Assembly: GCA_022564115.1 (NCBI GenBank)
Contig: JADFMB010000003.1
Span: 1 to 55,299, forward strand
Origin: Pseudomonadota bacterium
Lineage (GTDB): Bacteria > Pseudomonadota > Alphaproteobacteria > Rhodospirillales > Casp-alpha2
DNA length: 55,299 nucleotides
Direction: 5' to 3'
Part shown: in pieces, positions 1 through 55,299 of the stretch
Numbering within the stretch: position 1 is the first letter of the stretch
How the letters are laid out: each line of letters opens with the position of its first letter
The notes under the pieces: generated by a model
The model's input: only the letters and a program-made list of their open reading frames with translations
Told to the model about the DNA's origin: nothing
The model's database searches: none
Position numbers and translations under genes: made by a program

Positions 1-291
1 CACGCCGAATTGCGATACATAGCGACGATCAGGCTCGTATGCTCTATAGAGGGCGCAACACACGTAATCGCCCAAGCGGGTCGACACCCGCTCGTTCTTA
101 AAAACCCGGTCGAATGGATCGGGGCGACTCGTACGAGGGCTGACGAAACGCACGACCATCGATTGACCCGTTTCGCGAACCGCCGACTCGGCGGAATCGT
201 AGGCCGTGTGCCACTTTGGCTTCACCCATCGCCCGGAGCCGGCGCAACCCACGCACCCGAGCAGTGTCACTGCGCAGATATTGATCGTCAT
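1..291 (-). CDS. putative lipoprotein / small secreted protein, C-terminus runs off the window edge
   Basis: Not in the ORF track because it has no stop inside the window. Minus-strand frame from ATG at 291 stays open to position 1: MTINICAVTLLGCVGCAGSGRWVKPKWHTAYDSAESAVRETGQSMVVRFVSPRTSRPDPFDRVFKNERVSTRLGDYVCCALYRAYEPDRRYVSQFGV; lipobox-like LLGCVGC at the N-terminus. Confidence 0.5.
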   Translation of the reverse strand, partial: MTINICAVTLLGCVGCAGSGRWVKPKWHTAYDSAESAVRETGQSMVVRFVSPRTSRPDPFDRVFKNERVSTRLGDYVCCALYRAYEPDRRYVSQFGV

Positions 292-680
292 CCAACGACG
301 ATGCCCCGGTCGATCACGCTTAGATTTGGTGCACAAGGTGCGAAGGCCTCCTTTACTTTCTTGACTGAGAGCCGTGGTGCAGGCCGAACGATTTCCGACC
401 CACAAGATCCTGATCCCGACGGTCACCGCGTCCTTACCGCCGTGGCGAGTGTAGCCATGAGTCCGCTCGACGACAATCTGTGGTGCTGCGGTCAATGAGA
501 ATACGTTCAACATGGCGGGACTTGCGAACGTGGACGGAAGAAACGCTCGCGATTCACGCGGCGAGAGATCCACCGCCCGAGTCTCGCTGCCATCGAAAAC
601 AACGCCTGAGCAAATGACAAGACGTCACGACCAGTGAAACTGGAAATTTTCCAGTCTATGCTTCGTGCCCAAGAGCATCT

Positions 681-3600
681 TTAGCGCCGGAGAGGTATCG
701 GCCCGATAATAGGAATGCCGTAGCGGCGGGCTGCACCCAGCCGTGACGCGGTTCGGTAGCCGACGTGAACAAGCATCAAACGCGCCGCCATATCGGTCGG
801 CGATGGTTGATCCTTCGTCCGCGATACGAAATACACCGGCAGCCCGATTGAAAATCGTACCCGAGGAGTGACGGCGACCGTGAGTCCGCCTTCGAACTGG
901 TAGTAATCGTCGGAATCCAGGAGATCGTGTTCCCGGTTGTCCTGGTTGTGGACCACGGCCTCGACCTTTTTCAGCCGCGTCTCGAACAGGCTATGCTGGG
1001 CTTGGCCTTCGGCGCCCGCCCCATACGCATACCCGCCCCAGGCGATGTAGGCGCGGGCCAGGTCTTCGTCCGTCCGCCAGCCCTTCTCGTCGATCAGCGC
1101 CTGCAAACCGGCGCCATAGGCCCCCGGCTTGGAGCCGAAGACCCGGTACCCGGCGCGCAATTGAGCTTCGTCCGGGTCGAGCCCGCCGGCGGTCAGCCGC
1201 CGGACCTCGGCGGCGACCCTTTCGGCCAGGGGGTTGTCTTCGGGCGGCTCGTCGAGCGCCGCGACGGCGCGGGCGGCGGAATCGAACAGGTCGATGAGCC
1301 CGGGGAAGGCGTCGCGGAAAAACCCCGACACCCGCAGCATGACGTCGACCCGGGGCCGGCCGAGGACCGACACCGGCATGACCTCGAACCCGGTCACCCG
1401 CCGCGACGCCGTGTCCCATTGCGGTTGCACCCCCATCAGCGCCAATCCCTGCGCGATGTCGTCGCCGCCGGTGCGCATGTTGGACGTGCCCCAGCAGCTT
1501 ATCGCCATCACCCGGGGCCAGGCGCCGTGGTCCTGTTTGTGGCGCTCGGCCAGCAGCCCCGCCGATTGCCAGCCCAGTTTCCAGGCCGCCGGCGTCGGCA
1601 CGGTGCGGGTATCGATGGAATAAAAATTCCGCCCCGTCGGCAGCACGTCGGGGCGGCCCCGGGTCGGGGCGCCGGACGGCCCGGGCTCGACGAACGAGCC
1701 CGAGAGGCCGGTCAGGAAGCCCTCGATCTCCGAGGCACCGGATTCCTCGACCGCCGGGCGCAGGGAGGTTTCGATATAGTCCAAGACCTTGCGCGTCGCC
1801 GTCCAGGCGGGATCGGATTCTTGGTCGCCGGAAACCAGCGCCGAGGACAATGCCTCCAACCGTTCCACCGTGTCGCCGGCACTGCGCCACGGGGCGTCTT
1901 CGGCGAGGATTTCCTTCAGCGCCTTGGGCCGGGGGCCGGTCCATTTTTCGCCCATCTGGCAATCCAGGGGATCGAAATCGAGGTCCAGGTCCGAACACAG
2001 CGCGCGCAGCAGCGATTGGCCTTCGCCCTCGTCTTTGTCCCCGGGGCCGACGCGGGGGATGCGGACCAGGGCGACCAGCAGGTCGGTCAGCAACCGGCCT
2101 TTTGGCGTGACGCCGAAGACGTGCAGGCCGTCCCGGATCTGCATTTCCTTCAGCTCGCACAGGTAATTGTCGAGCTTGGTGATCGCCTGGGTCTCGGCCT
2201 CGCCGCGGCGGAAGCCGCAGTCCTCATCGAGGCCGGTTTGCTGGCACAACTCCATGATGTCGTGCTTGAGGACCGTGAGGCGGCGCGGGTCGAGGTCCTG
2301 GGCTTCGTAATATTCATCGACCAGTTGTTCGAGATCGCGCAGCGGCCCGTAGCTTTCGGCGCGCGTCAACGGCGGCGTCAAATGATCGACGATCACGGCG
2401 CTCATCCGCCGCTTGGCCTGGGTTCCTTCGCCGGGGTCGTTGACGATGAACGGATAGATGTTGGGCAGCGGCCCCAGGGCGGCCTCGGGAAAGCATTCGG
2501 ACGACAGCGCCATCGCCTTGCCCGGCAGCCATTCGAGGTTTCCGTGCTTGCCCATGTGAACCACGGCGTCGGCGCCGAAGCCGCGCCTGAGCCAGGCGTG
2601 AAAGACGAGATAGTTGTGCGGCGGCACCAGGTCCGGGTCGTGGTAGCTGGCCTTCGGATCGATGTTGAACCCGCGCGCCGGTTGCAGGCAGACGGCGACG
2701 TTGCCGAGACGGAACGCGGGGACGGCGAAACTTCCGCCATCGGCCCCGCCGGGGATAAAGAACGGGTCTTCTTCCGCCCCGCCCCAGCGGCCGTCGACGG
2801 CCTTTCGCACCGATTCCGGCAGCGCCGCCAGGAACAGCCGGTAATCGGCCAACGATAATGTTTCGGTAACGTTACGATTGGCCAGGGCCTTGAAGTCGTT
2901 GGTCGGCCCGGCCATCAGGCGGTCGATCAGGGCGGCGCCGTCATCGGGGATACCGGCGATGGCGTAACCTTTTTCCCTGAGCGCGCCCAGCACGTTGACG
3001 GTGGCGGCGGGGGTGTCGAGGCCGACGCCGTTGCCGATCCGCCCGTCGCGGTTGGGATAATTGGCCAGCACCAGGGCGATGCGGCGCTCGCCGGCCGGTT
3101 TCAACCTCAAGGCCGCCCAGTTGGCGGCCAGTTCGGAAACGAAACCGACGCGGTCGGCGACCGGTTCGTATTCGACGATATCGGTTTCGGTCAGCGGATC
3201 GCGGCGCTTCAGGCCCTTGAACGACACGGCGCGGCTGATGATCCGGCCGTCGACTTCCGGCAGCGCCACGTTCATGGCGATGTCGCGGGGGCCGAGGCCG
3301 CGGGTGCCGTGCCGCCAGTCGTGCTCGTTGCCGCCGGAAAAGACGATTTGCAGGATCACCGGGCCCGCTTGGTTCTTGTCGCCGATGACGTCGAACGGCG
3401 TCGGCGTGCGCTTGATGCCGGGCACCGAGACGGCGAAACCGGTGGCGTTGAGGATGACGTCGGGCACAGCACCACTCAACAGTTCCTCCAGGGTCGCCGC
3501 CGCCACCGGGTCCTTGAGGCTGGCGACGAAAACCGGCAGCGGGTTCAGTCCCTTTTCCGTCAAGCCTTCGATCAGGGCATCGATGGCCTTCAGGTTCCCG

Positions 3601-4241
3601 GCCTGAACCAGGGCCCGGTAGAACACCAGCGCCGCGACTGGAGAACCCGCCTTCCATTGCCCGCGGACGGCTTCCAGGTCGGGCGTTTCCAGTCCGGGCC
3701 AGTAAAGCCCGGCCCGAACCAGGGGCCGGGGTTCGCGCCATGGGGCATCGAAACCGATGAGGCCGGCGGCGAATTTGAGGAAATCGAGGGCGTTTTCCGG
3801 CCCCCCGTGGACCCCGTATTGCCACAGCCGGTGCTGGGCCTCGGCGCTGACCGTGGACAGGGCCGCCAGTTCGGGGTCGGGCTGGTCGTCGCCGGGAAGG
3901 AAAGCCACCGGGATGTCCCGGTCCCGGCAGACGCGGGCGATTTCGTCGGTGCCATGGGGCCAATAGCCGCGCCCGCCGAGAAGCCGGACGACGACCAGCT
4001 TCGCATGCGCGATGACGTCTTCGGCGTAATGATCGATGGAATGATGGTGGCCGAGGTGCAGCAGGCTGGCCAGCCTGAGGCTGGGAAAGTCCTCGGCGTC
4101 GAGCTTCGCCCGTGCCTGCGCCAGCGCCGCCAGTTCCATATCGGCGGCCGACAGCACGACGATGTCGCCCGGGCTCTGGTCCAGATGGACGGGGTGCGAA
4201 CCGTCGGCGATGGCGCCGGGTTGCGCGGCAAGTTGATGCAT
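681..4241 (-). CDS. cobN: cobaltochelatase subunit CobN, C-terminus replaced by unrelated sequence
   Basis: CobN-like throughout, e.g. VVHMGKHGNLEWLPGKAMALS, NIYPFIVNDPGEGTQAKRR, AVVHNQDNREHDLLDSDDYYQFEGGL. After YYQFEGGLTVAV the last ~62 aa do not look like CobN. Confidence 0.93.
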   Translation of the reverse strand: MHQLAAQPGAIADGSHPVHLDQSPGDIVVLSAADMELAALAQARAKLDAEDFPSLRLASLLHLGHHHSIDHYAEDVIAHAKLVVVRLLGGRGYWPHGTDEIARVCRDRDIPVAFLPGDDQPDPELAALSTVSAEAQHRLWQYGVHGGPENALDFLKFAAGLIGFDAPWREPRPLVRAGLYWPGLETPDLEAVRGQWKAGSPVAALVFYRALVQAGNLKAIDALIEGLTEKGLNPLPVFVASLKDPVAAATLEELLSGAVPDVILNATGFAVSVPGIKRTPTPFDVIGDKNQAGPVILQIVFSGGNEHDWRHGTRGLGPRDIAMNVALPEVDGRIISRAVSFKGLKRRDPLTETDIVEYEPVADRVGFVSELAANWAALRLKPAGERRIALVLANYPNRDGRIGNGVGLDTPAATVNVLGALREKGYAIAGIPDDGAALIDRLMAGPTNDFKALANRNVTETLSLADYRLFLAALPESVRKAVDGRWGGAEEDPFFIPGGADGGSFAVPAFRLGNVAVCLQPARGFNIDPKASYHDPDLVPPHNYLVFHAWLRRGFGADAVVHMGKHGNLEWLPGKAMALSSECFPEAALGPLPNIYPFIVNDPGEGTQAKRRMSAVIVDHLTPPLTRAESYGPLRDLEQLVDEYYEAQDLDPRRLTVLKHDIMELCQQTGLDEDCGFRRGEAETQAITKLDNYLCELKEMQIRDGLHVFGVTPKGRLLTDLLVALVRIPRVGPGDKDEGEGQSLLRALCSDLDLDFDPLDCQMGEKWTGPRPKALKEILAEDAPWRSAGDTVERLEALSSALVSGDQESDPAWTATRKVLDYIETSLRPAVEESGASEIEGFLTGLSGSFVEPGPSGAPTRGRPDVLPTGRNFYSIDTRTVPTPAAWKLGWQSAGLLAERHKQDHGAWPRVMAISCWGTSNMRTGGDDIAQGLALMGVQPQWDTASRRVTGFEVMPVSVLGRPRVDVMLRVSGFFRDAFPGLIDLFDSAARAVAALDEPPEDNPLAERVAAEVRRLTAGGLDPDEAQLRAGYRVFGSKPGAYGAGLQALIDEKGWRTDEDLARAYIAWGGYAYGAGAEGQAQHSLFETRLKKVEAVVHNQDNREHDLLDSDDYYQFEGGLTVAVTPRVRFSIGLPVYFVSRTKDQPSPTDMAARLMLVHVGYRTASRLGAARRYGIPIIGPIPLRR

Positions 4242-4256
4242 GGAAAGCCTGCTCTC

Positions 4257-4799
4257 TTATTCTTTCAGTACTTGCGGCAACCCGGCGGTGATCGACACCA
4301 CCCTTTGGGCGGCGGCGGCCACGGCCTGGTTCATGCGCCCGGCATTGTCCATATAGACCCGCGCCAGGGCATTGTCAGGCACAATCCCCGTCCCGACCTC
4401 GTTCGACACCAACACCACCGGCCCGGGCAGCCCGCCCAGACAGTCCACCAGCGCCTCGACTTCCTCTTCGGCGTCCCTTCCCGCCGCCATCAGGTTCGAC
4501 ATCCAGAGCGTCAGGCAATCGACCAGCACCGGCTTCTGGCGGCCGGAATGGGCCTTCAGCGCGGCGGCGAGTTCCAAAGGCTCCTCGACGGTTTCCCAGC
4601 CGGGGCCGCGGCGTTGTTTGTGTTCCTCGATACGGGCCGCCATTTCCCCGTCCTTGGCCTCGGCGGTGGCCAGGTAAATCCTCGGCGCCAGGAATTCCAC
4701 CAAGCCCTCGGCATGACGGCTTTTGCCCGAGCGCGCGCCGCCCAACACGAGGGTCACCGGGGGCAGGGTTTTGGATTGGGCCTGGGGCTGGGCATTCAT
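4257..4799 (-). CDS. cobU: bifunctional adenosylcobinamide kinase / adenosylcobinamide-phosphate guanylyltransferase
   Basis: VTLVLGGARSGKSRHAEGL P-loop and VLVSNEVGTGIVPDNALARVYMDNAGRMNQAVAAAA. Start re-called at MNAQPQ (4799), overlapping the upstream gene's stop. Confidence 0.92.
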   Translation of the reverse strand: MNAQPQAQSKTLPPVTLVLGGARSGKSRHAEGLVEFLAPRIYLATAEAKDGEMAARIEEHKQRRGPGWETVEEPLELAAALKAHSGRQKPVLVDCLTLWMSNLMAAGRDAEEEVEALVDCLGGLPGPVVLVSNEVGTGIVPDNALARVYMDNAGRMNQAVAAAAQRVVSITAGLPQVLKE

Positions 4800-5446
4800 G
4801 GCCAGGTTCTCCGGTCCACCAACACCGGCTGGTTGACGCCGCACACCCGCCACACGCCCCCGGCGCCGCGCAACAGGCCGTCCTCGACGTGCTCGATGAC
4901 GCTGATCGACAGGGTGTCGATCCTGAGCGCCATGCCCTGCTCGGGCTCGAGCTTCAAGGCAACGGAAAGGGCGGCGCGGATGGTGCCGCCATGGACGACG
5001 GCGACGATGTCGCGGCCTTGGTGTTCGTTCGTCAGGCGGTCCATGACGTCGCCGGTGCGCTTGATCTGATCGGCGAAGCTTTCGCCGCCCGGCGGCCGGG
5101 TCCGGGTCGGGTCGGCCCAGAAGGCCTCATAGGCGTGCTGGTCCCGTTTACGCATCTGATCCCAGGAAAGCCCCTGCCAATCGCCGAAGTTCTGTTCGCC
5201 CAGGTCTTCCTCGATGGCCGGTTCGGGAAAATCCAGCCCGGCGTCGGCGACGGCCCGGGCGGTCTTGATGGCGCGGCTCAAATGGCTGGTCACCCACACC
5301 GCGCCCTCGGGCAGGGCGCCGGCCAGGGCCTCGAACCGGACCTTGTCGGAAACGTCGCAATCGACGTCGTTGGAGCCATAGATCACCCCGTCGACGCCGG
5401 CCACCGGCGCGTGGCGCACCCACCACCATCGGGTTTCGGGGCTCAA
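4796..5446 (-). CDS. cobC: histidine phosphatase family protein, CobC-like (alpha-ribazole phosphatase)
   Basis: WWWVRHAPV (RHG-type motif), SHLSRAIKTA, VVHGGTIRAAL. Probable TTG start overlapping the cobS stop; the 463-aa ORF in the track extends spuriously upstream. Confidence 0.82.
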   Translation of the reverse strand: MSPETRWWWVRHAPVAGVDGVIYGSNDVDCDVSDKVRFEALAGALPEGAVWVTSHLSRAIKTARAVADAGLDFPEPAIEEDLGEQNFGDWQGLSWDQMRKRDQHAYEAFWADPTRTRPPGGESFADQIKRTGDVMDRLTNEHQGRDIVAVVHGGTIRAALSVALKLEPEQGMALRIDTLSISVIEHVEDGLLRGAGGVWRVCGVNQPVLVDRRTWP

Positions 5447-6240
5447 AACACCGCCGCCGCCGCCGCCAGCACGGCGATTTCCGCCGCCTGCTGCTGGGCG
5501 CCCAGGACATCCCCGGTGAAACCGCCGACCTGACGCTCGGCCAGCCAGGCCAGGGCGGCGACGGCGACAATCGCCATCGCCAATGCCATCAGTCCGCCGC
5601 CCGGACCCAAAAAAAGAAATCCCAGAAGCCCGCCCAGCACCAGCGCCGTGACCCAGGATTCCTGGTCCGGCGTTCCGGCCCCGAAGCCAAGGCCGGATTT
5701 CCGGGCCGGATCCGTCACCGCCATCACCGCCGGCAACAGGCCGCGCGACAGGGCGGCGGCGGCCACCATTGCCAGGGCCGCCATGCCGGGACCGGGGAGC
5801 CCGCCCAGAATGCTGGCGCGGATGGCGACCGAGAAAACCACCGCCAGCACCCCGAAGGCGCCGATCCGGGAATCCTTCATGATCTTGAGCTTTTTCGCCT
5901 TCGTCCGGCCGCCGCCGAAACCGTCGGCGACATCGGCCAGGCCGTCTTCGTGAAGGGCGCCGGTGACCAGCGCCGAGACCGCAAGCGCTATAAAGGCGCA
6001 GGCCAGCGGATGAAGGTCCAGTCCCGCCGCCATCATCAGCGCCAGGCCGGCGATCGCCCCGACGAGGGCGCCGACGATCGGAAAAGCGCGGGACGAGCCG
6101 GCCAACGCCCCTTTCCCGGCTCCGTCCCTTGGCGCCGGAAACGGAAGCCGGGTCAGGAATTGCCCGGCGACATAGCAATCCCGCCACCAGCGGACAAGCT
6201 GCTGGGAAAGGAAATTCCGGGTTTTATCCCAATCGGCCAT
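5443..6240 (-). CDS. cobS: adenosylcobinamide-GDP ribazoletransferase (cobalamin-5-phosphate synthase)
   Basis: FLTRLPFP near N-terminus, HEDGLADVADGFGGGRTKAKKLKIMKDSRIGAFG, multiple TM segments. Confidence 0.94.
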   Translation of the reverse strand: MADWDKTRNFLSQQLVRWWRDCYVAGQFLTRLPFPAPRDGAGKGALAGSSRAFPIVGALVGAIAGLALMMAAGLDLHPLACAFIALAVSALVTGALHEDGLADVADGFGGGRTKAKKLKIMKDSRIGAFGVLAVVFSVAIRASILGGLPGPGMAALAMVAAAALSRGLLPAVMAVTDPARKSGLGFGAGTPDQESWVTALVLGGLLGFLFLGPGGGLMALAMAIVAVAALAWLAERQVGGFTGDVLGAQQQAAEIAVLAAAAAVF

Positions 6241-6393
6241 GGTCCAGGACCTTTTTAACTTTAACTTTTATTCGTTCATGCGGTTCGCCGCGCCGGCGCC
6301 GGTTTTTTCAGGCGGGCGCGGTGGTGTATTTTCGGTTATAGGTGAAGGCCGAGGCAAAGGAAATTCCAGTCTTGCAGGAAATCTTATAAACCG

Positions 6394-7455
6394 ATGACGC
6401 CGCCGCCGACCATCCAGGGCCTGGATGACCTGATCGAGGCCCTGAAAACCCTCCCCGGCCCGGACGCCGAAGCGGCCGCGGCCTGGGCGGCCCGGGAGGA
6501 GCGGTTGACCAAGCCGCCTGGGGCGCTCGGCCGGTTGGAGGAAATCTCACTTTGGCTTTGCCAATGGCAAGGCCGCCACCCGCCAAGCCTGGGCGCCGCC
6601 AAGGCCCAGGTATTCGCCGCCAATCACGGCATCGCGGCGAGGGGCGTATCGGCCTATCCGGCGGACGTCACCGGGCAAATGGTCGCCAACTTCGAAGCCG
6701 GCGGCGCCGCCATCAACCAGCTTTGCCAAGCCTTCGGCGTCGGTTTCGCCATCGATGCCCTGGCCCTTGAGCGGCCGACGGAAGATTTCACGCAAGCGCC
6801 GGCGATGACGGAGGCCGAATGCGTCGATGCCTTGGTCTTCGGCATGGGGACGGTCACCGACGGCATGGACGTTCTATGCCTGGGGGAAATGGGCATCGGC
6901 AATACGACGTCGGCGGCGGCCCTGGCGTTGGCGCTGTACGGGGGCGCCGGGGGCGACGCCGCCGATTGGACCGGCGCCGGCACCGGCGTCAGCGGCAAGA
7001 CGCTGGCGACCAAGACCGGGATCGTCAATGAAGCCGTCCAATTTCACCGATCCCGTCTTGGTGGTCCCCTGGGCGCGCCCGTGCAGGCGCTGCGCTGTCT
7101 CGGCGGCCGCGAGATGGCGGCCATCGCCGGCGCCGTGCTGGCGGCGCGCTATCGCCGGGTGCCGGTTTTGCTGGACGGTTACGTGGCCACGGCCGCGGCC
7201 GCGGTGCTCGACGCCCAACATCCCGGCGCCCTCGACCATTGCCAGGTCGGCCATGTGTCGGGCGAACCGGGGCACCGGCGGCTTTTGGAAAAACTGGGGA
7301 AAACGGCGCTTTTGGATCTCGACATGCGCCTCGGCGAGGCCACGGGCGCGGTATTGGCGGTTGCGGTCCTGAGGGCCGCCGTGGCGTGTCACACCGGCAT
7401 GGCGACCTTCGAGGAGGCCGCCGTCAGCGGCGGGAAAAGCCCAGAGTCTCCTTGA
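6394..7455 (+). CDS. cobT: nicotinate-nucleotide--dimethylbenzimidazole phosphoribosyltransferase
   Basis: KPPGALGRLEEISLWLCQWQ, GEMGIGNTTSAAAL, VLLDGYVATAAAAVL, HQVGHVSGEPGHRRLLE-like region. Confidence 0.95.
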   Translation: MTPPPTIQGLDDLIEALKTLPGPDAEAAAAWAAREERLTKPPGALGRLEEISLWLCQWQGRHPPSLGAAKAQVFAANHGIAARGVSAYPADVTGQMVANFEAGGAAINQLCQAFGVGFAIDALALERPTEDFTQAPAMTEAECVDALVFGMGTVTDGMDVLCLGEMGIGNTTSAAALALALYGGAGGDAADWTGAGTGVSGKTLATKTGIVNEAVQFHRSRLGGPLGAPVQALRCLGGREMAAIAGAVLAARYRRVPVLLDGYVATAAAAVLDAQHPGALDHCQVGHVSGEPGHRRLLEKLGKTALLDLDMRLGEATGAVLAVAVLRAAVACHTGMATFEEAAVSGGKSPESP

Positions 7456-7471
7456 TTGCTCGGCGCCTTGA

Positions 7472-8767
7472 TTACTCTTCGTCGAGATACGCGTCGGCTT
7501 CGCTACGTTCGATCCGGCGCTTGAGCTTCAGAAGCTCGCGGCGCCTCCCGTCTTCGGCGATCAGGCTCTCCACATAGCGCCCTTGGAACAGGTCGATACC
7601 CACGGAGTGACCGAAATCGATGGCTTCCCGGTTGTCGCAGCGGCACAGGATCAGCCGGTCGGGGCCGCCGCGCTTGATGATTTTGCGGATTTTTTCGTGC
7701 AGTTCATCGCCGCCGTCCACCAGATCGGTATGCCAGATCAGTTTCGCGATGTCGGCGCCGAGGCGTTCGCGGTCGATGATGTCGATGGTCTGCACCGTCA
7801 GGCCGTCGAGACAGACCTTGTAGCCTTTCTCCTGAACAAACTCGCGGGCGAACAAATAGGACGACAGATCGCAGAAAATGTCTTCCTTTTGCAGTTCGAT
7901 GATCATGGCGCCCCGGCGCCCGGCGGCCATGTTGTCGTCGAAGGACTGGAATCCCGGGGACAACAACGTCGCGACGTTGATGTTGAAGCTGATGTCGCCC
8001 GAAATTGAAATGCTGTCGGTCTTGGTCAGCATGGAAAGCATGCGCTGATCGAGGGTCGTCGTCAGGTGCTGGAACAGCCACCGGTTGGCGACCAGGTTGA
8101 CGTCCGGAAGCATGGTTTCGCGCAGATCCTTGATCGAAATGAACAGCTCCGAAAAAATCTGCTCGGGCACCATGTTCGAATCCACCCGGCAGATGAACTG
8201 CCGGCGCACCAGGTTGGAAAGGTCGGCCTTGGACAACGCCGTTTCGACCCTGGCCAGCACCCTGGGCGTCAGGGGTTCGCCCTGCTCTTGCTTCGCCTTC
8301 AAGGCGGCGCGGGCGTCCATGCGGCTGCGGACCTCGGTCTGGCGTTTATGTTCGGCATGGGCCATGCCCTGGACGATTTGCAGGACGGAGTCGAAATCCT
8401 CCTCGGCGTCGTACCAGGAAGCGAACTTTTGATCGGAATTCTCTTCCTCGACGATCAGGGGGTCGTCGTCGAAAAGATAGCGGATCTGCTGGACCGCGGT
8501 TTCCACCTGGGGATGGGCGGTTTCCTTGTAAATGACGAAAACATCCGCGTTCTTGACCGTAAACACCTGCCCGTCCATGGATTTGACGACGTTTTCGAAA
8601 TTTCCGGTGGCGGTACGGATGTGTTGTTCGCGCCGGTTCATCGGCCGAAGCAGGGACAGGTGCAGGTGAACGACCTTGCGGCCTTCCTTGTGCTTTTCCA
8701 GCCGCCGCATGTAGTCCAGCAGCAGGTTTTCCTGGCTCGGCAGTTGTTTTTCAGAGGATATCGCCAT
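7472..8767 (-). CDS. degenerate EAL-like domain protein (paralogue 1)
   Basis: C-terminal pattern SFNINVATLLSPGFQSFDD...MIIELQKEDIFCD...GYKVCLDGLTVQTI...DLFQGRYVE follows the EAL fold layout but the catalytic E-x-L, DDFG and K-x-D motifs are not preserved. Colinear with 8795..10414. Confidence 0.6.
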   Translation of the reverse strand: MAISSEKQLPSQENLLLDYMRRLEKHKEGRKVVHLHLSLLRPMNRREQHIRTATGNFENVVKSMDGQVFTVKNADVFVIYKETAHPQVETAVQQIRYLFDDDPLIVEEENSDQKFASWYDAEEDFDSVLQIVQGMAHAEHKRQTEVRSRMDARAALKAKQEQGEPLTPRVLARVETALSKADLSNLVRRQFICRVDSNMVPEQIFSELFISIKDLRETMLPDVNLVANRWLFQHLTTTLDQRMLSMLTKTDSISISGDISFNINVATLLSPGFQSFDDNMAAGRRGAMIIELQKEDIFCDLSSYLFAREFVQEKGYKVCLDGLTVQTIDIIDRERLGADIAKLIWHTDLVDGGDELHEKIRKIIKRGGPDRLILCRCDNREAIDFGHSVGIDLFQGRYVESLIAEDGRRRELLKLKRRIERSEADAYLDEE

Positions 8768-8794
8768 CGCTCAGGTCGCTCTTGATGTCCGCTC

Positions 8795-10414
8795 TCAAGC
8801 CTTGGGCGCCGGCTTGGGCTGGGGTTGCGCCGGGACCGGCGCCGGTTGCGGCTGTGCCGCCGGTTGCGCCGGGGCCGGTTGCGCCGGAGCGGGGGCCGGT
8901 TGTGGCTGCGTCGGGGCCGGGGCCGGTTGCTGGGCCGGCTGGGCCGGAGCGGCGGGTTGCGCCGCGGGCTGCGCCGGGGCGGCGGGTTGTGCGGCGGGTT
9001 GCGGCGGAGCGGCGGGCTGCGCCGGAACGGCCGGTGGCGCCGGAGCGGCGGGTTGCGGCGGAGCGGCGGGTGGCGCCGGAGCGGCCGGTGGCGCCGGAGC
9101 GGCCGGTTGCTGGGTGGGCCGCGCCGGGGCGGGTTTCGGCTTCGGCTTCGATTTGGCCCTGGCTTTCTCCGCCTGCACCTTGGCCAGCTTTCCCATCATG
9201 TCGTCGATGAAAAAGCCCTGAAAGCGGCTGATACCCATCGCCAAACCCCATTTCACCGCATTTTCGGTATCGACCCGGGCCAGGATCACGCTGTCCTTTC
9301 CGGTCGACGCCACCACCTCGCGCATTTCCGCCAGGCGGGAGGAATCGGTATCACCCTCGAATTCCGACCCCCAGGCGATCTTGACGAAATCCGATTGCAG
9401 CTTCCCGGGATCGAAAAACTGCAGGGCCAAGGGGCTGAGGCCGTCGACCAGGACCCGGTAGCCCCGATCCTGAAGCGAATCCCGCGCGTAACCGTAGGTA
9501 TTCATGTCGGCGAAGATATCGAGAACCTGCATTTCGACCACCACCCTCGAGGCGCTCTTGCCGATGGCCTTGTGGAAATTCTGGAAATCCCTGGAAAGGA
9601 TGGTGTTGACGTTCAGGTTCAGACTGATGGGACTGGCCATGCCCCCGATATCGCGGTTCGCCAGCACCGCCAGCATCCGCTTGTCCAGGGTCTCGGTCAG
9701 GTACTGGAACAGCCACGGCGAAGAGAACAGATCGACCTCGGGCGCGATTCGTTTCTTCAGTTCGACCATGGAAACGAAATGCTCGCGGAAGACGATGCTG
9801 TGGGGGCCGTCGGGCCCCAACTCCAGGCAGGTTTGTTCGCGGATCAGGTCGGCGACCCGGGTGCCCTGAAGTTTCTGGTTGATGGCCGCCAGGTTCATGG
9901 CGCCCAGGGGTTCGCCTTTTTCCCGGTCTTCATGGGCCTTGTCCTGGGTCCTCTGCTGTTTGCTTCGCTGGGCCTCGACGGCCAGGTCGTTGGCGATGCC
10001 GACGAAGGTCGAGAAGTCGTCCGGCTGGCTGAGGTCGTACCAGGTCGAAAAAGAGTCCTCGAAGGCCTCTTCCTCGTTGGCCAGCAACGGGTCCTCGCCG
10101 AACAGGGCGCGCACCTTGTCGACGGCGGCGTCGGCGTCATCGACGGGAACGTTCCGGCAGATAAGGATCAGGTCCGCGTTGTGGATCGAAAAAACGGTGG
10201 CTTCGAAGTTTTCAATCAGCGAATCGAACGACCGGGCGGCGATCCCGAGGAAATGGGGCTGGCGGTTCGAGGCTTTCAGCTTCGACAGGTAAATATGGAC
10301 CCCGTAAACGCCGGCCGGGTTGGCCTCGATGCGCTTGAGGCGGGACAGCAGCAAGCTTTCCTCGCTGGTCTCCGCTTCGCCGTATCCGCCGGTTGCGTAG
10401 CCGAGTTCGGCCAT
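8795..10414 (-). CDS. degenerate EAL-like domain protein (paralogue 2) with long Pro/Ala/Gln-rich C-terminal tail
   Basis: Aligned segment WLFQYLTETLDKRMLAVLANRD...ISLNLNVNTILSRDFQNFH...GYRVLVDGLSPLALQFFDPGKLQSDFVKIAW matches paralogue 1; ends in ~130 aa of PAPAQPAAQP-type low complexity. Confidence 0.6.
   Translation of the reverse strand: MAELGYATGGYGEAETSEESLLLSRLKRIEANPAGVYGVHIYLSKLKASNRQPHFLGIAARSFDSLIENFEATVFSIHNADLILICRNVPVDDADAAVDKVRALFGEDPLLANEEEAFEDSFSTWYDLSQPDDFSTFVGIANDLAVEAQRSKQQRTQDKAHEDREKGEPLGAMNLAAINQKLQGTRVADLIREQTCLELGPDGPHSIVFREHFVSMVELKKRIAPEVDLFSSPWLFQYLTETLDKRMLAVLANRDIGGMASPISLNLNVNTILSRDFQNFHKAIGKSASRVVVEMQVLDIFADMNTYGYARDSLQDRGYRVLVDGLSPLALQFFDPGKLQSDFVKIAWGSEFEGDTDSSRLAEMREVVASTGKDSVILARVDTENAVKWGLAMGISRFQGFFIDDMMGKLAKVQAEKARAKSKPKPKPAPARPTQQPAAPAPPAAPAPPAAPPQPAAPAPPAVPAQPAAPPQPAAQPAAPAQPAAQPAAPAQPAQQPAPAPTQPQPAPAPAQPAPAQPAAQPQPAPVPAQPQPKPAPKA
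8822..9120 (-). repeat. imperfect short tandem repeats encoding a Pro/Ala/Gln-rich tail
   Basis: Repeated gccggagcggcgggttgcg-type units on the + strand; encodes PAAPAQPAA/PAAPAPPAA repeats. Confidence 0.85.
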
Positions 10415-10583
10415 GATTCATCCTGTCTTACGGGCCCAAGGCCCGGGCCTGTCTTTTGGGCCCCAAGGCCCGGTTTCGGGAATCCCCCTCACGGCCCCGC
10501 GCATAGGCCGGTCAGCCTGAGGTAATTCATAAGATCGAACCATTAAAATCAGATTACCGCCAAAACAACCGCCCCCCGGGACC

Positions 10584-11441
10584 ATGCCGGGGTCCCGGCC
10601 CGTTTCGGGGGCCTCCTTGCCGCCGGGCCGCCGCTGGGCCATCATATTGCCAGAGATGACTCCTCGACGCCAGAGCACCGGAAACGGCCGGCCGGGCCGG
10701 GAAACGGCGGCGGACGCCCAGGTTTCCCCCCGCGTGCCGGAGAATTGCCGCGTTTACGCCATCGGCGACATCCACGGACGGGCCGACCTGCTCGGCCGCC
10801 TGCACGGGCAAATCCTCGACGACGCCAAGACCGCCCCGGACCTGCGCAAGGTCGTGGTTTATGTCGGCGATTACATAGACCGGGGGCCCGACAGCTTCGA
10901 CGTTATCGACGGCCTGATCGAAGCACCCCTTGAGGGATTCGAGCGCCATACCCTTAAGGGCAACCATGAGGACATGATGATCCAGTTCCTGGAAACGGGA
11001 GATGACGGCGAAACCTGGATCGCGAACGGCGGCCGCGACACCCTGGACAGTTACGGCATCGGTCTTTGGGATTTACTTAGCGACTTGCCGGACCTGCGAA
11101 ACGCACGCGACAAGCTCCGCCAAGCCGTCCCCGAAAGCCATTGGAAGTTCCTCGCCGGGCTGGAAATCCACCATACCGAAGGCGATTATCTGTTCGTCCA
11201 CGCCGGCCTGCGCCCCGGGGTGGCGTTGGGGGACCAAAGCGAGTTCGACCTGATGTGGATCCGCGAGGAATTTCTCAATTCCGACGCCGACCTCGGGCAC
11301 CTGGTCGTCCACGGCCACACCACGTGCCCGGAGCCTGAAATCCGGACCAACCGCATCGGCATCGACACCGGGGCCTGGCGCTCGAACCGGCTGACGGCGC
11401 TGGTGCTGGAGGCCGACACCCGGCGTTTCTTGCGGACCTAG
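10584..11441 (+). CDS. serine/threonine metallophosphatase family protein
   Basis: YAIGDIHGRADLL, YVGDYIDRGPDS, LKGNHEDM, VHGHTTCPEPEIRTNRIGIDTGAW: all canonical metallophosphoesterase motifs. Confidence 0.9.
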   Translation: MPGSRPVSGASLPPGRRWAIILPEMTPRRQSTGNGRPGRETAADAQVSPRVPENCRVYAIGDIHGRADLLGRLHGQILDDAKTAPDLRKVVVYVGDYIDRGPDSFDVIDGLIEAPLEGFERHTLKGNHEDMMIQFLETGDDGETWIANGGRDTLDSYGIGLWDLLSDLPDLRNARDKLRQAVPESHWKFLAGLEIHHTEGDYLFVHAGLRPGVALGDQSEFDLMWIREEFLNSDADLGHLVVHGHTTCPEPEIRTNRIGIDTGAWRSNRLTALVLEADTRRFLRT

Positions 11442-11516
11442 GCGTAATACCCTTTCGGCTTTGTCGGCGCCCAGGCGAAGTGCTAGGTTCGGCGCGGTTT
11501 TCGGAAGGATTGGGTC

Positions 11517-12458
11517 ATGGCGGCCAGGAAAAAAGTGCTCGTCACCGGCGGCGCCGGGTTTGTCGGCTCGCACCTCTGCGACCGCCTCATCGAGGACGGT
11601 CACGACGTGCTTTGCGTCGATAACTTCTTCACCGGCACCCGGGACAACATTATCGGCCTTCTCGACAAGTCCCACTTCGAACTCATGCGCCACGACGTGA
11701 CTTTCCCGCTTTACGTCGAGGTCGATGAAATCTTCAACCTCGCCTGCCCGGCCTCCCCGGTCCATTACCAATCCGACCCGGTGCAGACGACCAAGACCTC
11801 GGTCCACGGCGCCATCAACATGCTGGGGCTGGCCAAAAGGACGAAGGCGAAAATATTGCAGGCGTCGACGAGCGAGGTCTACGGCGACCCGGAAGTGCAC
11901 CCGCAGACGGAGGACTACCGGGGCAACGTCAATCCGATCGGCCCCCGGGGCTGTTACGACGAGGGCAAGCGCTGCGCGGAGACGCTTTTTTTCGATTATC
12001 ACCGCCAGTACGGCACCAACATCCGGGTCGCCCGGATCTTCAACACCTACGGACCGCGCATGCACCCCAACGACGGCCGCGTGGTGTCGAACTTCATCGT
12101 CCAGGCGCTGCGGGGAAAACCGATCACCCTTTACGGCGACGGCGGCCAGACCCGGTCCTTTTGTTACGTCTCCGATCTGATCGAGGGATTGATTGGTCTG
12201 ATGGGGGCGCCCGACGAGGTCACCGGTCCGGTGAACCTGGGCAACCCGACGGAACTGACGATCCGCGAACTGGCGGAAAAGATCATCGCCATGACCGGGT
12301 CGGAGTCCGAATTGGAGGAACACCCCCTTCCCGGCGACGACCCGTTGCAACGTTGCCCCGACATCGGCCTGGCGAAATCGGCGCTCGGTTGGGAGCCCCG
12401 GGTGGCGCTCGAGGACGGCCTGGAAAAAACCATCCGCTACTTCAAGGAAACCCTGTAG
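11517..12458 (+). CDS. NAD-dependent UDP-glucuronate decarboxylase (UDP-xylose synthase family SDR)
   Basis: [99 protein letters not shown]. Confidence 0.9.
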
Positions 12459-12502
12459 CCGCTTCTTTGCATTGGCGGGCCTAAACAGAGTAAATAAGGG
12501 CC

Positions 12503-13081
12503 ATGGACCTGAACGCCTTTTACGAAGCCGAGTTCGACCAGCACAAGGACGCCGTGGACGCCACCCGCGAGGCGCTTATGGAGCCGTTTTCCCGGCTCAT
12601 CGGCGTCTGCGCCGAGGCCATCCGGGCCGGCAACAAGCTGGCCCTGTTCGGCAACGGCGGCAGCGCCGCCGATTGCCAGCACATCGCCGCCGAATTGACG
12701 GTGCGCTACATCACCGACCGCGACCCCATCCGCGCCATCGCGCTGACCACCGACACCTCGACCCTGACGGCGATCGCCAACGACTGGTCCTTCGACGACC
12801 TGTTCGCCCGCCAGGTCGAGGCCCTATGCCGGCCCGGCGACGTGGCGCTGGCCATCTCGACGTCGGGCAACAGCGAGAACGTCATCCGCGGCCTCGAGAA
12901 GGCCCGGCAAATAGGCGCCATTCCGGTGGGCTTCGGCGGCAAGGGCGGCGGGCGCATGGTCGGCCTGGCCGATCCGTTGTTGATCGTGCCGTCGGACATC
13001 ACGTCGCGCATCCAGGAGATGCACATCACGCTCGGCCACATGCTGTGCGGGGCCCTGGAACAGGAGCTCGGCCTGATATGA
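12503..13081 (+). CDS. gmhA: D-sedoheptulose-7-phosphate isomerase (SIS domain)
   Basis: FGNGGSAADCQHIAAELTVRY, ISTSGNSENVIRGLEKA; ATGA stop/start overlap with hldE. Confidence 0.9.
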   Translation: MDLNAFYEAEFDQHKDAVDATREALMEPFSRLIGVCAEAIRAGNKLALFGNGGSAADCQHIAAELTVRYITDRDPIRAIALTTDTSTLTAIANDWSFDDLFARQVEALCRPGDVALAISTSGNSENVIRGLEKARQIGAIPVGFGGKGGGRMVGLADPLLIVPSDITSRIQEMHITLGHMLCGALEQELGLI

Positions 13082-14538
13082 CGGATCGCGCCCACCTGGC
13101 GGCGCTGATCGGCGCCCTGGCCAAGTCCCGGGTGCTTTGCGTCGGCGACGTGATGCTGGATCATTTTAATTATGGAACGGTCGATAGGATCTCGCCCGAA
13201 GCGCCGATACCGGTGCTCAAGGTGGAGCGTGAGGACGCCATGCTCGGCGGCGCCGGCAATGTGGTGCGGAACCTGCGCGCCCTCGGCGCCCAGACCCGCT
13301 TCGTCACCGTCGTCGGAGACGATCACGCGGGTAAGGAGATCTTCAGACAAATTAGGGACCACGGCGTTGCCGACAAGCCGATCGTCGACGACGGGCGGCG
13401 AACATCGACCAAAACGCGCTACCTGGCCGGCGGGCAACAGGTGCTGCGCGCCGACCGGGAAACCGACCATCCCCTGTCGCCGCAGGTCGAAAAGAAACTG
13501 ATCAGGGCCGCCGCCGGCGCCATGCGGGGCTGCACGGTGGTGGTGCTGTCCGACTACGGCAAGGGGGTACTGACCGGCAAGGCGGCGGCCGAGATCATCA
13601 AGATCGCCCGCAAGGCCCAGAAGACCGTGATCGTCGATCCCAAGGGAGCGGATTTCGGCCGTTACCGGGGCGCCGGCCTGATCACGCCAAACCTCGGGGA
13701 ACTGGCCGAGGCTACCGGCAAGACGGTCGAAACCGACCCCGACGTCACCGCCGCCGCCAAATACCTGATCCGAAAACACAAGCTCGGCGCCATGCTGGTG
13801 ACCCGAAGCGCCAACGGCATGACCGTGGTGCCGGCGAAAGGCCGGGCCGTCCATCTGGCCGCCGAGGCGCAAGAGGTCTTCGACGTATCGGGGGCCGGCG
13901 ATACGGTGGTCGCGGCCGTCGCCGCGGCGCTCGGCGCCGGCATCCCACTGGCCGACGCCGCCGCCTTGGCCAACGTCGCCGCCGGCATCGTCGTCGGCAA
14001 GGTCGGCACGGCGGCGGCCTACGCCGCCGACATCGTCGCCCGGCTCCATCATCAGGACCTTTCGAGCGCCGAGGCCAAGGTTTTGTCCGCCCAACAGGTC
14101 AAGGACCGGGTCGGCGCCTGGCGCCGGGCCGGTCACAAGATCGGCTTCACCAACGGCTGTTTCGACCTTCTGCATCCGGGCCACGTATCGCTGCTGAGAC
14201 AGGCCAAACGGGCCTGCGGGCGGCTGGTGGTGGGGCTGAATTCGGATGCCTCGGTGGCGAGCCTGAAAAGCGACGGCCGCCCGGTGCAGTCGGAAGCCGC
14301 CCGGGCCACGGTGCTGGCGTCGCTGGCGACGGTCGACGCGGTGGTGATCTTCGCCGAAAAAACGCCGTTGACGCTGATCAAGGCCCTGAAGCCGGACGTC
14401 CTGGTCAAGGGCGCGGATTACGACATCGAAGGCGTCGTCGGCGCCGACGTGGTCAAGCGCCGCGGCGGCAAGGTCCTGCTGGCGAAGCTGGAACCGGGCT
14501 TTTCGACGTCGGCGACCATTGCCCGGATGAAAAAATAA
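13078..14538 (+). CDS. hldE: bifunctional heptose-7-phosphate kinase / heptose-1-phosphate adenylyltransferase
   Basis: Ribokinase half (GGAGNVVRNLRALG, DVSGAGDTVVAAVA) plus nucleotidyltransferase half (GFTNGCFDLLHPGHVSLL). Start re-called at MTDRAHLA (13078); the listed ORF from 12472 is over-extended. Confidence 0.93.
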   Translation: MTDRAHLAALIGALAKSRVLCVGDVMLDHFNYGTVDRISPEAPIPVLKVEREDAMLGGAGNVVRNLRALGAQTRFVTVVGDDHAGKEIFRQIRDHGVADKPIVDDGRRTSTKTRYLAGGQQVLRADRETDHPLSPQVEKKLIRAAAGAMRGCTVVVLSDYGKGVLTGKAAAEIIKIARKAQKTVIVDPKGADFGRYRGAGLITPNLGELAEATGKTVETDPDVTAAAKYLIRKHKLGAMLVTRSANGMTVVPAKGRAVHLAAEAQEVFDVSGAGDTVVAAVAAALGAGIPLADAAALANVAAGIVVGKVGTAAAYAADIVARLHHQDLSSAEAKVLSAQQVKDRVGAWRRAGHKIGFTNGCFDLLHPGHVSLLRQAKRACGRLVVGLNSDASVASLKSDGRPVQSEAARATVLASLATVDAVVIFAEKTPLTLIKALKPDVLVKGADYDIEGVVGADVVKRRGGKVLLAKLEPGFSTSATIARMKK

Positions 14539-14552
14539 ACCGCCTTGGCGGC

Positions 14553-15185
14553 ATGGAAGACCTTTTTACCCAACCCACCCCCCTCGAGGCGCAGGCGATC
14601 TATGGGCTGGCGTGGCTGAGCTTCGGGATCGTTCACTCCGTCCTCGCCGGGGCCAGCGCGAAACGACGGCTGGATTCGTTGTTCGGGGTCTATTACCGGC
14701 TCGCCTATAACCTGTGGGCGGGGCTCCATATCGCCGCCGTGTGGGCGCTCGGCGGTGCGTTGATCGGCGATCAGCCCTACCCCCTTGAGCCCGGCGTCGC
14801 CGGCGCCATGACCGCGGTCAGGGTGCTGGGGGTGGTGGTTCTGGTGCTGGCGCTCCGCGAATATGACCTCGGCCGGTTTTCGGGCGTGGCGCAAATCCGC
14901 GCCCAAAAGGCGGGAAACACCCTATCCGAGGACGAGCCGCTGATCACCAGTGGCCTGCACCTGTTCGTCCGTCATCCGCTTTATTTGGGCGCTTATTTGA
15001 TTCTATGGGGCGGCGCCACGGGCGATTTCGGGCTGGCGACGGCGGTTTGGGGATCGGTGTACCTCGCCGTCGGCGCCGCTTTCGAGGACCGCAAACTGCT
15101 GGCCCTTTATGGCGACGAATTCCGCGACTACAAAGACCGGATTCCCGCCGTCATCCCGTGGCGGGGACGGGTCAGGGGCCACTAA
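14553..15185 (+). CDS. NnrU/isoprenylcysteine methyltransferase-like membrane protein
   Basis: Hydrophobic; LITSGLHLFVRHPLYLGAYLILWG...FEDRKLLALYGDEFRDYKDRIPAVIPW typical of this membrane methyltransferase superfamily. Confidence 0.75.
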   Translation: MEDLFTQPTPLEAQAIYGLAWLSFGIVHSVLAGASAKRRLDSLFGVYYRLAYNLWAGLHIAAVWALGGALIGDQPYPLEPGVAGAMTAVRVLGVVVLVLALREYDLGRFSGVAQIRAQKAGNTLSEDEPLITSGLHLFVRHPLYLGAYLILWGGATGDFGLATAVWGSVYLAVGAAFEDRKLLALYGDEFRDYKDRIPAVIPWRGRVRGH

Positions 15186-17179
15186 CCCTCGTTCCCCGAC
15201 AACGTGGCCAGGAAATTGCGCCAAAATCCCGGGCCGTCTTCTTCCGGGGCCGCCGGGGGGGCCGGCGCGGGAGCCAGGCCCGGCAGCGCCCTTGGCGGCG
15301 TTCCGGCATGGGCGGCTTTCATGAAATCCCGCCACAATCGGGCCGGCGGCCCGCCGCCGGTGACGTTGCGCATCGCCTTGCCGTCGTCGTTGCCCATCCA
15401 CACCCCGGTGACCAAATCCGCCGTATAGCCGACGAACCAGGCATCGCGGAAGTTCTGGCTGGTGCCGGTCTTGCCGGCCTGGGGGCGGCCGATTTGGGCG
15501 GCCCGCCCGGTGCCGTGGCTGACGACGCCGGACAGCATGGCGTTCATCGCCGCGACGTGGGTTTCCGACACCACCCGCCCGGGGCCGGAGCCGCGGCGCC
15601 GGTAGAGGATGGTCCCGGCCCGGTCGCGGATTTCCTCGATCCCGTAGGCCCACACCCCAGCGCCGCCGTTGGCGAACGGCCCGTAGGCCTGGGTCAGTTC
15701 CAACAACGTCACCTCCTGGGCACCGAGGGCGAGGCTGGGGGTGGCCTTGAAATCGCCGGACAGCCCCAGGCGCCGGGCGACGCCGATGACCCGGGCGCGG
15801 CCGGCCTTTTCGCCGACCTTGACCGCCACCGTATTGATCGATCGGGCCATGGCCTCCTTCAGGCTCACCGGGCCGACATGGCGTTTGTCGAAGTTTCGAG
15901 GGCGCCATTCGCCGATCCGCACCGGTTCGTCGACCAGCACCGTTTCGGGTGTAAGGCCGGCTTCGAGCCCGGCCAGATAGACGAAGGGCTTGAACGCCGA
16001 TCCCGGCTGCCGTTTGGCCTGTGTGGCGCGGTTGAACTGGCTTTTGACGTAATTCCCGCCGCCGACCATGGCCCGGACGGCGCCCGACGGCGTGATCGCC
16101 ACCAGGGCCGCTTCGGAAATCCCGGCTTTCGGGCCTTGTTTGCTCAGCGCCTTGCCGACGAAGGCTTCGGCGAGCCCCTGCAAGTGGGGATCGAGCGTCG
16201 TCCTGACGACGATATCCCGGTCGCCGGGATTGACGTAGCCCGAGACCTGCTCCAGCACCCAGTCGGAAAAGTAGCGGCCCAGGCGGGAGCGGGAGGCGGC
16301 GGTTGCCCAAGGCCCGCCGCTCGCGGTCCCTTGGCCCGCCTTCGCGGCCTCGGCCGGCGAAAGATAACCGGCGGCGACCATGTTTTTCAGCACCTGGGCC
16401 GTCCGCACCCTGGCGCGGGCCGGATGGGCCAGGGGATTGTAGCGGCTGGGCGCCTTCAGCAGCCCGGCCAGCATCGCCGCCTGATAGGTCGACAGCCGCG
16501 CCGCCGGGAGGCCGAAATACTTGCCCGCCGCCGCATCGACGCCATAGGTGCCGGCGCCCAGGTAGACCCGGTTCAGGTAGATGGTCAGGATCTGGTCCTT
16601 GGTGAACTTGCGCTCCAGCCACAGGGCCAGCAAAAGCTCCTGAATTTTGCGTTTTACCGTCCGTTCCGGGGTCAGGAACAGGTTCTTCGCCACCTGCTGG
16701 GTGATGGTCGACCCCCCCTGAACGATGCGCCGGGCCTGCAGGTTGGCCTTCATGGCGCGGGCCAGGCCGATGACGTCGAGGCCGAAGTGGCTGTAGAAGC
16801 GCCGGTCCTCGGTCGCCAGCACGGCCTGGGTCAGGGCCTTGGGCAGTTCGCCGAGCCCGGCCGGCCGGCCGTAGACGTCGCCGATGGTGGTAAGCTGGGA
16901 GCCGTCGGCGGCCAGCACCGTCACCGTCGCCCGCCGGGTGGCGTTGAAGGCCTCCTCAACGTCCGGCAGTTCGGTCGCGTACCAGGCGGCGAGCACCGAA
17001 AACGCGATCACCGCCCAGACGGCGCCGACGGTGCCCCATTTCAGGGTTTTGCCGACCATCCACCTGACGGCCCGCCACGGGCCGCCTTGGCGCTTCGGAG
17101 CCGTGTTGGCGGCGGCCAAAGTGGCGGCCTTTTTGGGTTCCTTGGCGTTGTTTTTACGGACTTTTCCCATGCCGGGCAT
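15182..17179 (-). CDS. penicillin-binding protein 1A family (glycosyltransferase 51 + transpeptidase)
   Basis: ATEDRRFYSHFGLD, QGGSTITQQVAKNLFL, KRKIQELLLALWLER, QPGSAFKPFVYLAGLE, SINTVAV, KTGTSQNFRDAWFVGYT. Confidence 0.93.
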   Translation of the reverse strand: MPGMGKVRKNNAKEPKKAATLAAANTAPKRQGGPWRAVRWMVGKTLKWGTVGAVWAVIAFSVLAAWYATELPDVEEAFNATRRATVTVLAADGSQLTTIGDVYGRPAGLGELPKALTQAVLATEDRRFYSHFGLDVIGLARAMKANLQARRIVQGGSTITQQVAKNLFLTPERTVKRKIQELLLALWLERKFTKDQILTIYLNRVYLGAGTYGVDAAAGKYFGLPAARLSTYQAAMLAGLLKAPSRYNPLAHPARARVRTAQVLKNMVAAGYLSPAEAAKAGQGTASGGPWATAASRSRLGRYFSDWVLEQVSGYVNPGDRDIVVRTTLDPHLQGLAEAFVGKALSKQGPKAGISEAALVAITPSGAVRAMVGGGNYVKSQFNRATQAKRQPGSAFKPFVYLAGLEAGLTPETVLVDEPVRIGEWRPRNFDKRHVGPVSLKEAMARSINTVAVKVGEKAGRARVIGVARRLGLSGDFKATPSLALGAQEVTLLELTQAYGPFANGGAGVWAYGIEEIRDRAGTILYRRRGSGPGRVVSETHVAAMNAMLSGVVSHGTGRAAQIGRPQAGKTGTSQNFRDAWFVGYTADLVTGVWMGNDDGKAMRNVTGGGPPARLWRDFMKAAHAGTPPRALPGLAPAPAPPAAPEEDGPGFWRNFLATLSGNEG

Positions 17180-17215
17180 GATCGCCCACGCCGGTTAGCA
17201 ACGGGTTAACGGGAG

Positions 17216-17394
17216 GAGGGCAAAACTATCAATCGTTATCTGTTGGTTAACGGGGCGTGTAAGGTATTGGAAAATATGATTTTAGCAAAAACACTGCATC
17301 ATTGTCCTTTGAGTTGGATATCATTTTGTAAATCTGTAGCTCTTTGTTTTTGTTCGCTATTAACCCTTTCATCATAATTGATGGTTTTGCCCTG
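17216..17394. repeat. 179-bp MITE-like repeat, copy 1 (direct repeat of 19020..19198)
   Basis: gAGGGCAAAACTATCAATCG...CATAATTGATGGTTTTGCCCTG; differs from copy 2 at 3 internal positions (all T here/C there) plus the outermost base. Confidence 0.93.
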
Positions 17395-17481
17395 CCCACC
17401 CTGGAATTTTTTTTCCAGCGTTCTTGTAAATTTTATTGATGACCTTAAAGCGTGGTTAATTTGAAGCCGGTTCGGGAACCT

Positions 17482-18207
17482 TCAACCTTTCCCGGAAGAG
17501 CTTTCTTCTTGTAACGCTTTAAGCGCCTTTTCTTCCCGCTTCAAATCTCGTTCGGGGCTTCCTAGGGCATAGCCAGCCCAAAAGACACAAACAGTCAACC
17601 CGATTAAAACCCAATTTCCCGCAGTAGATTGGAGTAAAGGAACGTTGTCTTTTGCGAGTATCACCGCCTCCGCGCCAATCCAGAAACCTAAAATCCCGAT
17701 CCATTCGATGGCGCGCATCGAGATTTTGTGCTTGATGTTATCGACGGAAAACCACCGTACATAATCGCCACTGCAAATTTCCTTGTTGGACTGGATGTAA
17801 TTCTCAAGTACGGCTTCCCGGGAGAGGATGCCGAGTTTGATTTTTTTACCGCCAACCTTGCCGGTCCAGTCCTTATAAAGAAAATCCTCTTCGATTTTTT
17901 GGAGCAGACGTTCGCTTAGCTTGAGGAGTTGGGCATTGCGGACATCGAGGCACAAGAAGAACGTCGACAACACACCACCGATGCACAGGAGGATAAAGGC
18001 GTAATCCTGATAGATTGACCCATTACTCCGGGTCATCAGGGAAAAGGCGGTAACAAGGAGCCCAACCGCTATCAGGAAAAAGTGGAACATGCGGGTACGC
18101 TGTTCCGCGTGGAACTTGAAATGCTCCCACGCAAAACGCATTTGCTCGCTGAATAAAGTGTCTGGTTTGGGTTTAGCCACTAATGGGTTAGGGTCGAGGT
18201 TAGCCAC
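17482..18207 (-). CDS. hypothetical multi-pass (about 4 TM) membrane protein
   Basis: MRFAWEHFKFHAEQRTRMFHFFLIAVGLLVTAFSLM, YAFILLCIGGVLSTFFLCLDVRN, WIGILGFWIGAEAVILA, WVLIGLTVCVFWAGYALG hydrophobic segments; overlaps the deoC stop by 8 bp. Confidence 0.75.
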   Translation of the reverse strand: MANLDPNPLVAKPKPDTLFSEQMRFAWEHFKFHAEQRTRMFHFFLIAVGLLVTAFSLMTRSNGSIYQDYAFILLCIGGVLSTFFLCLDVRNAQLLKLSERLLQKIEEDFLYKDWTGKVGGKKIKLGILSREAVLENYIQSNKEICSGDYVRWFSVDNIKHKISMRAIEWIGILGFWIGAEAVILAKDNVPLLQSTAGNWVLIGLTVCVFWAGYALGSPERDLKREEKALKALQEESSSGKG

Positions 18208-18943
18208 TTGAGTCGGCTTCCGACTCGCGTCTAAGTTCTTCCATTATCTCGACCGAGGACGAACAACCGAGCCGAGTAGCGCCAGCGTTCAGCATCATCC
18301 GGGAATCCGCGAGCGTTTTTATGCCGCCCGCCGCCTTGACTCCTACCTGCTCGCCGACCGTCTCGCGCATGAGGCGGACCATCTCGGCATCCGCCCCCCC
18401 CGGTCCGAACCCCGTGCTGGTCTTGACGAAATCCGCACCGGCATTCACAGCCAGCCGGCAACCGGAAACGATTTCATCATTGTTCAGATATGCCGTTTCC
18501 AGAATGACTTTGACGATGGCTTGACGTGAATGGGCCGCATCGACGACGGCGGAAATATCGTCCTCGACGGCGGAGTCATTCCCGTCCTTCAAATCGCCTA
18601 GGGAAATAACCATATCGATCTCGGAAGCACCGTTGGCAATGGCTTGTGCCGCTTCGAAAGCCTTGCCTTCACTCGTCGTGTTTCCATGAGGAAAGCCGAC
18701 CACGGTACATACTGGGACCGAATTGGGACCGAGGCTCGATAACAATTCAGCCGCCGCCGCAACCCAGCGTGGCGCTATGCATGCCGCCCCAAAGCCGTTT
18801 TCCGAAGCTTCCTTACAGAGTTGTTCGATTTCGGATTTTTCACACGTGGGCTTCAAGTTCGTATGGTCGAACCCAAGGGCAAAGGCCTCAAGGTCGGTTC
18901 GTTGCGGAGCGGGTGTTTCAGTCTGAGAACCTAAAATACTCAT
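18200..18943 (-). CDS. deoC: deoxyribose-phosphate aldolase (DeoC family)
   Basis: LGFDHTNLKP, CTVVGFPHGNTTSEGKAFEA, EIDMVISLGDLKDG, FVKTSTGFGPGGA, VGVKAAGGIKTLAD; catalytic Asp and both Lys positions present. Start re-called at MSILGSQ (18943). Confidence 0.92.
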   Translation of the reverse strand: MSILGSQTETPAPQRTDLEAFALGFDHTNLKPTCEKSEIEQLCKEASENGFGAACIAPRWVAAAAELLSSLGPNSVPVCTVVGFPHGNTTSEGKAFEAAQAIANGASEIDMVISLGDLKDGNDSAVEDDISAVVDAAHSRQAIVKVILETAYLNNDEIVSGCRLAVNAGADFVKTSTGFGPGGADAEMVRLMRETVGEQVGVKAAGGIKTLADSRMMLNAGATRLGCSSSVEIMEELRRESEADSSG

Positions 18944-19019
18944 GAGATCACCCGAATTTCTTAAATGGCACCTACTGTAACCACGAACATACACCTTGTC
19001 CGCGAAAGGCACCACAACC

Positions 19020-19198
19020 CAGGGCAAAACCATCAATCGTTATCTGTTGGTTAACGGGGCGTGTAAGGTATTGGAAAATATGATTTTAGCAAAAACACTG
19101 CATCATTGCCCTTTGAGTTGGATATCATTTTGTAAATCTGTAGCTCTTTGTTTTTGTTCGCTATTAACCCTTCCATCATAATTGATGGTTTTGCCCTG
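19020..19198. repeat. 179-bp MITE-like repeat, copy 2
   Basis: Perfect 18-bp terminal inverted repeats CAGGGCAAAACCATCAAT...ATTGATGGTTTTGCCCTG; same orientation as copy 1. Confidence 0.93.
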
Positions 19199-19228
19199 TA
19201 ACGGGAGGAGGCCGCGGGAGGGAGGGGG

Positions 19229-21802
<2,574 letters not shown>

Positions 21803-21806
21803 TTAC

Positions 21807-23063
21807 CTAGTCTTGGGGTGTTACCGTGCCGTCGTTGACGGCGAAAAACCGCGCCCGCCCGGCCAGGGGCGCGAACAAGCCGGCGTCGGTGCCGGTCAGC
21901 CACACCTGGGCGCCGAGGCCCGAAATTTCGTCGAACAGCGCCTCTAGGCGGATTTCGTCCAAGTGGGCCGCGATTTCGTCGAGGAGCAACAGCGGCGCCG
22001 TTCCCTGCTCGTAGGCGCGCATTTTCGCCGTTCCCAATACCAACGCCACCAGGAGCGCCTTCTGTTCGCCGGTGGAACAAAGCGCCGCCGGCCGGCCGTT
22101 GCCGAGATGCAGGACCTTTAAATCGCTGCAGTGCGGCCCGATGGCGGCCCGGCCTTCGGCCGCGTCGCCGGCGCGCCGGGCGCAAAGCGCGGCCCTGAGC
22201 CTGTCTTCCGCCGCCAGCGCCGGGCCTTCCCTCAGCCAATCCTCGACCGTGCCGGCGGCTTCGACGGAAGCCCGGGGGAAAGCCCGGGGGAAAGCGCCCG
22301 TTGATCCCTTCAGTTGGTCGCCCAGGCGCCGCGTTGCATCGAGCCGAGCGGCGGCCACCGCCACGCCGCGGGTCGCCATGGTGTCCTCCAGGGTCTCGAC
22401 CCAGGATGCGTCTCCATTGGTACGAAGCAGGGCCATGCGTTCGCGCATGGCGTGTTCGTAGGCGTTGACGCGGCCCAGGTGCGCCGGATCGGAATCGAAC
22501 ACCAAACGGTCCAGGAACCGGCGCCGGGACCCGGGGCCTTCGAGGAACAGCCGGTCCATTTGCGGCGTCAGCCAAAGGGCGCTCAGGTGTTCGGCCAGGA
22601 CGGCCTGGCTTTTCACCGTCTCGCCGTCGACCCTGACGATCCGCTTGTCCCGCCCGCCCGTCCGGCCGGCTTCAAAACCGGTGCCGATCTCGACCTCGCC
22701 TTGGGGCGATTTGACGGTCGCCGCCACGCCCCAGGGACCAGAGGGCGCGTCCTTTCCCTCCTCCCGCCCTTCTTCACGACGGATGACGTCGGAAAGCTTG
22801 GCCCGCCGGAGGCCCCGCCCGGGAACCAGGAACGACAGCCCTTCCAAAAGGTTCGTCTTGCCGGCGCCATTGGGTCCCGTCAGCACGACCGGGCCGTCGC
22901 CGGCCTCCAGGCGTTGATGGCGGTAACAACGGAAGTTCGTCAACGTCAGCCGCTTGACCGCATAGCCGCCGTTGCCGCCGTTGCCGCCATGGCCGGGGGC
23001 GAGGGGGGCCTGCTCGCGGGTGTCGGCTGGAATATCCAGAGTGGCCAAATTTTGCGATCCCAA
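21807..23063 (-). CDS. recF: DNA replication and repair protein RecF
   Basis: LTLTNFRCYRHQRLEAGDGPVVLTGPNGAGKTNLLEGLSFL, QMDRLFLEGPGSRRRFLDRLVFDSDPAH, STGEQKALLVALVLG. Confidence 0.95.
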   Translation of the reverse strand: MGSQNLATLDIPADTREQAPLAPGHGGNGGNGGYAVKRLTLTNFRCYRHQRLEAGDGPVVLTGPNGAGKTNLLEGLSFLVPGRGLRRAKLSDVIRREEGREEGKDAPSGPWGVAATVKSPQGEVEIGTGFEAGRTGGRDKRIVRVDGETVKSQAVLAEHLSALWLTPQMDRLFLEGPGSRRRFLDRLVFDSDPAHLGRVNAYEHAMRERMALLRTNGDASWVETLEDTMATRGVAVAAARLDATRRLGDQLKGSTGAFPRAFPRASVEAAGTVEDWLREGPALAAEDRLRAALCARRAGDAAEGRAAIGPHCSDLKVLHLGNGRPAALCSTGEQKALLVALVLGTAKMRAYEQGTAPLLLLDEIAAHLDEIRLEALFDEISGLGAQVWLTGTDAGLFAPLAGRARFFAVNDGTVTPQD

Positions 23064-23075
23064 AAGGCGCGTTCC

Positions 23076-24191
23076 CTACACTCGCATGGGCATGAGAACG
23101 TAAAGCGCGCTGGTGTCATCGACTTCGCTGAGGATGGTCGGCGAAGCGGCGTCGGCCAGCAAAAGCCTGGCGTTCGAACCTTCGATCTGGCGGGTGATAT
23201 CGAGCAAATAGGCGGCGTTGAACCCGATTTCCAATTCCTCGCCCTGGTAAGAGGCCTCGACCTCTTCGGTGGCGTTGCCGTCGTCGGGGCTCGACGCCGA
23301 GAGCGTCAGGCTGTCACTGGAAAGGTTCAGCTTCACGGCGCGCGATTTCTCGCTGGAAATGGCGGACACCCGGTCGACGGCATCGGCGAAGACCTTGGCG
23401 TTGATTTCCATCTTCTTGTCGTTTCCTTCCGGAATGACCCGCTGGTAATCGGGAAACGTGCCGTCGATCAGCTTCGACGTCAGCACCGCGTCATCGAAGG
23501 AAAAGCGGATCTTGGTTTCCGACAATCCAACGGCGATGTCGTCCGTCGTCTCATCGATCAGCTTGCGAAGCTCGGTCACGGTCTTGCGCGGCACGATGAC
23601 GCCGGGCATCCCGGCGGCGCCGTCGGGCAACGGGCATTCGATGCTGGCCAGCCGGTGGCCGTCGGTGGCCACCGCGCGCAGCACCGCCGTCCCGTCGCGC
23701 TCGGCGGCATGGAGATAGATGCCGTTCAGGTAATAGCGGGTCTCTTCGGTGGAAATGGCGAACCGGGTCTTGTCGATCAGGGCCCGGATATCGGCCACCG
23801 GCAGGGAAAACTCATGGCCCATGTCGCCACCGGACAGGACCGGGAAATCATCGGTGGGCAGGCAGGCGAGTGAAAAGCGCGAGCGCCCGGAGGTCAATTT
23901 CAGTTGTCCTTCGCCGTCGGCGTCAAGTTCCACTTGCGAGCCCTCGGGCAGCTTGCGGACGATTTCATAAAGGGTATGGGCCGGCGCCGTGGTCGCCCCC
24001 GGGGTGGAAATTTCGGCCGCCACCTGGTCGATGATATCGAGGTCCATATCGGTGGCGTTCAGCGACAGTTTTCCGTCACCGGCCTCCATCTTCAGATTTG
24101 ACAGAATCGGGATCGTGTTGCGGCGCTCGACAACGCTTTGTACATGGCTCAAGGCCTTCAACAAAGCGGCCCGCTCGATAGTCAATTTCAT
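23076..24191 (-). CDS. dnaN: DNA polymerase III subunit beta
   Basis: MKLTIERAALLKALSHVQSVVERRNTIPILSNL, FDDAVLTSKLIDGTFPDYQRVIP, C-terminal YVLMPMRV. Confidence 0.97.
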   Translation of the reverse strand: MKLTIERAALLKALSHVQSVVERRNTIPILSNLKMEAGDGKLSLNATDMDLDIIDQVAAEISTPGATTAPAHTLYEIVRKLPEGSQVELDADGEGQLKLTSGRSRFSLACLPTDDFPVLSGGDMGHEFSLPVADIRALIDKTRFAISTEETRYYLNGIYLHAAERDGTAVLRAVATDGHRLASIECPLPDGAAGMPGVIVPRKTVTELRKLIDETTDDIAVGLSETKIRFSFDDAVLTSKLIDGTFPDYQRVIPEGNDKKMEINAKVFADAVDRVSAISSEKSRAVKLNLSSDSLTLSASSPDDGNATEEVEASYQGEELEIGFNAAYLLDITRQIEGSNARLLLADAASPTILSEVDDTSALYVLMPMRV

Positions 24192-24346
24192 GATGTAATT
24201 TCAAGCCTTTAGTATGATTATTCGCCAGCGTTTCCGGGTCATTCCGAAGGTACCGGAAAGGTCTCGAAACAGGCTCTTCCCGAAGAGCGTCGTATTATAG
24301 CATAAGGCCCTTGAATCGTAACCATTTTCGACCCAGAAAAGGGCTC

Positions 24347-24369
24347 AAAAAAAGCCCCGGAAAGGGGCT
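24347..24369 (-). terminator. intrinsic terminator downstream of dnaA
   Basis: Minus strand AGCCCCTTTCCGGGGCTTTTTTT: 6-bp GC stem plus U-run. Confidence 0.75.
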
Positions 24370-24404
24370 CGAAACGGCCTTGGAATCGGTGCTCGGAAAG
24401 AGAC

Positions 24405-25823
24405 TCACCCTTCGAGCATGCGGCGCAGCAGTTCAACGTCCTCGGCGAAGGAAGAATCCTGCTCGCGGAGTTCATCGACCTTCTTGACCGCGTGCATCAC
24501 CGTGGTGTGGTCGCGGCCGCCGAATTTACGGCCGATTTCCGGCAAGGAGCGGGCCGTCAACTGCTTGGCCAGGTACATGGCCACCTGACGGGGGCGGGCG
24601 ACGGAACGCGCGCGGCGGGCCGAATGCATGTCGGAAACGCGGATGTTGAAGTGCGCGGAGACGCGCTTTTGGATTTCCTCGATGGTGACCCGGCGGTCGT
24701 TGGCGCGCAACAGGTCATGGAGCACGTCCTGGGTGGTTTCCAGGGTGATTTCGCGGCCGACCAGTTGGGCATGGGCGACGACCCGGTTGAGGCCGCCTTC
24801 CAGTTCGCGGACATTGGCGGTGATCTTGTGGGCCAGGAATTCCAGGACCTTTTGCGGGATATCCACCGACATTTTCTCGGCCTTGGAATGCAGGATGCCG
24901 AGACGCAATTCGTACGTCGTGGCGTGAATGTCGGCGACGAGGCCGTAATTGAGGCGGGAAATCAGCCGTTCTTCCATGCCTTCCAGGTCGGAGGGCGATT
25001 TATCGGCGGAAAGGACGATCTGGCGGCCTTGATCGACCAGGGAATTGAAAGTGTGGAAGAACTCTTCCTGGGTCGATTCCTTGCCGCTGATGAACTGCAC
25101 GTCATCGATCATCAGCACGTCCACGGACCGGAACTGTTCCTTGAAATCAACAGTGTTCTTTTCGCGCAGCGCCCGGATGAACCGGTACATGAACTTTTCC
25201 GCCGACAGGTAGATGACGTTCCGGTCCGGCGTGCGTTCGCGGATGTGCCAGGCGATGGCTTGCATCAAATGGGTCTTGCCGAGGCCGACGCCGCCATAAA
25301 GGAACAGCGGATTGAAAACCACCTTGGAGGCTTCGGCGATACGCCGGGCGGCGGCGTAGGCGAACTCGTTCGGCTTGCCGACGACGAACTGCTCGAAGGT
25401 GTAGCGTTGATCCAAGGGGGCGCTGATGTCGACGCGGTAATCGTTGGAGCCGCCGTTCCCCCCACCGTTCGCGGAAGAGCCGGCATCGCCGGAAGATGTT
25501 TTTTTCCTGGATGGAGCCGTTTCCGTCTCGCGTTCGGATTGGATATAGACGTCGACGCTTTTGATTTCGGGGTTTTCGTCCGCCCACAATTCGCAAAGCC
25601 GGTCCAGATAATGGGCGATGATCCAATCGCGCATAAAACGCGTCGGCACGGAAATCCTCATTTCACCGTCGACAATTTCGCGGACGGTCATCGGTTTGAG
25701 CCAGCTTTGGTAAGCCGCCTCTCCGATCTCGGCCCTCAGAAGCCCGCATACGGCCTTCCACTGGGTGCTTAGGCTGGTATCGGATGGGGTCTTGCCGTCG
25801 GCCGCGGTTTCGTCTTTTTCCAT
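24405..25823 (-). CDS. dnaA: chromosomal replication initiator protein DnaA
   Basis: YTFEQFVVGKPNEFAYAAARRIAE, NPLFLYGGVGLGKTHLMQAIAW, DVLMIDDVQFISGKESTQEEFFHTFNSL, FGGRDHTTVMHAVKKV. Confidence 0.97.
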   Translation of the reverse strand: MEKDETAADGKTPSDTSLSTQWKAVCGLLRAEIGEAAYQSWLKPMTVREIVDGEMRISVPTRFMRDWIIAHYLDRLCELWADENPEIKSVDVYIQSERETETAPSRKKTSSGDAGSSANGGGNGGSNDYRVDISAPLDQRYTFEQFVVGKPNEFAYAAARRIAEASKVVFNPLFLYGGVGLGKTHLMQAIAWHIRERTPDRNVIYLSAEKFMYRFIRALREKNTVDFKEQFRSVDVLMIDDVQFISGKESTQEEFFHTFNSLVDQGRQIVLSADKSPSDLEGMEERLISRLNYGLVADIHATTYELRLGILHSKAEKMSVDIPQKVLEFLAHKITANVRELEGGLNRVVAHAQLVGREITLETTQDVLHDLLRANDRRVTIEEIQKRVSAHFNIRVSDMHSARRARSVARPRQVAMYLAKQLTARSLPEIGRKFGGRDHTTVMHAVKKVDELREQDSSFAEDVELLRRMLEG

Positions 25824-26510
25824 GGTCCCCTAATACGCCCCCGGAAGTCCCCTTCAAGGGACTTTATAGTTTCGCGGTTCGGCGAAACCCCGATCCGACA
25901 CCTTCGCGGCTGACGGCGCCGCCAGGACAATCCCGATCAAAGAGGGCGTTGGACAGAAGCCAACCGTTTCAAAAGCCGCGACGGAAGATCCTTAAAAGCA
26001 AGGCCGGGTGATAGCCGCCCGCGTCCTCAGGATCGAATGCCCCGGGGAAAAGATCGATGCATCCCCCGCCTGTATTCTTCCGATCCAAATTCCGGATCAA
26101 AGACCTCGTAGCTGTTGAATGCCCCCCTTTGAGAACAAATTTCGGTTTTTTATATCCGTTTTTGGTTTCGCAAAAAAATCTAACCAATGGCGCTAAAAAA
26201 AACCGGTGGAATCCTTTCCGCCAGTTTTCAGCGTTAAAAAATATTACTTGATTGGTAACCTCCAAACTTGGTTTTTTACTTTATTTTACTTTTATAAATA
26301 AATTGTAAGTAAATTTGATTAAAATACAGATTGACTGAATTCTACCTTAACTATTTCCCAGAGACTCTTTCCGGCCCGGCGCCGGAAGATCGAATACTAG
26401 GGCGACCGACTTCGCGTGGCAACAAGTTCGAATAGGGAACATCGAAAAAAATCGAAAATAAATTTCTTGACAAGTTTTGCCGGAAGGAATCCACCCCCGC
26501 CTCGGAAATG

Positions 26511-26541
26511 AAAAAGCCGCGGACCCGATGGGGGCGCGGCT
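26511..26541 (-). terminator. intrinsic terminator downstream of rpsT
   Basis: Minus strand AGCCGCG...CGCGGCTTTTT stem with T-run. Confidence 0.7.
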
Positions 26542-26569
26542 CGGAAAAGGAAACGGCGTTCGTCCGGGC

Positions 26570-26836
26570 TCAGGCGGCCATCCTCTTGATTTGCCTGGAA
26601 AGCCTGGAAAGCTTGCGTGACATTGTGTTGCGGTTGACTACGCCCTTCGCGGCGCCGCGCATCATTTGCGGTTCGGCGGCGCGGAGCGCGGCCTCGGCTT
26701 CCGATTTATTTCCCGCCGTGATCGCCGCCTCGACCTTGCGGATGGTCGACCTGAGGGCGTTGAGGCGGCGGATGTTCACTTCGGTCCGCCGCTTCGTCTG
26801 GCGGATTCTTTTCTTGGCTGAAAGACTCACGGCCAT
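26570..26836 (-). CDS. rpsT: 30S ribosomal protein S20
   Basis: SAKKRIRQTKRRTEVNIRRLNALRSTIRKVE...KGVVNRNTMSRKLSRLSRQIK. Confidence 0.95.
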   Translation of the reverse strand: MAVSLSAKKRIRQTKRRTEVNIRRLNALRSTIRKVEAAITAGNKSEAEAALRAAEPQMMRGAAKGVVNRNTMSRKLSRLSRQIKRMAA

Positions 26837-26882
26837 ATAAAAAAACCTTTTATTTACTTAGACCTCTGAAACAGAAGGCAGG

Positions 26883-26911
26883 CTTATATAGGGGCCTCGG
26901 CGGGCCGTCAA
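26883..26911 (-). promoter_or_regulatory. sigma70-type promoter for rpsT
   Basis: Minus strand TTGACG-N17-TATAAG, 47 bp upstream of the rpsT start. Confidence 0.6.
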
Positions 26912-26977
26912 GACCTGTTTGCCGACCCCAATCCGGCGCCTTCAACGCCGCCCGAAACGCCGCGGCAAAGCCCTGGC

Positions 26978-27394
26978 TCAATTGGCCGCCGGCATCAGCC
27001 GGAAGCCAACCGTCAGCGGCGGCGCGGCGCCCTTCCCGCCCGGGAATTCCACTATCAGGATTTCGTTTTCCCGTTGGAAAGCGCCTGTGCCCAAGGGCCG
27101 CCAACCCAATTGCGGCAGCGTCTGGTCATAGAAATCCCTGACCGCCCCTTCGCTGACCCACCCGGTGGCAAAGGTTTCGACGATGCGGCCGCGGGCGGAG
27201 TCGAAAACCATGCCGCCTTTTTCCTCGATGAGGCCCGGCATCAGTGGCAGGTCTTCGATGGCGCTGACGAAGGCGTCCGGGCTCTGGGCCAGGGTGCGGT
27301 CAAAAGGGACCAGGGCCGCCATCCCGCTTCCAAGGAAGGCGGCAAGGGCGATTATCCGAAGCCCGTTTAAGATTGTCCGTTTCCGGTGTCCCAT
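26978..27394 (-). CDS. hypothetical exported protein
   Basis: From MGHRKR (27394): N-terminal hydrophobic signal-like stretch IIALAAFLGSGMAALVPF followed by soluble domain; ORF start upstream (27430) overlaps mutM. Confidence 0.55.
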   Translation of the reverse strand: MGHRKRTILNGLRIIALAAFLGSGMAALVPFDRTLAQSPDAFVSAIEDLPLMPGLIEEKGGMVFDSARGRIVETFATGWVSEGAVRDFYDQTLPQLGWRPLGTGAFQRENEILIVEFPGGKGAAPPLTVGFRLMPAAN

Positions 27395-27410
27395 GGGTCC
27401 GCTTATAGCA

Positions 27411-28253
27411 TCAGCGCTGCCGGGACGCACAATAGAATGTGGAGCGCCCCGACTGCGTTATGCGGCGAATGCCGCCCGTCCGGGCGGCATCACAGGCGCA
27501 GCCGGGGCAGCCTTCCCCCTGACGGCCGTAGACGGCGAAGGAATGCTGGAAATACCCCAGTTCCCCATCCGGCCGCCGGTAGTCCCTGAGCGACGACCCG
27601 CCGGCGGCAATGGCATCCGTCAACACCGCCTTGATCGCCTGCGACAGCCTGTCGGCGCGTCCCCCCCGCACCGTCGCCGCCTTGCGCCGGGGCGACAGCC
27701 CAGCCCTGAAAAGAGCCTCGCACGCGTATATGTTTCCAATACCCGCAACCACCGATTGATCCAGGAGCGCCGTCTTGATCGGCGCCCGGCGGCCCTTGAG
27801 TCGAGCCGCCAGCACCGGACCGTTAAAATCGTTGGCCAGGGGTTCGGGCCCCAGGTTCGACAGCATCGGATGGCGGCAAAGGGTGTCTTTTTCGGCGATG
27901 TCCATGAAACCGAACCGCCGGGGATCGTTGTAGCGGACGGTGACGCCGCCATCGGTCTCGAAGATAACGTGGTCGTGGAGTTCCAGAGGCGGCGCCGGGC
28001 CGTGGAATATCCTGAACCGTCCGGACATGCCCAAGTGGGCAATCAGCGTCGCCCCTTCTTCAAGCCCGAACAGGAGGAATTTGCCGCGCCGGCCGAGGGT
28101 GGCCACGGTCCGGCCCTGAAGCCGGTCCGAGAAGCCCGTGGGCAGGGGAAACCGGAGATCGGGCCTGAGCGCCTTGACGGTGGTCAGGCGCCGGCCTTCG
28201 AAAACGGCGGCCAGGCCCCGGCGTACGGTTTCGACTTCGGGAAGCTCGGGCAT
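27411..28253 (-). CDS. mutM: formamidopyrimidine-DNA glycosylase
   Basis: [15 protein letters not shown]-terminus, [46 protein letters not shown]-terminal finger. Confidence 0.95.
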
Positions 28254-28388
28254 CGATCAGGCACTTGTGGTTAAGGTTGCAAAAAACCCGCTGATGGCCC
28301 GCTAACGGTTTGATTCGGATAACGGCTGTTTAGGTCTCGGCGCCGCTTCGACGGGTCGGAAAAGTGGCGTCGGGGCAAAGCTTAGGCT

Positions 28389-29159
28389 ATGTTTCCGGCT
28401 ATGTCCAAACACCTGCCCGAAGATCAGCCAACCACCCATTTCGGCGACCGCCGCGTGCCCGAAGCCGAGAAAGAGTCCCTGGTCAGGGACGTTTTCGATT
28501 CGGTGGCGCCTCGTTACGACCTGATGAACGACCTGATGAGTCTGGGCGTTCACCGGCTGTGGAAGGCGGCGATGATGGACTGGCTGGCGCCGAGGCCTAA
28601 AATGGCCCTGGTCGACGTCGGCGGCGGCACCGGCGATATCGCGTTCCGTTTCCTGGACCGCGGCGGCGGCACCGTCACCGTCGTCGACATCAACGGGGAA
28701 ATGCTCAAACAAGGCCGCGACCGGGCCATCGACAGGGGTATTCTCGACGCCATCGAATGGGTCGAGGGCGACGCCGAAAACCTGCCCCTGGCCGACGCTT
28801 CGAAAGACGCCTACACCACCGCCTTTTGCATCCGCAACGTCACCCGCATCGACAAGGCGCTCGAGGAGGCGCGGCGCGTACTCAAGCCCGGCGGCCGGTT
28901 CCTGTGCCTGGAGTTCAGCCGCGTGGCGCTGCCGCTTCTGGGCAGGCTGTACGAAGCCTATTCCTTCAAGGTGCTGCCGTTCCTGGGCGCCAGGGTGGCC
29001 GGCGACAAGGAGGCTTATCAGTACCTGGCCGAAAGCATCCGCCGGTTCCCGGCCCAGGAACCGTTCGCCCGGATGATCGCCGAGGCGGGCCTGGGCCAGG
29101 TCAAGGTACGGAATCTTTCCGGCGGCATCGCCGCCTTGCATTCGGCGTGGCGGGTCTGA
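28389..29159 (+). CDS. ubiE: ubiquinone/menaquinone biosynthesis C-methyltransferase UbiE
   Basis: [95 protein letters not shown]. Confidence 0.96.
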
Positions 29160-29163
29160 GCCG

Positions 29164-30714
29164 GTGATCCGGTCGCTGCGCAATATCTGGAGGCTGCTCA
29201 GGGTGGCGCGCATCCTGGCCCGTCACGACGCCCTGTTCCCCCTCGAAGAGCTCGACATTGCCCCCGGCGTGGCGGCCCTGGCGCGGATGCTGGCGGGCCC
29301 GCCGAAGGGAACGCCAGGGGGAAGAAAAGGGCAGCGGCTGGCGCGTGCATTGAACGAGGCGGGGCCGAGTTTTATCAAGCTTGGCCAGGCGCTGGCCACC
29401 CGTTCCGACCTATTGGGCGAGGAGCTTGCGGCCGATCTGTCGGATTTGCAGGACCGCCTACCGCCGTTTCCGGCCTCGGAAGCCCGGGCCATCATCGAGC
29501 GGGAATTCGGTGAGCCCCTGGAAAACCTTTATTCCCGCTTCGACGACACCCCGGTGGCCGCCGCCTCCATCGCCCAGGTCCATTTCGCCGTTACCCCCGA
29601 AGGCAAAGAGGTGGCGGTAAAGATTCTGCGGCCGGGCATCGAAGAGGCCTTCAAGCGCGACCTCGACCTGATGCGCTGGGTGGCCGGGCTTCTGGAGACG
29701 ACCCGGCCGGAACTCCGGCGCCTGAAGCCCCTTCAATGCGTCGACACCCTGGCCGAAACGGTGGAATTGGAAATGGACCTCCGTTTCGAGGCCGCCGCGG
29801 CGGCCGAGATCGGCGACAACTTCGAAGGAGACGATGATTTCCGGGTGCCCGAGGTGGATTGGGGGCGCACCGGACGCCGGGTGCTGACGACGGCCCGGCT
29901 TTCCGGCATCCCGCTGGATGAACACGACGCCATCATCGCCGCCGGACACGACCCCGAAGAGGTGCTGGAAAAGGCCTCCAACGCGACCTTTAAACAGGTC
30001 TTCCGCGACGGGTTTTTCCATGCCGACGTCCATCCGGGCAACCTGTTCGTCATGGCGGACGGCGCCATCGGCGCCGTCGATTTCGGGATCATGGGAAGGC
30101 TGGAGCTAAAAACGCGTCGTTGGCTGGGTGAAATACTGCTGGCATTCCTGACTCGTGATTACCGCCGCGCCGCGGAAGTGCACTTCGAGGCCGGCTTGGT
30201 GCCCCCGGACCGGTCCGTCGATGCCTTTGCCCAGGCCTGCCGCTCCATCGCCGAACCGATCCTGGACAAGCCGCAGAACGAAATTTCCATCGCCCGGCTA
30301 CTTGGACAACTGTTCCAGATCACCGAAACCTTCCAGATGGAGACCCAGCCGCAACTCCTGTTGTTGCAGAAAACGATGCTGGTCGCCGAAGGAACCGGAC
30401 GGAAGCTGGCGCCGGACGCCAACATGTGGTTCCTGGCCCGGCCCATGATCGAGGATTGGATGAGGGAAAACCTCGGCCCCGAGGCCCGCATCCGCGACAC
30501 CGTCAGTTCCATCGCCGAGGCCGTCGACCGCCTGCCCCGGATGCTTGACGACATCGAGGAAAGCGCCGCCATGCTGTCCGGCGGCAGGCTCCGCCTGCAC
30601 CCGGAAACCGTCGACGCGCTGAAACGGGAATCGGGCCCGAACCGGGGCTTGTCGGCGGTCTGGCTGGCCGTCGCGGTGCTGGTGGTGGCGTTGGCCGTGG
30701 TCAAATTCACCTGA
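29164..30714 (+). CDS. ubiB: ubiquinone biosynthesis ABC1-family kinase UbiB
   Basis: GPSFIKLGQALATRSDLLGEELAADLSDLQDRLPPF, VAAASIAQVHFA, DGFFHADVHPGNLFVMADGAIGAVDFGIMGRL. Confidence 0.95.
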   Translation: MIRSLRNIWRLLRVARILARHDALFPLEELDIAPGVAALARMLAGPPKGTPGGRKGQRLARALNEAGPSFIKLGQALATRSDLLGEELAADLSDLQDRLPPFPASEARAIIEREFGEPLENLYSRFDDTPVAAASIAQVHFAVTPEGKEVAVKILRPGIEEAFKRDLDLMRWVAGLLETTRPELRRLKPLQCVDTLAETVELEMDLRFEAAAAAEIGDNFEGDDDFRVPEVDWGRTGRRVLTTARLSGIPLDEHDAIIAAGHDPEEVLEKASNATFKQVFRDGFFHADVHPGNLFVMADGAIGAVDFGIMGRLELKTRRWLGEILLAFLTRDYRRAAEVHFEAGLVPPDRSVDAFAQACRSIAEPILDKPQNEISIARLLGQLFQITETFQMETQPQLLLLQKTMLVAEGTGRKLAPDANMWFLARPMIEDWMRENLGPEARIRDTVSSIAEAVDRLPRMLDDIEESAAMLSGGRLRLHPETVDALKRESGPNRGLSAVWLAVAVLVVALAVVKFT

Positions 30715-30825
30715 TTGGAAAACGAAGGGTTGCGCCGTCTTTGGCACGGCACTATTTTAATCACACCTTTTTTACGTTAATTAATTCTAAACTCCACAAG
30801 ACATGCAAAATGACATGAAGGTAAA

Positions 30826-32034
30826 ATGCTAGAGGGTAAAAGAATTCTGTTGATCGTCTCGGGTGGGATCGCCGCTTATAAGTGCCCCGACCTGGTTCGC
30901 CGGCTTCGCCAACGGGGCGCCGCCGTGCGTTGCCTGTTGACCGCCGGCGGCGCCGAATTCGTCACCGCGCTGACCCTGGGCGCGGTCAGCGAAGACAAGG
31001 TGTACCAGGACCTGTTCTCGCTCACCGACGAAGACGAAATGGGCCATATCCGCCTGTCCCGCGAGGCCGACCTGGTGCTGGTGGCGCCGGCGACGGCCAA
31101 TATCCTGGCCAAGATGGCGGCCGGGATCGCCGACGACCTGGCGACGACGGCGTTGATGGCCACCGACAAGCCGATCCTGGCCGCGCCGGCCATGAACGTC
31201 CGTATGTGGGAAAACCCGGCGACCCGGGAAAACCTGGCAACCCTGGAAAAAAGAGGCATCGGCTTCATCGGCCCCGAGGAAGGCGACATGGCCTGCGGCG
31301 AATGGGGCCTGGGCCGAATGTCGGAACCGGATCAAATCGCCACCGCCGTCGAGGATTTTTTCCGCCAGGGCCTGCCTTTGAGCGCCATGCGGGCGCTGGT
31401 GACCAGCGGGCCGACCCATGAAGCCATCGATCCGGTCCGCTACCTGGCCAATCGTTCCTCGGGCAAGCAGGGCCACGCCATCGCCGGCGCCCTGGCCCGG
31501 CTGGGTTCGCGAACGACCCTCGTTTCCGGGCCCAGTCACCAGCCGGACCCGCCCGGCGTCGAGGTGGTGAAGGTCCTGACCGCCCGCCAAATGCTGGAAG
31601 CCTGCGAACAGGCGCTGCCGGTGGACGTCGCCGTCCTGGCGGCGGCGGTCTCCGACTGGCGGCCGGAAACGGTGGCCAAGGGAAAGATAAAGAAAACGGC
31701 GAAGAAAAAGGCCCCCGAACTGACCCTGGTGGAAAACCCCGATATCCTGGCGACCCTCAGCGCCAAGGGCAACCTCAGGCCCCGCCTGGTGGTCGGTTTC
31801 GCCGCCGAAACCGACGACGTTATCGCCAATGCGACGAAAAAGCGCGCGGCCAAAGGCTGCGACTGGATCGTCGCCAACGACGTGTCGCCGGAAACCGGCA
31901 CCTTCGCGGGCGATACCAACACCGTGCACCTGATCACCGAGGCCGGGGTCGAGGACTGGCCGACCCTGTCCAAGACCGCCGTCGCCGAGCGCTTGGCGCA
32001 AAAGGTCGCCGGCGTTCTCGCGGCGGCGTCCTAG
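30826..32034 (+). CDS. coaBC: bifunctional phosphopantothenoylcysteine decarboxylase / phosphopantothenate--cysteine ligase
   Basis: ILLIVSGGIAAYKCPDLVRRL, LAAPAMNVRMWENPATREN, TSGPTHEAIDPVRYLANRSSGKQGHAIA. Confidence 0.95.
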   Translation: MLEGKRILLIVSGGIAAYKCPDLVRRLRQRGAAVRCLLTAGGAEFVTALTLGAVSEDKVYQDLFSLTDEDEMGHIRLSREADLVLVAPATANILAKMAAGIADDLATTALMATDKPILAAPAMNVRMWENPATRENLATLEKRGIGFIGPEEGDMACGEWGLGRMSEPDQIATAVEDFFRQGLPLSAMRALVTSGPTHEAIDPVRYLANRSSGKQGHAIAGALARLGSRTTLVSGPSHQPDPPGVEVVKVLTARQMLEACEQALPVDVAVLAAAVSDWRPETVAKGKIKKTAKKKAPELTLVENPDILATLSAKGNLRPRLVVGFAAETDDVIANATKKRAAKGCDWIVANDVSPETGTFAGDTNTVHLITEAGVEDWPTLSKTAVAERLAQKVAGVLAAAS

Positions 32035-32043
32035 GGCTTCGCC

Positions 32044-32523
32044 ATGAACACCAACTTGGCCCTCGACGTAAACGGCATTTCCGTCGCCATTCAACGCCTC
32101 CCCCACGGAGCGGACCTGGCCCTGCCGGCGCCGGCCACCGACATGAGCGCCGGCATTGACCTGGTGGCCGCGGTAACCGACCCGGTGGTCCTGGAACCGG
32201 GCCGCCGGGCCCTGATTCCGACGGGCATCGCCATTCAGCTTCCCGGCGGTTTCGAGGCCCAGGTGCGGCCGCGCTCGGGACTGGCGGTTAAGCACGGGGT
32301 AACGATCCTCAACAGCCCCGGCACCATCGATGCCGATTACCGCGGCGAAATCGGCGTCATTCTGATCAATCACGGCGAGGAACCCTACACCGTCACCCGC
32401 GGCATGCGTATTGCCCAAATGATCGTCCAGCCGGTCATCGGCGCCCAGTGGCGAGAAGTCGGGGCGCTCGACGAAACGGACCGCGGCGACGGCGGCTTCG
32501 GGTCCACCGGAACGGGCAGTTAG
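32044..32523 (+). CDS. dut: dUTP diphosphatase
   Basis: [69 protein letters not shown]-terminal GDGGFGSTG. Confidence 0.96.
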
Positions 32524-32526
32524 GCC

Positions 32527-32982
32527 ATGCTCAGGCTGTCGAAAAAGATGATGTTCGCCATCGAGGCGGTGCTCGACATCGCCTATCACGCCGGCGCCGA
32601 ACCGGTGCAGAGCCGGGAAATCACCCGCCGCCAGGGAATCCCGCGCCGGTATCTGGAACACGCCCTGCAGCACCTGGTTCGTCAGGGGATCCTGATCGGC
32701 GTCCGTGGCCCCAGGGGCGGCTACAGACTGGCCCGCGAGCGGCGGCGCATCTCTGTCGGCGATATCGTGCGCGTGGTCAGGGAAATGGAGGCCGACAACA
32801 ACCTGATCGAGGAAACCCAGGGCTCGGAGTTGGGTTATCAGGTGGTGCGGCCGTTGTGGCGGGAACTGCAGGACGGGCTGATGGAGCGCCTCGACAGCCT
32901 GACCGTGGATGAACTTTGCACCCGCGCCAACCAGTCCGGGATTGTCAGCGAAGGCCGCCGCAATCTGGATTTCACGATTTGA
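32527..32982 (+). CDS. Rrf2 family transcriptional regulator
   Basis: MLRLSKKMMFAIEAVLDIAYHAG...REITRRQGIPRRYLEHALQHLVRQGILIGVRGPRGGYRLARE; lacks an IscR-like three-Cys cluster. Confidence 0.9.
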   Translation: MLRLSKKMMFAIEAVLDIAYHAGAEPVQSREITRRQGIPRRYLEHALQHLVRQGILIGVRGPRGGYRLARERRRISVGDIVRVVREMEADNNLIEETQGSELGYQVVRPLWRELQDGLMERLDSLTVDELCTRANQSGIVSEGRRNLDFTI

Positions 32983-33009
32983 CGGGTTTTTTGACGGAAC
33001 GATACTGAT

Positions 33010-34029
33010 ATGAGCACGAAACCCGCCTCCGTCCCTTCCCCCGGCCCTTCCCCCGGCCCTTCCGCCACCTCTTCCCTTGGGCCCGAATTTCGCGGCCGCG
33101 TCTATGACAGCATCATCGAGACCATCGGCGCCACGCCCCTGGTGCGGCTCGGCAAACTGGCCGAAGACCAGGGGGTGAAGGCGGAAATCCTGGCAAAGTG
33201 CGAGTTTTTCAATCCCTTGGGCTCGGTCAAGGACCGCATCGGGATTGCCATGGTCGAGGCCGCCGAACGCGAAGGCCGCATCAAGCCCGGCACCACCCTG
33301 ATCGAGCCGACCTCGGGCAACACCGGGATTGCCCTGGCTTTCGTCTGCGCCGCCAAGGGATACCGGCTGATCCTGACGATGCCGGAAAGCATGTCCGAGG
33401 AGCGCCGCAAGATGCTCAACCTGTTGGGCGCCGAAATAGAACTCACCCCGGCCGAGTTGGGCATGCGGCGGGCCGTGGAGCGGGCCGGGGAACTGGTCGA
33501 AGAGACCCCCGGCGCGGTCATGCTTCAGCAGTTCACCAACCCGGCCAATCCCGAGATTCACCGCCACACCACGGCCGAGGAAATCTGGATCGACACCGGC
33601 GGGCGGGTCGACGCCATCGTCATCGGGGTCGGCACCGGCGGCACCCTGACCGGGTGCGCCCAGGTCTTGAAACCGCGCAATCCGGACCTGCTGATCGTCG
33701 CCGTCGAGCCCGAGGACAGCCCGGTGCTGTCGGGCGGCATGCCGGGACCGCACAAGATTCAGGGCATGGGGCCGGGGTTCATCCCCGAAGTTCTCGACAT
33801 GGAGGCCATCGACGAAATCCTCAAAATCGGCAGCGAACCGGCATTCGAAATGGCCCGCCGCGTGGCCCGGCTGGAGGGCATCGCCGTCGGCATGTCCTCG
33901 GGCGCGTCCCTGGCCGCGGCCCTGGAAGTAGGGGCCCGCGAAGAAATGGCCGGAAAGGTGATCGTCACCTTCCTCCCCGACTCCGCCGACCATTACCTTT
34001 CGACGGCCCTTTTCGACGGTCTCGGTTAG
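33010..34029 (+). CDS. cysK: cysteine synthase A family PLP enzyme
   Basis: IGATPLVRLGKL, FFNPLGSVKDRIG, PTSGNTGIALAFVCAAKGY, VGTGGTLTGCAQVLK, GMSSGASLAAALE. Confidence 0.93.
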   Translation: MSTKPASVPSPGPSPGPSATSSLGPEFRGRVYDSIIETIGATPLVRLGKLAEDQGVKAEILAKCEFFNPLGSVKDRIGIAMVEAAEREGRIKPGTTLIEPTSGNTGIALAFVCAAKGYRLILTMPESMSEERRKMLNLLGAEIELTPAELGMRRAVERAGELVEETPGAVMLQQFTNPANPEIHRHTTAEEIWIDTGGRVDAIVIGVGTGGTLTGCAQVLKPRNPDLLIVAVEPEDSPVLSGGMPGPHKIQGMGPGFIPEVLDMEAIDEILKIGSEPAFEMARRVARLEGIAVGMSSGASLAAALEVGAREEMAGKVIVTFLPDSADHYLSTALFDGLG

Positions 34030-34053
34030 ACCCCGCGTGATGAGCGTCTCCCC

Positions 34054-34860
34054 GTGAGCTTCACCGAAGCCCAGATAAACCGGTACGCACGCCATATCCT
34101 TTTGCAAGAGGTCGGCGGCGAGGGCCAGGAGCGGCTGTTGAACGCCCGCGTTCTGGTGGTCGGCGCCGGCGGGCTGGGATCGCCGGTGCTGTTGTACCTG
34201 GCGGCGGCCGGAGTGGGGACGCTCGGCATCGTCGACGACGACGTGGTCGACTTGTCGAACCTGCAACGCCAGATCGTTCATACCACCGACGCCATCGGCA
34301 CGCCGAAGGTGGAAAGCGCCAAGAAGACCCTCGCCGGCATCAACCCGGACGTCACCGTCATCCCCCTGAATCAACGCCTCGGCCCGGACAACGCCCTCGA
34401 CTTGATTTCCGATTACGACATCACCGCCGACGGGACCGACAACTTCGCCACCCGGTTCCTGGTCAACGATGCCTGTTACTTGGCCGGCAAAACCCTGGTT
34501 TCCGCCGCCATCCTGCGCTTCGACGCCCAGGTCTACACCTTCAAGCCGTTCGAGGAAGACGCCGACGGCGGCCACGGGCCCTGTTACCGCTGCCTGTTCC
34601 CGGAACCGCCGCCGGAAGGCCAAATCCCCACCTGCGCCGAGGCCGGCGTCCTGGGCGCCCTGTGCGGCATGGCCGGGTCCCTGCAGGCCACCGAGGTGCT
34701 GAAGGAGCTGCTCGGCATCGGCGACAGCCTGTCCGGGGCGATGATAATCTGCGAGGGGCTGGGGACCACGTTCAGGAAAATCACCCTCAAGCGCGATCCC
34801 GGCTGTCCATTGTGCGGCGACGATCCCAAAATCACCGACCTTTCGGTGCACAAGGAATAG
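34054..34860 (+). CDS. moeB: ThiF/MoeB/HesA family adenylyltransferase
   Basis: RYARHILLQEVGGEGQERLLNARVLVVGAGGLGSPVLLYLAAAGVG, DGTDNFATRFLVNDAC, CYRCLFPEPPPEGQIPTCAEAGVLG, CPLCGDD. Confidence 0.9.
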   Translation: MSFTEAQINRYARHILLQEVGGEGQERLLNARVLVVGAGGLGSPVLLYLAAAGVGTLGIVDDDVVDLSNLQRQIVHTTDAIGTPKVESAKKTLAGINPDVTVIPLNQRLGPDNALDLISDYDITADGTDNFATRFLVNDACYLAGKTLVSAAILRFDAQVYTFKPFEEDADGGHGPCYRCLFPEPPPEGQIPTCAEAGVLGALCGMAGSLQATEVLKELLGIGDSLSGAMIICEGLGTTFRKITLKRDPGCPLCGDDPKITDLSVHKE

Positions 34861-34865
34861 AACCC

Positions 34866-35324
34866 ATGGCCGCCGATAACTCCTCCCCGGACAAGCTGTC
34901 GATCGTCGTTTGCGCCGGTTTCTACGACAAGGTGCACTATGCGCTGGTGATGGCGTCGGCGGCGGCGGCCATCGACCGGCCGGTGACCCTGTTTTTCACC
35001 ATGGGCGCGTGCCGGGTACTGAAAAAAACCGGCGCCGGCGGCGAGGCCGCCTGGCGTTCCATGCCGTTGAGCGAGGGCGAAAGCCGGGGCTGCGCCAATG
35101 GCGGCGAAAAAGACGACGCCTACGCCGAAACCAACGTCGCCACCTTCGAGGAGCTTCTGCGATCCTGCGTCCAGATGGGGGTTAAGTTCATGGTCTGCGA
35201 AATGGGGCTCAGGGCCGAGGGCATGGAAGGCGAGCCGCTGCGCGACGACATTCCGCTGCAACAGGGCGGCGTCGTCACCTTTCTCAACGACGCCTCCAAG
35301 GACGGCGTCTTGTTTTTTATCTGA
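34866..35324 (+). CDS. DsrE/DsrF-like family protein
   Basis: From MAADNSSPDKLSIVVCAGFYDKVHYALVMASAAAAIDRPVTLFFTMGACRVL...QMGVKFMVCEMGLRAEGM; start re-called at 34866. Confidence 0.75.
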   Translation: MAADNSSPDKLSIVVCAGFYDKVHYALVMASAAAAIDRPVTLFFTMGACRVLKKTGAGGEAAWRSMPLSEGESRGCANGGEKDDAYAETNVATFEELLRSCVQMGVKFMVCEMGLRAEGMEGEPLRDDIPLQQGGVVTFLNDASKDGVLFFI

Positions 35325-35333
35325 ACAAATCTC

Positions 35334-36137
35334 TCAGACGATTTTTCGAGCCTCGGCGCTAACCGGCCCCGGATTGCCGTCGCCGATGGGTTCTCCGTCG
35401 ACGGCCGTCAGCGGCCGAATGCCCAAGGAATTGGTCAGGAACGCCTCCGACGCCGACGACAGATCGGCCGGCCCCAGGGTGCGCGCCACCGCGCTTAACC
35501 CCCTAATCACATCGGCCCGCATGACGCCGGGCATCGCCCCGTCATGGATGGACGGAGTCACCAGGCCGCCGTCGATGACCAGGAACAGGTTGGCGGCGGT
35601 GGCTTCGGCGAGTTTGCCGGCGCCGTTCAGCAGCAATGCATCGCCGGCGCCCCGTTTGGCCGCTTCCCGGGCCGCCAGGATGCTGTCCAGGGCGCTCGTG
35701 GACTTGATTCCGGATAGCGGCGAATGCTCGTTGCGCCGGGTCGTGGTGGCGATGACGGCGGTCACCGGTTCTTGCGCCGTCAAATCCTGGGACACGCCGG
35801 TGATCAACAACGTCGGCTGGGCCGGGACCGGCGGCGGCAGCCCCCGGGGGCCTAAGCCCCGGGTCAGAGTCAGCCGCAGCACGCCGAAGTCGATGGCATT
35901 GGCCTCGATAACCTCCCGGAGGGCGCGCTTGAGTTCATGCCCGGCATAAGGAACGGCGAGGCCGATGACCTCGGCGCCGTCGCGAAGACGGGCCAGATGG
36001 GCGTCCGTCCGCGCCGCTTGGCGATCCCGGACGGCGATCGTCTCGAACAGGCCGTCGCCCAGGGTCAGTCCCCGATCGGTGGGGTCGATACGGGCCTCGT
36101 CGTCGGCCACCAGGCGGCCGTTGAGAAAGACCGTCAT
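35334..36137 (-). CDS. aminotransferase class IV (aminodeoxychorismate lyase-like)
   Basis: DRGLTLGDGLFETIAVRDRQAARTDAHLARL, GIKSTSALDSILAAREAAKRGAGDALLLNGAGKLAEATAANLFLV; paired with pabB. Confidence 0.85.
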   Translation of the reverse strand: MTVFLNGRLVADDEARIDPTDRGLTLGDGLFETIAVRDRQAARTDAHLARLRDGAEVIGLAVPYAGHELKRALREVIEANAIDFGVLRLTLTRGLGPRGLPPPVPAQPTLLITGVSQDLTAQEPVTAVIATTTRRNEHSPLSGIKSTSALDSILAAREAAKRGAGDALLLNGAGKLAEATAANLFLVIDGGLVTPSIHDGAMPGVMRADVIRGLSAVARTLGPADLSSASEAFLTNSLGIRPLTAVDGEPIGDGNPGPVSAEARKIV

Positions 36138-36239
36138 TAGAGCAAATCCCGAGCAGATTGAATCAATCCGCGACGACGAATTTGCGTAATATCAATAAGA
36201 TAGAGCATGAAACATAAGCCATCCTAAATGCATCATGCT

Positions 36240-36242
<3 letters not shown>
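36138..36242 (+). repeat. 105-bp TAGAGCA...TGCTCTA intergenic element, copy A
   Basis: tagagcaaatcccgagcagattgaatcaatccgcgacgacgaatttgcg...gcatcatgctcta; near-identical inverted copy at 42511-42615. Confidence 0.92.
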
Positions 36243-37698
<1,456 letters not shown>

Positions 37699-37715
<17 letters not shown>

Positions 37716-38685
37716 TTATGCGGTCCGGCGGCGTGTGGTCATCGACGAAGGTCTGGATGTTGATCACCACCTTTTCGCCCATGTCGCCCCGGCCCTCGAA
37801 GGTGGCGGAGCCCATGTGGGGAAGCAGGACGACATTGTCCAGCGCCAGAAGCTTCGGGTTGACGGCCGGTGCGTGCTCGTACACATCGAGCCCGGCGCCG
37901 GCGATGTCGCCGGCCTGCAACACCTTGGTCAGGGCGTTTTCGTCGATGACCTCGCCGCGCGCGGTATTGACGATGACGGCATGGGGCTGCAACAGCTTCA
38001 GACGCCGGGCCGACAGAAGGTGGTACGTCGCCGGCGTATGCGGACAGTTGACGGAAACGAAGTCCATATGGGCCAGCATCTGGTCCAGGCTTTCCCAATA
38101 GGTGGCTTCGAGCTCGTTCTCGATCTCCTCGTGGACCTTGTTGCGGTTGTGGTAATGGATGGACAACCCGAACCCCCGGGCGCGGCGGGCGACGGCCTGG
38201 CCGATCCGGCCCATGCCGATGATGCCCAGCCGCTTGCCGAAGATCCGGTGCCCGAGCATCCACGTCGGCGACCATCCGGACCAATCGCCGGCGCGCAAGA
38301 TTCGTTCGCCTTCGACCAGGCGCCGGGGCACCGCCAGGATCAGCGCCATGGTCATGTCGGCGGTGTCCTCGGTCAACACGTCGGGCGTGTTGGTGACGGT
38401 GATCCCCTTATCGCGCGCCGCCGCCAGATCGATGTGATCGACGCCGGTGCCGTAGTTGGCGATCAGCTTCAGCTTCTTGCCGGCGGCGGCGATAAGCTTG
38501 GCGTCGATGGTGTCGGTGATCGTCGGCACCAGGACATCGGCCGTCCGCACGGCTTCGGTGAGGGCGGCCTCGTCCATGGCCTCGTCGTCGACGTTCAGGC
38601 GCACGTCGAACAATTCCATCAACCGCGTCTCGATGGCGTCGGGCAGCTTGCGGGTGATCACCACCAGCGGTTTTTTCTTAGCCAT
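37699..38685 (-). CDS. D-2-hydroxyacid dehydrogenase (glyoxylate/hydroxypyruvate reductase-like)
   Basis: LIANYGTGVDHIDLAAARDKGITVTNTPDVLTEDTADMTMALIL, RLGIIGMGRIGQAVARRARGFGL, NTARGEVIDENALTKVL, HMGSAT. Confidence 0.92.
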
Positions 38686-38905
38686 TCCGTCCCCTCCCGG
38701 GGCGCGTATCCCGGGGCGCGCATCCAGGGCTTCGGCCCCAAGAACGCCAACGCCGCCATTGCGCGCCTTGGCCCGTCAGGCCTACCAACCCCGGCGGCGG
38801 TTGTCCAGCGCCCTTATGCCGCGCCCCGCCTTGACCGGGACCGAGGAGTGAGCCCTATAATGGGCCCCAGGTTTTCCTTACGCTTGCCCGTTAACGGTCC
38901 CGGCC

Positions 38906-39415
38906 ATGTCTCGATCCCATTTTAGCGTTTTCCTGCTTGTCTTGGTGTTTGTTTTCGCCCTTTTAGCGCCCGCCCTTTGGGCCGCCGAAAAGGGCACCGG
39001 CCTGCCGCTGCCCCGGTTCGTCAGCCTGCGCGCCGGCGAGGTCAACCTGCGCACCGGCCCCGGCGTTCAATATCCCGTCGATTGGGTCTTCCACCGCCAG
39101 TATCTGCCGGTCGAAATCATCGCCGAATACGGAACCTGGCGCAAAGTCAGGGACTGGCAGGGAACCCAGGGCTGGGTCCATCAAAGCATGGTCGGCGCGC
39201 GCCGGACCTTTATCGTCACCGGCGACACCCGCACCATCCGCCGAAAAAACGACCCCAAGAGCGGCCCCGTCGCCAGGGTCGAGGCCGGGGTCGTCGGCAA
39301 GCTGTTGTCGTGTCCCGACCTCGACGGTTGGTGCCGGGTCGAGGCGGCCGGCCACCAGGGCTGGCTGCGGCGGGTCGAATTCTGGGGCGTGCTGCGCAAC
39401 GAGGTGATGCAATAG
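38906..39415 (+). CDS. exported SH3-domain protein
   Basis: Signal peptide, VSLRAGEVNLRTGPGVQYPVDWVFHRQYLPVEIIAEYGTWRKVRDWQGTQGWVHQSM. Confidence 0.85.
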   Translation: MSRSHFSVFLLVLVFVFALLAPALWAAEKGTGLPLPRFVSLRAGEVNLRTGPGVQYPVDWVFHRQYLPVEIIAEYGTWRKVRDWQGTQGWVHQSMVGARRTFIVTGDTRTIRRKNDPKSGPVARVEAGVVGKLLSCPDLDGWCRVEAAGHQGWLRRVEFWGVLRNEVMQ

Positions 39416-39696
39416 GGGGGATTCTCCCCACCCGGCCCTAATCGTATCCGCCACCCGGTATTATGGAAAATCCTGTGGGAATGTAGGATTTCGTCGGCTT
39501 ATGTAGGGAAATGTAGGCTTTCCTGCCCTCCGTAGCCTCTTGTCGGCCGAAGCCTTCCGGCGAAGGCTGATGGCAAAGGCTGATGGCGAAGGAGGGTGTC
39601 GGCTCTTTAAAATCAAGGCGTGGAAAATCCCTGCCGCGATCAGTTTTTCCTATTCACCATGTCAAAGAGCGGCCCCCGGAAACGCCGAGGAGCATA

Positions 39697-39711
39697 GAAC
39701 AAATATAGAAC
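39697..39711 (-). promoter_or_regulatory. LexA (SOS) box, alphaproteobacterial type GTTC-N7-GTTC
   Basis: Minus strand GTTCTATATTTGTTC, exact match to the GTTCN7GTTC consensus. Confidence 0.7.
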
Positions 39712-39730
39712 ATTAGGCGCCCTTTGTCAA
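39702..39730 (-). promoter_or_regulatory. consensus sigma70 promoter overlapping the LexA box
   Basis: Minus strand TTGACA-N17-TATATT; the -10 lies inside the LexA box. Confidence 0.65.
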
Positions 39731-39883
39731 GGCCAAGGAAAAATAAGGGAAAAGGCCAGGGGGAGAATAAGAGGGAGGATAACGGGAGGCCGGCTTTTTA
39801 CCCGAAGCGGGCCTCTCCGCGACTTCGGATATTCCGTTCTATTTTTGGGAAATCTGTAGTCTTTGCGGAAAGTTCGGTAACCT

Positions 39884-41263
39884 ATGGACATGGCGTCGCC
39901 ACTCCAGGATCGGACATATCGCCGGCTTTTCACGGCCCAGGTTATCGCCCTCGCCGGCACCGGCCTGTCTACGGTCGCGCTTGCCCTGCTGGCGTACGAT
40001 CTGGCCGGCGGCGATGCCGGTGTCGTCCTCGGCACGGCGCTGGCCCTAAAAATGGTGGCCTACGTCGGCATCGCGCCGATTGTGGGTGGCTTTGCCCATC
40101 GGCTGCCTCGCCGCCGATTGATGATCGCTCTCGATGTCGCGCGCGCGGGATTTGTTGTGTGCCTGCCGTTCGTCACCGAGGTCTGGCAAATTTATCTGCT
40201 GGTCTTCCTGCTGAACGCCTGCTCGGCGGGCTTCACGCCGACCTTCCAGGCGACGATCCCGGATGTCCTGCCGGACGAAGCCCAGTACACGCGCGCCCTT
40301 TCCCTGTCCCGGCTGGCTTACGATATCGAGAACCTGTTGAGCCCGGTGCTAGCCGCAGCCGCTCTCGTCGTGTTGAGCTATGACGCCCTGTTCAGCGCCA
40401 ACGCCTTGGCCTTTCTGATCTCGGCCCTTCTGGTTTTTTCAGTGCGCTTGCCGTCGCCCATACCCCATGAGCGAGAGCACGGCGTATGGCACAACATGAC
40501 CTTCGGTATCCGGGCCTACCTCAAGACACCGAGACTGCGCGGACTGCTGGCTCTTTCGCTCGCGGTAGCGACCGCCGGAGCCATGGTTGTCGTCAACACC
40601 GTGGTCTATGTGCGCGACCGCCTGGGGGGCACGGAAAGCGACACGGCCCTTGTATTCGCCGCCGCCGGAGCGGGATCGATGGCCATCGCCCTGATGCTGC
40701 CCCGTCTCTTGGACCGCCGGGCCGCCCGCCCTTTCATGCTTGCCGGCGGCGTGGTCCTGGGAGCCGGCCTCCTACTCGGCTTGACCGATCCCGGTCTGCT
40801 CGCCCTGCTGCCGGTCTGGTTCGTTCTTGGCGCGGGCTCGTCCCTCATCCAGACCCCGGCGGGCCGTCTCCTCAAACGATCCGCGCATGAAGGAGACCGG
40901 CCGGCCATCTATGCGGCGCATTTCGCCCTATCGCACGCCTGCTGGCTACTCGCCTACCCGCTCGCCGGCTGGATGGGAGCGGCACTCGGGCTGACGGTTG
41001 CTTTTACGGTGCTGGCGCTTGTGGCTTTGGCTTCGACAGCCGCCGCGCTGGCTTTATGGCCGGCTCACGACCCCGTCGAGGTGGAACACCTGCACGAGGC
41101 GCTTGAGCACGGGCACCTCCATGTCCATGACGAGCACCACCGGCACGCGCACGAGGGCTGGGAGGGACAGGAGCCCCATCACCATCCCCACGAGCACGCT
41201 CCCCTCCAACATAAACACCCTTACGTTGTCGACCTTCACCATCAGATGTGGCCGAGCCGTTAG
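39884..41263 (+). CDS. MFS transporter with His-rich C-terminal tail
   Basis: 12-TM-like hydrophobic protein; tail HLHEALEHGHLHVHDEHHRHAHEGWEGQEPHHHPHEHAPLQHKHPYVVDLHH. Confidence 0.88.
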   Translation: MDMASPLQDRTYRRLFTAQVIALAGTGLSTVALALLAYDLAGGDAGVVLGTALALKMVAYVGIAPIVGGFAHRLPRRRLMIALDVARAGFVVCLPFVTEVWQIYLLVFLLNACSAGFTPTFQATIPDVLPDEAQYTRALSLSRLAYDIENLLSPVLAAAALVVLSYDALFSANALAFLISALLVFSVRLPSPIPHEREHGVWHNMTFGIRAYLKTPRLRGLLALSLAVATAGAMVVVNTVVYVRDRLGGTESDTALVFAAAGAGSMAIALMLPRLLDRRAARPFMLAGGVVLGAGLLLGLTDPGLLALLPVWFVLGAGSSLIQTPAGRLLKRSAHEGDRPAIYAAHFALSHACWLLAYPLAGWMGAALGLTVAFTVLALVALASTAAALALWPAHDPVEVEHLHEALEHGHLHVHDEHHRHAHEGWEGQEPHHHPHEHAPLQHKHPYVVDLHHQMWPSR

Positions 41264-41409
41264 AGCAGTTTCCGGCCAAAAGGAATCCGTGTTCAAAAGC
41301 GGCCTCATCCCGGGCCTGTCGAAGGGCGAGGCCCCGCCCGCCCCCCGTGTTTCGACAACCTCAACATAAGGGGCGGGCTTGTGACCTGTTTTGGCCGGAA
41401 TATGCCCTA
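41261..41409. repeat. 149-bp element with imperfect inverted ends TAGAGCA(g)TTTCCGGCCAAAA / TTTTGGCCGGAATATGCCCTA
   Basis: 12-bp perfect inverted repeat TTCCGGCCAAAA (41270-41281) / TTTTGGCCGGAA (41389-41400) within matching outer ends. Confidence 0.75.
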
Positions 41410-41525
41410 ATCGAAATCTTGCGCCAACGCCTCCCGCACGGCGTCTGGAAGCCCCGCCATGTGGATATATTTCTCATGCCCGATGCCGAAGGTGACCTAA
41501 GCGTCGGGGAGGCGGCTTTTGACCC
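41407..41525 (-). pseudogene. decayed 3' fragment of a DUF3501-family gene
   Basis: Minus-strand translation PDA*VTFGIGHEKYIHMAGLPDAVREALAQDFD* parallels PDAQVTLGIGHEKYTHMAGLPEAVRRTLAGDFD* of the copy at 42613. Confidence 0.8.
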
Positions 41526-41597
41526 GGAGCGGACGTTCATCCTTTATAGGTAAGGAAATAGGTAAGGAATATTGGGCAGGCCGCGAATGGGCCTTGC

Positions 41598-42431
41598 CTA
41601 ATCGTCGCCGAACAGCGGACTGATCTCGGAAAACGGCGCCGCCGCGTCGGCGATGGGGAAGGTTCCATGGTCGGCGATCTCGCGCGCCGTGCGAAGAGCC
41701 GCGCCGAAGGCTACGCGGAACAGCCCGGAGCCGATACTGACTCGCTTGACGCCAAGGTCCGCGAGCTCCTTGACCGTCAAGGTCATGCCGGGAATTCCGG
41801 CCAGCACATTCACCGGCCGGTCGACGGAGGTGACGATGGCGCCGATTTGATCGTCGGTTTTTGGTCCCGGCGCATAGAGCACATCGGCGCCGGCATCCTG
41901 GAAGGCTTGCAGGCGCTTGATGGTGTCGTCCAGGTCCGGGCGGCCGCGCAGAAAATTCTCCGCCCGCGCCGTCAGCAAGAACGGGCGCGGGAGCGCGCGA
42001 ACCGCCTCGACGGCGGCCTGGACCCTTTCCACGGCCTCGGAAAATTCATAGATCCGGTTGTCGGGATCACCGCTGTCGTCCTCGATGGAACCGCCCGCGA
42101 GGCCGGTCTCGGCGGCGCGGCGGATGGTTTCGCCGATACGGTCCAGCGAATCCGCATAACAGTTCTCGAGGTCGGCGTTGACCGGCAAATCCGTGGCTTC
42201 CACCAGGTCGCGGCAATGGGCCAAGACCTGGTCCAGGGTCGAGGTGCCTTCCTGGCGGCCGGATGCAAAATCGAACCCGACGCTGGTGGTCGCCAATGCC
42301 TTGAAGCCGAGCTTGGCCAGCATGCGGGCCGAGCCGCGATCCCACGGGTTGGGGATAACGAAACAGCCGGGTTCGCCGTGCAGGGCCTTGAACGCCGCCG
42401 CCTTGTCCCCAAGTGGCATGTCACTACTCAC
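41598..42431 (-). CDS. isocitrate lyase/phosphoenolpyruvate mutase family protein
   Basis: FVIPNPWDRGSARMLAKLGFKALATTSVGFDFASG, LPVNADLENCY, GGSIEDDSGDPDNRIYE, TARAENFLRGRPDLDDTIKRLQAFQDAGADVLYAPG. Confidence 0.92.
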   Translation of the reverse strand: MSSDMPLGDKAAAFKALHGEPGCFVIPNPWDRGSARMLAKLGFKALATTSVGFDFASGRQEGTSTLDQVLAHCRDLVEATDLPVNADLENCYADSLDRIGETIRRAAETGLAGGSIEDDSGDPDNRIYEFSEAVERVQAAVEAVRALPRPFLLTARAENFLRGRPDLDDTIKRLQAFQDAGADVLYAPGPKTDDQIGAIVTSVDRPVNVLAGIPGMTLTVKELADLGVKRVSIGSGLFRVAFGAALRTAREIADHGTFPIADAAAPFSEISPLFGDD

Positions 42432-42510
42432 AATCCGTTCCCCATTAGAGATTCACCAACAGGGTTGATTGTGCGCCGGATACCGGCCGGTAGGCAATAT
42501 TTCCGCGCCC

Positions 42511-42615
42511 TAGAGCATGATGCATTTAGGATGGCTTATGTTTTATGCTCTATCTTATTGATATTACGCAAATTCGTCGTCGCGGATTGATTCAATCTGC
42601 TCGGGATTTGCCCTA
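42511..42615 (-). repeat. 105-bp TAGAGCA/TGCCCTA intergenic element, copy B (inverted relative to copy A)
   Basis: Reverse complement differs from 36138-36242 at only about two positions. Confidence 0.92.
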
Positions 42616-43215
42616 GTCGAAATCCCCGGCCAGGGTCCGGCGCACGGCCTCGGGCAGCCCCGCCATGTGGGTATATTTCTCATGCCCGATGCCGAGGGTG
42701 ACCTGGGCGTCGGGGGCCCGGAATTTTTCCACCTGATCGTCGGTGAACGGGAAGTGCAGGAACTGGATCGACTACGCCTTGCCGTCGGCGGTGGTCCTGT
42801 CCACGTCCTGTTCCGGGGTGGCGGTGATGGTTTCGCCGGAAAACGTCAGCGTCACCGTTTCCTCGACGCCGCCGAGGCCGGCCAGGAATTCGGCCCGGCG
42901 GCCCGGTTCGTCGATTTCGAACATCAACGTGGCGACCAGCTCGCGGCCGCCCGGGATCATCGGGTTGTAGGCCCGAAGCTCGCCCAAGATCTGCTGTTCG
43001 CCGCCCTTCTCGATGTACAGCATCTCATGCACCTGATGGAGCATGGTGTCGTAGGACTCGAAATAGAAGGTCGCGTCGGGGCCGACGCCGACGCGGCGGT
43101 GTTTCTTCAATTCGGCGACGGCGCGTTTCCTTTCAGGCCGCACGGCGGCGTAGTCCTCCGGGCTCAGGATGTCGGCGCGGGTGATTTCGTGCCGGGGGAT
43201 CATTGGGGGGGACAA
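42613..43215 (-). pseudogene. DUF3501 family protein interrupted by a single in-frame TAG codon
   Basis: MSPPMIPRHEITRADILSPEDYAAVRPERKRAVAELKKHRRVGVGPDATFYFES...DRTTADGKA*SIQFLHFPFTDDQVEKFRAPDAQVTLGIGHEKYTHMAGLPEAVRRTLAGDFD*; the frame is intact either side of the TAG at 42772-42774. Confidence 0.8.
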
Positions 43216-43227
43216 GGTTAAGTCTCC

Positions 43228-43985
43228 TTACAGCCCGTAAGCTTGGGCGATCAGTTCGATGGGGTGCTGGGCGGCGCTGACGCGGGTGGCCATGGAGGCG
43301 GAGTCCCCGCCCAGGCGCTCGACCCCTTGCAGGATATGGTCGCGGGCCAGCGGGCACTCGGACACCAGGTGCCTGGGATTCCGCTTGGCGACGTCGCGGG
43401 CCACCGGCTTGCCGTTCTTGAGGCCGACCTCGAAATTGTCCTTCATCACCCCCCACGTTCCCCCGTGCCCCGAGCAGCGCTCGATTACCGAAATCTCCGT
43501 TTCCGGCACGAGACGCAGCATCTCGGCCGCCTTCCGGCCCATGTTCTGGGCCCGGGCATGGCACGCGATATGGACGGTGACGCCGCCGTCGAGCGGGCTC
43601 AGGCCATCGGCCAGGCCTTCGTTTTTTGCGATTTCGACCAGGTATTCGCTGATGTCGGACGTGGCGCCGCTCAATCGTTTGACGGCTTCGTCGCCGGGCA
43701 CGATCAGCGGCCACTCGAACTTCAGCATCAACGCGCACGACGGCACCAGCGCAATCACGTCGTAGCCTTTATCGATCCAGGCGCCCAGATCGGCGGCCGT
43801 GGCCTTGGCGCTTTTCGCCACCGCCTCGATGTCGCCGTGTTCCAGTTGCGGCATGCCGCAGCACCGGGGATGGACGATTTGCGTCTCGACGCCGTTTTTG
43901 GCCAGCACCTTGAGGGCCGCCTCGCCGATGGCGGGGTTGTTGTAGTTGCCGAAGCAGGTGGCGTAGAGGACCGCCTTACCAGCCC
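43228..43985 (-). pseudogene. C-terminal CCG-domain part of a heterodisulfide-reductase/GlpC-like Fe-S oxidoreductase, N-terminal half missing
   Basis: KAVLYATCFGNYNNPAIGEAALKVLAKNGVETQIVHPRCCGMPQLEHGD...VTVHIACHARAQNMGRKAAEML...ERCSGHGGTWG; no ferredoxin half upstream. Confidence 0.8.
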
Positions 43986-44161
43986 TCGACCCGGAGCAGG
44001 GCCGTGACACGACGATAGCCGTAACGACCGTACTTCCCGGCAAGATGGACAATGTCCTCCGTCAAGGCCATCTCATCGTCCGGCGTCACCAACTCACGGC
44101 GCTGTGTCGATCTGGGTCGTCCCAGATAATTCAATTGCAACACGGCCGAGCAGCGGGTCAT
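43976..44161 (-). mobile_element. IS3-family transposase OrfB fragment (N-terminal part only)
   Basis: LGRPRSTQRRELVTPDDEMALTEDIVHLAGKYGRYGYRRVTALLRVEGW: HTH_21-like 'GYRRxxALLRxEGW' motif; truncated. Confidence 0.8.
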
Positions 44162-44336
44162 GAGGGCTTGGCGTTAAGGCGGCGTTTCAAGGTGTCTTGA
44201 AACGCTGCCCTAATTTCTTGTCCATGATTTCCACAGGTTTGCGGGGGATTTGCGCAGCCTTGATCTAGTCCTGATTACTCAATACTCGCTCTTGGCTGCG
44301 CATTAGAAGCCCTCGAAGGAATCCTCTCCGTTGAGA

Positions 44337-46571
<2,235 letters not shown>

Positions 46572-46771
46572 TTATTCAAACACATCCGGCAACCATGAAA
46601 GATCTCGAAGACCCAGGTGGTTTCCTTTTATGAGGATAGCAAGTTGGTTTGTGATGATCTAGGGGGTCACGTCAGCGACGGTCATAGCGCGTCGAACTGA
46701 ATCTCAGAAGTTATTGGTCCGGTGACTTTTCTCGGCCATTCCGCACCTATTTTTCGAAATCCTAAATCTGA

Positions 46772-46856
46772 ATGGCTGCTTTTCCCCAAAGCGGGCGTTC
46801 ATACCACACCGAAATCGTGAATTTGACAGGCCGCTAACGGCCATTAGCGGACGCGC
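46772..46856. repeat. GTCCGCTTT/AAAGCGGAC-type palindromic intergenic repeat, copy 1
   Basis: aatggctgcttttccccaaagcgggcgttc ... ggccgctaacggccattagcggacg. Confidence 0.65.
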
Positions 46857-46867
46857 CAATACCCTGG

Positions 46868-48001
46868 TCAATTTCTCTCCGGAGGTAAGGACTGATCCCA
46901 TCCGAGCACACTATATTTTCTGAGAACCTCAATGGTGTCTTCCAGCGGAAGTGCTTCGACCGTGCCGTGGTGCCCATGTATCGTTGTTGCGCGAAAAAGT
47001 GAATTGTATACAGCTTCTTCGGTGGCCTCGGCGACGGCCTGGAAGAGTGGGGATAGACGGCTATTTGGTACAAGTGATTCGGTAGTACCAGTGGTCGAGA
47101 AAGCGATAATGTAGTCGCCTGAGCCGTTAGTCATGCTGGCACCCGTACGGGACAATCCGACCAGGGCACGTTTGGATACGCGTTCGAGCGCGCGTGCATC
47201 AAGAGGCGCATCTGTCGCGACGACGATCATTATGCTTCCGTCAGCGTGTTCACCCAGATCGTGCTGGAAGGCATAATCGCCTAGTTCTCGCCCGACCGGC
47301 GCACCATTGATCGTCAGAACGCCTCCGAAATTAGACTGGACGAGTACTCCCACCGTAAAGCCGCCCAAGGAGGCTGGCAACTCACGCGAACTCGTACCGA
47401 TACCGCCCTTCCATCCGAATGCTCGCGTGCCTGTCCCTGCGCCGACTGACCCTTCGGCAACTGGGCCGGTCGAGGCAACCGACAGCGCGTGAAAGACATG
47501 CTCACGCTCGACCGGGCGGGCGCGAATATCGTTTAAGAAACCGTCGTTGGTCTCGCCAACGACAGGATTAATCGACCCAACGCCTTGCATGCCTGGTTGC
47601 GCCAGGAGCGCTTCGACCATGAAGTCGGCTGCCTTCCATACACACAACGTGCAAGTCAAAAGGATAGGGGTCTCTAACTCGCCGAGTTCACGGACCTGCG
47701 TTACACCAAGCAACTTTCCGAAACCGTTGCCGACGTAGATGGCCGCTGGCACTCGCTCGCGGAAAATGTTTCCGCCATGTGGCAGGATAGCGGTCACTCC
47801 CGTGCGCACCGCGTCGCCTTCTATAATCGTTGTGTGCCCGACACGGACACCGTCTACGTCGGTGATTGCATTTAATTGCCCTGAAGGCAAGATTCCGACG
47901 ATTATGCCGACGTCTCGCGCCCTTGGCCGCTCGCTTAACGATTGGCTTATCACCGGCGATTCAGAAAAAAGTATCAAAAGCAGAATCAGAAGAAGGCGCA
48001 T
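46868..48001 (-). CDS. P1 family (DmpA-type) aminopeptidase, exported
   Basis: From MRLLLILLLILFSESPVISQ (signal): ITDVDGVRVGHTTI, VGSINPVVGETNDGFLNDIR, GSVGAGTGTRAFGWKGGIGTSSR, GVLVQSNFGG. Confidence 0.88.
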   Translation of the reverse strand: MRLLLILLLILFSESPVISQSLSERPRARDVGIIVGILPSGQLNAITDVDGVRVGHTTIIEGDAVRTGVTAILPHGGNIFRERVPAAIYVGNGFGKLLGVTQVRELGELETPILLTCTLCVWKAADFMVEALLAQPGMQGVGSINPVVGETNDGFLNDIRARPVEREHVFHALSVASTGPVAEGSVGAGTGTRAFGWKGGIGTSSRELPASLGGFTVGVLVQSNFGGVLTINGAPVGRELGDYAFQHDLGEHADGSIMIVVATDAPLDARALERVSKRALVGLSRTGASMTNGSGDYIIAFSTTGTTESLVPNSRLSPLFQAVAEATEEAVYNSLFRATTIHGHHGTVEALPLEDTIEVLRKYSVLGWDQSLPPERN

Positions 48002-48111
48002 AATTCCATCCAGGTTAGGGCGGTAAACGTTCGTATCAAGACATCCCAAGGCTTCGACGTACAGTCAGACAGTCTTTGGAAACACAGCACCATCTAATAG
48101 TTTAAGGGCCT

Positions 48112-48246
48112 AATGTCCGCTTTGGGTCATTAGCGGCCCTTTTCAGCCATTCTAGCCTAACGGCCGCTTTCGGGTGTAAGGCGGCCAGTCAGCAAGCAAT
48201 TTTCAGATTCCCAATTTTGAACGGCAGCTTTTCCCAATAGCGGACC
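48112..48246. repeat. GTCCGCTTT-type palindromic intergenic repeat, copy 2
   Basis: aatgtccgctttgggtcattagcggccc ... aacggcagcttttcccaatagcggac. Confidence 0.7.
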
Positions 48247-48261
48247 TCGTAAGAGCTGCGG

Positions 48262-49188
48262 CTACTGCTGATGATGCGCAGCGACTTGCTCGTCAGACAG
48301 CCTCAAAAAGCGAGCTGCGTTGTTGTACAAAATGTCACGTTTCTGTTCTTCGGTCAGAAAATCGGCGGCCTCTATCATCTCGATGTTTTCACCGATTACC
48401 TCTGGCCAGATCATTTGGTCGGACCCAAACATCAAGCGCTTGCCAAGTCCATTGTCCACAAGGTCTTTCATGAATCTGTATGCGACTGGTTGGGCCGCAA
48501 TGTGAAGGATCGTAGATAGATCGGCATACACTGAGGGGTACTGATACATCAGCGAGGTAACCTCCTCAAGGAATGGCCAGCCAGCGTTTTCCAGGTAAAT
48601 TCGAAGGCCAGGATACTTCTGTAACACTTTCCCAACTCGTAGAGGGTTTCCCAAATGAATCGGGAAGTCCGGACTTCCACCAAGACCCAAAACGTGTACA
48701 TGAACCGGGACGTCCAGTTCGTGCGCAAGAGCCAGCAACGGATCAACCGATGGATCATCGATTGCTATTCCTTCGTACTGGAAACCCAATTCGCCCAGCA
48801 CCTGTACCTGGCCTGTCTCAAGTAATGTTCGCAACTCAGAAAAGGCAATGTCTTCGGGTCGCCGAAGCGCCAGACCTACCACAAACTTTTCGCTTTCGCC
48901 CTCTGTCCATCTCAAAACCCCGTCGCGGTCACCACTGACTACGGCAAGGACCACATTGTATTTATCCATTTCTTCGAGAGCACTTGAGCGCAATAAAGTT
49001 GGATCATTTACTTGCGACGGGCGGCTTTCGCATGGTTGTGGAAAACAGAAGCGTTGTTCAGCCCAAATGTTTGTGTGCGAATGCAAATGCATATCGATGA
49101 CAGGCTGCCGCCTATCCTGAGCTTGAATTGGGCCAGTCAACACGACGAAGATTGATAAGGAATATAGCAGCGAGTTAAATTGCTTCAT
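48262..49188 (-). CDS. exported amidohydrolase family protein
   Basis: From MKQFNSLLYSLSIFVVLTGPIQAQ (signal): PVIDMHLHSHTNIWAEQ, GELGFQYEGIAIDDPSVDPLLALAHELDVPVHVHVLG, YLENAGWPFLEEVTSLMYQYPSVYADLS, LMFGSDQMIWPEVIGENIEMI. Confidence 0.85.
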   Translation of the reverse strand: MKQFNSLLYSLSIFVVLTGPIQAQDRRQPVIDMHLHSHTNIWAEQRFCFPQPCESRPSQVNDPTLLRSSALEEMDKYNVVLAVVSGDRDGVLRWTEGESEKFVVGLALRRPEDIAFSELRTLLETGQVQVLGELGFQYEGIAIDDPSVDPLLALAHELDVPVHVHVLGLGGSPDFPIHLGNPLRVGKVLQKYPGLRIYLENAGWPFLEEVTSLMYQYPSVYADLSTILHIAAQPVAYRFMKDLVDNGLGKRLMFGSDQMIWPEVIGENIEMIEAADFLTEEQKRDILYNNAARFLRLSDEQVAAHHQQ

Positions 49189-49234
49189 GTGCGTTCCCCG
49201 GCAATATGGGTTATTCCATAAAGGATAGCAGTGG

Positions 49235-49308
49235 CATGTCCGCTTTGGGTCATTAGCAGACCTTTTTCTTGATTCTAGCTCAATGGCCGCTTCCGCGCGT
49301 AACCCGGA
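49235..49308. repeat. GTCCGCTTT-type palindromic intergenic repeat, copy 3
   Basis: catgtccgctttgggtcattagcagacc ... caatggccgcttccgcgcgtaacccgg. Confidence 0.65.
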
Positions 49309-49540
49309 CGCTGAGACAATAGTTTTCGCTGCCTGTAGCGGCGTAATCTCGCTGCGCTCCAACCGTTGCATGACCCGCCTAACGTTGACCGAGTCTAAGT
49401 CTACCGTTGCTAAAGCGTCCCCGAGTTTCAACAGCTCGTCGATCTGCCATCTGTCCATGGTTCCGATGATCGCGAGCCGTGGGGGAGGGTGCTGGGGGGT
49501 CTTTCTGGTTATTCCGAGCATTTATGCCACACTATTGAAC

Positions 49541-50176
49541 ATGTGTAATGGTTTTTACGAATGCGAAGTTGCCGGGCAAATGGCGACGTGGCTGGCCGCA
49601 GTCGGCACGATTGGAGCCGTTGTTGTAGTGCTAACCGCTGAGTGGTGGTGGAGGAAGCTCCACGGGCCAAGGCTTCGATTGAGTTTTGGCGCGGATGCAG
49701 ACTACCAGACCTTTACGATCGTGACCGATAACCAAACGGGAAAAGCCGTAGGTGGAGCCCATTATATTCGAGTGAAGGTACAGAATAGTAGGAAGGCGAC
49801 CGCTGAGAAGTGCCGCGCATATTTAGTCAACATAGAAAAGTTCAATGATGCGGAAGACAATTTTGAATCTACATTGTTTTGCGACAGCATCCGATTGAAG
49901 TGGTCCTGTATGGGTAGAGATTCCGATTCTGTCACGCCGCTGGATCTACCCAATGGCGTCAACCAATTTGTGGATTTAATCGAAACACAACAGGGGCACT
50001 CAGTTTTTTCGATCCAAATGCATCCGCATATGAACCGCTACGAGTACTTACAGGCAGAAAAAGGAATATTTCGATTTACGGTTTTGGTAACTGGCAATCG
50101 TGTCGTGCCGAAAAAAATCCCGATCATTTTCGAATGGTCTGGCGTATGGGATGAATTCAAAGCATATCGTGGTTAG
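49541..50176 (+). CDS. hypothetical protein with one N-terminal TM segment
   Basis: From MCNGFYECEVAGQMATWLAAVGTIGAVVVVLTAEWWWRKLHGPRLRLSFGADADYQTF; upstream part of the listed ORF overlaps a repeat and is probably not coding. Confidence 0.6.
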   Translation: MCNGFYECEVAGQMATWLAAVGTIGAVVVVLTAEWWWRKLHGPRLRLSFGADADYQTFTIVTDNQTGKAVGGAHYIRVKVQNSRKATAEKCRAYLVNIEKFNDAEDNFESTLFCDSIRLKWSCMGRDSDSVTPLDLPNGVNQFVDLIETQQGHSVFSIQMHPHMNRYEYLQAEKGIFRFTVLVTGNRVVPKKIPIIFEWSGVWDEFKAYRG

Positions 50177-50250
50177 CCGGAATTCTACTCGCCGGGGCTG
50201 CGGCAGTCATACGGTATTATGATTGTCTCGTTTTCTCGGAGGCACAAACC

Positions 50251-50601
50251 ATGAATGCTATTCTCAAGACTGTAATCGCTCTAATGCTTCTCACGATTTC
50301 GCCGGCAGCGTTCGCCGATACCGGTCACTATTGCGAATTCAGAATGGATTACAGTGGTGACTTTGTTGCCATTGGTGCGGTGATAGAAAAGTTCGAAGCC
50401 AGATGTAAAAAAGGCGACGCTCTAGTAATTCGGCTCGTAGGCCAGAGCGACGATCAATCGGTTGTCGGAACACGTGTCGAGCTACTCGCGCCCACCGCCG
50501 CAAAATTCTGTGACCTAACGCAGCCCATTAGTTTCACCGGGCAAGCGTCGGCGGTATGTACTTACCGAGGCGGGCGGCGAACGATTCGGCCATTGAGTTA
50601 G
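50251..50601 (+). CDS. hypothetical exported protein
   Basis: MNAILKTVIALMLLTISPAAFADTGHYCEF: clear signal peptide. Confidence 0.6.
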   Translation: MNAILKTVIALMLLTISPAAFADTGHYCEFRMDYSGDFVAIGAVIEKFEARCKKGDALVIRLVGQSDDQSVVGTRVELLAPTAAKFCDLTQPISFTGQASAVCTYRGGRRTIRPLS

Positions 50602-50844
50602 TTCCAGATTCCGACTTTGCAGAACGTATCGAACAGTTGCGACTGAGCTGAATCGTACCGGTCGAACTCACGGAACACGCGCGCCGTGTTCAATTCGGAT
50701 TGCTCCGCGGCATAGCGCTGCATCGCCGTATCATACGGCGCCCGAAGCGCGTCGGAGAGCCTACGATATTCTGATCGGGTCATCATGGCTCGGAATATAG
50801 CGCGCCGGGTCGGTTGATCGAGCGGCGGTCGTCACATGATCGAT

Positions 50845-50940
50845 GAATGTCCGCTTTTCCCGAAAGCGGACGTTCAGGTACCGTGAAAACTCCAGAATTT
50901 AAGGTCTGCTTTCGGCCACAAGCGGACGTTCGTTGACCGT
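50845..50940. repeat. GTCCGCTTT/AAAGCGGAC palindromic intergenic repeat, copy 4
   Basis: gaatgtccgcttttcccgaaagcggacgttc and aaggtctgctttcggccacaagcggacgttcg. Confidence 0.75.
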
Positions 50941-50977
50941 TATCCAAAACCTTCTCGCTTCGGTTCGGTGATTTCAG

Positions 50978-52801
50978 TCAGGGTTCCAGGCGATATCCCA
51001 CATTCGTGAAACCCACGGAATCGTCTCTTCCACCCCATACGATCACTGAATCACCGATGGCGATTACCGTGGCATCAGTCGTGGGCGCTCCAGGAAATGA
51101 AGTGACCGGGTGCCAACCATCACGCTGCGCGTCATAAGCGTAGCCCTCGGTGAAGTCTTCGTTCCAGCTGAGCATGCGGCCATTTAGCCAGACGGCGTTC
51201 GGCGTCGCGATCGACTCGCACGCATCCACAACTGTCTGCCATTGCTCCTGCACGCTATCGTAGCGGCGCGCTTCGGAGACGATCACAGATGCAAACTCGT
51301 TGGTAACCGGATCTCTGATGACATCACTCCAGGGGGACCAGACCATCATGTCTGTGCCGGCCTGAACGACACTGTCGGGAATGGACGTGGACTTGGTAAT
51401 GTCGGGTGCATTTTGCGTGGGTAATGGCGTCCAGACGTCGGAGACCGGGTCATACACGCCACCGTTAGAAACTGGGAAGTTCGCGCTCCCGTTGGTAGAC
51501 ACGCCACCCCAGACAATCATCCGCTGTCCATCGAATACAGCATGGTGACCGGTACGCACTGCCGGCGCATTGACGGATGACATCACCGTCCAGGTATCTG
51601 TGGACGGATCATATCGCCTGCCATCAGAGTTGAGCCCGATTTCGTCCCAACCACCACCCCAAACTATTAACTCCGTGCCAGTCCAAATCGCCGTGTGTCC
51701 ATTTCGTTCTGACGGTGCAGCATTTGTACTCATCGGCGTCCAGCTATCGGTCGCTGGATCGTAGCGTGCTCCGTCACGCAGAAAAAAAGTTTGCCCTATT
51801 CCTCCCCAGACAATCATCTCTGTACCCGTCCACGTTGCCGAGTGTTCTTCGCGTGCTGATGGCGCACCAATAGACGATATGTCACTCCATTGATCCAAGG
51901 CCGGGTTGTACCGGGCACCGTCATCGAAAAGCTGCTGTCCTCTTCCGCCCCAGACAATCATCTCGGCACCAGTCCATACCACACTGTTATCCGTGCGACC
52001 CGCCAGATTCGCAGGTACTGCAATGGACGTCCAGCTTCCTTCGGCCAGGTACGGCGTAGTGAATGACCACGACGACGGCGGCAGCGGGTTGCCTCCCAGG
52101 TCCGTGATTCCGGCGTTCAGGTGAGCGGTATAGGTCATGGCCGAATTTAGCGGTGTTGCGGGTGTAAACGTCGCGATGAGATCATTCAAGACCACCTCAC
52201 CATCCACCGGCGTGCCAGTGCTGTCTTCCAACATAAAGGTGGCTGCCGTTACGGTATCGGGATTGAGCAACTTGTCGAACAGGACTGAGATAGCACGGTC
52301 CGGCGCCACGCATACATCGCCAGCTACTGGCGACTCTGCAACCTTGGTCGGTGGCGTAAGGTCCGGGACCGTTGTGAACGACCATGTAAATTCATCGGCG
52401 AGCGAGTTACCGTGGCTATCTGTGATTGCGGTCGTGAGCCTTACGGTGTAAGTGGTACCGAATTGCAGCGATTCGTTGGGCGTGAAAGTCGCGTGGCTGG
52501 GAATGTTTATTTGTCCCTCGAAGGTGTATCTAACAATGCCCGGCACGGTGGTTCCGGTCTGGTCTTCAACAATGAAGCTTGTCGAATCAACTGTCGAGCT
52601 GCTCAGGTTCTCGGAAAAATCAGCGCGTACAACGGTGCCATTGACCGCAACGTCGATGCTGTTATTCACTGGAAACACCGAGGTTACTGTCGGTGGATTG
52701 GCGACACGAACGATCGTGATCGATGCGGTGGCGCCGGTTTCAGCTCTTGCCGTAATTCGATTCTCGCCGATATTGAGATCAAAAGAGCCAAAGAGGACTG
52801 T
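50978..52801 (-). CDS. Ig-like (BIG/SbsA-type) plus kelch-repeat protein, 5' end truncated
   Basis: Two Ig-like repeats (FTPNESLQFGTTYTVRLTTAITDSHGNSLADEFTWSFTT / FTPATPLNSAMTYTAHLNAGITDLGGNPLPPSSWSFTT) and kelch-type W-TG-EMIVWGG repeats; frame continues above the listed Met to about 52801 as TVLFGSFDLNIGENRITARAETGATASITIVRVANPPTVTSVFPVN before hitting the AT-rich segment. Confidence 0.8.
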   Translation of the reverse strand, partial: TVLFGSFDLNIGENRITARAETGATASITIVRVANPPTVTSVFPVNNSIDVAVNGTVVRADFSENLSSSTVDSTSFIVEDQTGTTVPGIVRYTFEGQINIPSHATFTPNESLQFGTTYTVRLTTAITDSHGNSLADEFTWSFTTVPDLTPPTKVAESPVAGDVCVAPDRAISVLFDKLLNPDTVTAATFMLEDSTGTPVDGEVVLNDLIATFTPATPLNSAMTYTAHLNAGITDLGGNPLPPSSWSFTTPYLAEGSWTSIAVPANLAGRTDNSVVWTGAEMIVWGGRGQQLFDDGARYNPALDQWSDISSIGAPSAREEHSATWTGTEMIVWGGIGQTFFLRDGARYDPATDSWTPMSTNAAPSERNGHTAIWTGTELIVWGGGWDEIGLNSDGRRYDPSTDTWTVMSSVNAPAVRTGHHAVFDGQRMIVWGGVSTNGSANFPVSNGGVYDPVSDVWTPLPTQNAPDITKSTSIPDSVVQAGTDMMVWSPWSDVIRDPVTNEFASVIVSEARRYDSVQEQWQTVVDACESIATPNAVWLNGRMLSWNEDFTEGYAYDAQRDGWHPVTSFPGAPTTDATVIAIGDSVIVWGGRDDSVGFTNVGYRLEP

Positions 52802-52966
52802 ATGAACGATTTCGAGTTAAAGCATGTCTGTGACCTTAAAGCGATAATCAATTATGCTATTAAGAATCGGTTTCCTTCTATGGAGAGGAAGTTAAGGAGG
52901 AAGACATTGGCAGGAGACTTTAGACCAAAGAAATATTTTAGTACCAGCTATGAAAAGAGGACGTAA
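52802..52966 (+). CDS. small basic ORF (54 aa) in AT-rich phage-like segment
   Basis: MNDFELKHVCDLKAIINYAIKNRFPSMERKLRRKTLAGDFRPKKYFSTSYEKRT; overlaps the next small ORF; begins at the composition break. Confidence 0.45.
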   Translation: MNDFELKHVCDLKAIINYAIKNRFPSMERKLRRKTLAGDFRPKKYFSTSYEKRT

Positions 52967-53102
52967 GAATCTTATCATTACAATAGGATCAATCCTTGTA
53001 CTCGCAGGGATACTAGCCTATTTCTGTAACGCACGGGAGTTTACAGTAATAACACTAGCATTAGCGATTGAGAAAATATTAGATAATTTGAGGTATACAT
53101 AA
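52950..53102 (+). CDS. small single-TM protein (50 aa)
   Basis: MKRGRKNLIITIGSILVLAGILAYFCNAREFTVITLALAIEKILDNLRYT; stop overlaps the next start (TAATG). Below the ORF-track cutoff. Confidence 0.5.
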   Translation: MKRGRKNLIITIGSILVLAGILAYFCNAREFTVITLALAIEKILDNLRYT

Positions 53103-53876
53103 TGACAATAGCAACGATCCCAGTAAATAAAGTAACACTAGAGAAGTACGATTGCCCGTGCTGTAATGCAGATGGTGACAATTCGTCACCGGTTGAAAAC
53201 GCCAATCCACACGGATTTACATTAGATATCTGTCGATACTGTGGGTTCATCTATCGGGGTAACTGGCACAATCAAGAGAGTTTCGAGCAGTACTTCACCC
53301 ACTACCATAAGTCGAACCCAAACTATAACTACTCTCAGATCGAAGTGATCAAGGGCACCTATATGAAGTTCAATATCCCTGAGATAAAGGATGGGATGAG
53401 GCATTTAGACATAGGTTCTGGGATGGGCGGGTCTGCCAAGTTCATGGGTACTGACTGCATTGGTCTTGAATTAAAGAGGACACACTACAAGTACGCTAAG
53501 CATGTGAATAGGGTAGAGACTAGGAATACGTACTATATCCACGATTCATCATTTGATCTTATTACACTATATACTTCACTGGCCTATATCCCTAAGCCTG
53601 ACGAATACATACGTTCGTTAAGTGAGAAGCTAACAGAAGATGGGATAATGGTTATCGGAAACTTCATCCTAGAGAGGCCATCTAATAACAACCTCATCAA
53701 TGCCCTCGATACAAACTACTTTAGTTTCTTTACAGATAGGACAATGCGAAACCTAATTGAGTCTAATGGCCTGACCATAGAAAGGGTAGAGTTTAGTTAT
53801 AAGGAACCGCTGTATATCTGTAAGAGGGGGAAGGATAAGAATATCGTTAAATGCTTTGACGATTCCAAACAGAAGA
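53102..53876 (+). CDS. SAM-dependent methyltransferase with Cys-rich N-terminus, 3' end fused to a transposase
   Basis: CPCC...CRYCG putative zinc ribbon; motif I HLDIGSGMGGSAKF; SFDLITLYTSLAYIPKPDEYIRSLSEKL; AT-rich codon usage unlike flanks. Confidence 0.75.
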
Positions 53877-54868
53877 TGGCCGACTTCCGGGTGCTGCACG
53901 TGGAATTCCTGGACGAGCTGCTGACGCGTAGCGTGGCCGCGCTGATGATGCAAGGCGCGGTGACCCTGAACCGGGTCGCCCAGGACGGCATGCGGGTCCG
54001 GGCCGGCGCGGGCAGCGGCTCGTTCCGGCGGCGCAAACGATTGAAGCAGTTCCTGGAGCAGGCCAAGCAACAAGTGCAGCGCCTGCGCCACGAGTTGGAG
54101 GAAGACCCGGCGGCCAGCGAGAACCGGAACCGCGCTGCCCGCCGGCGCGTCGCCCGCGAGCGGCAGGAGCGAGTGACCCAGGCCCTGGCCGAGATGCAAA
54201 AGATCGAAGCCCAGTATGCCGCTAGAAACGCGCATGGCTACAAACGTAAGAAGCCTCCTGCGGACGACGGAGGTGCACCACCGCAAGACAAGCGCCAGCC
54301 CCGCGTTTCTACCACGGACCCTGAAGCGCGTGTGATGAAAGGCGCCGATGGGGGCTTCCGGCCCAGCTATAATGTCCAGTTTGCCACCGACACGGGCAGC
54401 CAACTGATCGTCGGCGTGGATGTCGTCAACCGGGGCAGCGACTGGGAAGAGTTGCCGCCCATGCTCGATCAACTGCGCCGGCGCTACGGCCGGGTTCCCG
54501 CGCAAGCGCTGGTGGACGGAGGCTTTGCCCGCTTTGAATCGGTGGTGGCCGCCACAAACCGGGGCAGCGAAGTCTACGCTCCGCTGCCCAACCCCAAGAA
54601 TGCCAAGCTCGGCCCCCACCAGCCACGCCCCAAGGATGCGCCGGCCATCGCCCAATGGCGCTTGCGCATGGCCACCGAGCAAGCCAAACAGATTTACCGC
54701 CAACGAGCGGCCAGCGCCGAATGGGCGGGCGCCCAGGCCCGCAATCGCGGGCTGCGCCAGTTTGTCGTGCGCGGCATCGCAAAAGCCCGAGCCGTCGTGC
54801 TCTGGTACGCCCTCGCGCACAATCTGATGCAGTTGCCGAACCTGACGGCCCAGGCCCAACCGGCTTGA
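53877..54868 (+). mobile_element. IS1182-family transposase, N-terminal part missing
   Basis: ADFRVLHVEFLDELLTRSVAALMMQGAVTLNRVAQDGMRVRAGAGSGSFRRRKRL...NVQFATDTGSQLIVGVDV...FVVRGIAKARAVVLWYALAHNLMQL; normal N-terminal DUF772-type region absent. Confidence 0.88.
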
Positions 54869-55299
54869 CCGGCTGCAATCGTTCCAAAGCCACAAGGAAC
54901 CCCGGAGGGGAGGCGGCAATCCAACCGTGGGGGCGACACCAACCGGAGGTGGAGCAGCAGGGACCATCGCTTCAGTTGACCCACGAGTGCCCCGTCCTCG
55001 GGCTCGGGGCTGGGCAGGGTGTAGCCAAAGGGAATTCTTCACAGCCTCAAGGCCCCTGACCCGCCGGAGGCAATAAATCACAGCCTTTCCAGAAATCCGG
55101 AAAAAATCAGTCGGGTCCGCCGTACCGAGGCATGGCCGGCGACCCCTTTTCGCAACGCCGCCGGCGGTTTGGGACCACCCTGGCAGGGGTTCCTGGGCAC
55201 TTCAGCCGGGGCAATCAACGGCGCTCTCGCTGAAACCGCGCCTGCCGTGCTAATAAAAGGGCCGGGGGCCCGAGCGAACCGTCGGCGCAGGCCATCCAC

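Follow-up and report, generated by a model that had tools for sequence, protein, structure and literature searches.

The block at positions 17216-19198 of the window, the 55,299-nt stretch of Rhodospirillales DNA analyzed here (contig JADFMB010000003.1), is very likely a non-autonomous composite transposon whose boundaries are two ISAs1-derived MITEs of 179 bp in direct orientation. The two MITE copies surround a horizontally acquired, translationally coupled gene pair, deoC (upstream) and a gene for a membrane protein of the 8xMP family (downstream), and a target-site duplication was found at their outer ends only (Table 1). No transposase is encoded inside the block, supporting the proposal of the first-pass annotation that mobility would be provided in trans. 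An ISAs1-type transposase would recognize the outer end of each MITE and carry the whole MITE-8xMP-deoC-MITE unit into the gap between gyrB and PBP1A, with duplication of 9-10 bp of the target.

Table 1. Coordinates of the composite block, its passengers, and the flanking host genes in the window.
Feature	Position	Strand	Remark
PBP1A-type penicillin-binding protein, flanking host gene outside insertion	15182..17179	-	synteny in L011, L013, L019
Left target-site duplication TAACGGGAG	17207..17215	.	present once in G008 (sister genome)
Left MITE, 179 bp, starting with G in place of C	17216..17394	+	
4TM membrane protein, 241 aa, GTG start, Pfam PF24838 (8xMP)	17482..18207	-	
deoC, deoxyribose-phosphate aldolase, 247 aa, ATG at 18943	18200..18943	-	8-nt overlap with membrane gene
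Right MITE, 179 bp, with perfect terminal inverted repeats of 18 bp	19020..19198	+	
Right target-site duplication TAACGGGAG	19199..19207	.	
gyrB, flanking host gene outside insertion	19229..21784	-	syntenic in genus

The direct repeats (17217-17394 and 19021-19198) matched over 178 bp with 98% identity, which ruled out chance repeats. When aligned in register over 179 bp, the copies differed at four positions: the outermost base (G in the left copy vs C in the right) and positions 12, 90, and 154 (T in the left copy, C in the right). This alignment confirmed the three internal differences of the first-pass annotation, and its descriptions of the perfect 18-bp inverted ends in the right copy (CAGGGCAAAACCATCAAT) and of the duplicated TAACGGGAGGAGG at the outer edges (17207-17219 and 19199-19211) were also correct. 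In the left copy, two bases of the left end are changed. Both copies are thus MITEs in form: short (178-179 bp), non-coding, and with terminal inverted repeats. Going by the MITE termini, the target was probably duplicated over 9 bp (TAACGGGAG), and the extra GAGG of the 13-bp match would be the start of the left MITE, where CAGG is normal, agreeing with the target by chance; alternatively, 10 bp may have been duplicated and the terminal C lost, or 13 bp duplicated and the end truncated. The inner MITE ends have no duplication (CCCACCCTGG vs CACCACAACC). The cassette is more AT-rich than its surroundings, with GC contents of 0.36-0.38 (MITEs), 0.49 (membrane gene), and 0.565 (deoC) against 0.63 (gyrB) and 0.69 (PBP1A). 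Together with the overlap of the two genes (deoC stop codon at 18200-18202; GTG of the membrane gene at 18205-18207), these values bore out the earlier description of a lower-GC overlapping pair between the repeats. A promoter scan of 17100-19300 gave five sigma-70-like sites (1.6 expected); two of them are located at the right-hand ends of both MITE copies on the minus strand, and the site of the right copy points toward the passenger genes.

In the syntenic region of G008, a genome of the same genus (...GGTTAACGGGGGGGAAGGCCGCGGGG...), gyrB and PBP1A are joined via a single target copy, the uninterrupted junction being GGTTAACGGGGGGGAAGGCCGCGGG; the gap was likewise uninterrupted in G001, G006, and G002. 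None of the nine same-genus genomes contained a match to the cassette; the junction could be read in seven of them (all but G003 and G009). In the other three genomes (G004, G005, and G007; loci L015, L016, and L017), a pentapeptide-repeat-like gene, recognized by eye, was present in the gap without the cassette, indicating that the gap tolerates insertions. Empty sites in sister genomes had been named as a check by the first-pass annotation, and those of G008, G001, G006, and G002 supported its view of one composite insertion between gyrB and PBP1A. Neither of the patterns that it regarded as contrary was seen: no relative carried the genes here without the repeats, and solo MITEs bearing their own duplications exist (see below).

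The empty site, the single outer duplication, and the absence of a duplication at the inner ends together demonstrate a single insertion of the MITE-8xMP-deoC-MITE block. The same outer duplication, with no inner ones, is also predicted if a solo MITE was first inserted between gyrB and PBP1A and a MITE-deoC-8xMP circle was then integrated by homologous recombination. However, two events are needed in this case, and a solo MITE was found neither at any of the four sister junctions read nor in the window's own genome, so that this course appears quite improbable. Independent landing of two MITEs on either side of an old resident deoC-8xMP pair, for which nothing speaks beyond the presence of two copies, is extremely improbable and was rejected, because relatives lack the genes at the site, the genus lacks deoC, and one duplication spans the block with none at either inner end. 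Points against the composite transposon itself are the altered outermost base of the left MITE and the rarity of the MITE family, with no second copy of the cassette; current mobility is unsupported.

A pattern search for paired inverted ends in 298 genomes of the order detected such ends in G050, at a spacing of 179 bp, and in G119, at 178 bp, and both elements aligned end to end with the MITE copies of the window. They have their own target duplications of 9-10 bp (CACGCAGAC in G050 and TATCTGACAT in G119), as dispersed copies of a MITE. A sequence model of the family matched 3 of 320 genomes of the order: two copies in the window's genome, three in G050 (one partial), and one in G119; the paired arrangement was restricted to the window's genome. 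Shorter or decayed derivatives with CAGGGC-type ends were also observed in G050 (L061, about 1400-1510; L062, about 3050-3125).

The ends were related to an insertion sequence through G024, a genome of the window's family, in which a repeated element (L067 41-1243) is present at several contig ends; its termini, CAGGGCAAAATCATAAAT and CAGGGCGGAATCATAAAT, are separated by about 1.2 kb. This element and the MITE have the termini CAGGGCAAAA(T/C)CAT(A/C)AAT in common, and the transposase gene inside it, interrupted by a stop, belongs to the ISAs1 family (NCBIfam NF033564, E 1.5e-93). Several copies of the element have an identical flank, suggesting a position within a larger repeat. Since the duplication length of ISAs1 is 8-10 bp, that of the MITE fits, and the shared termini together with this length point to ISAs1 as the putative transposase family; the MITE differs from ISAs1-family insertion sequences in the lack of a transposase. 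The IS4/IS231-like affinity suggested by the first-pass annotation was accordingly replaced by ISAs1, because the element with the matching ends has an ISAs1 transposase, which argues against such an origin. On the other hand, no ISAs1 transposase was found by a PF13808 search of the window's genome (assembly 85% complete) or of the genus, a point against the composite transposon. This absence is weak evidence, since PF13808 also missed the G024 transposase, whose readable 308-aa frame matched PF01609 only.

Tn3-derived, MITE-bounded composites, the genes of which are moved by a transposase in trans, have been described as TIME-COMPs (PMC13367494) and IMU (PMC4133298), with direct-repeat versions of 1-5 kb among those published. 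The window block is similar in its two MITE copies, the lack of a transposase, the intervening genes as a unit, and the single outer duplication. However, TIME-COMPs and IMU belong to the Tn3 family with 5-bp repeats, and the published survey concerned antibiotic resistance genes, whereas the window block has ISAs1-type ends, a 9-10-bp duplication, and a DeoC-8xMP passenger; neither Tn3 ends nor 5-bp duplications, as in a Tn3-derived TIME, were found. Composite-like MITE pairs are also known from Acinetobacter, as MITE-flanked class 1 integrons and MITE-297 regions (PMC6382973). These are alike in having MITE pairs around passenger DNA, but differ in MITE families and cargo. In IS231-derived mobile insertion cassettes (MICs), passenger genes lie between IS ends that lack a transposase, and the duplications measure 10-12 bp; the ends of the window block are instead complete MITEs, and ISAs1-like rather than IS231. 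No report of an ISAs1-type MITE composite was found in the literature searched, the scope of which left out most subscription journals.

Among the passengers, DeoC matched the deoC equivalog TIGR00126 over its full length (254.8 bits vs a cut-off of 117.3; E 5.1e-76), and the lysines of the KTSTGF and GVKAAGG motifs were present in an alignment with solved DERAs, so that the protein is predicted to be a deoxyribose-phosphate aldolase. It is the single deoC of the window's genome; no other deoC was found in the genus, the gene was nearly absent from 61 relatives, and deoB was detected in none of 10 genus genomes. The membrane protein scored above the curated cut-off of PF24838 (43.2 bits vs 30; profile positions 2-103 of 136; E 4.5e-11) and is a member of 8xMP. 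Its monomer model (mean pLDDT 74) contains long helices at residues 15-60, 64-110, 148-185, and 195-216, consistent with four membrane helices; the octameric assembly is taken from the family name only. Sequence and fold searches of the PDB gave no relatives of 8xMP but non-significant helical-bundle noise, no relatives were present in viral contigs and phage records, and neither passenger matched the PADLOC models.

At high score, the 8xMP subfamily of the window was found in 2 of 320 genomes of the order: the window's genome and G037, from another family. In G037, it is again paired with deoC (identities of 64% for deoC and 48% for 8xMP) in the same order and on the same strand, with 15 nt between the genes. 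Since no flanking repeats were found around this pair, the association of deoC with 8xMP is not tied to the MITEs. By eye, a small RelE-like/HTH pair and a DUF4365-like gene lie beside it (L004 729-3461).

More distant members of 8xMP adjoin other enzyme genes. A scan of the genome contigs with the single membrane-protein sequence gave no match, and a search with a two-row alignment yielded four betaproteobacterial loci, all with a HAD hydrolase gene directly upstream (profile scan applied to two of the four). These loci, from Betaproteobacteria and Paraburkholderia (L107 5247-7320, L108 5217-7116, L109 5260-7044, and L110 5161-6996), encode 8xMP proteins with a long C-terminal extension that by eye looks like an OmpA-like domain. 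In G227, from the window's family, the gene beside 8xMP is HAD-like by eye and matches no model. Among 20 class-level neighborhoods, a small sample with no background control, a ThsB_TIR gene was immediately upstream of 8xMP in four, in which the two genes were tightly coupled (L111 4360-5324, L112 4305-5092, L114 4187-4923, and L125 4482-5392); these loci may represent a TIR-signal plus membrane-effector module without ThsA. One further neighborhood each contained a weak TIR_2 protein (L113), AbiJ_NTD4/PDC-S32 (L118), and a weak nucleoside deoxyribosyltransferase match (L127), and most of the remaining loci had no tight partner, or a partner outside the scan. On Pantoea plasmids, the neighbors of 8xMP are a PNP-NACHT protein and genes with matches to PDC-M60, a PADLOC candidate; the order there is integrase, 8xMP, and then PNP-NACHT or PDC-M60-like genes, as candidate defense loci (L131 6016-9540 and L132 5968-10947). 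The relationship between the window's 8xMP and the TIR-linked members is no more than remote.

We favor DeoC-8xMP as a metabolite-linked membrane module, possibly anti-phage. The first-pass annotation had left the choice between a salvage passenger and a nucleotide-linked membrane effector, and the ThsB/TIR, PNP, and HAD neighbors of 8xMP, together with a genus lacking deoB and otherwise lacking deoC, tilt it toward the effector. DeoC would process a metabolite of the (deoxy)ribose-phosphate type, and this metabolite would either control the four-helix 8xMP or be under its control, in a layout like that of the relatives whose 8xMP is coupled to ThsB/TIR, PNP, or HAD enzymes, i.e., a metabolite-gated membrane module. 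This mechanism is tentative, falling short of an even chance.

Comparably tentative is a specifically anti-phage, abortive two-gene system, in which 8xMP damages the membrane and DeoC makes, senses, or removes its ligand. The coupling of 8xMP relatives to ThsB_TIR, AbiJ_NTD4/PDC-S32, PNP-NACHT, and PDC-M60-like genes is in its favor, as is the conservation of the pair in two distant genomes, where the genes either overlap or lie close together. On the other hand, no defense genes were recognized beside the window copy, DeoC pairs number only two, the similarity to TIR-linked 8xMP is remote, and no literature, experimental reports included, on 8xMP, the DeoC-8xMP pair, or a DeoC defense system was found in the library searched. 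The nearest known likeness is Thoeris (ThsB TIR plus effector), because relatives of 8xMP are tightly paired with ThsB_TIR genes; however, neither a TIR gene nor ThsA is present in the cassette, and DeoC occupies the position of the enzyme. A little less probable again, although possible, is that DeoC-8xMP represents an undescribed two-gene system in which the aldolase controls an oligomeric four-helix effector, as one of a wider set of 8xMP systems whose enzyme partner is interchangeable (ThsB/TIR, PNP, HAD, or DeoC), and is moved as a cassette by ISAs1-derived MITEs.

Ordinary salvage of deoxynucleosides or deoxyribose-5-phosphate, with the membrane protein as an uptake helper, is unlikely. 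In spite of the full-length TIGR00126 match and the motif lysines, which suit this role, deo operon neighbors are lacking, and relatives of 8xMP adjoin TIR, PNP-NACHT, and HAD genes. 8xMP is not known to be a transporter family. Salvage is further weakened by the lack of deoB and of any other deoC in the genus: an imported DeoC without a phosphopentomutase partner fits ordinary deoxynucleoside salvage poorly, as far as these incomplete assemblies show.

MITE-bounded composites are known mainly from surveys of antibiotic resistance and with Tn3-type ends; an ISAs1-type MITE pair that moves non-resistance genes, together with an empty site in sister genomes, suggests that the mechanism is more general. 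Its cargo includes a member of 8xMP, a little-studied membrane family that recurs beside TIR, PNP-NACHT, and HAD genes, and an enzyme such as DeoC would be unexpected in bacterial conflict systems, should it really feed or quench an 8xMP effector.
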